From Vicinamibacterales bacterium (lineage in GTDB: Bacteria > Acidobacteriota > Vicinamibacteria > Vicinamibacterales > JAMQPK01), in the NCBI GenBank assembly GCA_023717525.1, contig JAMQPK010000217.1, positions 1 through 49,471 on the forward strand: 49,471 bases of DNA. The letters are read 5' to 3'. Position numbers and translations under genes: made by a program. Within the stretch, counting starts at the first letter, position 1. The number at the start of each line of letters is the position of its first letter. Positions 1 through 49,471 of this stretch are shown here, in pieces. The notes below the pieces were generated by a model that saw nothing but the letters and a program-made list of their open reading frames with translations, searched no databases and had not been told where the DNA came from.

Positions 1-165
1 TTTCTTTACCTTGCCGGCACGAATGGCACGCAGCGCGGCCGGGCCGACCGTAATCCGCCCGCGAGCCACCGCTTCGCGCTCGGTCACGGCTTTACCTCCG
101 ACATCGACCATGCGAACACGGCCCCTGGTGTCAACGTGCGACAAGCGCTGGCTTCGCTTTCTCAT
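1..165 (-). CDS. moaC: MoaC, cyclic pyranopterin monophosphate synthase (5' part only)
   Basis: This is the N-terminal 55 codons of a gene that runs off the left edge of the window. The start is ATG at 163-165. The translation begins MRKRSQRLSHVDTRGRVRMV and continues with DVGGKAVTEREAVA, which matches the conserved MoaC opening (L-[ST]-H-V/F-D-x-x-G-R-x-R-M-V-D-V, then K-x-V-T-x-R-x-A). MoaC catalyses the second step of cyclic pyranopterin monophosphate formation in molybdenum cofactor synthesis, acting in the cytoplasm after MoaA. Rex lies upstream on the same strand, separated by a 98-base spacer with an inverted repeat. The catalytic residues lie beyond the edge, so integrity cannot be judged. 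Confidence 0.85.
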   Translation of the reverse strand, partial: MRKRSQRLSHVDTRGRVRMVDVGGKAVTEREAVARGRITVGPAALRAIRAGKVKK

Positions 166-173
166 AAGGCCCG

Positions 174-256
174 CATTGAAGACTGACGCATTGACGATTG
201 AACCATTACGTTGTCTCTGCGTAATGTTCCAATTTTCCAATCTTCAATCTTCAATG
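174..256. repeat. 37-base imperfect inverted repeat, TTCAATCTTCAAT family
   Basis: Arms 174-210 and 220-256 pair at about 28 of 37 positions around the 9-base loop TTGTCTCTG. The right arm contains AATGTTCCAAT followed by TTCAATCTTCAAT, and closely similar text recurs at 34170-34198. It sits in the rex-moaC spacer, 8 bases beyond the rex stop, and could fold in RNA from either strand. It has no U-tract, so it is not a classical terminator. Confidence 0.6.
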
Positions 257-263
257 TCGTGTG

Positions 264-926
264 TCACTCCTCTTCCTCGTGAGCTAAATAGAACGACAGC
301 GACTCCAACGACACCGTCAGATCGACGCTCTTCAGCTTGACGTCCGCGGGCGCGCGCAACGTGCCCGGCGAGAAATTCAGAATTGCCTTGATCCCCGCCG
401 CGACGACTTGATCCACCACGTGCTGTGCGGCATCGGCCGGCACCGCAATTACCGCAATCGCGATCTTTTCGCGCGCCGCAATCTTGCGTAATTCCGTGAT
501 GTCGAAGATGGGCACGCCACCCCTCGACTGCTGACCGACCTTGGTGCTCAGCGCGTCGAAGAGCGCGACGATCTGGAACCCCTCCTGACGAAAGCCGGGG
601 TAATCGGACAACGCGAGGCCCAGATTACCGGCACCAAGGATCGCGACCTTCAACCGGCGCTCCAACCCGAGAATCTGGCGCAGGTGCCGCTTCAGGTCTT
701 TGACGTAGTAGCCGACGCCGCGCACGCCGAATTCTCCGAAGTACGCAAGGTCCTTGCGAATCTGCGCCGCGTTCAGATGAAATTGCTGCGCCAGCGTCTG
801 CGACGACACGGTTTTGACATCGGCGGCGTCGAGCGCGTTCAAGCACCGAAGGTACACCGACAGACGATTGGTCGTCAGCTCGGAGACCTGGTCGCTGAGC
901 TGTTTTCGCTTGATCGCCAATTTCAC
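264..926 (-). CDS. rex: Redox-sensing transcriptional repressor Rex
   Basis: Rex senses the NADH/NAD+ ratio and represses fermentation and respiration genes when NADH is low. At 220 residues it is the usual family length. Residues 1-80 form the winged-helix domain, with the typical stretches RLSVYLRCLN and RKDLAYFGEFGVRGVGY. Residues 85-205 form the Rossmann domain with the dinucleotide loop GAGNLG at 98-103. The C-terminal SLESLSFYL is the domain-swap helix of the dimer. A Rex half-site, TTCACAA, overlaps the region just upstream of the start (about 923-929 on the plus strand), but the other half is poor, so autoregulation is only possible. The OPT transporter at 976 is divergent, 49 bases away. 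Confidence 0.93.
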   Translation of the reverse strand: MKLAIKRKQLSDQVSELTTNRLSVYLRCLNALDAADVKTVSSQTLAQQFHLNAAQIRKDLAYFGEFGVRGVGYYVKDLKRHLRQILGLERRLKVAILGAGNLGLALSDYPGFRQEGFQIVALFDALSTKVGQQSRGGVPIFDITELRKIAAREKIAIAVIAVPADAAQHVVDQVVAAGIKAILNFSPGTLRAPADVKLKSVDLTVSLESLSFYLAHEEEE

Positions 927-975
927 AAGCGATTTTAGCTTACGCCGGGGGGCGCTACGGTAAACTTCCCCGCCA

Positions 976-2892
976 ATGCCACCACCTCCAGCGTTTCAGC
1001 CGTTCGTCCCAGCCACGGATGCGCCCGCCGAATTCACGTTCAGGGCAGTGATGCTCGGCGTGCTCCTGGGGCTGATTTTCGCGGCTTCGTCGGTCTATTT
1101 GGCCCTCCGCGCCGGGCTGACCGTGAGCGCGTCGATTCCCATCGCCGTGCTCGCGATCTCAGTGCTGAAGAAACTGGGCGGATCGACCATCCTCGAGAAC
1201 AACATCGTCCAGACGATCGGGTCGGCCGGCGAATCGGTGGCGGCCGGCGTCGTGTTCACCATTCCGGCGCTGATCTTTCTCGCGCCGGAAGGACCGGCCT
1301 ACTTCAACTACTACCAGATCACGATGCTTGCACTTGCCGGCGGTGTGCTCGGCGTCCTGATGATGGTGCCGCTCCGCCGTGCGCTGATCGTGAAGGAGCA
1401 CGGCGTGCTTCCGTATCCCGAGGGCACGGCCTGCGCCGAAGTTCTGCTGGCGGGCGAGAAGGGCGGGGCGCTGGCCAGAATGGTATTCGCCGGCGTCGCG
1501 TTCGGGGCACTGTGGAAATCCGCTTCGTGGATTTTCAATCTCTTTCTCACCAACGTCCGTTACACCACGCCGGCGACGAGCCAGTTCCCCAACGCCACGA
1601 TCGACCTCGATGTGTCGCCAGAGTATCTCGGCGTTGGCTACGTGATCGGCCCGCGCATCGCGGGAGAGATGTTCGCGGGCGGCGTGCTGTCGTGGCTGGT
1701 GCTCGCTCCGCTGATCTCGATTCTGGGCGCCTACATCACGATCCCGTTTCCACCGATCAGCCCGGATCTCGCCGTGAATCCTGCGAGCGGCCGGCCCTTT
1801 CTGATCTCGGAGATGGACGCCGATCAAATCTGGAGCGCTTACACCCGCTATATTGGCGCCGGCGCCGTCCTCGCCGCCGGGCTGATTTCGCTCGCACGCG
1901 CGCTTCCGACGATTCTTTCGTCGGCCATCGATGGCCTTCGCCAGTTCAGCGCGGGCACCGTCAGCCAGTTGAGAACCGAGCGCGACATCCCCATTTCCGT
2001 CGTTCTCGGCGGGTCGGTCGCCCTTGCCATCTTTCTCCTGATTGCTCCCGGGATGCCGACGCAGGGGAACCTCCTCGCCGCGGTCCTGGTCATGCTGTTC
2101 GGTTTCTTCTTCGTCACCGTCTCCGCGCGGATCACCGGCCTCATTGGATCGTCATCGAATCCGGTGTCGGGGATGACGATTGCCGTACTGATTCTGACGT
2201 GCCTGATCTTCGTCGCCGCGGGCTGGACCGACAGTTACTATGCGCCCATCGCGCTCTGCGTGGGCGCGGTCGTGTGCATCGCGGCGTGCAACGGGGGCGC
2301 CACTGCTCAGGATCTGAAAACCGGCTTCATCGTCGGCGCCACGCCCAGGTCTCAGCAGCTAGGCCTGTTGATCGGCGTGGTCGCGTCGGCGCTGGTCATC
2401 GGTATCACCACGTTGTATCTGCATCGCGTGTTCGGCATCGGGTCGCGCGACATCGCCGCGCCGCAGGCCACACTGATGGCCACCATCATCCGCGGCCTGC
2501 TCAGTCACAACCTGCCATGGGGGCTCGTACTCGCTGGTGTGTTCGTCGCCATCACGCTGGAGTTGTGCGGCGTTCATGCTCTTTCGTTCGCCGTCGGCGC
2601 CTACCTGCCCATCGCCACGACGGCGCCCATCATGGCCGGCGGCCTCGTGCGGTGGTATGTGGAAAAACGCACCGGAACGAGCAGCGAGTCGGACGCAGGC
2701 GCTGGCACGCTGTTCAGTTCGGGCCTGATCGCCGGCGGGTCGCTTATCGGCATCCTGTATGCGGTTCTCGTGGGAACGGGTAAAATTGGACTGTTCCAGG
2801 CGCGAGGCAGCATGGGCACCATCGCAACAGCTTTGCTGTTCCTGGCGCTGTCGCTTGTCCTGGCGAGGGCTGGTCAGAAATCACTCAGTTAA
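976..2892 (+). CDS. OPT-family oligopeptide/metal-chelate transporter
   Basis: This 638-residue polytopic inner-membrane protein belongs to the OPT family (COG1297 type). After a short Pro-rich N-terminus comes AVMLGVLLGLIFAASSVYLA, then the conserved ENNIVQTIGSAGESVAAGV, a hallmark of bacterial OPT proteins. About 14-16 hydrophobic segments follow. Family members import oligopeptides or metal chelates by proton symport; the substrate here cannot be read from sequence. The next gene starts 2 bases after its stop, so the two are probably cotranscribed. An alternative frame of 423 codons within it is a composition shadow. Confidence 0.9.
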   Translation: MPPPPAFQPFVPATDAPAEFTFRAVMLGVLLGLIFAASSVYLALRAGLTVSASIPIAVLAISVLKKLGGSTILENNIVQTIGSAGESVAAGVVFTIPALIFLAPEGPAYFNYYQITMLALAGGVLGVLMMVPLRRALIVKEHGVLPYPEGTACAEVLLAGEKGGALARMVFAGVAFGALWKSASWIFNLFLTNVRYTTPATSQFPNATIDLDVSPEYLGVGYVIGPRIAGEMFAGGVLSWLVLAPLISILGAYITIPFPPISPDLAVNPASGRPFLISEMDADQIWSAYTRYIGAGAVLAAGLISLARALPTILSSAIDGLRQFSAGTVSQLRTERDIPISVVLGGSVALAIFLLIAPGMPTQGNLLAAVLVMLFGFFFVTVSARITGLIGSSSNPVSGMTIAVLILTCLIFVAAGWTDSYYAPIALCVGAVVCIAACNGGATAQDLKTGFIVGATPRSQQLGLLIGVVASALVIGITTLYLHRVFGIGSRDIAAPQATLMATIIRGLLSHNLPWGLVLAGVFVAITLELCGVHALSFAVGAYLPIATTAPIMAGGLVRWYVEKRTGTSSESDAGAGTLFSSGLIAGGSLIGILYAVLVGTGKIGLFQARGSMGTIATALLFLALSLVLARAGQKSLS

Positions 2893-2894
2893 GC

Positions 2895-4055
2895 ATGATG
2901 AAACGATTGGCTGGCGTTATCGTCGCAGTCGTGGTGGCTCTCTCCACGACGGCTGCGCCGGCCTCCGCTCAGACCGTGCAGGCCCGCCGGGCCGCCACGG
3001 TTTCCGCGTTGCTGACGTTTGCAGGGTTCTTTCAGGGACAGCCGGTCGTGGTGCGGGGCAATCTCGCCACGCGCGATCAGGCTGTGCTCATCTCGGCGAG
3101 CGTTGAGCGCGCCATTCCGCTGATTTTCAATGGACCCTCACCGGCGGATGGGCCGGTCGAAGTGCGGGCGAGCTTCTGGGATGTGGGACGTCTTCAGCGC
3201 GACGACCCGCGCATTCAGAGCCTGGGACTGGGTCGCCTGTTGTCCAACGCCGCCGAGGGCGAGTGGCCACGACCCGGCGAGGTCGTGGCGCTCGTCGTCA
3301 CCGACGCCATACCGGTGAAGCCCGAGGAGAGTTCACCGTCGATCCGCCTCATCGCGTTGGAACCGTCACGATACGTCGGACAACGCGTGAAGGTGACCGG
3401 GCAGTTCCGCGGCCGGAATCTTTACGGCGAAATGCCGCAGGCCCCCGGACGTAGCCAGTGGGATTTCGTGCTGCACGCCGCGGACGCGGGAGTGTGGGTT
3501 ACGGGGATGCGCCCGCGCGGAAAGGATCTGAACCTCGACATCGACAAGCGTGTCGATACCAGCCGATGGCTCGAGGTGATCGGCGTCGTGCGCGAAGGAC
3601 GCGGCCTCGTCTGGATCGAAGCACAGCAGTTCTCCACTGCGACGCCGGATACCAGCATGCGCAGCACCGAGGCAGCGCCCGCGCCCGTGGCAGGCCCCCC
3701 ACCGGTGGTGATCTTCAGCGACCCGGAGGAAGGCGAGACCGGCGTTTCCCTGAAAGCGGTCGTCCGGCTGCAGTTCTCGCGCGACATGAACCCCGAGAGC
3801 TTCAAGGGCCGCGTGCATTGGCACTATCAATCGGTCGCGACGCCGGGACAGCCGCCCGTTGAGGTGACATCGGAGCGCGCCAACGCCACTCAGGTCGGGT
3901 ACGACGGGTCCAAGCGCTCGCTCGAGATCCGCATCAACGCCGACGAAGCCGCGAAATATCAGGATGTGTACGTGCAGCTCGACGAAGGCATCGTGGCGAC
4001 CGACGGCGCGAAGCTCGTGCCGTGGAAGCTGTCCTTCATCCTCGGGGCCCAGTAA
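2895..4055 (+). CDS. Secreted protein with C-terminal SbsA/Ig-like domain
   Basis: The protein has 386 residues and an N-terminal signal peptide (MMKRLAGVIVAVVVALSTTA, cleavage near ASAQT). Residues about 25-245 contain two OB-like segments, including the stretch around RYVGQRVKVTGQFRGRNLYG. After a Pro/Ala-rich linker near 255-270, residues 272-386 read VIFSDPEEGETGVSLKAVVR and LQFSRDMNPESF, the signature of bacterial Ig-like (SbsA/Big_5) domains. The role is unknown; it is likely a periplasmic or surface protein. It follows the OPT transporter by 2 bases, suggesting joint expression, and its 3' end overlaps the convergent DMT gene by 20 bases. ATG 2898 is an equally good start. Confidence 0.75.
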   Translation: MMKRLAGVIVAVVVALSTTAAPASAQTVQARRAATVSALLTFAGFFQGQPVVVRGNLATRDQAVLISASVERAIPLIFNGPSPADGPVEVRASFWDVGRLQRDDPRIQSLGLGRLLSNAAEGEWPRPGEVVALVVTDAIPVKPEESSPSIRLIALEPSRYVGQRVKVTGQFRGRNLYGEMPQAPGRSQWDFVLHAADAGVWVTGMRPRGKDLNLDIDKRVDTSRWLEVIGVVREGRGLVWIEAQQFSTATPDTSMRSTEAAPAPVAGPPPVVIFSDPEEGETGVSLKAVVRLQFSRDMNPESFKGRVHWHYQSVATPGQPPVEVTSERANATQVGYDGSKRSLEIRINADEAAKYQDVYVQLDEGIVATDGAKLVPWKLSFILGAQ

Positions 4056-4899
4056 TCGCCACCGCCACGCCTGCAAGAATCGTCGAGATGCCCGCCAGGG
4101 CCAGCGGTGTGACGGTCTCGTTGAGGAAGGCGCGGCCCAGCGCCAGCGCCACAATCGGGATGACGAGCGTGCTGAGGCTCAGAATCGTCGCGTCCATCTT
4201 CTTCAGCAGGTAGTAGTAAACCGAAAACGCGATCACGGATCCGACCACCGACAGATACAGCAGGGCCAGCACGTTGCTTCGGCTCCAGGACACGTCGGAC
4301 CAGCTTTCCAGAGCTGCGCTCATACTCAGCAGGCAGACGGTGCCAAGGCCCATTCCGAGGAAGTTCAGCACGGTCGTGTCGCTATGGCCACCGTACTTCT
4401 TCATCGTCACCAGATTGATGGCCGCGCAGATGCTGCCACCGAGCGCGGCCAGCATCCCAAGCGCCTGCGCGAACCCCAGGCGCTCCTGCGGCCAGAACAG
4501 CATCACGGTGCCTGACACACCGACGAGAATGCCGACAATCTTCCTGCCGCTCAGCGTCTCACTTCGCGTCCAGTACGCGCTCAGGAGGGACGTCGTCAAG
4601 GGCATCGTTGAAAACAGAATCGCGGTGAGTCCGCTCGAGATGCGCATCTCTGCCCAATAGACCGCGGCGTAGTTCAGCCAGAACACGAGCACGCCAAGCG
4701 AGAACACGCAGATCCTGTCGTCGCGGGTAAGTTGAAAGGGCTTGCGCCGGATGACGACCATCGCACCGATGATCGCGGTCGAGAGCAGAAAACGGAGGCC
4801 CGCTCCCAGAAAGGGTGGAACGCCGACCAGCCCCACCTTAATCGCAAGCCACGTGGAGCCCCAAATCAGGCAAATGAGCGCATAGAACGCAACTGCCAT
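4036..4899 (-). CDS. EamA/DMT-family transporter
   Basis: The protein has 287 residues and about ten transmembrane segments in two EamA repeats. The N-terminal YALICLIWGSTWLAIKVGL is the classic DMT start motif, and the second half contains VVGSVIAFSVYYYLLKKMD and ALGRAFLNETVTPLAL. These transporters export metabolites or amino acids; the substrate is unknown. The ATG start overlaps the plsC stop by one base (TGATG), so the two genes are translationally coupled. The 3' end overlaps the convergent Ig-like gene by 20 bases. Confidence 0.9.
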   Translation of the reverse strand: MAVAFYALICLIWGSTWLAIKVGLVGVPPFLGAGLRFLLSTAIIGAMVVIRRKPFQLTRDDRICVFSLGVLVFWLNYAAVYWAEMRISSGLTAILFSTMPLTTSLLSAYWTRSETLSGRKIVGILVGVSGTVMLFWPQERLGFAQALGMLAALGGSICAAINLVTMKKYGGHSDTTVLNFLGMGLGTVCLLSMSAALESWSDVSWSRSNVLALLYLSVVGSVIAFSVYYYLLKKMDATILSLSTLVIPIVALALGRAFLNETVTPLALAGISTILAGVAVAITGPRG

Positions 4900-5633
4900 C
4901 AGCTGTCAACGGGTCCAAGCGCGAGCAGTTGCTCGACTCGGGCTCTCACTTGATCTGCCAGCCGCTCGCGATCGGACAGCTCCATGCCGGCGGTGACAAT
5001 CGGCTCTCCGATCCGCACGCTGACCACGGCCGGCCGCACGATCGGGCTGCCCTTTCGCATCGATGTCGCCCCCCCCTGAACAGCGACGGGGACGACCGGT
5101 ACCTGCGCCTTGAGTGCCATCAGGAACGGCCCGCGCTTGAATGGCAACAACGCGCCCGTCCGGCTGCGGGTGCCTTCGGGAAAGGTCAAGAACGAATTTC
5201 CCTGTCGCAGCGACGCTGCAGTCTGCTCGATGGCGGCCATTGACTGTTCGCGACTGCCGCGATCGATTGGCACAAAGCCGCCGATCAAAAAGACTCTGCC
5301 CAGCAGGGGCAGCTTCGTCAACTCCTTCTTGAAGAGCACGTGGAGCCGGCTGTGCAGCGCCTGGAAAAGGATCGGTGGATCGATGTTGCTCTGGTGGTTC
5401 GAGCAGAACACGACTGCCTGTCCGGCGGGGATGTTCTGCCGGCCGGCCACGCGCGTGCGGATACCCGCGAGCGATGTCCCGATGGCTACGCCCCAGTGCC
5501 CCAGTACGTACAGGATGCCCTTCCACCGTAAGAGAATGGCGAGCGTCATCCCAATCGGGGCGGCAACCGCGACGTAGAGCGATACCGCCAGATAGGCGGC
5601 GAGCGAGCGGATGGCGGCGATGACGGTCGACAT
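4899..5633 (-). CDS. plsC: 1-acyl-sn-glycerol-3-phosphate acyltransferase (PlsC family)
   Basis: The protein has 244 residues. It transfers an acyl chain to lysophosphatidate at the inner membrane in phospholipid synthesis. The catalytic HX4D block is SNHQSNIDPPILF, and the substrate-binding block FPEGTRSRTGALLPFKRG is intact. A hydrophobic N-terminal segment (about residues 12-35) anchors it. It is the first gene of a two-gene unit with the DMT transporter. A paralogue in another lysolipid pathway is possible, so the symbol is a family call. Confidence 0.88.
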   Translation of the reverse strand: MSTVIAAIRSLAAYLAVSLYVAVAAPIGMTLAILLRWKGILYVLGHWGVAIGTSLAGIRTRVAGRQNIPAGQAVVFCSNHQSNIDPPILFQALHSRLHVLFKKELTKLPLLGRVFLIGGFVPIDRGSREQSMAAIEQTAASLRQGNSFLTFPEGTRSRTGALLPFKRGPFLMALKAQVPVVPVAVQGGATSMRKGSPIVRPAVVSVRIGEPIVTAGMELSDRERLADQVRARVEQLLALGPVDS

Positions 5634-5662
5634 TGACTGGAGGAGGGTACTGCAGTTTCGGC

Positions 5663-5690
5663 GGTTCTAGGGTTCTAGGGTTCTAAGGTT
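5663..5690. repeat. Degenerate tandem repeat, GGTTCTAG family
   Basis: Three tandem 9-10 base units (GGTTCTAGG, GGTTCTAGG, GTTCTAAGG) lie about 30 bases upstream of the plsC start. The same family occurs at 29452-29490 and 34131-34165. Confidence 0.6.
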
Positions 5691-5714
5691 AACCTGAACA
5701 TTTGAGAGAGCTTT

Positions 5715-5800
5715 CTATCCCAGCACGGAGGACACAGAGACACAGAAAATTGTCTTCGAAAACGTTTCTCTGTGCCCCCGTGCTCTCTGTGCTGAGATAG
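5715..5800. repeat. Long imperfect inverted repeat, CACGGAGGACACAGAG family
   Basis: The left arm, about 5715-5749, begins CTATCCCAGCACGGAGGACA. The right arm, about 5764-5800, ends GTGCTCTCTGTGCTGAGATAG. They pair along most of their length around an A/T-rich centre. The outer 12 bases (CTATCCCAGCAC / GTGCTGAGATAG) differ at one position. The element could form a hairpin of more than 30 base pairs in RNA or a cruciform in DNA. It lies downstream of carD. Confidence 0.6.
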
Positions 5801-5830
5801 GTTTGAAACCAAGAACTTGGAACCGCTAGA

Positions 5831-5864
5831 TAAAAAAAGGGCGGCGATCGGAAAATCGCCGCCC
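5831..5864 (-). terminator. Rho-independent terminator of carD
   Basis: Read on the minus strand, a perfect 10-bp stem (GGGCGGCGAT / ATCGCCGCCC) with loop TTTCCG is followed by seven T residues. It lies about 45 bases past the carD stop at 5909. Confidence 0.9.
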
Positions 5865-5865
5865 A

Positions 5866-5896
5866 CTTCCTACTTCTTACTTCTTACTTCTTACTT
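5866..5896. repeat. Tandem repeat of CTTCTTA
   Basis: About four heptamer units of CTTCTTA lie between the carD stop and its terminator hairpin. Confidence 0.6.
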
Positions 5897-5908
5897 ACAG
5901 CGAAGCTC

Positions 5909-6490
5909 CTACGACGCCCTCGCGGCTCTCCGGGGGGCAACCGCGCGCGGCGCGGGCACGGCTTTGGCCGCCTTCGCCCGGGCGATCGCGCGGGTGCGGG
6001 TCGTAAAGCTGCGCTCGAGCGCTTTCTCGACGCGCCCCTCGATCGACTCGGCGGTTTCACGCATCACTTCCGAGATTTCGGAGATGATGAGAAACTTGGC
6101 CCTGTCGAGCATGCGCTTCTCGCGGAACGAGAGGCTCTTCGACCGGCTGAGGAGCGTGAGGCTCTTCAGCACGTCGGCCACGTCGTAGATGGAGCCGGTC
6201 CGCATCTTGTCCGAGTTGTCCTTGAAGCGGCCTTTCCAGTTCTGGTGGTTGTCGATCTTGCCGTTGCCGAGCGCGTTGAACAGCCGCTCGACTTCCGCAT
6301 CGCCAATCGCTCGCCGAAGGCCGACGCCGTCGACGTTGTCAATGGGTACGAGCACGGTGGTCTCGTTGGCGACGATCCGCAGGTGATAGAAACCGCAGGT
6401 AGTACCGAGAATCGTTTTCTCTTCGATACGAGTTACAACGCCGAGCCCCTGGTTGGGGTAAATGACCTTGTCTCCGACCTCGAATGTCAC
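5909..6490 (-). CDS. carD: CarD-family transcriptional regulator
   Basis: The protein has 193 residues. CarD proteins bind the RNA polymerase beta subunit through an N-terminal Tudor-like domain and stabilise open complexes through a C-terminal helical domain. The Tudor part is FEVGDKVIYPNQGLGVVTRI, followed by the helical region containing NWKGRFKDN and SFREKRMLDRAK. The C-terminus is a basic Ala/Arg/Pro tail, as in some homologues. The frame stays open to 7219, but homology begins at GTG 6490, which has a GGGGGAA ribosome site 6-12 bases upstream and a promoter at 6552-6581. A strong terminator follows the gene. It is monocistronic. Confidence 0.9.
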   Translation of the reverse strand: MTFEVGDKVIYPNQGLGVVTRIEEKTILGTTCGFYHLRIVANETTVLVPIDNVDGVGLRRAIGDAEVERLFNALGNGKIDNHQNWKGRFKDNSDKMRTGSIYDVADVLKSLTLLSRSKSLSFREKRMLDRAKFLIISEISEVMRETAESIEGRVEKALERSFTTRTRAIARAKAAKAVPAPRAVAPRRAARAS

Positions 6491-6551
6491 AGTGGTTCCC
6501 CCGTCATGAGGTGCTTGATGAAGGCACGAAACTGTCGTAGAACGTCCCGCC

Positions 6552-6581
6552 AGTATAACGCTGAAATGGCCACTAAAGCAA
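6552..6581 (-). promoter_or_regulatory. Sigma-70-type promoter of carD
   Basis: The minus strand has a -35 TTGCTT (6581-6576), an 18-base spacer and a -10 TATACT (6557-6552). Initiation near 6545 would give a leader of about 55 bases before GTG 6490. Confidence 0.55.
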
Positions 6582-6682
6582 CGAAAAGCGGCAAAAAAGC
6601 GCGTATTTTCGCCTTTCATTCTCTCTACTAGGAACGTTGCGCCGTCAGACAATTTTGCGCTAATTTTGGCTCTAACACTTTG

Positions 6683-8707
6683 ATGTACAAGCAGGTAAGC
6701 GGTCTTTTGCTCGGCTTCTCGGTCTTCGCCCCTCATCCGGCGAACGCCCAGACCTTCAGCAGGGACATCGCTCCGATCGTCTTCGCTCGATGCGCTCAAT
6801 GCCACCATCCGGGTGGGTCTGCGCCATTCAGTCTTGTGACATACGACGCGGCTCGGCCACATGCGACGCAGATGGCGTTGCTGACCAGAAATCGGCGGAT
6901 GCCACCATGGAAAGTCGAGCCCGGGCATGGTGAATTCATTGGATTGGATCCACTCAGCGAGTCGGAAATCGACGTAATTGGCAGATGGGCAGCAGCCGGA
7001 GCACCAGAGGGCAATCCACGCGACCTGCCGGCCACTCCTCGATGGGAAGCGGGATGGCAGCTCGGCATTCCGGATCTTGTCGTGTCGTTCCCCGAGTCCT
7101 ACACGCTGCCGGCGAGCGGACCAGACGTCTCGCGTGTCTTCGTGATTCCGCTTCCTGTGAAGACCCGACGCTATGTGCGCGGCATCGAGTTCATGCCTGG
7201 CAACTCGAGCGTGCATCACGCGAACATCCGCCTCGACGCCACAGCAGCGTCACGACGACTCGACGCCGATGACCCGGAAGCAGGATACGACGGCGTCATC
7301 CTTCGTTCGGCGGTCTATCCGGATGGTCACTTCCTTGGATGGACGCCTGGACAGGCGGCGCCGCTGCTGCCCAAGGGACTCGCCTGGTCGCTCGCACCGG
7401 CGAGCGATCTCGTGGTGCAGATGCACATGGTTCCAAGCGGAAAGCCCGAAGTGATTCGCCCATCGATTGGTCTCTATTTCACCGACGATCCACCAGACCG
7501 GACGCCGGTGATGATGCGTCTCTCCAATCAGCGCATTGATATTCCTCCGGGAGATGCCAACTACGAGGTGACCGATTCGTTTGTGCTGCCCGTGGACGTC
7601 GAAGTCGAGGCCGTGCAGCCTCACGCACACTACCTCGCCCGCGAGGTGCGCGGACTGGCTCTACTGCCGGACGGCAGTTCAAAAGAACTGATCTACATTC
7701 GCGACTGGGACCTGCGGTGGCAGCACGTCTACCGCTACGTGAATCCGTTCCCGCTGCCCAGCGGCACGCGCGTCGAAATGCGTTACATCTATGACAACTC
7801 AGCCGGCAACACGCGGAACCCAACGCAGCCACCCGTCCGTGTTCCGTGGGGCCAGCAATCCAGGGAGGAGATGGGAGATTTCTGGCTGCAGGTGCTGACG
7901 AAAGACGCGACCGACCGCGAAACGCTGAATCGGCTATTTCTCGCCAAGTGGATGGCGACCGATGCCGTTGGTCTGGAGGAACTGATCCGCCGGCAGCCGT
8001 CCAGAATTGCTCTTCGCGACGATATCGGCGTGCTCTACATGCTGCTCGAACGGCCAGCCGAAGCCGCGGTGCACTTCGACGCGTCGCTGCAGCTTCAACC
8101 CAACTCCGCTCCGGCCCACTACAACCTTGCCACCGCACTGTCCGGCGCGGGCCGCCTAGACGAAGCCGTCGCGCACTACCGGCGCGCCCTCGAGCTGCGG
8201 CCCAGCTATGCACTGGCTCACAACAATCTCGCTGTCGCGCTGCTTCGCCTCGGGCAGACGCAGGACGCGCTCCAGCACTTCCGTGACGCCGCAAGGTTCG
8301 ACGACAATCTGGCGGAGGCTCACCTGAATGCCGGCCTCATCTCCCGGGCGATGGGAGATGGCGTCGAGGCTGCCGCACGACTTCGGCGAGCCGTCTCTCT
8401 GAGCCCCGACTGGGTCCTGGCGGTTGATTCGCTGGCGTCGTTGCTGGCTGCCGCCCCCGATGCAGCGGTAAGGAACCCCGGCGAAGCGGTCCGGCTAGCC
8501 GAGCACGCAGTGGAACTTACCACTCGCCGCGACGCGAACGCGCTGGACATCGCCGCTGTCGCCCATGCATCGGCTGGAAACTTCGACCGTGCGATCACTC
8601 TTGGCGAAGAAGCGCTGGCGTTGAATCCGCCTTCGGCGATGACGGCCATCCTGCAGCAGCACCTCTCGCTGTTCAAACAGCGGCGCCCTTACATCTCGCC
8701 GCGATAA
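6683..8707 (+). CDS. Secreted cytochrome c / copper type II monooxygenase-like / TPR protein
   Basis: The protein has 674 residues with a signal peptide (cleavage near residue 23, after NA). Covalent haem is expected at C37-A-Q-C40-H41. The RMPPW motif at 72-76 is typical of the cytochrome domain fused to ascorbate-dependent monooxygenase-like proteins. Residues about 130-420 look like the two-domain PHM/DBM fold, with candidate copper ligands H178-H179, H248 (QMHMVPSG) and H313/H315 (QPHAHYLAREV). Residues about 440-640 are four to five TPR units, for example APAHYNLATALSGAGRLDEA. The natural substrate is unknown. A TTG three bases upstream is an alternative start. The cytochrome lipoprotein downstream has its own promoter, so the two may not be one transcript. 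Confidence 0.8.
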   Translation: MYKQVSGLLLGFSVFAPHPANAQTFSRDIAPIVFARCAQCHHPGGSAPFSLVTYDAARPHATQMALLTRNRRMPPWKVEPGHGEFIGLDPLSESEIDVIGRWAAAGAPEGNPRDLPATPRWEAGWQLGIPDLVVSFPESYTLPASGPDVSRVFVIPLPVKTRRYVRGIEFMPGNSSVHHANIRLDATAASRRLDADDPEAGYDGVILRSAVYPDGHFLGWTPGQAAPLLPKGLAWSLAPASDLVVQMHMVPSGKPEVIRPSIGLYFTDDPPDRTPVMMRLSNQRIDIPPGDANYEVTDSFVLPVDVEVEAVQPHAHYLAREVRGLALLPDGSSKELIYIRDWDLRWQHVYRYVNPFPLPSGTRVEMRYIYDNSAGNTRNPTQPPVRVPWGQQSREEMGDFWLQVLTKDATDRETLNRLFLAKWMATDAVGLEELIRRQPSRIALRDDIGVLYMLLERPAEAAVHFDASLQLQPNSAPAHYNLATALSGAGRLDEAVAHYRRALELRPSYALAHNNLAVALLRLGQTQDALQHFRDAARFDDNLAEAHLNAGLISRAMGDGVEAAARLRRAVSLSPDWVLAVDSLASLLAAAPDAAVRNPGEAVRLAEHAVELTTRRDANALDIAAVAHASAGNFDRAITLGEEALALNPPSAMTAILQQHLSLFKQRRPYISPR

Positions 8708-8845
8708 GAAAGACATCCAATTCGCAGGATCCCGATCCTGAGTTCCGGATCGCTTCGTCATTGATCCGGGATCTTGTGTCCTCTCCACGACATGATTCTT
8801 TATGAACGCTCTCACTTTGACTGCTTTTGCTAGATAGAACGAATG
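8708..8845. other. Spacer with a GATC-rich inverted repeat
   Basis: After the TPR gene, about 8728-8772 holds GGATCCCGATCC and, 30 bases on, GATCCGGGATC. These can pair into a hairpin, but the downstream T-tract is weak. It may end the upstream transcript; nothing else is recognisable. Confidence 0.35.
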
Positions 8846-8859
8846 CTTTGATTTCAAAG
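8846..8859. promoter_or_regulatory. Palindrome CTTTGATTTCAAAG beside the sigma-54 promoter
   Basis: A perfect 6-2-6 palindrome sits 4 bases upstream of the -24/-12 element. The position is close for a sigma-54 activator, so it may instead bind a repressor or a second regulator. Confidence 0.4.
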
Positions 8860-8863
8860 TTTA

Positions 8864-8879
8864 TGGCACGATGATTGCT
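8864..8879 (+). promoter_or_regulatory. Sigma-54 (-24/-12) promoter
   Basis: TGGCACG-ATGA-TTGCT matches the sigma-54 consensus TGGCACG-N4-TTGC(A/T) at every fixed position, with GG at 8865-8866 and GC at 8877-8878 in the required 12-base register. Initiation near 8890 would leave a leader of about 28 bases containing the GGAGGA ribosome site of the cytochrome lipoprotein. Transcription from it should need RpoN and an AAA+ activator such as the one at 36681. Confidence 0.82.
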
Positions 8880-8917
8880 CTGGGCGGCGGCACAGTCTTT
8901 TTGTGGAGGAGATCGCC

Positions 8918-9367
8918 ATGAGGCGTTTTGTCATGAGTGTGTGCGTCGTTGGAGCGTCGATGTTGTTCGCGGGGTGTGACGAGAACCTCAGTACGATTAC
9001 GGGGCCCACTCCTAATTTGGAGCCAACCTTCGCGTCGATTCAGCGAGATATCTTCAACGCGCGGGATCTTGCGGGCCGTCAGGCTTGCATCGAATGCCAT
9101 ACCGACGCGGGCCGGAACCCATCGGGGAACCTGGTACTGCTCGAAGGCCGCAGCTACGCGCAGCTCGTGGGTCGCGGGAGCACGGGCAAGGGCGGCGCCA
9201 CGCTGGTGATTCCGAACGATCCTGACAGCAGCTATATCGTCCACAAACTCGAGGGAAACGCCGACATCGCCGGCCAGCGCATGCCTCGTGGCAGCGGGCC
9301 ATTTCTGACCGTTGGACAAATGATGGTGATTCGCCGATGGATTGAGCTCGGCGCTCTCAACAATTGA
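8918..9367 (+). CDS. Monohaem cytochrome c lipoprotein
   Basis: The protein has 149 residues. The start is ATG 8918 because GGAGGA lies 7 bases upstream; the in-frame GTG at 8903 would overlap that site. A lipoprotein signal ends in LFAG-C20, so the mature protein is lipid-anchored. The haem motif is C57-I-E-C60-H61, and a methionine in GQRMPRGSGPFL is a plausible sixth ligand. It is a small electron carrier on the periplasmic face of a membrane. It is followed 8 bases later by a DUF5777 beta-barrel gene, with which it shares the sigma-54 promoter. Its partner enzyme is unknown. Confidence 0.85.
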   Translation: MRRFVMSVCVVGASMLFAGCDENLSTITGPTPNLEPTFASIQRDIFNARDLAGRQACIECHTDAGRNPSGNLVLLEGRSYAQLVGRGSTGKGGATLVIPNDPDSSYIVHKLEGNADIAGQRMPRGSGPFLTVGQMMVIRRWIELGALNN

Positions 9368-9375
9368 GGTGAATC

Positions 9376-10200
9376 GTGAGCATACGCACGCTGAGTATCT
9401 TTTTCATCCTGTTGCTCGTGGCAGGCGCGGCGCCGTCCAGCGCCCAGACCCCGGCGCCAAATCCCGATCTCGAACTCAACATTGCCCAGCCGGACTTCAC
9501 GCTCGTGGCGCTGCCGACCAACCTGAGGCTTCCCAAATTCAAGAGCGCGTTCCGGGTGACCCACCGATTCACTCGGCCACTTGGCGACGGGAGCTTCAGC
9601 GATCTCGCGTCGGATTTTTTTGGACTCGATACTGGAGCGCAGATCGGCCTGGAATATCGCTTCGGGATTCTTTCGAAGACGCAGATCGGTATCAATAGAA
9701 CCTCCGACCGGACGATCGCGTTCTTCGGCCAGCGCGAGGTGCTCGCGCAGGGCGAACACTCTCCACTCGGCATTTCAGCGCTCGCCACGATTGACGGGAC
9801 CGACAATTTCACTGACAGGTACTCCCCCGCACTCGGCGCCGTCGTCTCGCGCACCATTGGGGGGTATGCCGCGTTGTATCTCGAGCCGGTGTGGGTGAAC
9901 AACAGCAACGTGCTGCCATCTGAACTGGTTGATGACAACGACACGTTTCTCATGGGTATGGGTGCGCGCGTGAGGCTTCGGCCAACACTCTATGTGGTGT
10001 TCGAAGGCTCGCCGAGGGTGAGCGGATATAAGCCGGGTGAGGGTCAGATGAGCTTTGCGCTCGAAAAGCGCGCTGGCGGCCACATGTTCCAGCTGAATAT
10101 CTCGAATAGCATTGCTACGACGTTCGGACCGATTTCCCGCGGCGGCCTGACGAACGAGGACTGGTTCATCGGATTCAATATCACGCGGAAGTTCTTTTGA
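9376..10200 (+). CDS. DUF5777-family outer-membrane beta-barrel protein
   Basis: The protein has 274 residues with a signal peptide (about 1-25, ending SSAQT). The body alternates short hydrophobic strands and ends in FIGFNITRKFF, an aromatic C-terminus typical of BAM substrates. Segments such as LPKFKSAFRVTHRFTRPLGD and DLASDFFGLDTGAQIGLEYR look like the DUF5777 family. The start is GTG 9376 with GAGGTGA 5 bases upstream. It is the second gene of the sigma-54-driven pair after the cytochrome lipoprotein; that pairing suggests a role in envelope electron transfer, which is inference. The stop is only 2 bases from the CCA end of tRNA-Leu on the other strand. Confidence 0.78.
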   Translation: MSIRTLSIFFILLLVAGAAPSSAQTPAPNPDLELNIAQPDFTLVALPTNLRLPKFKSAFRVTHRFTRPLGDGSFSDLASDFFGLDTGAQIGLEYRFGILSKTQIGINRTSDRTIAFFGQREVLAQGEHSPLGISALATIDGTDNFTDRYSPALGAVVSRTIGGYAALYLEPVWVNNSNVLPSELVDDNDTFLMGMGARVRLRPTLYVVFEGSPRVSGYKPGEGQMSFALEKRAGGHMFQLNISNSIATTFGPISRGGLTNEDWFIGFNITRKFF

Positions 10201-10202
10201 GT

Positions 10203-10291
10203 TGGTGCCGGAGGAGGGAATCGAACCCTCACGGGGAGTGAACCCCACGGGATTTTGAGTCCCGCGCGTCTGCCAGTTTCACCACTCCGGC
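10203..10291 (-). tRNA. tRNA-Leu (anticodon CAA)
   Basis: On the minus strand the acceptor stem GCCGGAG/CTCCGGC closes the gene, and the anticodon stem CGGGA/TCCCG holds the loop CTCAAAA, giving anticodon CAA (reads UUG). A long variable arm (GTGGGGTTCACTCCCCGT) marks it as a class II tRNA. The T-arm is GAGGGTTCGATTCCCTC. The terminal CCA is encoded (10205-10203). Confidence 0.97.
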
Positions 10292-10472
10292 ATTTGGAGG
10301 GTTTGTCGAACGAAAGCTCGTGATCGACCGCAGAAGAGACAATGTTATACCGATCGAACACAAAACGGGCCCTCCAGCGGGTAGGTGATGACCGCCCCCT
10401 GGTGGCGGCGGTGTAACGAGATTCAGGTGTTGCGGTCATCCGGCTACCCGAATATCATAGGGCGCGATTTCG

Positions 10473-10826
10473 ATGCCTTCCGCGACGAAGACCCATGTTG
10501 ATCTCATGTTCCGCGCGTTCTCGGATCCCGTGCGCCTGCGGATTCTCGCGGTGATCCGTGACGGGGAACTGTGTGTCTGCGATCTCGTGAGTATCTTGCA
10601 TGTGCCACAGCCCACGGTCTCGCGGCACTTGGCGTATCTCCTGCGAGCGGGACTCGTGACGGTTCGGGAAGAACGCTCCTGGAACTTCTATCAACTGGCA
10701 CGGGCGCGTTCGGCGTTTCATCGGAAGCTGTTGGAGTGCCTCGCGAGTTGTTTTCGGGATGTTCCAGAGATGACCCAGGACGCCACACGCGCCCGCGCCA
10801 ACCGGGATCGCGGTGGATGTTGCTGA
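10473..10826 (+). CDS. ArsR/SmtB-family metalloregulator
   Basis: The protein has 117 residues with a single winged-helix domain (FRAFSDPVRLRILAVI; recognition helix QPTVSRHLAYLLRAGLV). The motif ELCVCDL in the alpha-3 helix carries the two cysteines of the type 1 As(III)/Sb(III) site of E. coli ArsR; the third ligand position of that protein is Val here. A further GGCC ends the protein and might add thiol ligands. Such proteins repress until metalloid binds. A dyad at 10841-10882, between this gene and the porin, is the likely operator. No arsenite pump or arsenate reductase is in the window. Confidence 0.88.
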   Translation: MPSATKTHVDLMFRAFSDPVRLRILAVIRDGELCVCDLVSILHVPQPTVSRHLAYLLRAGLVTVREERSWNFYQLARARSAFHRKLLECLASCFRDVPEMTQDATRARANRDRGGCC

Positions 10827-10840
10827 GTCTTTTTTTTTGA

Positions 10841-10882
10841 CCAACTGTTATCCGTTTATGCGGATAACAGAATGACAGTTGG
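10841..10882. promoter_or_regulatory. Nested dyad, probable operator between arsR-like gene and porin
   Basis: A perfect 10-bp inverted repeat, CTGTTATCCG / CGGATAACAG (10845-10854, 10861-10870), is nested in an outer pair CCAACTGT / ACAGTTGG (10841-10848, 10875-10882). The T-run lies before it, not after, so it is not a terminator for the upstream gene. Confidence 0.6.
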
Positions 10883-10906
10883 ACCGTTTGCGCTGGAGGA
10901 CGTGGG

Positions 10907-12214
10907 ATGAAGTTCGGTGGTCTCATTGCCCTCGTTTACCTGCTCGGAGTGACTTCGACGGTCGCCGCACAGGACACGGAACAGACACTCCGCGATCTGA
11001 TCTCCGCTGAACGACAGCGGATCACCATACTCGAGGCGGAGCTTGCGGAGCGAGACGCGGTGCTTATGCGTCTGTCCGCGCGCCTTGATGCGCTCGACGG
11101 GACGAAGGCGACTCCCCCACAACGCTTCGAGTTCTACGCGGACTCACTGGTGCGGCTCGCGACGCTGCATCAGGGCGACTGCGACGGGTGCCCCGATCGT
11201 ACGATTGGCCGGCTTCGCCTGCGGTTCGGCGCGGAGGGCCGGCTCGCGCCCGGTCTGCGGGCGGTCTTCGGGTTGAGTGCCGGGGAACTGAACGATCCCA
11301 ACTCGGTCTATCAGACACTTGGCGGTAACCTCGGGCGAAAGGTCACCACGTGGGATCGCGCCTATGTGTCCTACCGCCCCGCCCGCGTGCCGGGGCTCGA
11401 CCTCACCGCGGGCAAGTTTCCCTATACGTGGCTGCGTTCCTCCATGACGTTCGACGTGGACTTCTATCCTGAAGGGCTGAGTGAACGGTTCTCTCGTGAC
11501 CTCACCCACGCGGGCGTCTTCAAGAATGCCTCGATTCAGGGGATGCAGATCGTCGTGAACGAGCAACCGAGCGGGCCTGACACCCTCGTCATCGGCGGCC
11601 AAGCGATCGCCGGCTTCCAACTTGGCAAACGGGGGACGACGCGCCTCGTGCTTACCGGCATGGACCTCCGACGACCAGAGTTCGTCCTGCGTTCGCAGCT
11701 GGATGGCTCGAATGTGGGGGTCAAAAACACGAACGCGATCATCACAATCGGTGGACAGGCTTTCTATGCATCCAGCTTCCGCTATGCGAATGTTATTGTC
11801 GAGCACGCGCTCATCACGCCGTGGGAATCCCTTCCGGTGACCGCCTCCGTGGAGTATCAACGGAACCTTCGCGCGGTCTCTAGCCGTGACACCGGCACAT
11901 CGTTCCGCTTGGATGCTGGCCGACAGCAACAACGAGGCGATTGGGGGCTTGGCTGGCATCTCTTCCGCGTGGAGCAAGACGCCATCATGTCCGCGCTCGG
12001 AGAGAGCGACTGGCGGGCTCCGAGCAACGTACTTCAGCATCGATTCGCGGTGACCCGCACCGTGCACGATCATGTGGTCCTTCTGTTCACGTGGTATCGC
12101 GGCCGGACGCTCGACCGCACGCTACCGGGCGCGGTGCTCATCCCAAGCTTGCCGGCGGGTGTGCGCGAGCCGTGGGCCAACCGGCTGTATTTCGATGTGC
12201 TCTATCGATACTAG
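10907..12214 (+). CDS. Outer-membrane porin with N-terminal coiled coil
   Basis: The protein has 435 residues. A signal peptide (about 1-21, VAAQ) is followed by a heptad-rich coiled coil, residues 25-65 (ISAERQRITILEAELAERD), as in trimeric porins. A long beta-barrel follows and ends RLYFDVLYRY with a terminal aromatic. It resembles putative porins of the OprP/Porin_5 groups. The motif DCDGCPDRTI near residue 88 adds two cysteines in the first extracellular or periplasmic segment. The start is ATG 10907 with GGAGGA about 10 bases upstream. It follows the ArsR-like gene and its dyad, so metalloid control of permeability is a fair inference. Confidence 0.75.
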   Translation: MKFGGLIALVYLLGVTSTVAAQDTEQTLRDLISAERQRITILEAELAERDAVLMRLSARLDALDGTKATPPQRFEFYADSLVRLATLHQGDCDGCPDRTIGRLRLRFGAEGRLAPGLRAVFGLSAGELNDPNSVYQTLGGNLGRKVTTWDRAYVSYRPARVPGLDLTAGKFPYTWLRSSMTFDVDFYPEGLSERFSRDLTHAGVFKNASIQGMQIVVNEQPSGPDTLVIGGQAIAGFQLGKRGTTRLVLTGMDLRRPEFVLRSQLDGSNVGVKNTNAIITIGGQAFYASSFRYANVIVEHALITPWESLPVTASVEYQRNLRAVSSRDTGTSFRLDAGRQQQRGDWGLGWHLFRVEQDAIMSALGESDWRAPSNVLQHRFAVTRTVHDHVVLLFTWYRGRTLDRTLPGAVLIPSLPAGVREPWANRLYFDVLYRY

Positions 12215-12232
12215 AGATTGGCTGCCAATCGA

Positions 12233-13672
12233 CTACCGAATCACCAGCGCCCTGCCGTCCCATTTCAACGAGTACGCGGCCCTCGACGGATCGTCGATCG
12301 CTCCGGCGAAGGTCTGCCAGAGTTGCTTTTCGCTCACGCGAATGGGCCGATCGGGATAGCCCTCGAGCAATACCACGGGTGGGATGAATTCCGGATCGCG
12401 TTCGACGCTGAACGAGAACCCGGATTCCCTCTTGTGCTCTCGCACGAAGCGATCGACCGACGACAGGTATCGCACGTAGGCTTCGCCGTCGCGGCCGATC
12501 TGCCGTGTGACGCCGACGGCAATGGCCCCATTCAGAATCGCGAGCGCCGTCAGCAAGCCGACGAGCACACGCCGCGTGCGATCGATCAGGCCGGGATACT
12601 CGAACAGCGCTCCCATCATGGCAATCACGATCAGCGCATACATGTAGCGATGCGTGTCATCGGTGGCGACTCGACCGAATCGAATGACGGCGACGTAACC
12701 CAGGAGCAGCGCACCGAGAATAGCGAGCCGCGAAGCGGTGTCCGTAGAAAGTCCCCGTTGACGAGTATCTCTCCAGACCACCATCGCGAGCCCGAGAAGA
12801 ATGCAAAGGTTCAACGTGAACGCGATCGGCCTGAATGGCCGCACAGCCGGCAACGCTGTCGAGACACCCCATCGGACGAAGTACTCGGCGACGCTCAGGG
12901 GATACGCCACAAGGTGCTGCGGATCCAGGACATTGGCGCCTGCCAGATCGCCGACAAAGAGGAATCTCGGAGCGATGGCAATGCGGGGCAGGTAGAGCGC
13001 GGCGAAAACCGCGGCGGGGACGAACCACAGCGCGACGAGATGCCCCGACACCTTGCCGTCGCGCCGGACGCACAACATCCAGAAGGCAATCGCGAGAATC
13101 ACGGAGAACACGACGAACACTTCGAAGAAGAATGTCGCCAGCGTCATCAGCGCTACGTACGGCACCCACGCGGTACGCGACGTCTGGAGCCGCTCGAACT
13201 GCGTCCACGCCGACCCTGCCGCGGCAAGCATCAAAGCACATCCAGCCATGTATCCACCGACCCACGACACGTGCACAAGGCCGACGCTTGCGAACATCAC
13301 GCTGAAGAGCGTCGACAGCGTCAAGGCAATCGAAACAGGCAATCTCCTGATCAGCACGCGAAAGAGAAGGAGCGCGACGACGAAGTGCAGCACGAGGCTC
13401 GCCGCATGCCACCAACGCACGTCGGCGCCGAAGAATTCGTACTGGATGGCGAGCAGCAGAATCGACAACGGGCGGAACTGCCCTTCATCGCCCTTCCAAT
13501 ATGTTCGCGCCAGCGAGTAGTCCAGCTTGTGAAGGGCCTCGCCGAAGCCCGGCCATGCTTGCCGCTCGACGAAGTATTGCGTGAGATCCCAATCAGGCGC
13601 TGCCGTCAACCCCGGGCCATGCACGGACAGAATGGCGGCAGCGAGCATGCTCGTCGCGAGGAGCGTCTTCAC
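12233..13672 (-). CDS. Polytopic membrane protein, GT-C-like
   Basis: The protein has 479 residues and about 10-11 transmembrane segments after an N-terminal signal/anchor, then a soluble C-terminal tail of about 100 residues. The periplasmic loop LARTYWKGDEGQFRPLSILL, with FRPL preceding a helix, resembles GT-C glycosyltransferase and O-mannosyltransferase-like proteins of Acidobacteria. No clear catalytic DE/DD pair can be assigned. The start is GTG 13672, with one base between it and the stop of the upstream YgjP-like gene, so the two are cotranscribed. Function unknown. Confidence 0.65.
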   Translation of the reverse strand: MKTLLATSMLAAAILSVHGPGLTAAPDWDLTQYFVERQAWPGFGEALHKLDYSLARTYWKGDEGQFRPLSILLLAIQYEFFGADVRWWHAASLVLHFVVALLLFRVLIRRLPVSIALTLSTLFSVMFASVGLVHVSWVGGYMAGCALMLAAAGSAWTQFERLQTSRTAWVPYVALMTLATFFFEVFVVFSVILAIAFWMLCVRRDGKVSGHLVALWFVPAAVFAALYLPRIAIAPRFLFVGDLAGANVLDPQHLVAYPLSVAEYFVRWGVSTALPAVRPFRPIAFTLNLCILLGLAMVVWRDTRQRGLSTDTASRLAILGALLLGYVAVIRFGRVATDDTHRYMYALIVIAMMGALFEYPGLIDRTRRVLVGLLTALAILNGAIAVGVTRQIGRDGEAYVRYLSSVDRFVREHKRESGFSFSVERDPEFIPPVVLLEGYPDRPIRVSEKQLWQTFAGAIDDPSRAAYSLKWDGRALVIR

Positions 13673-13673
13673 G

Positions 13674-14237
13674 TCAGTGAAGCAGGTGCCGGCTGTTTCG
13701 CAGCCATGCGCGCGCGGTCTTGTAGTCCGGGCAGGCTGCGGCGACGAGCTTCCAGAACACTCGCGAGTGATCGAGACGGCGCAGGTGCATCAGTTCGTGG
13801 ATGATGACGTAGTCGCGGACGGTGCCGGGCATCAGCACAAGCCGCCAGTTCAAGCAGATATGCCCTTTGGGCGAGCACGATCCCCACCGCCAACGCTGAT
13901 TCCGAATGCTGACCTTCGCCACGCTGAGCCCGTGCTGCAACGCCAGTTCGTGCAGTCGCTGCGGCAGTTCGTCCAGCGCGCGCCGGCGCAACGCCTTCAA
14001 GTCGTCCGGTGAATGTTGCAGGCCGGCCTGGCGGTTTTCGTCGGCGTGGCGGCGCTGCCGCTCGATCCAGGGGCGCTGTTGCGCGGCGAAATGCTCCGCG
14101 TGGCGCCGCGATCCCCAGCGGGGCACCGTGACGCGCACCGTCCCATCGGGCCGCACGCGGATGATGTAGCGCCGGGCGCGCGGATGGCGGATGAAGTCGA
14201 TCTCCAAGGCTGCGGGATATGGTACTCCGGCACGCAT
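13674..14237 (-). CDS. YgjP-like (DUF45) zinc metallopeptidase
   Basis: The protein has 187 residues from ATG 14237; the frame stays open further upstream, but homology starts near IDFIRHPRARRYIIRVRPDG. The zinc site is IIHELMHLRRLDHS: HExxH with the third histidine six residues after the second, as in YgjP/SprT-like proteins. The conserved RWGSCSPKGHICLNWRL block of the family is complete. It is probably cytosolic; the precise role is unknown (E. coli YgjP was reported as a nucleotide pyrophosphatase). Its ATG is 17 bases from the divergent DUF4159 ATG. Confidence 0.85.
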   Translation of the reverse strand: MRAGVPYPAALEIDFIRHPRARRYIIRVRPDGTVRVTVPRWGSRRHAEHFAAQQRPWIERQRRHADENRQAGLQHSPDDLKALRRRALDELPQRLHELALQHGLSVAKVSIRNQRWRWGSCSPKGHICLNWRLVLMPGTVRDYVIIHELMHLRRLDHSRVFWKLVAAACPDYKTARAWLRNSRHLLH

Positions 14238-14254
14238 CCTGCGGTAGACTGCGT

Positions 14255-15094
14255 ATGAACGTGTCACTGAAAGCTGCCACGCTTCTGCTCGCCGGCCTGG
14301 CCGTTGCCGCCGCCGACGGCGCCCCGCAAGGATCGCTGCCTGGGACTCTGCAACCACGCTTCCCGCCAGGCCAGGTGGATGCCGCCGGCAATCTTACCGG
14401 CTACAACGGCGGGTTTCAGTTCTGTCGCGTCTGGTTCCGCAGCTGGCCCAACGGCGACGGAGACGGGTGGTTTGTCGACTATCCGCGAGCCGACGAAAAC
14501 CTGTCCATCAGATTTGCGGAGCTGACCAAATCGCCTGTTACCCACGACGTCGAGGGAAACCCCGTGACCGTGCTGGTGCGGCTGACCGATCCGGCGCTCT
14601 TCCGCTGCCCCTTCACGATGATGAGCGAGCCCGGCGGCTCGTACTTCAGCCCGGAAGAAGCGGCGCAGCTGCACGCGTATCTGCTGAAGGGCGGATTTCT
14701 GTGGGTCGATGATTTCTGGGGGAACCGCGCGTGGTCCAACTGGGAGAGCCAGATCGGCAAGGCGTTGTCGCCCGCCGAGTATCCGATTGTCGATCTACCG
14801 CCCAACCATACGATTTTTCACACGCTCTTCAACGTCGACCATGTGCCGCAGGTACCCAACATTGGCCTGTGGCGCAACTACCGTGAAACATCGGAGCGGG
14901 GCTCCGAGAGCGCCGAGGTGCATACACGCGCCATCCTCGATCATCGCGGGCGCGTGATGGTGATGATCACGCACAACACCGACTATGGCGACGCGTACGA
15001 GCGCGAAGCCGAGATGCCCGACTACTTCAAGACGTTTTCAGTGACCGGGTACGCCCTCGGAGTGGACATACTGCTGTACGCGATGACGCACTGA
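14255..15094 (+). CDS. DUF4159 domain secreted protein
   Basis: The protein has 279 residues with a signal peptide (MNVSLKAATLLLAGLAVAAA). The rest is a DUF4159 domain, which has a flavodoxin/glutamine-amidotransferase-like fold in annotated relatives: FTMMSEPGGSYFSPEEAAQ, then LKGGFLWVDDFWG and ILDHRGRVMVMITHNTDYGD. Such proteins often accompany MoxR-BatA systems; none is present here. No catalytic role is established. ATG 14255 is chosen because it places the signal peptide at the N-terminus; there is no good ribosome site, and a TAGACT hexamer lies 4 bases upstream. Confidence 0.8.
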   Translation: MNVSLKAATLLLAGLAVAAADGAPQGSLPGTLQPRFPPGQVDAAGNLTGYNGGFQFCRVWFRSWPNGDGDGWFVDYPRADENLSIRFAELTKSPVTHDVEGNPVTVLVRLTDPALFRCPFTMMSEPGGSYFSPEEAAQLHAYLLKGGFLWVDDFWGNRAWSNWESQIGKALSPAEYPIVDLPPNHTIFHTLFNVDHVPQVPNIGLWRNYRETSERGSESAEVHTRAILDHRGRVMVMITHNTDYGDAYEREAEMPDYFKTFSVTGYALGVDILLYAMTH

Positions 15095-15127
15095 TCGTCC
15101 ATCGTCGATCGTCCATCGTCGATCGTC
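15093..15127. repeat. Perfect 14-base tandem repeat (GATCGTCCATCGTC, 2.5 copies)
   Basis: Copies lie at 15093-15106 and 15107-15120, with a half copy at 15121-15127. The array begins inside the DUF4159 stop codon and ends 18 bases before the TPR gene start. Confidence 0.75.
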
Positions 15128-15145
15128 TAGAATGGCGCCTCTCCC

Positions 15146-17113
15146 GTGCCCCGGCCCAATCGCACAACGAAGCGTTCGGCGCCGAGTGGTGCCCCCTCGG
15201 CAATTTGGTGGCGCATAGCGCTGATCCTTCTCGCGGGTGCCCTCGCCTACTCCAACAGCCTCTCCGGGCCGTTTGTTTTCGACGACGAGACGGCGATCGT
15301 TGGCAATCCCGCTATCCGGTCGCTCTCGACGGCGCTCGCTCCACAGATGAACTCCCCCGTCGCCGGCCGGCCAGCCGTCGCGTTGAGCTTCGCCGCAAAT
15401 TTCGCGCTCGGCGAGCTGAACGTGCGCGTCTACCACGCGACGAATATCGCGATCCATCTGGCCTGTGCGCTCCTTCTCTTTGGGATTGTCCGGCGCACAT
15501 TGATGCTGCCAAGGCTCGAGCAGCAGTTCGGGCCGGCGGCGGCGAATCTCGCGCTCGCCACGGGTCTATTGTGGGTGGTGCACCCGCTGAACACCGAGCC
15601 GGTCAGCTACCTGACCCAGCGGACCGAGTCAATGATGGCGCTGTGCTATCTAACGACCTTGTACGCGAGCCTCCGCGCCCACTTCTCGCCCCGGCCGGCG
15701 ACATGGCGAGCGCTTGCCATCCTGTCGTGCGCGGCCGGGATGGCGTGCAAAGAAACGATGGCAACCGTGCCGTTCATGGTTGTGTTGTTCGATCGGATTT
15801 TTGTTTTTGGCTCCTTCGCACAGGCGTTGAGCGCGCGCTGGCGATTCTACGGAGGGCTCGCGCTGAGCTGGATCGTGCTGCTCTACTTGATTTTGCCGGG
15901 TCCGCGCCATGGCTCTGCGGGCTTCTCAACCCCCGTCGATTCGTGGACGTATCTGTTGAATCAGGCACGGATGATCGTGCGCTATCTGCGTCTGGTGCTC
16001 TGGCCGCGCGATCTGGTGATGCACTACGGCGCGCCCTTCGCCGTCACGCTCGCCGCGGTTCTGCCTTATGCGGTTGCCGTCGCCGGACTGCTGCTCCTGA
16101 CGGTGATGTGCTTGCGATGGCAGCCTGCCGTCGGTTTCCTCGGTGTGTGGGTGTTCGTCACGCTCGCCCCGGCATCGAGCGTGATCCCGATCGCGACGGA
16201 AGTCGGCGCGGAACGCAGAATGTATCTGCCGCTGATGGGAATCCTCGCGCTCATCGTGTGCGGCCTCTACGGCATCGAATCCATCAGGCAGAGGACCTCG
16301 TCGCGTCACGCGATGCTGATCGTCGCGACTCTTACGATCGTGCTCGGAGCCGGAACCATCGCGCGCAACCAGGAATACGCGTCTGGCCTCAGCCTGGCGC
16401 AGGCGTCGCTTTCGCGATGGCCGAGCGATCTTGCGCACGGCGCCGTCGGCAGCGAACTGGCCCGCCTTCACCGCGACACGGAAGCGCTACCCGAACTGCG
16501 GATCGGTGCGCGCACCGATCCCCGGACGCGCTACAACCTCGGCATTACGTTGTTCAATCTGAAACAGCTCGACGAGTCCATTGCGGCACTGCAGGTTCTG
16601 GTGGATGAGCATCCGTCGCGAGAGGAAATTCCGTGGGCGCGCCGGACCATCGGTTACGCGCTCTCGCTGCAGGGCAGGTGGCCGCAGGCAATCAACGAGC
16701 TTCGCGTTGCCCTCTCAATGGCGCCCAACGACAGCCAGGCGAAGACATTGCTTGCAGCCGCCTACGTCAACGAGGGGCTCGCGCTCGCCGATGCTGGGCG
16801 CTTCACGGACGCGGTACAGTCGTTTCGCGAAGCTTTGAAGATCGAACCCGACAGCATCAGGCTGCGCCACAATCTGGCTGCGGCCTTGATCGACAGCGGC
16901 GATCTGGCCGGAGGTCTCGCCGAAGCACGCCAGACGGTCGCTCGCGATCCAGCCGACGCCAGCTCGTACGATCTGATCGGGCGTGCGTTGGCGATGCAGG
17001 GAAATCTCGACGAGGCGATCACGCAGTTCGAACAGGCGGCAAGACTGGCGCCGAACGACGCCGCAATCCAAGACGACCTGCAGCGCGCCCTCGCGGCTCG
17101 CGGACGCCAATAG
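15146..17113 (+). CDS. TMTC-like membrane protein with C-terminal TPR repeats
   Basis: The protein has 655 residues. The first 420 hold about 10-11 transmembrane helices, with GPFVFDDETAIVGNPAIRSL in the first periplasmic loop, carrying the DDE acidic motif of TMTC/O-mannosyltransferase-like proteins. VHPLNTEPVSYLTQRTESMM and VPFMVVLFDRIFVFG are also typical. Residues about 430-650 form five or six TPR units (for example AITQFEQAARLAPNDAAIQD). Such proteins are suspected glycosyltransferases of the envelope; activity is unproven. The start is GTG 15146. No second gene follows on this strand. Confidence 0.78.
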   Translation: MPRPNRTTKRSAPSGAPSAIWWRIALILLAGALAYSNSLSGPFVFDDETAIVGNPAIRSLSTALAPQMNSPVAGRPAVALSFAANFALGELNVRVYHATNIAIHLACALLLFGIVRRTLMLPRLEQQFGPAAANLALATGLLWVVHPLNTEPVSYLTQRTESMMALCYLTTLYASLRAHFSPRPATWRALAILSCAAGMACKETMATVPFMVVLFDRIFVFGSFAQALSARWRFYGGLALSWIVLLYLILPGPRHGSAGFSTPVDSWTYLLNQARMIVRYLRLVLWPRDLVMHYGAPFAVTLAAVLPYAVAVAGLLLLTVMCLRWQPAVGFLGVWVFVTLAPASSVIPIATEVGAERRMYLPLMGILALIVCGLYGIESIRQRTSSRHAMLIVATLTIVLGAGTIARNQEYASGLSLAQASLSRWPSDLAHGAVGSELARLHRDTEALPELRIGARTDPRTRYNLGITLFNLKQLDESIAALQVLVDEHPSREEIPWARRTIGYALSLQGRWPQAINELRVALSMAPNDSQAKTLLAAAYVNEGLALADAGRFTDAVQSFREALKIEPDSIRLRHNLAAALIDSGDLAGGLAEARQTVARDPADASSYDLIGRALAMQGNLDEAITQFEQAARLAPNDAAIQDDLQRALAARGRQ

Positions 17114-17196
17114 ACTCTGGGCTTCGGGCTCCAGGCTCCCGGCCAGCGGAAAGCCAAAACCACGAGGTTCCGTCCTTCGTGCCTTCGTGTTCCGTG
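17114..17196. repeat. Spacer repeats: CTCTGGGCTTCGGGCT and CTTCGTG families
   Basis: Degenerate GGGCTYC units lie at 17114-17142, and CCTTCGTG-CCTTCGTG-TTCCGTG lies at 17174-17196, ending at the 3' end of the convergent permease gene. The same families recur at 26809-26909, 35427-35515 and 45231-45299. Confidence 0.55.
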
Positions 17197-17197
17197 A

Positions 17198-18436
17198 TCA
17201 AAAGAACACGTAACAGATAATGGCGCCGACAACGGTCATCGACAGCCCCCACGCGAGCAGCTTGTTGAACACGCTGCGCACGTTCTCCTGAGATCCGACG
17301 GCTGCAAGGCACAGCGCGCCGGTCGTCGAAAGCGGCGAGATGTCGACCAGGTGCGCGCCGACGTTCATCGAGGTTGCGATCGCGATCGGATCGCCGCCGC
17401 CGAGTCGCTCAATCAACCCTGGAATGGTTGGAATGAACGCGGGCAAGACAACTCCTGACGTGCTGCTGTAAACCGAGATCAACCCCGTGACAAAAGCGAT
17501 GACACCGGTGATGGTCCCCGGCGTCGCCAACCGCGCGAGCAATGCCGTAAACAAGTCGAGACCGCCGGTTTTCTCAAGCAGCGCGATCAATACCGTGACG
17601 CCGCATACCATCAGGATGACCGACCAGGGCATCCGCTTCACGGCCTCCTTGTGATCCGCAGCTCCCACCACGGCCAGAATTACCGCGCCAAAAAAGGCCC
17701 CCATCCCGACATTCACCCCGAAAAACAGCACGCCTGCCACCAACGCCGTAATCACCACGATCGTGATCCAGTTCTTGAACTCGAGGCGCACTGCCTCGGG
17801 CGCCTCCTGCGTCGCATCGGTGTAGGCAAAGCGGAACAGCTTCAGCCCGCCGAATAGAAAGTACCCGGAGAAGGCCACGAACGCATGAGCGAACGCGTTG
17901 GTGCCGTAGTTGTGCCACTCGTGGCCGGAAAGCCCGATCTTCGTCATCAGCCCGTTCACGATGATGCCGGTCGGCGCGAACGGAGACAGCGAGCCGGCTT
18001 GAGCGCCATTCCCGACCATGATGATCATGAGAAACGCAGGAATACCGGCGCGCGCCGCGGTGGCCATCGCCATGGGACCCAACAGCGCGGCTGTCGAGAT
18101 ATTCCCTGGTCCTACGGAGGCCAGCGCGAGGCCAAGCACGAAAAAAATGATCGGAATCAGCCCGACGTTGCCGCGGCACAGACGCACCGCGCGGTGAGCA
18201 ATGCGGTCGAGCGTGCCGTTCAGCTGTGCCTGGGTAAACAGCAGCGTCACGCCTGAAAGCGTCAGAAACAGCGACACCGGAAATCCGGCCATCACGGCGT
18301 CGAGCCGCATGCCGCCGAAATACACGCCGATGATCCAGGCAAACGCCAACGCGAGGATGCCGACGTTCAGCTCGGTGAAGCAACTGACGAGAATCGCAAC
18401 GACGAGCCCGAGGAGCGAGATGACAGCAAGATTCAT
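17198..18436 (-). CDS. MatC-like / SLC13-type dicarboxylate permease
   Basis: The protein has 412 residues and about 11-12 transmembrane segments. The N-terminus [20 protein letters not shown], followed by NVGILALAFAWIIGVYFGG, matches the MatC N-terminal family, and GPGNISTAALLGPMAMA resembles an ion-transporter hairpin. It would import a dicarboxylate or short hydroxyacid. Its ATG overlaps the end of the FAD/Fe-S dehydrogenase by 4 bases, so the permease and enzyme are coupled, and the enzyme's substrate is the best guess for the cargo. Confidence 0.82.
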   Translation of the reverse strand: MNLAVISLLGLVVAILVSCFTELNVGILALAFAWIIGVYFGGMRLDAVMAGFPVSLFLTLSGVTLLFTQAQLNGTLDRIAHRAVRLCRGNVGLIPIIFFVLGLALASVGPGNISTAALLGPMAMATAARAGIPAFLMIIMVGNGAQAGSLSPFAPTGIIVNGLMTKIGLSGHEWHNYGTNAFAHAFVAFSGYFLFGGLKLFRFAYTDATQEAPEAVRLEFKNWITIVVITALVAGVLFFGVNVGMGAFFGAVILAVVGAADHKEAVKRMPWSVILMVCGVTVLIALLEKTGGLDLFTALLARLATPGTITGVIAFVTGLISVYSSTSGVVLPAFIPTIPGLIERLGGGDPIAIATSMNVGAHLVDISPLSTTGALCLAAVGSQENVRSVFNKLLAWGLSMTVVGAIICYVFF

Positions 18437-21348
18437 TCGGCACCATCAAGGAGCAACGATTGCAGCAGGACCGCGGGATGCAGTGCGTCTTCGCCGGTAA
18501 AATCCTTCACCTGGTGGCGGCAGGACGTGCCAGCCGCGACGACGACGGCGCCTGCCTTTCTGTTGCGCACGGCGGGAAGGAGTTTCCGCTCGCCGATCGC
18601 CCGCGACACCTCGAAGTGCTCGTGCGAGTAGCCGAACGAGCCGGCCATGCCGCAGCAGCCCGCATCGAGATCGACGACCGTCGAGCCGGGAATTTTCTCG
18701 AGTAGGGTCTTGGCCGGCCCCAGCAACCCCATCGATTTCTGGTGACAATGCCCGTGCAGGAGAATCTCGGGCGGGCCTTGCTTCAACCGCAACGGCCGCT
18801 GCAGGAGGAAATCTTCGAAAAGCACGCACGCAGCCGCCACGTCGCGAGCTTTCTTTTGAGCGTCGCCGCGCAGCAGCGAGGGGGCATCCTCGCGTACCGC
18901 CGATAGACAACTCGGTTCGCAGAACACAATCGTCCTCCCGGCGGCAGCATGCGCATGCAGCGCGTCGGCATTCTTCGCCGCCAGGGCGCGCGCATCCGCA
19001 AGCAGCCCTTTGGAGATCTGCGGGCGGCCACAACAATGGTGCTCGACAAGGCCGGGACGTGACCCCGACGCACGAAGCACGGCGAGCGCCGCCATGCCGA
19101 TCTCGGGATCGTAGTAGTTGGTGAAGGTGTCGTTGAACAGCACGACGTCGCAGTCATTCGCGGCGCGGGGTCCGGTCCGCGAGAGCGTGCGTGGCGCCAG
19201 CTTCGGGAGGGCCCGGCGGCGGTCGATGCCCAACCACTGCTCTCCCAGGCGCTTCCCCAGTGTGCTGCTCATCATCCAGTTCGAGATCGACGCGAAGCGG
19301 CTGCTCAACTCGGCGAGCGCCCGGGCGTTACCCAGCACGCGGGCATGGAGCGACACGCCATGGCGCGACCAGTAGTCGGCGAGAAACTCGCTCTTGAAAC
19401 GCGCCATGTCGACGCCCACCGGGCACTCGGCCTTGCATGCGCGGCACTCGAGGCACAAGTCGAGCACCTCGTACACGCCCTCGTCGCCAAGTCCGGCCTC
19501 GCCGATTCGACCCGCCATCGCGAGTCGAAGGACGTTTGCGCGGCCGCGCGTGGAGTCGGATTCCTCCTTCGTCGCCATGTAGGATGGGCACATCGTGCCT
19601 TCGAGCTTCTTCCGGCAGGCGCCCAGCCCGCTGCACATCTCGACAGCACCCGCCATTCCGCCGTATTCGGAATAGTCGAAGAACGTGACGGGTTTGGGCG
19701 TCTGATAGCCGGCGCCGAAGCGAAGGTTCGCGGTCAGCGGCGGCGAGTCGACGATCTTTCCCGGATTGAAGACTCCGTGCGGATCGAACGTCTGCTTCAC
19801 CGTCCGAAACGCCTGGTAGAGCACCGGGCCGAACATCTTTTCCATGAACGGGCTGCGAAGATAGCCGTCGCCGTGTTCCCCGGAGAGCGCCCCGCCGTAC
19901 TTCAGCACGAGGTCCGAGACGTCGTTCGCGATCGCCTCGAACTTCCTGACGCCCTCTTCCGTCTTCAGATTGACGACCGGCCGAACGTGCAGGCACCCGA
20001 CCGACGCGTGCGCGTAGATGCCCGCCGACGTTCCGTGCCTGTGAATGAGCTGAAGGAACTCGTCGATGTAGTCGCGCAGTTTGTCCGGCGAAACAGCCGT
20101 GTCCTCGACGAACGACAGCGACTTGGCTTCGTCTTTCATCGCCATCGACAGCCCGAGCGCTGCCTCGCGCAGGCTCCAGACTTTGGCTTGCCCCGGTAAG
20201 TCGTACGCGTGGTGATAGCGGTAGCCGAGCCCCCGCCCGCGAAGATCCTGCTCCACCGCCTGAAGCCGAGGAGGTAAATCCTCGGGGCGATCGGCGTAGA
20301 ACTCGACACACAACAACGAACCGGGATCTCCCTCGATGAAGCTGCGCCGCAACGCATCGAGCGCCGGGCTCTGCTTCGTGTAATCGAGGATGAACTTGTC
20401 CATCACCTCGATCGCCGATGGGCCATGACGAAGAATCACGGGCGTCGCCGCCAGGGACTCGAGCAACTCGGCAAACTGAATCGCCAGAACGGCCTTGGCT
20501 TTCGGCAGGGGCACGAGATTGACCTTCGCCTCGAGAACGACCCCCAGCGTGCCCTCTGATCCGACCATCAGCTTCGCGAGGTTGAACGGCCGCTCCGGGT
20601 GGGCGAACTCGTCGAGGTTGTAGCCACCGACTCGCCGGAGCACTTTCGGAAAGCGCCGATCGATTTCACCGGCATGATCTAGCGCCAGTTTTCGCACCGC
20701 GCGATAACACCTGGCCTCGAGGCTGTCTCCCGCGCACTTTGCATCGAGGTCCGACGGCGCCACCGGCCCGAAGCGCGCGACCGTGCCGTCCGACAGCACC
20801 ACTTCCTGCTCGAGCACATGATCAATGGTCTTGCCGTAGAGAACCGAGCGCGCACCGCACGAGTTGTTACCCATCATGCCGCCCACGGTGGCGCGACTGG
20901 CTGTGGAAATGTCCGGTGCAAACCGCAGGTTGTGGGACTTCAGCTGCGCGTTCAGCTCGTCGAGCACGATTCCGGGCTCGACGCGTGCCCAGCGCTCTTC
21001 GACATTCAATTCGAGGATGCGGTTCAGGTACTTCGAAGCATCGACGATGACCCCTGCGCCGATCGACTGTCCGCCCTGCGACGTGCCGCCGCCACGCATC
21101 GTGATCGGACAGCCACGCGCGGCGCAGATGCGCACGATCTCGACGAGATCCTCGCGCGTACGCGGAAGGACGACGCCCTTGGGATCGATGTGATAGACGC
21201 TGGCGTCTGTTGAATAGAGCGCCCGGGAAATCCGATCGAATCGGACTTCCCCGGCGGTTCGAGTCTCGAGCTCGCGGCGAAGGTCGTCCAGTGGGGCCTC
21301 AGCTCGTGATGGCGGCGACGACTTTCTGGAAGCCCTGGGCCTGTGCAC
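18433..21348 (-). CDS. Fused FAD-linked 2-hydroxyacid dehydrogenase / Fe-S oxidoreductase (GlcD-GlcF type)
   Basis: The protein has 971 residues in two halves. Residues about 40-560 are the PCMH FAD-binding domain ([19 protein letters not shown]) and the FAD-oxidase C-terminal domain ([19 protein letters not shown]). Residues about 580-971 hold 4Fe-4S ligands ([12 protein letters not shown] plus an earlier [13 protein letters not shown]) and two CCG-type motifs ([29 protein letters not shown]). Relatives oxidise D-lactate, glycolate or D-2-hydroxyglutarate and feed electrons to quinone. The only upstream start found, GTG 21348, overlaps the serine hydrolase gene by 50 bases. The permease follows with a 4-base overlap. 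Confidence 0.88.
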
Positions 21349-22438
21349 CGCTCCAGCGCCATACGACGACGAGGTCGTGGCTGGGATCGATGTAGATGAT
21401 GTTGCCGCCCTGTCCGACGGCCCGGAAGGCGTTGGTTGGCGAACCCGGCCACAAACCCTGCTTCGTATTCAGCCACCACAGGAATCCGTAGTCAGGCCCA
21501 TGCGCGCTCGGCGTCGTCGCCATCTTCACGTACGCGGGCGACACAATCTGTTTGGCGCCCCACTTGCCGTTCCGCAGCCACAGCAGCCCGAAGCGCGCCA
21601 TGTCGTAGGTGCTGATCCACATGCCGCCGCCCCAACGAGTGCCGCCACTGACCGACGCCATTCTCTTGCCGTCGATGTCGAGGTACGCGTTCGCATAGGG
21701 CACCCACTTCCACGTCGAGGATGCGCCGATCGGGTTCATGACCTCGTCGCGGAAGACGTCGGGAATCGGTTTCTTGTACATGCGCAACAGCGACAACGCG
21801 AAGCGATTGATGCGCACATCGTTGTATTCGTAATGGGAGCCTGGAGGCATGATGGCGCGCGGCTTCATCTCGGCGCGCCCGAACGCCTCGGTGCCGATGA
21901 AGTTCGCGTTCTTCCCCCACATCTCGCCTTCCCACTCGGATTCCTGCTGCAGATGGTTGCGCCACGTCACCTTGCTGTTCTGCGGAGAATCGTAGCCACC
22001 GTCCTTCACGAGCGCGCCGACGGGCTGGTCGAGATCGGGAACAAGCCCGCGATCGAACGCAATGCCCGTCACCGTCGACAGCATGCTCTTGGCCACGCTG
22101 TAGGTCGGGTCTGGACGGAGCGTATCGCCGGGCGCGCCGAACTCCGCGACGATGTAGCCGCGGCGAATCACGAGCCCGTTGCTCCCAGCACGCTCGGTCG
22201 GAATCGACGCCAGCAGCTTGCCGTTCACAACTTCCTGATCGGAAAAATCGCGGGCCGGCGAGCGCGTCTCACTCGACTTCATGAACTCGACGGCTTCGTT
22301 CAGCTTGGCGGGGTCGAACCCGAGCTCGGCGGGGGACTTGTGCGCCCATTGGCCCGCGGGTGGGTAATAGGGAACCTGCGCCGCTGGAAGTGCGGCAAAC
22401 ACGGCACATAGGGCGATACCGACAATGGCTTTATGCAT
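21299..22438 (-). CDS. Secreted serine hydrolase, beta-lactamase / class C family
   Basis: The protein has 379 residues with a signal peptide (cleavage near AALPAAQ). Nucleophile and base are in S114-V-A-K117 (TYSVAKSML), the Tyr motif is YEYND, and the third block is likely [11 protein letters not shown]. This family covers esterases, D-aminopeptidases and beta-lactamases; the substrate is unknown. A strong ribosome site, AAGGAGG, lies 7 bases before ATG 22438. Its 3' end overlaps the FAD/Fe-S gene, so one transcript probably carries all three genes, though the shared role is unclear. Confidence 0.85.
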
Positions 22439-22541
22439 CCCCCAACCTCCTTACAGGACGTCCTTTACGAGGTTTCTGTGGGGCCGAGTCTACCGCATTG
22501 CGGGACTGCAAACACGACCTGTTTCGACCGATAAGTAGGGT

Positions 22542-23108
22542 ATGCAACAGATCGGCCTCGTGCTGACGCTTCTTGCCCTGGTCGCGACCCCGGTTTCCGG
22601 CGCAGACCTGAGCGGAAGCGCGCAGGCCTCCGGAAAACCCGTGCAATACGCCGTGGTGTGGCTCGACGCGCCGCAGGCTCCGCCGCTGGTGAAGGAAGCC
22701 CCCGTGACCATCGACCAGCGCAACCTGGCATTTTCGCCTCACGTGCTCGTCATCAGGGTCGGCACGATGGTCGCCTTCCCAAACAGCGACCACGTGTTCC
22801 ACAACGTCTTCTCGTTCAAGGACGGCAAGAAATTCGACCTGGGGATGTACCCCACTGGAACGGCGAAGCCGGTCGTCTTCGACAAGCCGGGACTCAGCCG
22901 CATCTTCTGCAACATTCATCCGAACATGGCGGCCTACGTGATGGCGGTCGACACGCCGTACTACGCGATGTCGAACGAGCAAGGCGGGTTCACGTTGCCC
23001 AACGTGCCTCCCGGCACTTACACGTATCACGCGTGGCGACCTGGTGGTGAGACGCTAACCGGCTCGATCACGATTGGATCAACCAAAACCCTGGACGTGA
23101 AGTGGTGA
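22542..23108 (+). CDS. Periplasmic cupredoxin, amicyanin-like copper site
   Basis: The protein has 188 residues with a signal peptide (about 1-20). A type 1 copper site is readable: H87 (SDHVFHNVF), then C123-N-I-H126-P-N-M129. The short C-x2-H-x2-M loop is the amicyanin arrangement. After it, FTLPNVPPGTYTYHAW is a carboxypeptidase-regulatory or prealbumin-like tail of about 50 residues. It should carry single electrons in the periplasm. The next gene starts inside its last codons (7-base overlap), tying it to an outer-membrane protein and a hybrid kinase. Confidence 0.85.
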   Translation: MQQIGLVLTLLALVATPVSGADLSGSAQASGKPVQYAVVWLDAPQAPPLVKEAPVTIDQRNLAFSPHVLVIRVGTMVAFPNSDHVFHNVFSFKDGKKFDLGMYPTGTAKPVVFDKPGLSRIFCNIHPNMAAYVMAVDTPYYAMSNEQGGFTLPNVPPGTYTYHAWRPGGETLTGSITIGSTKTLDVKW

Positions 23109-24163
23109 CAGGCGCGCGGACTATTCGCTGCGCCCTGCTGCTCGCGGGATCGCTCGCCGGGTCATGGGTGTGTGCCTACGGCCAGACGCTGACAGCCGAA
23201 GTGGACGTCACTGGTGGATATTCAAGCGAAGAAGTCCGCGCGGCGGCGACGCAGTTCCGCGTGTTCGGCGACGCCCCGGCCAAGATCCGCTACTTCGCCG
23301 AGGCTTCGTGGGGCGGACGCTGGGCGGGTGACGTTCCGGTCACCGGGGGCACGCTGACCGGTGCCGACCCCATGGGCACCGACGTCTTCGGCGCGGCCTA
23401 CCCGTACCGCCGGCGATGGCAAGTGATGGAAGCGTACGCCGAGCGTTATTTCACGCCTCACGGCTTGCTGCTCGGCGCGCGCGGTGGACAGTTTCGTACG
23501 CCCTTTGGAATCCACACGAGAGGCGACTACGGCTACAACGGCTTCGTACGACCGCCGTTGATTCGCTACGACGGCTACTACGGCGTCTCGAACAACTGGC
23601 TCGAGCAGGGCGCGATGGTCACGGCAGGCGTTCCCCAGCTTTTTGTTGAAGCAAGCGTCGGCCAGCCGCACGACGTGGGCACAGCTTACCGGCGGGACGG
23701 CCTCGACGAGTCCGTCCGCGTGCAGGGATACGGCGGCCCGCTCATCGTCGGCGTGAGCTATATGCGCAGCAATCCCTACATGCCGTTGCGCTTTGCCCCT
23801 GGCCGCCAGGTCTTTACGGGCGTCGACGTCCGATACGCCTCGAGCCGCGGTGTACAGGTGCGCGGCGAGCTGCTGAAGGGGCACTCGTTCGAAGGAGTCT
23901 CGACGACCGGTTGGTACCTCGACGGCATGCTGCATCGGCCGGTCATGGGTCCGTTTACCGCCGTCGTGCGCGGCGAGTCGCTCGACTACACGGCGGCGCC
24001 ACCGCGCGCGCGCGCAGCCAGCCGGTTCACGATTGGCACGAAGGTGCGACTGCCCTGGCGTCTGACGGCACAGATAAATTACATGCACCAGGACGGCGAC
24101 CTGCCGAGGATTTACGACTCGTCGCTCGACTTCAGCGTCACGTACTCGGTCCGGTACCGGTAG
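23102..24163 (+). CDS. Probable outer-membrane beta-barrel protein
   Basis: The protein has 353 residues. It has a signal peptide (ALLLAGSLAGSWVCAYGQT) and then alternating hydrophobic/polar strands rich in Tyr, Gly and Arg throughout, for example LLLGARGGQFRTPFGIHTRG, a pattern seen in porin-like proteins with an [RK]TPFG loop. The start is GTG 23102. The final residues TYSVRYR lack a strict C-terminal aromatic but keep the alternating pattern. It is coupled to the cupredoxin upstream, and the kinase begins 9 bases downstream. No family name is firm. Confidence 0.65.
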   Translation: MVTGARTIRCALLLAGSLAGSWVCAYGQTLTAEVDVTGGYSSEEVRAAATQFRVFGDAPAKIRYFAEASWGGRWAGDVPVTGGTLTGADPMGTDVFGAAYPYRRRWQVMEAYAERYFTPHGLLLGARGGQFRTPFGIHTRGDYGYNGFVRPPLIRYDGYYGVSNNWLEQGAMVTAGVPQLFVEASVGQPHDVGTAYRRDGLDESVRVQGYGGPLIVGVSYMRSNPYMPLRFAPGRQVFTGVDVRYASSRGVQVRGELLKGHSFEGVSTTGWYLDGMLHRPVMGPFTAVVRGESLDYTAAPPRARAASRFTIGTKVRLPWRLTAQINYMHQDGDLPRIYDSSLDFSVTYSVRYR

Positions 24164-24172
24164 ATCTCCGCG

Positions 24173-26806
24173 ATGCCCACTCCAGCTCACAGGCAGATTC
24201 CCTGGCACAAACGCATGGAGGCCCGCGTCATCGCGGGGACGCTCGTGCTGGTCGCACTATCGCTGGCCGGCGTGATGCTCGCTGCGACGCGAGTCGCGAC
24301 GCGCACAGCGGTCGATCGCGCCTCGGTAAATCTCGAAGATGGCCGGCAGGCGTTCTACCGGCTCGTCGACAGCCGTGCGGAGAACGCAGCGGCGCAGACG
24401 CGGCTCATCATGACGCTGCCGGTCTTCCGCGCAACGATCGCCTCGGGGGACATACCCACGATATCGGCGATGGCCGACGGATATCGCAACGACCTGAACG
24501 CAAGATTCGTGATTCTCACCGACGCCGGCGGCCGCATCATCTCTGCTCCCGGCTGGCCCACAGGATGGCAGACGCCGTCGACGCTGCTCAGCACGATTGC
24601 GAACGCGCGTGCGTCTTCTCAGAGAGACATCGTCGCCGCCCAGAATCAGCTCTTCCTCGTCGTGTCTGAACCCGCGAGGTTCGCCGAGGAACTCATCGGA
24701 ACCATCACGTTCGGTTTTCCCATCGACGATCGTGTCGCGCAGGAGCTCGCGCAGGTGACCCACTCGGAAGTGAACCTCGTGTCGAGCGGCCAGCTCACGG
24801 GCAGCAGCCTGCCGCCGCCAGAGCAAACGGAACTTCGAACCCATCTGGCGGGACCGGACACGCCAGCATCGGAAGGATTCTCCACCAAGCTCCGCGCCAT
24901 CGGCAGCCGCCGATTCGTTGGGGGATCGTTCCCGCTGTTTCGAGATCGCGCGTCGGATTCGGTCGGACGCCTGCTGCTCCTGCAGGATTGGGCGCCGACT
25001 CAGCAGTTCCTCGACGAATTGCAGCGCTCGCTCCTGCTGGCGGGGTTCGTCGGATTCATCATTGCGCTCGGCGGAGGATTGGTCTTCAGCCGCCGGACGA
25101 GCCAACCCGTGATGGACATCTCCGCAGCGGCGCTCGACATCGCCGAAGGCGACTGGGCTCGGCAGGTTCCCGTGCGAGGCAGCGCCGAGGCGATCTCCAT
25201 GGCGTCGGCCTTCAACCACATGACGAAGAGCCTCCGCGACCAGGCCGAGCGGCTGAAGGCGTCGTCACAACGGTTCTCGACCGTCACGCAGTCGGCGCGC
25301 GATGCGATTATCTCGACCGACGAGCGCGGCAACATCACGTTCTGGAATCGCAGCGCGGAAGCGACGTTCGGTTACGCCGAGGAGGAGGCCGTCGGTCGAT
25401 CCATCACGATGCTGATGACCCAAGCCGACCGAGCTGCCTACGAATCAGCGTTGCCGGCCCCGCGTGATGAAGACGTGACGTTCGGCCGAACGATTGAAGT
25501 GACTGGCGTCCGCAAAGACGGCGGATCGTTCCCGAGTGAGTTTTCGCTCGCGGCCGTGCGCACGGCACAGGGCACGGTCTTTACGGCTGTAGTCCGCGAC
25601 GTGATGGAGCGCAAGCAGGCGCAGGATGCTCTTCATCAACGTGACGAACAGCTCCGCCAGGCCCAGAAGATGGAGGCCATCGGCCGTCTCGCGGGCGGTG
25701 TTGCCCACGACTTCAACAATCTCCTGATGGCGATACGCGGGTATGCGGAGTTGCTCATCCAGGAACTGGCGGACAGCGCCGAGCGACGCGCGGATGCGGA
25801 AGAAATTCTGAAGGCCGCCGATCGCGCAGCCGGGCTGACCAGACAGCTGCTCGCATTCAGCCGCCGCCAGGTGATCACGCAGCAGGCGGTCGCGCTCGAT
25901 CAGGTGGTGGAGAGCATGCAGAACATGCTGCAGCGGCTGATCGGCGAGGACGTTGCGCTCGAGACGGAAGTATGGCCAGGGCTCACGCCGGTTCTCGCCG
26001 ACCGGACGCAAGTCGAGCAGATTATCGTGAACCTCGTCGTGAACGCTCGCGACGCGATGACGGGCGGCGGTCAAATTGCGATCGAGCTGAGGAACATCGA
26101 ACTTGACGGCATTGGGGTCGCAGCACACCCTGGGTTGAAGCCGGGGCACTACGTCGAGATGGCGATCAGCGACACAGGCAGCGGCATGGACGCCGAAACG
26201 TCAGCGAAGATCTTCGAACCCTTCTTCACGACGAAGGAGGACGGCAAGGGCACCGGCCTCGGCCTGGCGACGGTGTACGGCATTGTCCAACAGAACAGCG
26301 GCGCCATCGAAGTGCAGAGCAAGATCGGCCACGGCACCACGTTCTACATTTATCTGCCTGTCGCCACCGACTTCGGCAAGCCTGCCGCCCCGCGGCCGGC
26401 GAAGATGTCTGGCGGCTCAGAGACCGTGCTCCTCGTCGAAGACGACGACCGCGTGCGCGTGCTCGTGTCCACGATGTTGAGAAAGCACGGCTACACCGTG
26501 CTGCTGGCCTCGCAAGGCGACCAGGCGCTCGAGATCGCGGCGCGGCACCACGGCCGCATTCACCTCCTCCTGACCGACGTCGTGATGCCCGGCATCAGCG
26601 GCCGTGCGCTCGCCGAGCGGCTGATGATGACACGGCCAGACACGCGCGTGCTGTTCATGTCGGGGTATTCAGACGACGAGATTCTTCGGCACGGTGTGAA
26701 GAGCGCGAACACGTTGTTCGTGCAGAAACCGTTTTCGGTGGAAGGGCTGGCCGACAAGATTCGAGAAATACTGAGCGCTCCAGCCGATATCGCGCTGAGG
26801 AAATAG
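24173..26806 (+). CDS. Hybrid sensor histidine kinase with periplasmic sensor, HAMP, PAS and receiver
   Basis: The protein has 877 residues. A transmembrane helix (about 20-42) is followed by a periplasmic CACHE-like region (about 45-285), a second helix near 290-310, HAMP (to about 365), PAS (about 365-480), HisKA with H512 (GGVAHDFNNLL), an HATPase domain (VNARDAM; DTGSGM; TGLGLATVYG) and a C-terminal receiver with phospho-acceptor D802 (LLLTDVVMPG). No separate response regulator is next to it. Gene order suggests it senses the redox or solute state handled by the cupredoxin and barrel; that is inference. The output partner is unknown. Confidence 0.9.
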   Translation: MPTPAHRQIPWHKRMEARVIAGTLVLVALSLAGVMLAATRVATRTAVDRASVNLEDGRQAFYRLVDSRAENAAAQTRLIMTLPVFRATIASGDIPTISAMADGYRNDLNARFVILTDAGGRIISAPGWPTGWQTPSTLLSTIANARASSQRDIVAAQNQLFLVVSEPARFAEELIGTITFGFPIDDRVAQELAQVTHSEVNLVSSGQLTGSSLPPPEQTELRTHLAGPDTPASEGFSTKLRAIGSRRFVGGSFPLFRDRASDSVGRLLLLQDWAPTQQFLDELQRSLLLAGFVGFIIALGGGLVFSRRTSQPVMDISAAALDIAEGDWARQVPVRGSAEAISMASAFNHMTKSLRDQAERLKASSQRFSTVTQSARDAIISTDERGNITFWNRSAEATFGYAEEEAVGRSITMLMTQADRAAYESALPAPRDEDVTFGRTIEVTGVRKDGGSFPSEFSLAAVRTAQGTVFTAVVRDVMERKQAQDALHQRDEQLRQAQKMEAIGRLAGGVAHDFNNLLMAIRGYAELLIQELADSAERRADAEEILKAADRAAGLTRQLLAFSRRQVITQQAVALDQVVESMQNMLQRLIGEDVALETEVWPGLTPVLADRTQVEQIIVNLVVNARDAMTGGGQIAIELRNIELDGIGVAAHPGLKPGHYVEMAISDTGSGMDAETSAKIFEPFFTTKEDGKGTGLGLATVYGIVQQNSGAIEVQSKIGHGTTFYIYLPVATDFGKPAAPRPAKMSGGSETVLLVEDDDRVRVLVSTMLRKHGYTVLLASQGDQALEIAARHHGRIHLLLTDVVMPGISGRALAERLMMTRPDTRVLFMSGYSDDEILRHGVKSANTLFVQKPFSVEGLADKIREILSAPADIALRK

Positions 26807-26872
26807 GGAACACGAAGGCACGAAGACAGGCACCTCCCAAGATCACGAAGAAGGGCTATTGCCTAAGGCCTT

Positions 26873-26908
26873 GGGCTCTGGGCTTCGGGCTTCGGGCTTC
26901 GGGCTTCA
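26873..26908. repeat. Degenerate tandem repeat, GGGCTTCG family
   Basis: Five units read GGGCTCTG, GGGCTTC, GGGCTTC, GGGCTTC, GGGCTTC. They are related to the spacers at 17114, 35427 and 45231. Confidence 0.7.
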
Positions 26909-26911
26909 GAC

Positions 26912-27088
26912 CTATTTCAAATCTTCAGCGAGCGTCCACATCGTGAGCAGACCGGGCGCAAAGGGGGAGCGGTATAGAACCGTATCGCTCCTCGTGGCAC
27001 ACCGGATTCGGTACGACATCAAGGAAACAACGAAAAACAAACCTAGCCCAAAGGTCCAGGTTCGGGCATAAGGTGAGAGCGCGGTCAT
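26912..27088 (-). CDS. Possible small membrane protein (58 aa), doubtful
   Basis: This is an ATG-started frame with one hydrophobic segment, FGLGLFFVVSLMSY, and a polar C-terminus ending LTMWTLAEDLK. A weak AGGCGA lies upstream. Codon use is less G/C-biased at third positions than the neighbours, and no family is recognised. It lies beyond the PQQ dehydrogenase terminator, so it would need its own promoter. It may be a chance frame. Confidence 0.2.
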   Translation of the reverse strand: MTALSPYARTWTFGLGLFFVVSLMSYRIRCATRSDTVLYRSPFAPGLLTMWTLAEDLK

Positions 27089-27115
27089 ATTTCGCCTGGC
27101 TCTGCTGTGTTCAAT

Positions 27116-27149
27116 AAGAAAAAAGGGCGCCCAATATTGAAGCGCCCTT
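27116..27149 (-). terminator. Rho-independent terminator of the PQQ dehydrogenase transcript
   Basis: On the minus strand the stem AAGGGCGC / GCGCCCTT, with a 10-11 base loop, is followed by TTTTTTC. It lies about 80-110 bases past the stop at 27226, with the AACGACTAA repeat in between. Confidence 0.85.
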
Positions 27150-27155
27150 CCACTC

Positions 27156-27225
27156 GACCAACGACTGACGACTGGGACCAACGACTAACGACTGGCACTA
27201 ACGACCAACGACCAATGACCAACGA
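27156..27225. repeat. Degenerate tandem repeat, ACCAACGACTAACGACT family
   Basis: About eight to nine units of (A/G)ACCAACG or ACGACTA(A/G) abut the stop codon of the PQQ dehydrogenase. The reverse complement of the same family follows the sigma-54 activator at 38255-38312. Confidence 0.7.
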
Positions 27226-29385
27226 CTAAGGGAGCGCAAGTGCGATTAGCTCTGCCGGCGACGTCCGCGATCCCACCGATACCGCGATGTACTGCTTGCC
27301 TGCGATCGAGTAGGTCATCGGATTGCCGCACGTGCCGCCCGGCAGCGTCATCTCGTGCACGACATCGCCAGTCTTCTTGTCGTACGCGTAGAACATGGGA
27401 CCGCCGCCGTTGCCGCTGCGGAACAAGCCGCAGCCCTGGCCCGCGAACATCAGCGTTTTGGTGACGACGATACCGCCTTCATCCGCGCGGCCGGTCTTGG
27501 GAATCGTGAGTCCCTTCAACGCCGGATGCGTTTTGATCCAGTCATACGTGTCGCCGTTGGCGACCTGCCACGCAATGTCGCCGGTGTTCATGCTGTAAGC
27601 CGTGATGCGGCCGTATGGCGGCTTCACCATCGGCAGACCCTGCGGGCCGATGCCCCAGGGTCCGCGGCTGACGCCCGGGCCCACGACAACCGGGCCGCCC
27701 GCGCCGCGCCCGCCTCCCCCGGCACCGCCACCGCGCGCTCCGCCACCGGCGCCACCGGGGGCACCTGCCGGACCGGCGTTGGTTCCGCCCGGTGCCGCGC
27801 CGGGACCGGGTCCGGCTGCACGAGCGCCGCCAGCCGCGCCGGCACCTCCGCCGCCTTCCTGAGGCACCGCGCCGCCAGCACCGCCGATGTAAGTCATGTC
27901 CGATCGCGTGCCGCCCACTTGCAGCGCCTGAACCGACATGTTCGTCACCGACGGAACGTACAACATGTTCGTTTCGGGGTCCCACGCCGCGCCCTGCCAC
28001 AACGCCGAGCCCTGATTGCCGGGAATCTGTAACGTTCCTCGGAGACCGCCCGCCACCGCAACGCTCGGCGGCGTGAACAGCGGCCCCATGCGGTAGTCCT
28101 TCGTCAACGCGAGGGCTTCAGCCCGCAGCTCTGGCGTAAAGTCGATCAGATCCTGCTCCTGGGCGCCTTGCCGGTCGTACGGCAGAGGCTTGGTCGGATG
28201 GGGTTGCGTGGGCGAATACCATTCGCCCGGCGTGTCGCCGGGCGCGGCGGAACGTTCCTCGATCGGCCACACGGGCTTGCCGTTCGTGCGGTCGTAGACG
28301 AAGAGGTAGCTCCATTTGGTCGGCTGCGCGACAGCGCGGATCGCGCGGCCATCGACCGTCACATTGATGAGCGTCGGGGGCGACGACAAGTCGTAGTCCC
28401 AGATGTCGTGATGCACCAGCTGCTGATGCCAGATCCGCTTTCCGGTTTTCGCATCGAGACAGACGAGGCTGCCGGCAAACAGGTTGTTGCCAGGACGGTG
28501 TCCGCCGTAGAAATCGCCTGTTGCGGACTCAACAGGCAGGTACACGTAACCGAGCTCCTCGTCGGCCGAGAACGGCGACCACACAGCCGTGTTACCGGTG
28601 TAAGACCATGAATCGTTCAGCCACGTGTCGTTGCCGAACTCTCCCGGGTGCGGAATGGTGTGGAATGTCCAGATGCGTCTTCCGGTCCTCACGTCGAAGC
28701 CGCGCACGTACCCCTTCGTGTTCTGCTTCGAACGCGGTGCGGTTCCCGCAAGCAGCGCGGCGCCCGTCACGATGACGTCCTTCACCACAACGGCCGGCGA
28801 GCTCGATCCGATGGTGCCGTCCCTGGGAAGCGGTTGATCGAAATCCTCGTACAAGTCGACGATGCCGCCCTTTCCAAACCTGGGATCGGGGATGCCGGTC
28901 TTCGCATCGAGCGACACGAGCCGATAGCCTTTGGAGATCAGGATGATGCGCTGCTCTTTGCCGTCGGTCCAGTACTCGACACCGCGGCTGACGCTTCGCG
29001 GCGCCATGTCGGCGCGCGCCCCCTCGTCGAGGCGGTACATCCATATCGTTTCGCCCGATGCGCCATCGATCGCGACCACGGCGCGGCGCGTGCCCGCGGT
29101 TGTGTAGAGCACGCCTCCGACCATCAGCGGTGTCGCCTCCATGTTGGCGTCGGCGCGAGGACCGTAATTGTCGGCTTTCCAGCGCCACGCGATCCGCAGA
29201 TTCTTGACGTTCTCTCGATTGATTTGATCCAACGGCGAATATTTGGTGCCGCCGGCGTCTCCGCCCCAATGCGGCCACTCGCCGTTCTTCACGCCGGTCT
29301 GCCCGGACACGATCATCGTCATCCAGAGCATCAGCGTCGCAACCGGAACAAGCACCGGTGCCACGCGCAGAAATCTCCTGAGCAT
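27226..29385 (-). CDS. PQQ-dependent (quinoprotein) dehydrogenase
   Basis: The protein has 719 residues. ATG 29385 is chosen because GAGGGAG lies 7 bases upstream; the frame also opens at TTG 29415. A hydrophobic N-terminus (VAPVLVPVATLMLWMTMIV) serves as signal or anchor. The eight-bladed propeller is visible in repeats such as GGVLYTTAGTRRAVVAIDGA, SGETIWMY and TGKRIWHQQLVHHDIWDYDL, characteristic of membrane-type PQQ dehydrogenases. No CxxCH is present, so there is no haem domain. An unusual Gly/Ala/Pro-rich insert occupies about residues 500-570, between blades. The substrate (glucose, alcohol or other polyol) is unresolved. It is transcribed alone between a TATAAT and a terminator. Confidence 0.88.
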   Translation of the reverse strand: MLRRFLRVAPVLVPVATLMLWMTMIVSGQTGVKNGEWPHWGGDAGGTKYSPLDQINRENVKNLRIAWRWKADNYGPRADANMEATPLMVGGVLYTTAGTRRAVVAIDGASGETIWMYRLDEGARADMAPRSVSRGVEYWTDGKEQRIILISKGYRLVSLDAKTGIPDPRFGKGGIVDLYEDFDQPLPRDGTIGSSSPAVVVKDVIVTGAALLAGTAPRSKQNTKGYVRGFDVRTGRRIWTFHTIPHPGEFGNDTWLNDSWSYTGNTAVWSPFSADEELGYVYLPVESATGDFYGGHRPGNNLFAGSLVCLDAKTGKRIWHQQLVHHDIWDYDLSSPPTLINVTVDGRAIRAVAQPTKWSYLFVYDRTNGKPVWPIEERSAAPGDTPGEWYSPTQPHPTKPLPYDRQGAQEQDLIDFTPELRAEALALTKDYRMGPLFTPPSVAVAGGLRGTLQIPGNQGSALWQGAAWDPETNMLYVPSVTNMSVQALQVGGTRSDMTYIGGAGGAVPQEGGGGAGAAGGARAAGPGPGAAPGGTNAGPAGAPGGAGGGARGGGAGGGGRGAGGPVVVGPGVSRGPWGIGPQGLPMVKPPYGRITAYSMNTGDIAWQVANGDTYDWIKTHPALKGLTIPKTGRADEGGIVVTKTLMFAGQGCGLFRSGNGGGPMFYAYDKKTGDVVHEMTLPGGTCGNPMTYSIAGKQYIAVSVGSRTSPAELIALALP

Positions 29386-29440
29386 GCGAGCGCTCCCTCT
29401 TCGTTGTGAAATCAAACTATTGGTTGGGATCTACCACGAC

Positions 29441-29446
29441 ATTATA
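29441..29446 (-). promoter_or_regulatory. -10 box of the PQQ dehydrogenase promoter
   Basis: The minus strand has a perfect TATAAT about 55 bases before ATG 29385. The -35 region falls in the GAACTCTA repeat and has no good TTGACA. Confidence 0.45.
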
Positions 29447-29451
29447 TCTAT

Positions 29452-29490
29452 GGAACTCTAGAACTCTAGAACTCTAGAACCTTGTTCTAG
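29452..29490. repeat. Degenerate tandem repeat, GAACTCTA family
   Basis: Three GAACTCTA units are followed by GAACCTTGTTCTAG. The TAG stop of the kinase gene (29489-29487) lies inside the last TTCTAG. It is the reverse complement of the GTTCTAGG family at 5663 and 34131. Confidence 0.7.
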
Positions 29491-31541
29491 TGTCGGGTGG
29501 TGGCGACGAGGGCGGGACCGGGTACGTGGTCGGCAGCGCCGGCTGGAATCGACAGGCGGAAGCAGGCGCCTTTGTCGGTCGGCAAGAGCTGCAATGAGCC
29601 GCCGTGCGCCTCCGCGATACCCATCGCGATCGACAGACCGAGTCCGGTGCCCTCGCCCACTTCCTTCGTCGAGAAGAAGGGCTCGAACACCCGGCCGGCA
29701 AGCGCCGCCGGCACGCCCGGACCATCGTCGCGAATCTCGACGGCAACCAAATCGCCGGAACGGTCAGTGCTGACCGTCAGCGTGCCGCCTTTGTTCGCCG
29801 CACGCATCGCCTGTTCGGCGTTCAGGATCAGATTCAGGATCACCTGCTGAATTTCTTCTGGATTCACGACGACCGACGGCAGACCGTCGGCGTAGCTCTC
29901 GAACAGCCGGATACTCGCGGAGCCAAATTCGTACGACCGCAGCGCAATCGTCGTCCTGACGATCTCATTGAGGTCGGCCACCGAGCGCTCTGTCGACGAA
30001 CGCCGCACGAAAGCGAGCAGGTTCCGGACAATCTTGCCCGCGCGAATGGCTTCCGAGCGTACGTGTTCGAGGTCGCGCCGCGGTTCAGGGCGTTGCTCGG
30101 CGTCGATCAGCAACTCGGTAAACCCCAGGATGGATTGCAGCGGGTTGTTCAACTCGTGGGCGATACCGGAAACCAGCTGGCCGACCGCGGACAGCCGCTC
30201 GCTGTGAATCAAATGGCCACGCAGCCGAATCTCTTCGGTGATGTCGCGTTCCATGTGAACGAAGTGCGTCACGTCGCCGCGTTCGGTGCACAGCGGCACG
30301 ATGGCGCACGCCGCCTGAAACGTCGATCCGTCCTTGCGCCTGTGCACCAGAGTGCCGGTCCACGCTTCGCCCTTGCGCATGCTGCGAATCTCGTAGAGCA
30401 CCGATTGCGATTCGCCCGCCAGTACCTCCATCGGCGACCGATCGAGCAAATCTCCGATCTCGTACCCAACGGCCTCGCAGAACGCTCTGTTGGCATGACG
30501 CACGGCACCATCGAGCGAAACGATCAGGATCAGCTCGTTGGCTTCTTCGACGGCGGCGCCCATCAGACGCAGCTTCGCGTCCACCTGCCGTACTTCCGCT
30601 CGCTCGACCGCCAGGCGCGCCATCAGCAGCGGAAGCACCGACACAATCGCCACGGCTGTCGACAGATCCTGAAGCCTGTCGACTTCGCCGGACGGCGCCG
30701 CGCGACGGAGCCCGTAGTCGATCAGCGGCAGCAGCGCGAGCCCCGCGAAAATAATCCAGGGACGCGAAGGTGATTCGTCGGTATCGCCCTGCGCGGCAAC
30801 GGTTGACTTCGGCGCCTCGGCAGCCGCCCACGGGTAGAAGGCGAACGGCAGAATCCACATCACATCGCCGAGCGACGCACTCTGGTAGAACCCCTGCCAG
30901 AGTTCTGCGTTGCCGAGCGTGAGCGTGATCAGACTGATGCACAGGCCAAGCGCCAGACGACGGTACGTCGCCCGCCATCCAGGATCGTCAGCCAGAAACA
31001 CCGCCACGGTCATCCCGATGCAGACGAGAAATTGCTGGAGCTCGGAAAGGAGCAACAATGACTGCGATGCCGCCTGCGACGCGACGGTCGCGTCGGAGAC
31101 GACGACGAAATGCGAGTAGAGGAAGCCGGTCAGCACCGCGATGCCGGCGATATCGACCGCGGTCGTCGCGGCGACTTTTTCGCGTGCCCCTCGATGCGGC
31201 TGGGCGAGCAGCGCAAGCAGCGGCGCCACAGCGCCAAACAGTGCAAATACGGCATGCCACCCGAGCCAGGATGTGCTGACGCCGAGCAGTAGTTCGTCGA
31301 CCGACCACCCGACCACGCTGATGGCGGACATCAGCAGGCCGAGGGCAAGCGTCGCCCAGAACAGCCACTGGCAGCCGGTCCACGCGTGCCTGCGTCTGGC
31401 AATCACGACCACGCCGACGAGCGGCGGGACCAGCAGTGCAAAAATTCGATACCAGGGAAGGACTGCCGGAAACGGCCGGAGATAGGCGCCTAAGAACGCG
31501 TAGAGAATTGAGTAGCCAACGCCGAAGCCAAGCCAGCCCAT
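29487..31541 (-). CDS. Membrane histidine kinase with N-terminal multi-TM domain and PAS
   Basis: The protein has 684 residues. Residues 1-240 hold seven or eight transmembrane helices, and two further hydrophobic segments span about 262-310. A PAS domain follows (about 325-435; HANRAFCEAVGYEIGDLL), then HisKA with H462 (SGIAHELNNPLQSILGF) and an HATPase domain (LNAEQAM; DDGPGVP; GTGLGLSIAMG). The architecture resembles NtrB/PAS kinases with 7TM sensors. It is divergent from the PhoB-like regulator 124 bases away, so its cognate regulator is not fixed by position. The signal is unknown. Confidence 0.9.
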   Translation of the reverse strand: MGWLGFGVGYSILYAFLGAYLRPFPAVLPWYRIFALLVPPLVGVVVIARRRHAWTGCQWLFWATLALGLLMSAISVVGWSVDELLLGVSTSWLGWHAVFALFGAVAPLLALLAQPHRGAREKVAATTAVDIAGIAVLTGFLYSHFVVVSDATVASQAASQSLLLLSELQQFLVCIGMTVAVFLADDPGWRATYRRLALGLCISLITLTLGNAELWQGFYQSASLGDVMWILPFAFYPWAAAEAPKSTVAAQGDTDESPSRPWIIFAGLALLPLIDYGLRRAAPSGEVDRLQDLSTAVAIVSVLPLLMARLAVERAEVRQVDAKLRLMGAAVEEANELILIVSLDGAVRHANRAFCEAVGYEIGDLLDRSPMEVLAGESQSVLYEIRSMRKGEAWTGTLVHRRKDGSTFQAACAIVPLCTERGDVTHFVHMERDITEEIRLRGHLIHSERLSAVGQLVSGIAHELNNPLQSILGFTELLIDAEQRPEPRRDLEHVRSEAIRAGKIVRNLLAFVRRSSTERSVADLNEIVRTTIALRSYEFGSASIRLFESYADGLPSVVVNPEEIQQVILNLILNAEQAMRAANKGGTLTVSTDRSGDLVAVEIRDDGPGVPAALAGRVFEPFFSTKEVGEGTGLGLSIAMGIAEAHGGSLQLLPTDKGACFRLSIPAGAADHVPGPALVATTRH

Positions 31542-31611
31542 CTAGGTACAGATGTCGGCTGGAAGGCCCTCCAACCACAGGCTTTGGCGGCACTTTTGTG
31601 CAGAATCAATC

Positions 31612-31651
31612 TGTCGGACAACCGCCGACAACCGGCGCGACCCGCTATACT
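31612..31651 (+). promoter_or_regulatory. Promoter and dyad upstream of the PhoB-like regulator
   Basis: The -10 TATACT lies at 31646-31651, 14 bases before ATG 31666. Upstream, TGTCGG (31612-31617) and CCGACA (31625-31630) form a 6-bp dyad overlapping the -35 region, a possible operator. Confidence 0.4.
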
Positions 31652-31665
31652 TTCCCACCAGCGGC

Positions 31666-32349
31666 ATGCCGGGCATTTTGATCGTCGAAGATGACGCCGA
31701 TATCGCGGCGCTCATCGCTCACTACCTCGACAAATCGGACTATTCGGCCGACATCATCTCCGATGGGGGCAAAGCCCTCGTCCGGGCCAGAGAGGCCGTC
31801 CCCGACCTGGTCATCCTCGATCTGATGCTGCCTGGGCTGAACGGCCTCGAGGTATGCCGCATGCTCCGGGCGGACCCACGCACGGCGGCGGTGCCCATCA
31901 TCATGTTGACCGCCCGCGGCGAGGAGTCGGAGCGGATACACGGACTGGATGTCGGTGCGGACGACTACGTCGTGAAACCGTTCAGCCCCAACGAACTGAT
32001 GGCGCGCGTCCGCGCGCTGCTCCGGCGCGCTGCGCCGGCCGCCGAGCCGAAGGAACGCGTGCTTCAGTGCGGGCCGGTCCGACTCGACGTCGCCCGCCAC
32101 ACCGTCTCGATCGATGGCGAAGACGTGCGCCTGACAGCGAAAGAATTCCTTCTTCTGCAATATCTGATGGAGCATCGAGGCCGCGTGCTCTCGCGCGATC
32201 GCCTGCTGTCGGATGTCTGGGACTACCGGTACCCGGGCGCAACACGCACCGTCGACGTCCACGTCCGCCGGCTTCGCGAGAAACTGCCCTTCCTCGAGCA
32301 GGCGCTCGTCACGGTTCAGCAGTTCGGCTACAAACTTCTCGAGCCATAG
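31666..32349 (+). CDS. OmpR/PhoB-family response regulator
   Basis: The protein has 227 residues. The receiver has E8-D9-D10, phospho-acceptor D52 (LVILDLMLPGLNG), T82 and K104 (VVKPFSPNEL). The C-terminal winged helix (about 130-227) carries TAKEFLLLQYLMEHRGRVLS and the recognition helix GATRTVDVHVRRLREKL. The frame opens earlier at 31552, but the ATG at 31666 begins exactly at the domain. The kinase follows 3 bases after its stop, so they form a pair. The regulated genes are not visible. Confidence 0.94.
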   Translation: MPGILIVEDDADIAALIAHYLDKSDYSADIISDGGKALVRAREAVPDLVILDLMLPGLNGLEVCRMLRADPRTAAVPIIMLTARGEESERIHGLDVGADDYVVKPFSPNELMARVRALLRRAAPAAEPKERVLQCGPVRLDVARHTVSIDGEDVRLTAKEFLLLQYLMEHRGRVLSRDRLLSDVWDYRYPGATRTVDVHVRRLREKLPFLEQALVTVQQFGYKLLEP

Positions 32350-32352
32350 TGC

Positions 32353-34128
32353 ATGCACGTCGGCTTCCGCGCAAAACTCTTCCTGGCCGCATGCGGTGCG
32401 GCGGCTGTCGGCCTTGCCCTGGCCGCGGTGCTCATCTCCCGTTCGGTCGCGGCGGAAACCGAAGCGCAGATCCAGCGAAGTCTCGTCGTGCAGACGAAGC
32501 TGACCGCCCAGCTGCTCTCAACGAATCCCCAGGCGACCACGCCCGAAGCGCTCGATCACGAGGCCGATCAGCTTGGCGCCGAAAGCGGCGCGCGCGTGAC
32601 GTTTGTGGCAGGCGACGGGCGGGTACTCGGTGACTCGGCCGAAGATCTCTCGGCGCTCGCGGGCCTCGACAATCACGCAGGCCGTCCGGAGATCCTCGAC
32701 GCACGTCGATCGGGCCTTGGCATCTCGAGGCGCCACAGTGCGACGGTCGACACCGACCTGCTCTACGTCGCCGTCCCCGTCACTGGTTCGGAAATCGCCG
32801 TCGTACGCCTGGCGCTCCCGCTGACCGTTGCCGCGCGCCAGGTGCAGGCCGTGCGACGCGCGGCGCTGTTGGCGCTCGTCGTGGCGGCGCTGGCGGCGCT
32901 GGCCGGTGCCTGGATGTTTTCGTCCCCGCTGGCCAACCGTGTTCGAGAGATTACGGCCGTCGCGGCGCAATACGCACGGGGCGATTTCTCACGCCGGATG
33001 CCAGACCATGGGGACGACGAAATCGGGCGCATCGCACGCGTGCTGGACGACTCCATCCAGCAGCTTGCGGCCCGGCTCGCCGAGCTGTCGACCGATCGCA
33101 CCCGGATGGCCGCAATTCTCTCGGGCATGGTGGAAGGCGTGCTCGTGGTCGATGGCGGCGGACGGCTGCGCCTCATTAACGACGCGGCGTGCCAGATGCT
33201 GAATCTCGAAGCGGTTCAGCTCGGCCGCCACTACATGGAGGCGGTCCGCCAACCCGGCATCGTCCAGCAGCTCGGTGCGGCGCTGCAGGGCGAGCATCGC
33301 TCGCCGGTTGAAGTACCGCTCGACGCAGGAACGCAGGGACCGGGCGGAGCCAGAGTCTTCCGCGCGCAGGCCGCGCCCGTGAGTGCCAGCGGCGGCGGCG
33401 GCGCCGTGCTCGTGCTGCACGACATCAGCGATCTGCGGCGCGCCGATCGCGTGCGTCGCGACTTCGTTGCTAATGTGTCGCACGAACTCCGCACACCGCT
33501 GACGGCAGTCCGAGGCTACGTCGAAGCCCTGATGGACGAACCGGCGAGCCCGGCGCAGCAGAAGACGTTCCTCGAGGTGATCGACCGCCACACCGCACGA
33601 ATGGAACGTCTGGTGCGCGACCTGCTGCGACTGGCACGGCTGGACGCGCACCAGGAAACCGCCGAGATGCGCAGCATTGATGTGGCCGCGCTGTTCCGGA
33701 CGGTGCTCGCCGACCTCACCGAGCCGATCGCTCGCAAACAGATTGCCGTCGATCTTCAGATCGAGCCGGCTGCGGCGTCGATCGAAGCCGACATCACCAA
33801 ATTGCAGGATGCCGTGCGGAACCTTGTCGAGAATGCCGTGAACTATTCACCGGATGGCGGCCGCATCGAACTGGCCGCACGCGTGGAGGGCGAGGCGATC
33901 GAGCTCGTCGTTGCCGATCGCGGTCCGGGGCTGCCCGAGTCCGATCTCGGCCGTGTGTTCGAGCGCTTCTATCGTGTCGACCGGTCGCGGACGCGCGACC
34001 CTGGCGGCACCGGCCTCGGACTCTCGATCGTGCGTCAGCTCGTGGAGCTGCACGGCGGCCGTGTACGCGCGGCGAACCGCCCGGACGGCGGAGCCGTGTT
34101 CACGGTTTCATTGCCGAATAACAAATGA
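32353..34128 (+). CDS. PhoR-like sensor histidine kinase
   Basis: The protein has 591 residues. Two transmembrane helices (about 8-30 and 168-192) flank a periplasmic sensor of about 135 residues. HAMP follows (190-245), then PAS (about 250-360), HisKA with H377 (DFVANVSHELRTPLTAVRGY) and an HATPase domain (ENAVNYS; DRGPGLPES; GGTGLGLSIVRQL). The order TM-sensor-TM-HAMP-PAS-HisKA is that of PhoR/ResE kinases. It is cotranscribed with the regulator at 31666. No phosphate-uptake genes are near, so the symbol phoR is withheld. Confidence 0.93.
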   Translation: MHVGFRAKLFLAACGAAAVGLALAAVLISRSVAAETEAQIQRSLVVQTKLTAQLLSTNPQATTPEALDHEADQLGAESGARVTFVAGDGRVLGDSAEDLSALAGLDNHAGRPEILDARRSGLGISRRHSATVDTDLLYVAVPVTGSEIAVVRLALPLTVAARQVQAVRRAALLALVVAALAALAGAWMFSSPLANRVREITAVAAQYARGDFSRRMPDHGDDEIGRIARVLDDSIQQLAARLAELSTDRTRMAAILSGMVEGVLVVDGGGRLRLINDAACQMLNLEAVQLGRHYMEAVRQPGIVQQLGAALQGEHRSPVEVPLDAGTQGPGGARVFRAQAAPVSASGGGGAVLVLHDISDLRRADRVRRDFVANVSHELRTPLTAVRGYVEALMDEPASPAQQKTFLEVIDRHTARMERLVRDLLRLARLDAHQETAEMRSIDVAALFRTVLADLTEPIARKQIAVDLQIEPAAASIEADITKLQDAVRNLVENAVNYSPDGGRIELAARVEGEAIELVVADRGPGLPESDLGRVFERFYRVDRSRTRDPGGTGLGLSIVRQLVELHGGRVRAANRPDGGAVFTVSLPNNK

Positions 34129-34130
34129 AT

Positions 34131-34198
34131 GTTCTAGGGTTCTAGAGTTCTAGAGTTCCAGAGTTCTAATGTTCCAATCTTCAATCTTCAATTCTCAA
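34131..34198. repeat. Composite spacer repeat: GTTCTAGA units then TTCAATCTTCAAT
   Basis: GTTCTAGG, GTTCTAGA, GTTCTAGA, GTTCCAGA, GTTCTAAT are followed by GTTCCAATCTTCAATCTTC and ATTCTCAATG. The second half matches the right arm of the 174-256 repeat. The 3' codons and TGA stop of the small gene at 34188 lie within it. Confidence 0.7.
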
Positions 34199-34394
34199 TG
34201 TCCAGCTTCAGCTCGTTTGCGCGCTCGTAGAGCGACGACTTGTCGGGATACAGCTCGCGCAGGACGATTTGCTCTTCTCCATGCGTCGACTTGAGAACCT
34301 GAAGTTCCGCTCCAGTGCAGCAGCTGACCATGACGCACGATGTTCTGACCTCGCCGGCAGACACCTCCCACAGCACGTAATGATCGCGATTCAC
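34188..34394 (-). CDS. 68-residue protein coupled to the ATP-grasp ligase (unknown function)
   Basis: GTG 34394 overlaps the TGA of the ATP-grasp gene (GTGA), so translation is probably coupled. The protein opens NRDHYVLWEVSAGEVRTSCV, holds S-C-C-T-G (residues 24-28) and ends with an amphipathic helix, LYPDKSSLYERANELK. The predicted layout is three or four beta strands and a helix; no signal peptide. The last three codons lie within the spacer repeat. It could be a substrate, carrier or regulator of the ligase, or unrelated. No family is recognised with confidence. A longer upstream frame to 34697 exists but lies antiparallel-free within the ligase gene and is a shadow. Confidence 0.6.
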   Translation of the reverse strand: MNRDHYVLWEVSAGEVRTSCVMVSCCTGAELQVLKSTHGEEQIVLRELYPDKSSLYERANELKLDIEN

Positions 34395-35416
34395 TGCGAG
34401 TATCTCGCCATTGCCATGCCGACGATTTCCTCGATGAGCTGGGAGTAGGTGCGGCCGGCCTTTCGCGCCGCCTGGGCGAGCTCGGCACGCGACGCCAGCC
34501 ACGGATTCGGGTTCACTTCGATGACCGTCACGGTCCCGTCCGGCTTCAATCGCATGTCGACGCGGCCGTAGTCCCGCAATTCGAGCGCCTGATAAGCCGC
34601 AATCGCCGTCGTCTGCAGGAGCGTCGTGGTCTCCTCGGAGAGATCGGTCGCGACAATCGATTTCGTGTCGCGGTAGGCCTTGGTGCCCTTCCCCCATTTC
34701 ACCTCGGCCGCCGCGATCCGTGGAGTGCCTTCCGGCAGCTTCGACAGATCGAGTTCGATGACCGGAAGTGCCTCTGGGGTCTCATTGCCGAGGACACCGA
34801 CGTACATCTCTCGCCCATCCACGTACTCTTCGATCAGGATCGGCGAGTTGAACTGCTCGTGGAGCCAGTCGATGCGCTCCATCAACTCCTTGATCGACGA
34901 GACGACCGCGTTGAACTCGATGCCGATCGATCCGTCTTCCCGCATGGGCTTCACGATGACGGGGAAATGCAGCTCGTCGGAAAACGAGAGACGGCCCCGG
35001 AACGACCGCGCGAAGATCGGTGTGTGGATGCCGTGGAACGCGAAGATCTTCTTGGCGACGCTCTTGTCCTGCGCGAGCATCAGGCCGTGGCTGCCGGCAC
35101 CGGTGAATCGCTTGCTGATGAGCTCCAAGTACGCCGCAATATTGAAATCGGCCGTGTCGTTGCCGCCAAACGACTCGCTCAGGTTGAAGATGAGGTCGCA
35201 GTCGAGGCGCGCGAGCGCGTGCAGACTCTTCAACGAGCCGTCGAGCTGGTGCAGCGTCGGCTCGTGATCGAGCTTCGTCAGCGCATCGACCACTTCCTCC
35301 TCGACCTCTTTTTTGTCGAGCGTGCGCATGAGCGGCGCCTTGCCGTTCGAGGCGGACGCGTCCTCTTCCGGCTCCCAGCGGTCGTAGAGCACGACGATTT
35401 TGAGTTTACCTGGCAT
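34391..35416 (-). CDS. ATP-grasp ligase, D-alanine-D-alanine-ligase-like
   Basis: The protein has 341 residues, near the length of Ddl (about 310-360). The nucleotide-binding lysine block is FPVIVKPMREDGSIGIEF, a second block is ILIEEYVDGREMYVGVLG, and the Mg2+ ligands lie in GRVDMRLKPDG and VIEVNPNPWL. The family joins a carboxylate to an amine via acyl phosphate. The N-terminal part (KIVVLYDRWEPEEDAS) differs from true Ddl, and no mur genes are near, so peptidoglycan synthesis is unlikely. Its start overlaps the end of the metallopeptidase gene by 11 bases, and the 68-residue gene follows with a GTGA overlap. Confidence 0.82.
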   Translation of the reverse strand: MPGKLKIVVLYDRWEPEEDASASNGKAPLMRTLDKKEVEEEVVDALTKLDHEPTLHQLDGSLKSLHALARLDCDLIFNLSESFGGNDTADFNIAAYLELISKRFTGAGSHGLMLAQDKSVAKKIFAFHGIHTPIFARSFRGRLSFSDELHFPVIVKPMREDGSIGIEFNAVVSSIKELMERIDWLHEQFNSPILIEEYVDGREMYVGVLGNETPEALPVIELDLSKLPEGTPRIAAAEVKWGKGTKAYRDTKSIVATDLSEETTTLLQTTAIAAYQALELRDYGRVDMRLKPDGTVTVIEVNPNPWLASRAELAQAARKAGRTYSQLIEEIVGMAMARYSQ

Positions 35417-36533
35417 TTACTTGGCTTTCGGCTCTGGGCTCTGGGCTCTGGGCTCTGGGCTTGGTCTTCTGCCCTCTGCCCTCTGCCCTCTGCCCTTTGC
35501 CCTCCTTCTGCCCCTTACCCCTTATCCGATCGCCCGTAAAGTTCCCGCGCTGCAGAAAATTCATCGCGAGCGTCGTCCCGAACGCCGTGAGCTCGACCAG
35601 ATAGCCGGGTTCGCGGCCGATCTCGCCCCACAATTTCAACCGCTCGCAGTTCCGAACAATCGCTTCGACCAGTCCGCGCACCACGGCTCGCCTCACGCCC
35701 GTCCAGTACGTGATCTTGTCGACGAGCTCGCGCCGGTACTTCGTGACGATGTCCACGGCTGGACGTCCCTCGCGCGGCTTGCGCGTGAGAAAAATTTCTG
35801 ACAAGTGCGCGTCCATTGCAAGATCAATCCGCAGGTCGCGTTCTTTTTCGGCGCGCTGATAGAACTCTTCGACCGTCAGGCGCATGTCGTCGACGGTGAT
35901 GTCGACCTCGCCGGTTCGGACGATCGGCTCGACAGCGCCGAACGCCCGCGCCATCCGATCCACATATCGAAGCTTGCGCATCGCCGGCCAGCCTTTGTAT
36001 CGGCGCCTCCACGCACTACCTGGCGTCAACCAGACGGCAAAGGTTTCGGCAAAGTCTTCGTCGGGATGCTTCTGCGCATACCACCCTTCGATGTGGCGCA
36101 CGTACTGGCGGCTGAACGGGACTGGACGGTATTTGTCGCGATACGGCTGCTCGAAGGGGCCGAACGTCGCGCGCCAGTCGGCGCGCGTGTAGAGGCGATA
36201 TGCGTAGTTGAAGACGTGCCCCGCCTCGTGACGCATGTAGCGCATGATCTCGCGGCCGTCTTCGAGATCATCGATGGCGCGCTCGAGCCGCCCGAGCTTG
36301 GGATCGGCGAGATAGAACGGAATACCGAGAATCGGCTGCATGTCGGGACAGCCCCACTCGTCGGTCAGATAGCACACCGGCCGGAATGTGTGGAGGCCGC
36401 GACGCTCGAGCTCCTTGTAGAGCTGCCGCACGTAGGGCTCGACCGGAGAGCCCTCGAGCTTCAGGCCGAGCTCGCGGATGCGCTTGCCGAGCACGCCGCG
36501 CAGTTCCGGGTCGAGCGTCTCAAAAGCGGGCAC
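35406..36533 (-). CDS. Putative zinc metallopeptidase with HEAGH motif
   Basis: The protein has 375 residues from GTG 36533; codons further upstream translate a low-complexity repeat and are excluded. The zinc motif is H102-E-A-G-H106 (MRYMRHEAGHVFNYAYR), and DEDFAETFAVWL downstream supplies a likely third ligand and conserved acidic residues. It resembles the putative zinc-binding metallopeptidase family with RHEAGH. There is no signal peptide. A TATAAT lies only 6 bases before the start, so the mRNA may be leaderless. The last 30 or so residues (GKGQRAEGRGQKTKPRAQ) are encoded by the spacer repeat at 35427-35515. It is first in a three-gene cassette with the ATP-grasp ligase. Confidence 0.8.
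   Translation of the reverse strand: MPAFETLDPELRGVLGKRIRELGLKLEGSPVEPYVRQLYKELERRGLHTFRPVCYLTDEWGCPDMQPILGIPFYLADPKLGRLERAIDDLEDGREIMRYMRHEAGHVFNYAYRLYTRADWRATFGPFEQPYRDKYRPVPFSRQYVRHIEGWYAQKHPDEDFAETFAVWLTPGSAWRRRYKGWPAMRKLRYVDRMARAFGAVEPIVRTGEVDITVDDMRLTVEEFYQRAEKERDLRIDLAMDAHLSEIFLTRKPREGRPAVDIVTKYRRELVDKITYWTGVRRAVVRGLVEAIVRNCERLKLWGEIGREPGYLVELTAFGTTLAMNFLQRGNFTGDRIRGKGQKEGKGQRAEGRGQKTKPRAQSPEPRAESQVNAR
35427..35515. repeat. Degenerate tandem repeat, GGGCTCT and TGCCCTC families
   Basis: Four GGGCTCT units are followed, after GGCTTGGTCT, by four or five TGCCCTC/TGCCCTT units. They lie inside the 3' end of the metallopeptidase frame and just before the ligase start (35416). Confidence 0.7.
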
Positions 36534-36539
36534 GCGGTG

Positions 36540-36545
36540 ATTATA
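36540..36545 (-). promoter_or_regulatory. TATAAT 6 bases upstream of the metallopeptidase GTG
   Basis: The minus strand has a perfect -10 hexamer; initiation about 7 bases on would fall at GTG 36533. Upstream, 36546-36596 is a degenerate GGTGCGGAA repeat with no clear -35. Confidence 0.45.
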
Positions 36546-36596
36546 GGTGCGGAAGGTGCGGAACGTGCGGGACGTGCCAAAGGCGCAGGAGGTGCG
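36546..36596. repeat. Degenerate tandem repeat, GGTGCGGAA family
   Basis: Units of GGTGCGGAA, GGTGCGGAA, CGTGCGGGA, CGTGCC run upstream of the metallopeptidase start, on the promoter side rather than after a stop. Confidence 0.5.
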
Positions 36597-36680
36597 ACTT
36601 GACGTGGGGTTTTTGCCGGGAGACAATCATGTGGTTCACAGATACCATACATACATTTTTGTCATATTCCTGACTTGCCT

Positions 36681-38254
<1,574 letters not shown>

Positions 38255-38258
<4 letters not shown>

Positions 38259-38312
38259 TTAGTCGTTGGTCCCAGGCGTTAGTCCCAGTCGTGGGTCGTT
38301 CGGCTCCAGTCG
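38255..38312. repeat. Degenerate tandem repeat, TTAGTCGTTGGTCC family
   Basis: About six units start inside the TAG stop of the activator gene. They are the reverse complement of the family at 27156-27225. Confidence 0.65.
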
Positions 38313-38425
38313 CCAATTGAAATCCTCGTATCCGCTTCACTTCCAGAGGTTCATGACCTCTTCCACAAACGCAGCAGTGTTTAGAAACCTGTTAGTCGAG
38401 GAAGATCTTGCGAGCATCAGATGCT

Positions 38426-40099
38426 TCAGTTCGTCGCGTGTTTCCACCCTGGGCCGCGCACAACGCGACCCGGCTTTGCTCCCGTGTGCTCACCGTTTTT
38501 GAGGACTTGCACGCCGTTGACCAACACGTGTTTAACGCCTTTCGAGTACTGATGGGGCGTTTCGTAAGTCGCTACATCACCGATCGTCTCTGGATCGAAC
38601 ACAACGACGTCAGCAAACTGACCCGACGCCAGCAAACCCCGATCTTTGATTCGCAGATTTGTGGCGGGAAGGAAGGTCAACCGATGTATGGCCTCTTCGA
38701 GCGGAATCACCTGTTCATCGCGAACGTAGTTCCCGAGTAAGCGCGCCACGTTGCCATAGGCACGAGGATGAGTGCTTCTAAGGGTGAACGGAGGTTCCGG
38801 AGCCATTGAGTTTCCATCAGACCCGAAACTGACCCACGGTAATCGAATCTGCTTCCGGATATTGTCCTCGGACATCAGGAAATAGACGACCTGAACGCGG
38901 CTTCCATCTTCGACGACGAGGTCCATCGCTGTGTCCTGGATTGACTGGCGACGCAGTCGCGCCACTTCGGCTAGAGTTTTTCCGGTGTAACCTCGTAAGG
39001 CTGCATTCCTGAAACCTACAAGCAGGGTTCCTTCAGCTCCGGCCGATAAGAGCACGTTTTCCCAATCCGACGCCGTCGTCATTTCCTTCCGTAAACGCGT
39101 TCGAATCGACGGCTGTTTTAGCCGACTCGCCCATTCGCGATAACCACCCTCCTGTACCCATGGTGGCATCGCGGCATCGAGCCCTGTCGAGCCGGCGGTG
39201 TAGGTATACATGTTTGCCGTTATCTGGAGGCCATTGGCCCGCGCGGCTTCAATTTTTGCGATCGCGCTTTCGAGCTTGGGCCAGTTATCCCGCCCAGCAG
39301 CCTTGAGATGATAAATCTCAGCACGGATGTTTGCCTGACGGGCGATTTGTGTAACCTCGTCAAGGGCCTCCAGCAGGCGGTCGCCCTCGCTGCGAATATG
39401 AGCTGTATAGATGCCGCCGTATTCAGAAGCAACCTTGGCAAGTTCAACCAACTCATCCGAGTGCGCGTACACGTCGGGGACATAGATGAGCATCGAGGTC
39501 AATCCCAACGCCCCCTCTTCCATCGCATGGCGAACGTGCTGTCGCATCCGATCGAGTTCCGAGGCAGATGGAGCTCTGTTCGCATACCCGATCTCGAGGA
39601 TCCTGACCGTTCCCGCTCCGACGAACGAGGCGACGTTCGGTGATATGCCGCGGGAAACGAGATAATTGAGGTACTCGCCTAATGTGTTCCAGGCGACGTC
39701 AAACTTGAAGTCGGCCTGGCGCTGGCGTTCTTCCTGCTTCATCACCTCATTGAGCGGCCCCATCGACGACTCGCCGAAGACTTCCAGTGTGACTCCCTGT
39801 CGAATGTCGCTCTGCGACCGACCATCTGCGAAGAGGGACCGCTCCGCGTGGCTGAGCATGTTGATGAAACCTGGCGAGACAGCCAAGTCGGTCGCGTCGA
39901 TCTCAATACCCGCTCGCGAGTTGCGCAGATCGCCCACCGCGCCGATGCGATCACCGCTAACGGCAACGTCGGCACGGTGGCCCGGAGCACCACTACCGTC
40001 GTACACGATTCCGTTCCGTATGATGGTGTCGTAGGCTGCCGGAGCGACACACGACCCGGCCAAGAGCGCACAACCAAGGGACAAGAATGCGCGTCGCAT
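38426..40099 (-). CDS. Amidohydrolase-superfamily protein, N-acyl-D-amino-acid deacylase-like
   Basis: The protein has 557 residues with an N-terminal signal, possibly a lipobox (LLAGSC). The fold is clear: IIRNGIVYDGSGAPG, then YTAHIRSEGDRLLEALDE, YHLKAAGRDNWPK, FGSDG and SGQFADVVVFDPETI. The first metal motif, normally HxH after GFID, reads SPGFINMLSHAE and has lost the first His, while GVTLEVFGE replaces the usual Cys-containing segment. The active site is therefore atypical but shared by a subset of relatives. One 60-base sample (39301-39360) has 29 G+C against 40 of 60 in a glnE sample, so it may be acquired. The substrate is unknown. Confidence 0.82.
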   Translation of the reverse strand: MRRAFLSLGCALLAGSCVAPAAYDTIIRNGIVYDGSGAPGHRADVAVSGDRIGAVGDLRNSRAGIEIDATDLAVSPGFINMLSHAERSLFADGRSQSDIRQGVTLEVFGESSMGPLNEVMKQEERQRQADFKFDVAWNTLGEYLNYLVSRGISPNVASFVGAGTVRILEIGYANRAPSASELDRMRQHVRHAMEEGALGLTSMLIYVPDVYAHSDELVELAKVASEYGGIYTAHIRSEGDRLLEALDEVTQIARQANIRAEIYHLKAAGRDNWPKLESAIAKIEAARANGLQITANMYTYTAGSTGLDAAMPPWVQEGGYREWASRLKQPSIRTRLRKEMTTASDWENVLLSAGAEGTLLVGFRNAALRGYTGKTLAEVARLRRQSIQDTAMDLVVEDGSRVQVVYFLMSEDNIRKQIRLPWVSFGSDGNSMAPEPPFTLRSTHPRAYGNVARLLGNYVRDEQVIPLEEAIHRLTFLPATNLRIKDRGLLASGQFADVVVFDPETIGDVATYETPHQYSKGVKHVLVNGVQVLKNGEHTGAKPGRVVRGPGWKHATN

Positions 40100-40217
40100 G
40101 ACGGTGCCTCCAGGTTGCCGCGTTTATAGCTGCCGCCGGAGAAGGAGTCCAGCGCTAATCACAGAGACCGGTCACGGGCCATCTGGTGACCCACCCGTGG
40201 GCAACAACCCCAAATGT

Positions 40218-40249
40218 GATATCCTGTATGAGTATTATAAAAGGATATC
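40218..40249. promoter_or_regulatory. Dyad operator of the toxin-antitoxin pair
   Basis: Perfect 8-base arms GATATCCT (40218-40225) and AGGATATC (40242-40249) flank a 16-base core with a -10-like TATTAT (40233-40238). The right arm overlaps the AAGGA ribosome site before ATG 40251, as expected for autorepression. Confidence 0.6.
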
Positions 40250-40250
40250 T

Positions 40251-40487
40251 ATGGCAGCTATTTCATTGAAGCTTCCCGCAGAGCTCCTGGCAGCCTCGGG
40301 GCGCTGTGCAGACGCCCTGCGACTGACGCGGGCCGCGTACATGCGGCGTGCGCTCGAAGAGATGAACCGCGAGACTCGGGCCCGTCTGCGCGCCCGCCGC
40401 CTCCGCGACGCCTCGCGCAAGGTCCGCGGCGAGAGCATGCGCGTCAACGCGGAGTTCGCCGCGATCGAGCGGGACGGTGATGCGTAG
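40251..40487 (+). CDS. Antitoxin, ribbon-helix-helix-like
   Basis: The protein has 78 residues. The N-terminal strand ISLKLPAELLAASG and helices LRLTRAAYMRRALEEMNRE suit a ribbon-helix-helix DNA-binding domain. The basic C-terminal half (RLRDASRKVRGESMR) would wrap the toxin. The last 8 bases overlap the MazF-type gene, so they are coupled. The start is set by AAGGA 5-6 bases upstream. It binds the dyad just upstream by analogy. Confidence 0.75.
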   Translation: MAAISLKLPAELLAASGRCADALRLTRAAYMRRALEEMNRETRARLRARRLRDASRKVRGESMRVNAEFAAIERDGDA

Positions 40488-40830
40488 GCGGGGCGAGATC
40501 TGGCTTGCGGATCTGAATCCCCGAAGGGGTACGGAGCCCGGAAAGACCCGCCCCGTGTTAATCGTTCAGGCCCAGGCGCTGCTCGACGCCGAGCATCCGT
40601 CGACGCTCGTGATCCCTCTCACAACACAGCTCACCGAGGCCGCCGAGCCCCTTCGGGTTCGCATTCGAGCGGCCGGTCGCCTGAAAAAGGATTCGGACGC
40701 GCTCATCGACCAGATGCGAGCCATCGACAATCGCCGCCTGGTCCAGGGCCCCTTGTCGCGCCTTCAACCCCAACAACTCGATGCGATCGCACACGCGCTG
40801 CTCGAAGTGCTCGATCTGCCGGACGAATAG
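40480..40830 (+). CDS. MazF/PemK-family endoribonuclease toxin
   Basis: The protein has 116 residues. MRRRGEIWLADLNPRRGTEP and the following KTRPVLIVQ are the N-terminal hallmark, and STLVIPLTTQL the central strand of the family. These toxins cleave mRNA at short sequences when the antitoxin is degraded. The start ATG 40480 (or GTG 40477) lies in the antitoxin's last codons. The gene ends 2 bases before the 3' end of the convergent PfkB gene. Confidence 0.88.
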   Translation: MRRRGEIWLADLNPRRGTEPGKTRPVLIVQAQALLDAEHPSTLVIPLTTQLTEAAEPLRVRIRAAGRLKKDSDALIDQMRAIDNRRLVQGPLSRLQPQQLDAIAHALLEVLDLPDE

Positions 40831-40832
40831 GA

Positions 40833-41720
40833 CTAGAGAAGCCCGCGCACCTCGTCAAGCGTAGGAACCGACGGGATAGCGCCCAGCTTGCGGCAACACG
40901 CCGCCGCCGCCGCGTTGGAGAAACGGAGGATGTCCGGAACGCTCCAGCCATTCAGTAGGCCGTAGATGAACCCGGCGCGGAACAGATCGCCGGCCCCGGT
41001 GTTGTCGGCGACGTCCACGCTGAACGCCCGCGCCAGGTGGAACCGATCGCCCTCGAGCGCCGCCGCGCCGCGCTCTCCAAGCGTCACGCAGAGCACGCCA
41101 GGATTGAGACGCCGCAGTTTGCGCAGCGCCCGCTCGGGATCGGACTCGCCGGTCATCGCAATAGGAAGATGCTCGTTGAAGATAGGATACGTGACGCCCG
41201 CGATGAGCTCCTCGGTTCGATCGCCGACGTGCTCGATATCGCTCGTGACAGGTGTCTGCGTCTGGCGCGCAATCGATGCCGCGCGCAACGCGGCCGCCGG
41301 ATCGTCATCGTCGACGTGCACAATCCGCGCCCTCAGCACGCCGGCATCCAACCGCGCCGGCGGAAGCGACAGGCGCTCGCTCCTGTGCCAGAGAACCGTC
41401 CTGTCACCGCTGCCATCGATCACGATGACGGCTGTGCGATTCGGGCTGTCTGCCACCACCGCGTCGCCGGTCGACACGCCGCGCGTTTCGAGGTCGCGAC
41501 GCACCATCGTGCCGTTCTCGTCGGAACCGAAGACACCAATGTACGCGGCCTTCAATCCCCAGGCCGAGCACGCGCACATCGCCGTCGCTGTCTGCCCGCC
41601 ACTGAATGTCTGTCGCAGGTCGACGCGGGCCTTTCCCGATGAAATGACGTCCAGTAGACCCGACCGTGTGACCACGACGTCATCAAGGGAGTTGGTGCCG
41701 ACTCCAACCACGTCAAGCAT
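40833..41720 (-). CDS. PfkB-family carbohydrate/nucleoside kinase
   Basis: The protein has 295 residues from ATG 41720; the frame extends upstream only as a shadow of the divergent GNAT. The start is DVVGVGTNSLDDVVV, the substrate region is FSGGQTATAMCACSAWGLKA, and the phosphotransfer loop DNTGAGDLFRAGF keeps the catalytic Asp. The family phosphorylates ribose, fructose, adenosine or similar; the substrate is unresolved. It lies divergent from the GNAT by 26 bases and ends 2 bases from mazF. Confidence 0.88.
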   Translation of the reverse strand: MLDVVGVGTNSLDDVVVTRSGLLDVISSGKARVDLRQTFSGGQTATAMCACSAWGLKAAYIGVFGSDENGTMVRRDLETRGVSTGDAVVADSPNRTAVIVIDGSGDRTVLWHRSERLSLPPARLDAGVLRARIVHVDDDDPAAALRAASIARQTQTPVTSDIEHVGDRTEELIAGVTYPIFNEHLPIAMTGESDPERALRKLRRLNPGVLCVTLGERGAAALEGDRFHLARAFSVDVADNTGAGDLFRAGFIYGLLNGWSVPDILRFSNAAAAACCRKLGAIPSVPTLDEVRGLL

Positions 41721-41746
41721 CTGCGCTAGGATACGCGACGTTCGTT

Positions 41747-42235
41747 GTGAATCTCCAGACCAAGAGCCTGACGCTCGCCCTCCAGACGCTCGAGGAAGTT
41801 CGGGCGATGATCGCGGCGATGGATCCCTCCACAAGGAAGGAGCTGTCGGCCGATTGGCTCGCGCGCCTTGAGAAAGTGACAGCGGCGGATCCGTGGGTGC
41901 TTGGCTTCTCTCTGCGGCATCGACAAAGCGGGGTCAGCGTCGGGACCTGCGGCTTCAAAGGTCCTCCCTCGACAGACGGCGGAGTCGAGATTGCCTATGG
42001 CATCGCCCCCGAACATCAGGGCAAAGGGTACGCCACGGAAGCCGCGCAGGCGCTGGTCACCTACGCGTTCACGTTTGACGAGGTTCGCGTTGTAAGAGCT
42101 CACACGCTTCCGGGGTCTGACGCATCGAAGCGAGTCCTGGCCAAATGTGGGTTCCGTCACGTCGGCGAGGTGATCGATCCCGAGGACGGACTGGTGTGGA
42201 GATTCGAGAACGATCACATCCTCTCGATCACCTGA
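41747..42235 (+). CDS. GNAT-family N-acetyltransferase (RimJ/RimL-like)
   Basis: The protein has 162 residues. The acetyl-CoA loop is Q91-G-K-G-Y-A96 with AYGIAPEHQGKGYATEAAQ, and the substrate side ends KRVLAKCGFRHVGE, as in the Acetyltransf_3 / RimJ-RimL group. It transfers acetyl to an amine of a small molecule or protein. The start is GTG 41747. The last 22 bases overlap the 3' end of the convergent glnE. Confidence 0.85.
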   Translation: MNLQTKSLTLALQTLEEVRAMIAAMDPSTRKELSADWLARLEKVTAADPWVLGFSLRHRQSGVSVGTCGFKGPPSTDGGVEIAYGIAPEHQGKGYATEAAQALVTYAFTFDEVRVVRAHTLPGSDASKRVLAKCGFRHVGEVIDPEDGLVWRFENDHILSIT

Positions 42236-45225
42236 AGGTACAGGTCCCGGACAGCTGTCGTCGTCTTTCGGTACTTGTCGAGCAACTGCTCCCCTGCAGA
42301 CGGACGCGCAAAACCCATCCGGATCGCAATTGCCGACACCAGTTCCGGATCGCTGCTGATCCAGCTGAGGTTCGTGTCGGTTTCCATTCGCGCCATCAAC
42401 TCGAGGGAGCGAAGAAACCGGTGTGCGCCTCGCAGGAATTGCCCCTCATCCGGCGCGAGATACGGTGTCTCCGGCAGTGATGCCAGCAGGTGCCGTGTTC
42501 CGGCAATCCGGAACTCAGGACGGCGATGCCCCTCGCGGATCTGAATCAACTGCAGCATGAAATCGATGTCGGCGAGGCCGCCCTTCCCCACCTTGAAATC
42601 CATGCGCTGTCCATCCTCGTGCCCCAGTTCGCGTTCCATGCGTGCGCGGATGTCGCGCATCGTGCTCGGCATCCGGGGATCCCACGGGCCGTAGACGAAC
42701 GCGGTGACCAGCTCCTGAATGCGAGCCGCCATCTCTGGCGGCGCCGCGAGTGGCCGGCAGCGCGTCCATGCAAGCCGCTCCCATTGCTCGGCTCGCGTAT
42801 CGAGGTAGCGCTGAAACATCGACACGGGGATGGCAAGCGCGCCTTTGCGGCCTTCAGGCCGCAGCCGTGTATCGACGCGATAGACGCTGCCTTCCGCAGT
42901 CGGCCGATCGAGAAACGTCGTCATCGCGGTGACAAACGCCTGATAGCCCTCGAACGCGGGCCCGTCATCCGAATCGCCGTCGTAGAACACCACGAGATCC
43001 AGATCCGAATGCACGGTCAGCTCGATGCCGCCAAGTTTGCCGAGCGCCATCACGGCCCACGACCTCCGCTCGAGCGATTGCGGTGCATGCCACCGCGCCG
43101 CGCGCTCGACGTTCAACTCCGCAATGAGCGATAGTTTTTCCTGCAGCAGGTCGAGATCGCCGCCAGCCAGCCACTCGAAGACCACCTTGAACTCTTCGAG
43201 ATGCTTCAGCCGGCGCACCTGGTTCATCCGCGATTCCCTGTCGAGGTCTTCACGCCAATCGAGCGCAGACGCAATCTTTCGTCCAGCCGTGTCGATGTCT
43301 TCCGGCGGAAGAATCAGAGAATCGAGCAACTCCGGATAGCGGATGAGCCGCAGCGACGGCAGATCGCCTGAATCGAGCGTCATGATCGCCGCCTCGCGAA
43401 GCGCGCGATGCTCGAGCAGGCTGCGATAGAAATGAATCGGGCCGCCGGTAGCGGCTGCCAGCTGCTCGAGCCTGGTCACGACCTGGTCGGGCCTGGCGCA
43501 CTCGGCCAGCCGCGACATCAACGCCGCGAGCACGTTCGCGACGACATTCCGGGCCACAGCCGGCGCTTGAGCCAGAGCGGCGGCCTGGTTCATCGATAGC
43601 ATGGCGTCGAGCATCGCCCTGCCAGGGGAAAGGCCGCAGCTCTCGAGGTAGGCCATCGCCTCCGGCTCGGGCACATCCTTGTTGAGGATGCGAAACAACT
43701 GTCGCGCTTCGAATTCGCCGGAGTCCTTCTTGTGCTCGAAGAGGCCGAGATAGATCGCGTTGACGCGATCGCGATACGAGCCGAGCTGTTTGTCGAGATC
43801 CTCCGACGACCCGAGCCCGAGCCTCCGCGCGCTGATCTCCAACTCGTGCGCCTGGTCCGACATCCGGTGGGTCTGGTTTTCCTGGACCAGCTGCAGTCGA
43901 TGCTCGATCGAACGGAGGAAGACGTAGGCGTGGGACAACTCGTACTGCACGGACTTGGGCACCAGGTTGGCGCGGACCAGCGCTTCCAGCCCCCCTAGCG
44001 TGCTCGGCTGGCGCAGCGCCGCTATCTGGCCACCGTAGCTGAGTTGAAACACCTGCGTGAACAGCTCTACCTCGCGGATACCCCCCCGTCCCGCCTTGAC
44101 GTTGCGCTCGTCCGCCTTGCCGCCAAGCGCCTGATCGCTGCGCGCCTTGTAGCGCGACAACTCTTCGATGGCCGCGCGATCGAGATACTTGCGGTAGACA
44201 AACGGCTGCACGCGATCGATGAAGCGGCGGCCCAGCTGCAAATCACCGGCAATGGGCCGCGCCTTGATGAGGGCGAAACGCTCGAAGGTTTCTCCCCAGG
44301 AGGTGTAGTACTCGTCGTACTCCTCGAGCGAGTAGGCGATATTTCCCTTCGCGCCACCGGGCCGCAACCTGAGATCGACGCGATAGAGATAACTCTCTCC
44401 CGAGTGCTCGCCGAGGGCGGCGGTCAGCTTGCGCCCAAGCCGATGAAAAAAGTCACGCGCGGACGAGTCGTCTTCACTGTCGGCGTCGTAGACATAGATC
44501 AAGTCGATGTCGGAGCTGTAGTTCAGCTCGCGGCCTCCCAGTTTCCCCATGCCAATCACGGCAAAGGCGCCCGGCGGCGAGTCTCGTTCCTCGGCTGCGA
44601 GCAGCTGACGGGTCACAACCCCCAGGGCCGTGTCGATGGCAACGCCCGCAAGGTCCGAAATCTGGGCGGTCGCCGTCTCGACGGTTTCTCGCCGCAGGAG
44701 GTCGCGCGCGGCAATCCGAAGCGTCTCGCGCCGCTTCCAGCGTTTCAGCGTGTCCAGCGCCTCGGCGGGATCGTCGATGGTGCTCAACTGGCCTTCGATG
44801 TCGTCTTCCAGATCGCGCAGGTCTGGAGCGCTTCGCTCGAATTGCGAGATGAGCCAGTGAAAGTATTCCGGATTCCTGATCAGGATTTCGCCGAGGAACG
44901 GCGACGCGCCGAACACGTACGTCAGCACGTGCAGCGCGCGCGGATCTTCGCGAAGGTAGTCCACGAACATCGACCGCCCGGTTCGCGCCGCGAGATATCG
45001 CGAGAGGCCGACGACGGCGGCATCGGGATCGGGCGATTCGAGCAAGGCCGGCAGCAGGTCCGGCGCCAGGCGCCCAAGCGCCTCGCGGACGACCAGATCC
45101 TCGGCCATCGCCTGCAGGTGCGTATCGACGGCGACGGCGTCGCGGAACCCGAGCGACGCAAGGAATGCGCGCGCCTCGTCTTCGGTCAGGTCCGGGGAAA
45201 GGAAAAGATCGGAAGGTGTGGGCAC
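42214..45225 (-). CDS. glnE: Bifunctional glutamine synthetase adenylyltransferase/deadenylylase
   Basis: The protein has 1003 residues, a little longer than E. coli GlnE (946). Two nucleotidyltransferase domains are clear: MGKLGGRELNYSSDIDLIYV near 220-245, with YVYDAD, is the deadenylylase half, and LGKLGGIELTVHSDLDLVVF near 725-750 the adenylylase half. PII and glutamine set which activity runs on the Tyr of GlnA. It is the last gene of the block, 84 bases downstream of glnA, with a repeat-filled spacer between. The antisense frame of 902 codons over this gene is a composition shadow. Confidence 0.95.
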   Translation of the reverse strand: MPTPSDLFLSPDLTEDEARAFLASLGFRDAVAVDTHLQAMAEDLVVREALGRLAPDLLPALLESPDPDAAVVGLSRYLAARTGRSMFVDYLREDPRALHVLTYVFGASPFLGEILIRNPEYFHWLISQFERSAPDLRDLEDDIEGQLSTIDDPAEALDTLKRWKRRETLRIAARDLLRRETVETATAQISDLAGVAIDTALGVVTRQLLAAEERDSPPGAFAVIGMGKLGGRELNYSSDIDLIYVYDADSEDDSSARDFFHRLGRKLTAALGEHSGESYLYRVDLRLRPGGAKGNIAYSLEEYDEYYTSWGETFERFALIKARPIAGDLQLGRRFIDRVQPFVYRKYLDRAAIEELSRYKARSDQALGGKADERNVKAGRGGIREVELFTQVFQLSYGGQIAALRQPSTLGGLEALVRANLVPKSVQYELSHAYVFLRSIEHRLQLVQENQTHRMSDQAHELEISARRLGLGSSEDLDKQLGSYRDRVNAIYLGLFEHKKDSGEFEARQLFRILNKDVPEPEAMAYLESCGLSPGRAMLDAMLSMNQAAALAQAPAVARNVVANVLAALMSRLAECARPDQVVTRLEQLAAATGGPIHFYRSLLEHRALREAAIMTLDSGDLPSLRLIRYPELLDSLILPPEDIDTAGRKIASALDWREDLDRESRMNQVRRLKHLEEFKVVFEWLAGGDLDLLQEKLSLIAELNVERAARWHAPQSLERRSWAVMALGKLGGIELTVHSDLDLVVFYDGDSDDGPAFEGYQAFVTAMTTFLDRPTAEGSVYRVDTRLRPEGRKGALAIPVSMFQRYLDTRAEQWERLAWTRCRPLAAPPEMAARIQELVTAFVYGPWDPRMPSTMRDIRARMERELGHEDGQRMDFKVGKGGLADIDFMLQLIQIREGHRRPEFRIAGTRHLLASLPETPYLAPDEGQFLRGAHRFLRSLELMARMETDTNLSWISSDPELVSAIAIRMGFARPSAGEQLLDKYRKTTTAVRDLYLQVIERM

Positions 45226-45230
45226 GTTGG

Positions 45231-45299
45231 AAGGCTTAAGGCTCTAGGCTCTGGGCTCTCGGCCTGGCCCAAAGGCCAAAAGCCGAAAGCCCAAAGTCC
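45231..45299. repeat. Inverted pair of degenerate repeats, GGCTCT / AAAGCC family
   Basis: AAGGCTCTAGGCTCTGGGCT, then CTCGGCCT, pairs loosely with AGGCCAAAAGCCGAAAGCCC. It fills the glnA-glnE spacer; glnE ATG is 5 bases away. Confidence 0.6.
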
Positions 45300-45309
45300 T
45301 TTCCGTCGT

Positions 45310-46731
45310 TTAGATGTCGTAGTACAGCGCGAACTCCCACGGATGCGGCCGCAGACGGATCGCATCGACTTCCTTCGTCCGCTTGTAGTCGATCCAGGTG
45401 TCGATGACGTCCTGCGTGAAGACGTCGCCCTTCAGCAGGAACGCGTGATCCTTCTCGAGCGCGTTCAGCACCTCGTCCAGGCCCCCCGGGGCCTTTGGCA
45501 CCTTCGCGAGATCTTCCGGCTCGAGATCATACAGGTCCTTGTCGAGCGGGCCGATCGGCTTGATCTTGTTCTGGATGCCGTCCAGGCCGGCCATCAGCAG
45601 CGCGCTGAAGGCGAGGTAGCCATTCGCGGACGGATCCGGGAACCGCACCTCGATGCGCTTGGACTTCTCGCTCCGCGAGTAGGCGGGGATGCGAACGGCG
45701 GCGCTGCGATTGCGCTGCGAATAGATCAGGTTGATCGGCGCCTCGTAGCCGGGCACGAGCCGGCGATACGAATTGGTCGTCGGCGCGCAGAACGCGAGCA
45801 GCGCAGGCGCATGCTTCAGCACGCCGCCGATGTAGTGCAGAGCGGTCTCACTGAGGTCGGCGTACGTGCCGGCCTGGAACATCATGTTCTTCCCACCCTT
45901 CCAGATACTCTGGTGCACGTGCATGCCGGAGCCGTTGTCCTGGAAGATCGGCTTCGGCATGAAGGTGGCGGTCTTGCCGTGCCGCCGCGCGACGTTCTTG
46001 ATGATGTACTTGAACTTCATCAGCTTGTCGGCCATCGCCGTCAGCTTGTCGAACCGCATGTCGATTTCGCACTGTCCGGCTGTCGCCACTTCGTGATGAT
46101 GCACTTCGACGTGGATGCCGCATTGCTCCATCATCAGCACCATCTCGGTGCGGATGTCCTGCAGCGCGTCCATCGGCGGTACCGGGAAGTACCCTTCTTT
46201 GTAGCGAATCTTGTAGCCGAGGTTCGACTCGCCTTCCTTCTGTTGCCCCGCATTCCAGAAACCCTCCGAGCTGTCGAGGTAATAGAACGCGTGGTTGTAG
46301 GACTGGCCGAAGCGAATGTCATCGAGGATGAAGAACTCGGGCTCCGGTCCGAAATAGGCGGTGTCGGCGATGCCCGTCGATTTGAGATACGCCTCGGCCT
46401 TCTGGGCGATGTAGCGCGGGTCGCGCGAATACGCCTCGCCGGTGACCGGATCCTTGACGTTGCACAGCAGCACCAGCGTGGGCTCCGCGGTGAACGGATC
46501 CATGAACGCGGTGTCGGGGTCCGGGAAGAGCAGCATGTCGCTTTCCTGAATGGCCTGGAACCCGCGGATACTCGAGCCGTCGAACCCGAGCCCCTCGTCG
46601 AACGCGTCGGCGGAAAACTCCTTCGTCGACAAGGTAAAGTGCTGCCAGATCCCCGGGAGATCGATGAAGCGGACATCGACCATCTTCACGCCCTTGTCCT
46701 TGATCAGTTTCATTACATCTTGCGCACTCAT
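45310..46731 (-). CDS. glnA: Type I glutamine synthetase
   Basis: The protein has 473 residues, the usual GSI length (about 470). It catalyses glutamate + NH3 + ATP to glutamine as a cytosolic dodecamer. The beta-grasp start [20 protein letters not shown], the catalytic block FDGSSIRGF and later [18 protein letters not shown] are intact. The GSI-beta regulatory loop holds Y401 ([12 protein letters not shown]), the adenylylation site used by GlnE. A good ribosome site (GGGGAGG, 4 bases before ATG) is present. It lies 53 bases downstream of glnB and upstream of glnE. Confidence 0.97.
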
Positions 46732-46784
46732 GATGCCTCCCCTTCTAAATAAAGCGCACGCACCGCCACTGCCGCGGCGCGACG

Positions 46785-47117
46785 TTATACCACGTCTTTC
46801 TCACCGGTGCGGATGTTATATCCCTGCTCCACCGGCATGATGAACACCCGGCCGTCGCCGATCTCCCCCGTGCGGGCCGCACCGATGATGGCCTTGATCG
46901 CGTCGTCGACGGCGCCGTCCGGCACCACCACTTCGATCTCCATCTTCGGCAGCAGGCTCACCTCGTACTCGCGCCCGCGATAGACGGCGGTGTGCCCCTT
47001 CTGCCGCCCGTGGCCGCGCACCTCGGTCACCGTCATACCGGCGATGTTCAGCTTGCCGAGGGCCTCCTTGATGTTGTCCACCATGTTCGGGCGGACGATC
47101 GCCTTGATAAGTTTCAT
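46785..47117 (-). CDS. glnB: PII nitrogen regulatory protein
   Basis: The protein has 110 residues. PII trimers sense ATP/ADP and 2-oxoglutarate and carry the nitrogen signal to GlnE and kinases. The T-loop contains Y51 ([14 protein letters not shown]), the uridylylation site of GlnD, and the ends are [10 protein letters not shown] and [20 protein letters not shown]. Its ATG overlaps the glnD stop by 4 bases (ATGA). glnB or glnK cannot be told apart by sequence alone; the absence of amtB favours glnB. Confidence 0.95.
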
Positions 47118-49471
47118 GCGCTCTCCTTCAGCGTGCGTTCGAGGTCCGCTTTCAGCTCCGCCTTCGCGTCTCCTGAGAGTTTTGCCCCGCCGCGGGTGAT
47201 GTGAAATACGTCGATCGCTTTCTGGCCTTCGGTCGAGATCAGCACCAGATCCACGTCGATCCCCCGCTCCGAGATGACGCGGCTGATCCGGTGCAGCAGC
47301 CCCAGTGCGTCCTCGGCGACGATCTCGAGGATCGTATAGCGCTGGGAGTGCTCGTCGTCAAAATAAACGACCGGCTCGCGGCGGGCCGGCCCGCGGCGGA
47401 ACAACACGCTCTGCATTTTGCCGCTCAGGAGGGCCGTGACGTCGCTCTGCCCCGCCATGACGTCGGTCAGGCGCCGGTCGAACTGCTCGCGCGCCTGCGA
47501 GTTACGCTCGAAGAACTTCTCGCGGTCGCTGAACTGAACGACATCGATGACCAGACCCGCCAGGCTGGTCAGCGCGTGCCCCCGAAGGATATCCATGCCG
47601 AAGTAGGAGAGCACGCCGCAGATATTCGAAAACAGAAACGGCTTGTCGCGCGAGACCACCGTCAGCTCCCACGCCTCGGCCTTCTTCTCGAGCTGGAAAT
47701 GCCCGTCGTTCGGACCGATGTTTCTCGACAGCTGCACGTGGCGCGCGATCGTCTCGGGCGGAAACAGAATCAGGTAGCGCCGCGGCAGCCCTTCGAGGAA
47801 GCTCGCCATTTCGGACTCGGAAATGTCAGCCGGCCGGCTGGCCTGAACCACGGCGACAAGCGCTTCCTTGCGATCGATGATTTCGTCGCCGTACCCGAGC
47901 GTCATCTGGTTGTACGCGTCGACATAGAGGCGCCACAACAGCTCTTCCTTCCACGGCGTCAGGGTTTCGGGGCTCACCGCTCCGACATCGGCGAGCGTCA
48001 GCAGAAAGAGCATCTTCAGATGCTCCTCCGTGTTGAACAACTCGGCGAATCGCTTCACAACCTCCGGTTCTTCCGTGTCGCGGCGAAATGCGATGCGCGA
48101 CATCTTCAGATGGCTGCGAATGAGAAAATCGACCATCTGCCGATCGTCGTCGTCGAGGTGGAGGCGCTCCATCATGCCTGCGGCCATCTCGGCGCCGACT
48201 TCTGAATGATTGCCCTCGCGCGCTTTCCCCACGTCGTGATAGAGGAGCGTCAGCACGAGCAGCTCGGGGCGCCGGAGTTCGCGCAGCACCGGAGCGAAGC
48301 GCGGATGGTTCATCAGCCGCTCGACGTTCCTCACGGTCAGCAGCGTGTGCTCGTCCACCGAATACTTGTGATAGAAGTCGCGCGTCACGCGGTTGGAGAT
48401 TTCGTTGAATTCGAGAAAGATCGCGCCAAGCAGCCCGCAGTCGCGCATCTCGCTGAGGCGCGCCGACAACCCGGGCCTGGGGCGCAGAAACTGGACAATC
48501 CGGAGGCGATCCTCATCGGTGGGATGAAACGTCTCCGGCCGGTACTGGTGAATCTCCAGCTCGCGTTCGATGAGCGCCAGCGCATCATCGGAAACCGGTA
48601 CGTTGCGTGACACGGCCGCCTCGAACGCCCCGATCCACGAGGCAGGGCGGGCGACAGCCAGGGCGGCGTCACCAAACGCGATCCCTTCGACCACCCACAT
48701 CAGGTTCTCGCCGATCAGCCGGATCGGCGTCGGCTGAGGCGGCATCGCGGCACGCCGGACGCGTCCAAGGGCGCGCGTGACGCTGCGCGCGTGCTTGAAG
48801 TAGTCGGTCATCAGCGACTCGGCGCGCCGGCGGCCGTCCGGGCCGAAATAGTGCAGCCGCTCCGCCGCCTTTTCCTGAAGCTCGTAGCTCAGCACATTCA
48901 GGTTGCGACCCGTATCGAGGTGCAGCCCCGAACGGATGCGCGTGAGAAATTCTTCGGCATCGCTCAGGCGATCGGTCGCCGCCTCGCGCGCCACACGCCG
49001 GCGGTCGCCGCCCAGCTTCAAAATCGTCCGCGTGGCCCAGATGTCGCGCAGCGCGCCGGGGCCTTCCTTCACGTCCGGCTCGAGCTGATAGAGGGTGTCG
49101 TGAAACTGATTGTGGCGTTCGTCGGTCAACATGACCAGCGCCTCGAGGATCTGCGGATGCCACTGCTCGCTGGAGGCCTGGAGCACCGCGTCGAACCGAT
49201 CCGACAACTCGCGGTCGCCGGCGAGGGGCCGCAGATCGACGAGCGCCAGAAGAAACTCCGGATTGTCGGTTTCAAGGCGATCGAAGTCCGCCAACTCCCG
49301 GACGTGATGGCCCACAGTGAACCGCAAATCCCACAACGGGTGCAGCAGCGCCTTCACGAACCGCTCTTCGGGGCGACCGATCGGCCCGCCGAAGAGCAAC
49401 AGCAGATCGATGTCCGAATGCAGGCTGAGCGCGCGACGACCGTAGCCGCCGAGCGCACAAACCGCGACGGG
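47114..49471 (-). CDS. glnD: PII uridylyltransferase/uridylyl-removing enzyme (5' end beyond window)
   Basis: At least 785 codons, open to the right edge. The visible N-terminal residues include LGGYGRRALSLHSDIDLLLL, the nucleotidyltransferase motif with SDIDLL. The HD domain is readable (LLYHDVGKAREGNHSE), and two C-terminal ACT domains sit at about the last 200 residues, for example SRDKPFLFSNICGVLSYFGM and EDALGLLHRISRVISERGID. It uridylylates PII when glutamine is low and removes UMP when it is high. A TTG at 49399 is not the start; the frame continues. The ATGA overlap with glnB couples the two. Confidence 0.95.
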   Translation of the reverse strand, partial: PVAVCALGGYGRRALSLHSDIDLLLLFGGPIGRPEERFVKALLHPLWDLRFTVGHHVRELADFDRLETDNPEFLLALVDLRPLAGDRELSDRFDAVLQASSEQWHPQILEALVMLTDERHNQFHDTLYQLEPDVKEGPGALRDIWATRTILKLGGDRRRVAREAATDRLSDAEEFLTRIRSGLHLDTGRNLNVLSYELQEKAAERLHYFGPDGRRRAESLMTDYFKHARSVTRALGRVRRAAMPPQPTPIRLIGENLMWVVEGIAFGDAALAVARPASWIGAFEAAVSRNVPVSDDALALIERELEIHQYRPETFHPTDEDRLRIVQFLRPRPGLSARLSEMRDCGLLGAIFLEFNEISNRVTRDFYHKYSVDEHTLLTVRNVERLMNHPRFAPVLRELRRPELLVLTLLYHDVGKAREGNHSEVGAEMAAGMMERLHLDDDDRQMVDFLIRSHLKMSRIAFRRDTEEPEVVKRFAELFNTEEHLKMLFLLTLADVGAVSPETLTPWKEELLWRLYVDAYNQMTLGYGDEIIDRKEALVAVVQASRPADISESEMASFLEGLPRRYLILFPPETIARHVQLSRNIGPNDGHFQLEKKAEAWELTVVSRDKPFLFSNICGVLSYFGMDILRGHALTSLAGLVIDVVQFSDREKFFERNSQAREQFDRRLTDVMAGQSDVTALLSGKMQSVLFRRGPARREPVVYFDDEHSQRYTILEIVAEDALGLLHRISRVISERGIDVDLVLISTEGQKAIDVFHITRGGAKLSGDAKAELKADLERTLKESA

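Follow-up and report, generated by a model that had tools for sequence, protein, structure and literature searches.

A predicted zinc metallopeptidase and a Ddl-fold ATP-grasp ligase are encoded as a conserved two-gene unit in Acidobacteriota

On the minus strand of a contig from a Vicinamibacterales bacterium (JAMQPK010000217.1; the 49,471 nucleotides analysed are hereafter called the window), three consecutive open reading frames encode, in this order, a peptidase, an ATP-grasp ligase and a 68-residue protein. A preliminary description had proposed the three genes as a candidate peptide-making, tagging or modifying system. This raised the question of which of these genes belong together, and of what their products might do.

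Gene layout and the peptidase reading frame

The peptidase gene (35406..36533), whose GTG start agrees with the starts of its relatives, precedes the ligase gene (34391..35416), which is followed by the 68-codon gene (34188..34394), also with a GTG start. Pfam matches for the first two and homologues of the third show the genes to be real, and the GTGA overlap between the ligase stop and the small-gene start is present in the sequence. The 11 bases placed "between" the peptidase and the ligase turned out to be shared by both genes and not a gap, the peptidase stop lying within the first ligase codons. The final 40 or so peptidase codons (about 35409-35525) derive from a heptamer repeat of the TCTGGGC type, into which the frame reads through. 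Repeats of the form (TCTGGGC)n, and related CTCTGCC repeats, occupy 35420..35525, between the peptidase core and the ligase start. In an alignment, the relatives' peptidases stop about 40 codons sooner, at the equivalent of 'TTLAMNFLTRGRFET', and their peptidase-to-ligase spacing is typically 0-50 nt, with a few larger gaps. The overlap thus exists because the repeat has extended the peptidase frame, and it is a local accident. A 19-mer pattern of the heptamer repeat was found at 19 places in the genome, and a reversed-pattern control at none. Repeats of the TCTGGGC and GTTCTAG types are scattered genome-wide (C22, C49, C98, C109 and others), lying in the window at 35420-35525 and 34129-34190, and often flank genes, the true Ddl among them.

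The peptidase matched Pfam Peptidase_Mx (PF15887) over residues 96-174 only, at 1.4e-7 and 31.7 bits against a cutoff of 27, so that its HExxH zincin core scored above the family's gathering score. The protein carries the motifs HEAGH (102-106) and ED-x-AETFA (159-166), in which H102, E103, H106, E159, D160 and E163 were invariant in a 32-row alignment. Its structural model (pLDDT 82) gave weak matches to PDB folds, of the zincin type, none of them confident (best E 0.37). These features point to a zinc metallopeptidase of putative activity. The aligned N-termini begin directly at the conserved domain, with no signal peptide evident by inspection, from which we infer a cytosolic location.

No protein of the locus matched a defence system in PADLOC, and a defence-system identity was therefore dropped. 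Elsewhere in the window, a pair of small plus-strand ORFs (40098-40830) resembles, by eye, a MazE/MazF-type toxin-antitoxin module.

The ligase and the Ddl family

The ligase matched Pfam Dala_Dala_lig_C (PF07478) at 2.7e-32, and its model (pLDDT 89) matched DdlA/DdlB structures (E 2.4e-25, about 25% identity). Its invariant residues K118, K156, E196, E203, K240, R285, D287, E300 and N302 correspond to the ATP-grasp/Ddl catalytic set; the two lysines, the glutamate and the Asp/Glu-x-Asn element, together with the fold, place it in the ATP-grasp carboxylate-amine ligase superfamily. Fold and ATP/Mg-binding residues are thus common to Ddl and this protein, and its best fold and family matches are Ddl/Van, which speaks for a housekeeping or resistance-type D-Ala-D-Ala/D-Lac ligase. 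To that reading we nevertheless give almost no credence, and it was rejected on domains, cutoffs, the substrate loop and the presence of a separate Ddl. A Pfam search found no Dala_Dala_lig_N domain (PF01820) in the ligase, which also lacks the E-x-x-V-S motif of Ddl, and the protein fell far short of every NCBIfam Ddl/Van cutoff (129.9 bits vs 243). The genome's true Ddl lies elsewhere, at C109, and is the sole PF01820 match in the genome (6e-36). A housekeeping Ddl, which the preliminary description had named as an identity that could overturn its proposal, was in this way excluded.

The loop comparison pointed in the same direction. Where Ddl has NT-x-PG-x-T-x-x-S (NTIPGFTTIS in the genome's own enzyme), the ligase has NPNPWLASRA, so that the D-Ala-site residues are replaced; these are presumably Ser281 and Gly276 in E. 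coli DdlB numbering. NPNP was invariant in the 33 aligned ligase rows; within the window's group it is followed by W or Y, and elsewhere mostly by Q, E or D. The ligase keeps its ATP/Mg and catalytic residues and is an active-looking enzyme, probably with substrates other than those of Ddl.

Conservation of the pair and of the small gene

The association of peptidase and ligase was examined in 199 evenly sampled Acidobacteriota genomes, with thresholds of E 1e-40 for the ligase and 1e-30 for the peptidase. The ligase was present in 56 of the 199, the peptidase in 49 and both in 47 (hypergeometric P 7e-34, a statistic that ignores kinship), and the two peptidase-only genomes bear divergent ligases of the same kind (1.7e-37 and 9.2e-36). 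Adjacent pairs, with the peptidase first and on the same strand, numbered 33 in 29 genomes. In G072, G083 and G138 the two genes are convergent neighbours, showing that the link survives rearrangement. A larger public collection gave a similar picture, the peptidase lying immediately upstream in 37 of the 47 close ligase loci for which upstream sequence was available, and the pair was also found in Myxococcota and Eisenbacteria MAGs. The peptidase-adjacent ligases formed one clade (support 100/98), except for one divergent row. The automatic adjacency tags of this tree under-count pairs, because over-extended ORFs hid real ones (e.g. L013-L015), and the counts used here are those of the 47 close ligase loci and of the 199 genomes. 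Protein distances of peptidase and ligase were correlated across 19 loci with a Mantel r of 0.97, a value expected for any co-inherited pair. About ten close relatives keep the ligase with no adjacent peptidase, so the ligase is able to function unaccompanied; copies in G295 and L036 are truncated, and in G028 the only peptidase is a paralogue located elsewhere. These data bear out the claimed association of the two genes: they are a conserved unit, functionally linked by genome evidence. Among the hosts of the pair are soil and groundwater acidobacteria.

Inspection of 13 type-A and 12 type-B/C neighbourhoods revealed no constant third gene beside the pair. A third partner was accordingly rejected: outside the closest clade, neighbours of the CarD-like, siroheme synthase and sulfite reductase kinds do not recur. 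Judged by eye, siroheme synthase and a sulfite-reductase-like gene precede the pair in the flanks of L034, L041 and L033, and a CarD-like regulator lies downstream of the ligase in some closest-clade relatives; neither arrangement carries over into other clades. The literature searched on PF15887 with ATP-grasp, in which coverage of ATP-grasp surveys was incomplete, did not describe the pair.

The small gene behaved differently. It is a real gene, because homologues of about 60 residues with 47-52% identity, aligning from the GTG start, share the motif C-x4-CC-x-G-x-E-L-Q, followed in the family by ExP-K and ERA-x-x-L. Searches of Pfam, NCBIfam and PADLOC gave no family for the protein, and its hits in PHROGs were sub-significant only. 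When 162 genomes of the order were searched with the single sequence, four homologues stood out clearly and a few others matched more weakly. The reading in which all three genes make up a peptide-making or tagging system, with the 68-residue Cys-Cys protein as its substrate or tag, can draw on the conserved cysteines of this genuine protein and on the GTGA translational coupling in the window. The neighbourhood comparison speaks against it. In a profile search of all ORFs of the fetched loci, no copy of the small gene followed any of the other close ligase homologues, about 57 in number (58 of the 62 close-ligase rows, the window's own included, had 500 nt or more of sequence downstream). Among 297 genomes of the phylum, a profile search at E 0.001 found the small protein in the window's genome only. 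Conversely, no peptidase or ligase was found near the small-protein homologues in the fetched flanks of up to about 5 kb. The three-component cassette was therefore rejected by the test that its own proposers had set, the absence of the small gene from the majority of genomes in which both other genes are retained, and we consider it very improbable. The "small conserved-looking protein" of the preliminary description is conserved as a rare family, but not together with peptidase and ligase.

Since the small gene follows no other close ligase homologue checked, its adjacency and GTGA coupling are specific to the window's lineage, and we judge it to be a lineage-specific passenger and not a system component. 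It would represent a separate orphan family, inserted or rearranged downstream of the ligase in this lineage and translationally coupled to it without being part of the system. Dropping it spares effort on a three-part model. Orphan members of the family were seen at unrelated loci (L125 5008-5196, L126 5067-5315, L127 5000-5218 and L128 4482-4703), those of L126 and L127 lying near a sensor kinase and a response regulator.

Possible functions of the pair

Three known arrangements resemble the acidobacterial pair in outline. In the RimK/RimB (RimABK) system of Pseudomonas, an ATP-grasp glutamate ligase is paired with a cognate protease (PMC11957791, PMC12239564) that strips off what the ligase has added and also stimulates that enzyme (PMC11957791). 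The likeness is that an ATP-grasp ligase and a cytosolic peptidase are encoded together. However, the acidobacterial ligase has the Ddl fold (PF07478) and is not of the RimK family, its score of 34.7 bits lying below that family's cutoff of 143.4; the peptidase is an HExxH zincin and not a retropepsin, and there is no RimA. The pair is thus not a RimK-family ligase with a retropepsin. Graspetide loci of ATP-grasp branches 7 and 8 also contain peptidases and no precursor gene (PMC8939145), as is the case here, but their enzymes are graspetide-type ATP-grasps, whereas the acidobacterial ligase is Ddl-type and has no leader-peptide machinery. Nor was a precursor gene co-conserved with the ligase, the small gene being absent at the other ligase loci checked. 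The Anbu operon, finally, combines an ATP-grasp and a peptidase-fold protein in a proposed tagging system (PMC6376114). It differs in its Ntn-hydrolase, alpha-E and transglutaminase components, none of which is present in the acidobacterial pair. The Anbu-operon ATP-grasp is circularly permuted.

We give about an even chance to the reading, drawn from the pairing, domain content and conserved residues, that the pair comprises a cytosolic zincin peptidase and a Ddl-fold amino-acid or peptide ligase acting on the same pool. The ligase would turn an amino-acid or peptide carboxylate into an acyl phosphate and join it to an amine, and the peptidase would trim or remove amide-linked residues from the same peptide pool. 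With one enzyme joining and the other removing, the pair could control how much there is of a short peptide, or of a residue attached to a protein. Such a pair would operate in the manner of RimK/RimB, although neither protein belongs to the corresponding family. A narrower version would make it a reversible amino-acid-addition system in Acidobacteriota and their neighbours, in which the ligase adds residues at the terminus of a protein or peptide and the zincin takes them off again. The pair would then have arrived at the RimK/RimB principle independently; we regard this version as improbable.

A serious rival, which we rate as rather unlikely, is that no protein is targeted and that the pair serves to make and recycle a small non-ribosomal dipeptide or an unusual amino-acid conjugate. 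Its standing comes from sister ligase groups that sit with lysine 2,3-aminomutase (KamA) and GNAT genes (L145, L146, L149, L150), and from a distant plasmid relative found with sbnA and ornithine cyclodeaminase, genes of diaminopropionate biosynthesis, and with KamA. Given these contexts, ligases of the wider group could plausibly use non-proteinogenic amino acids. However, no constant amino-acid-modifying gene adjoins the peptidase-linked ligases in the flanks inspected, and their loci are not biosynthetic clusters.

The sister-ligase loci are themselves of note. Tandem sister ligases, a GNAT acetyltransferase and KamA form a four-gene module at L145 6990-10702, L146 9889-12621, L149 6576-10340 and L150 7897-11612, which looks like a beta-lysine conjugate pathway; L148 7640-10153 is similar, without the aminomutase. 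On the Thioflavicoccus plasmid (L164 2551-8032), the distant ligase follows genes for diaminobutyrate transaminase, SbnA and an ornithine cyclodeaminase-like protein, with KamA convergent. This is likely a locus for a diaminopropionate-containing peptide.

To return to the peptidase-ligase pair itself, about a quarter of the sampled Acidobacteriota genomes bear the two genes, which constitute a small two-protein system open to testing. The ligase is easily mis-annotated as a D-Ala-D-Ala ligase, and its recognition as a separate, peptidase-linked family corrects this annotation.
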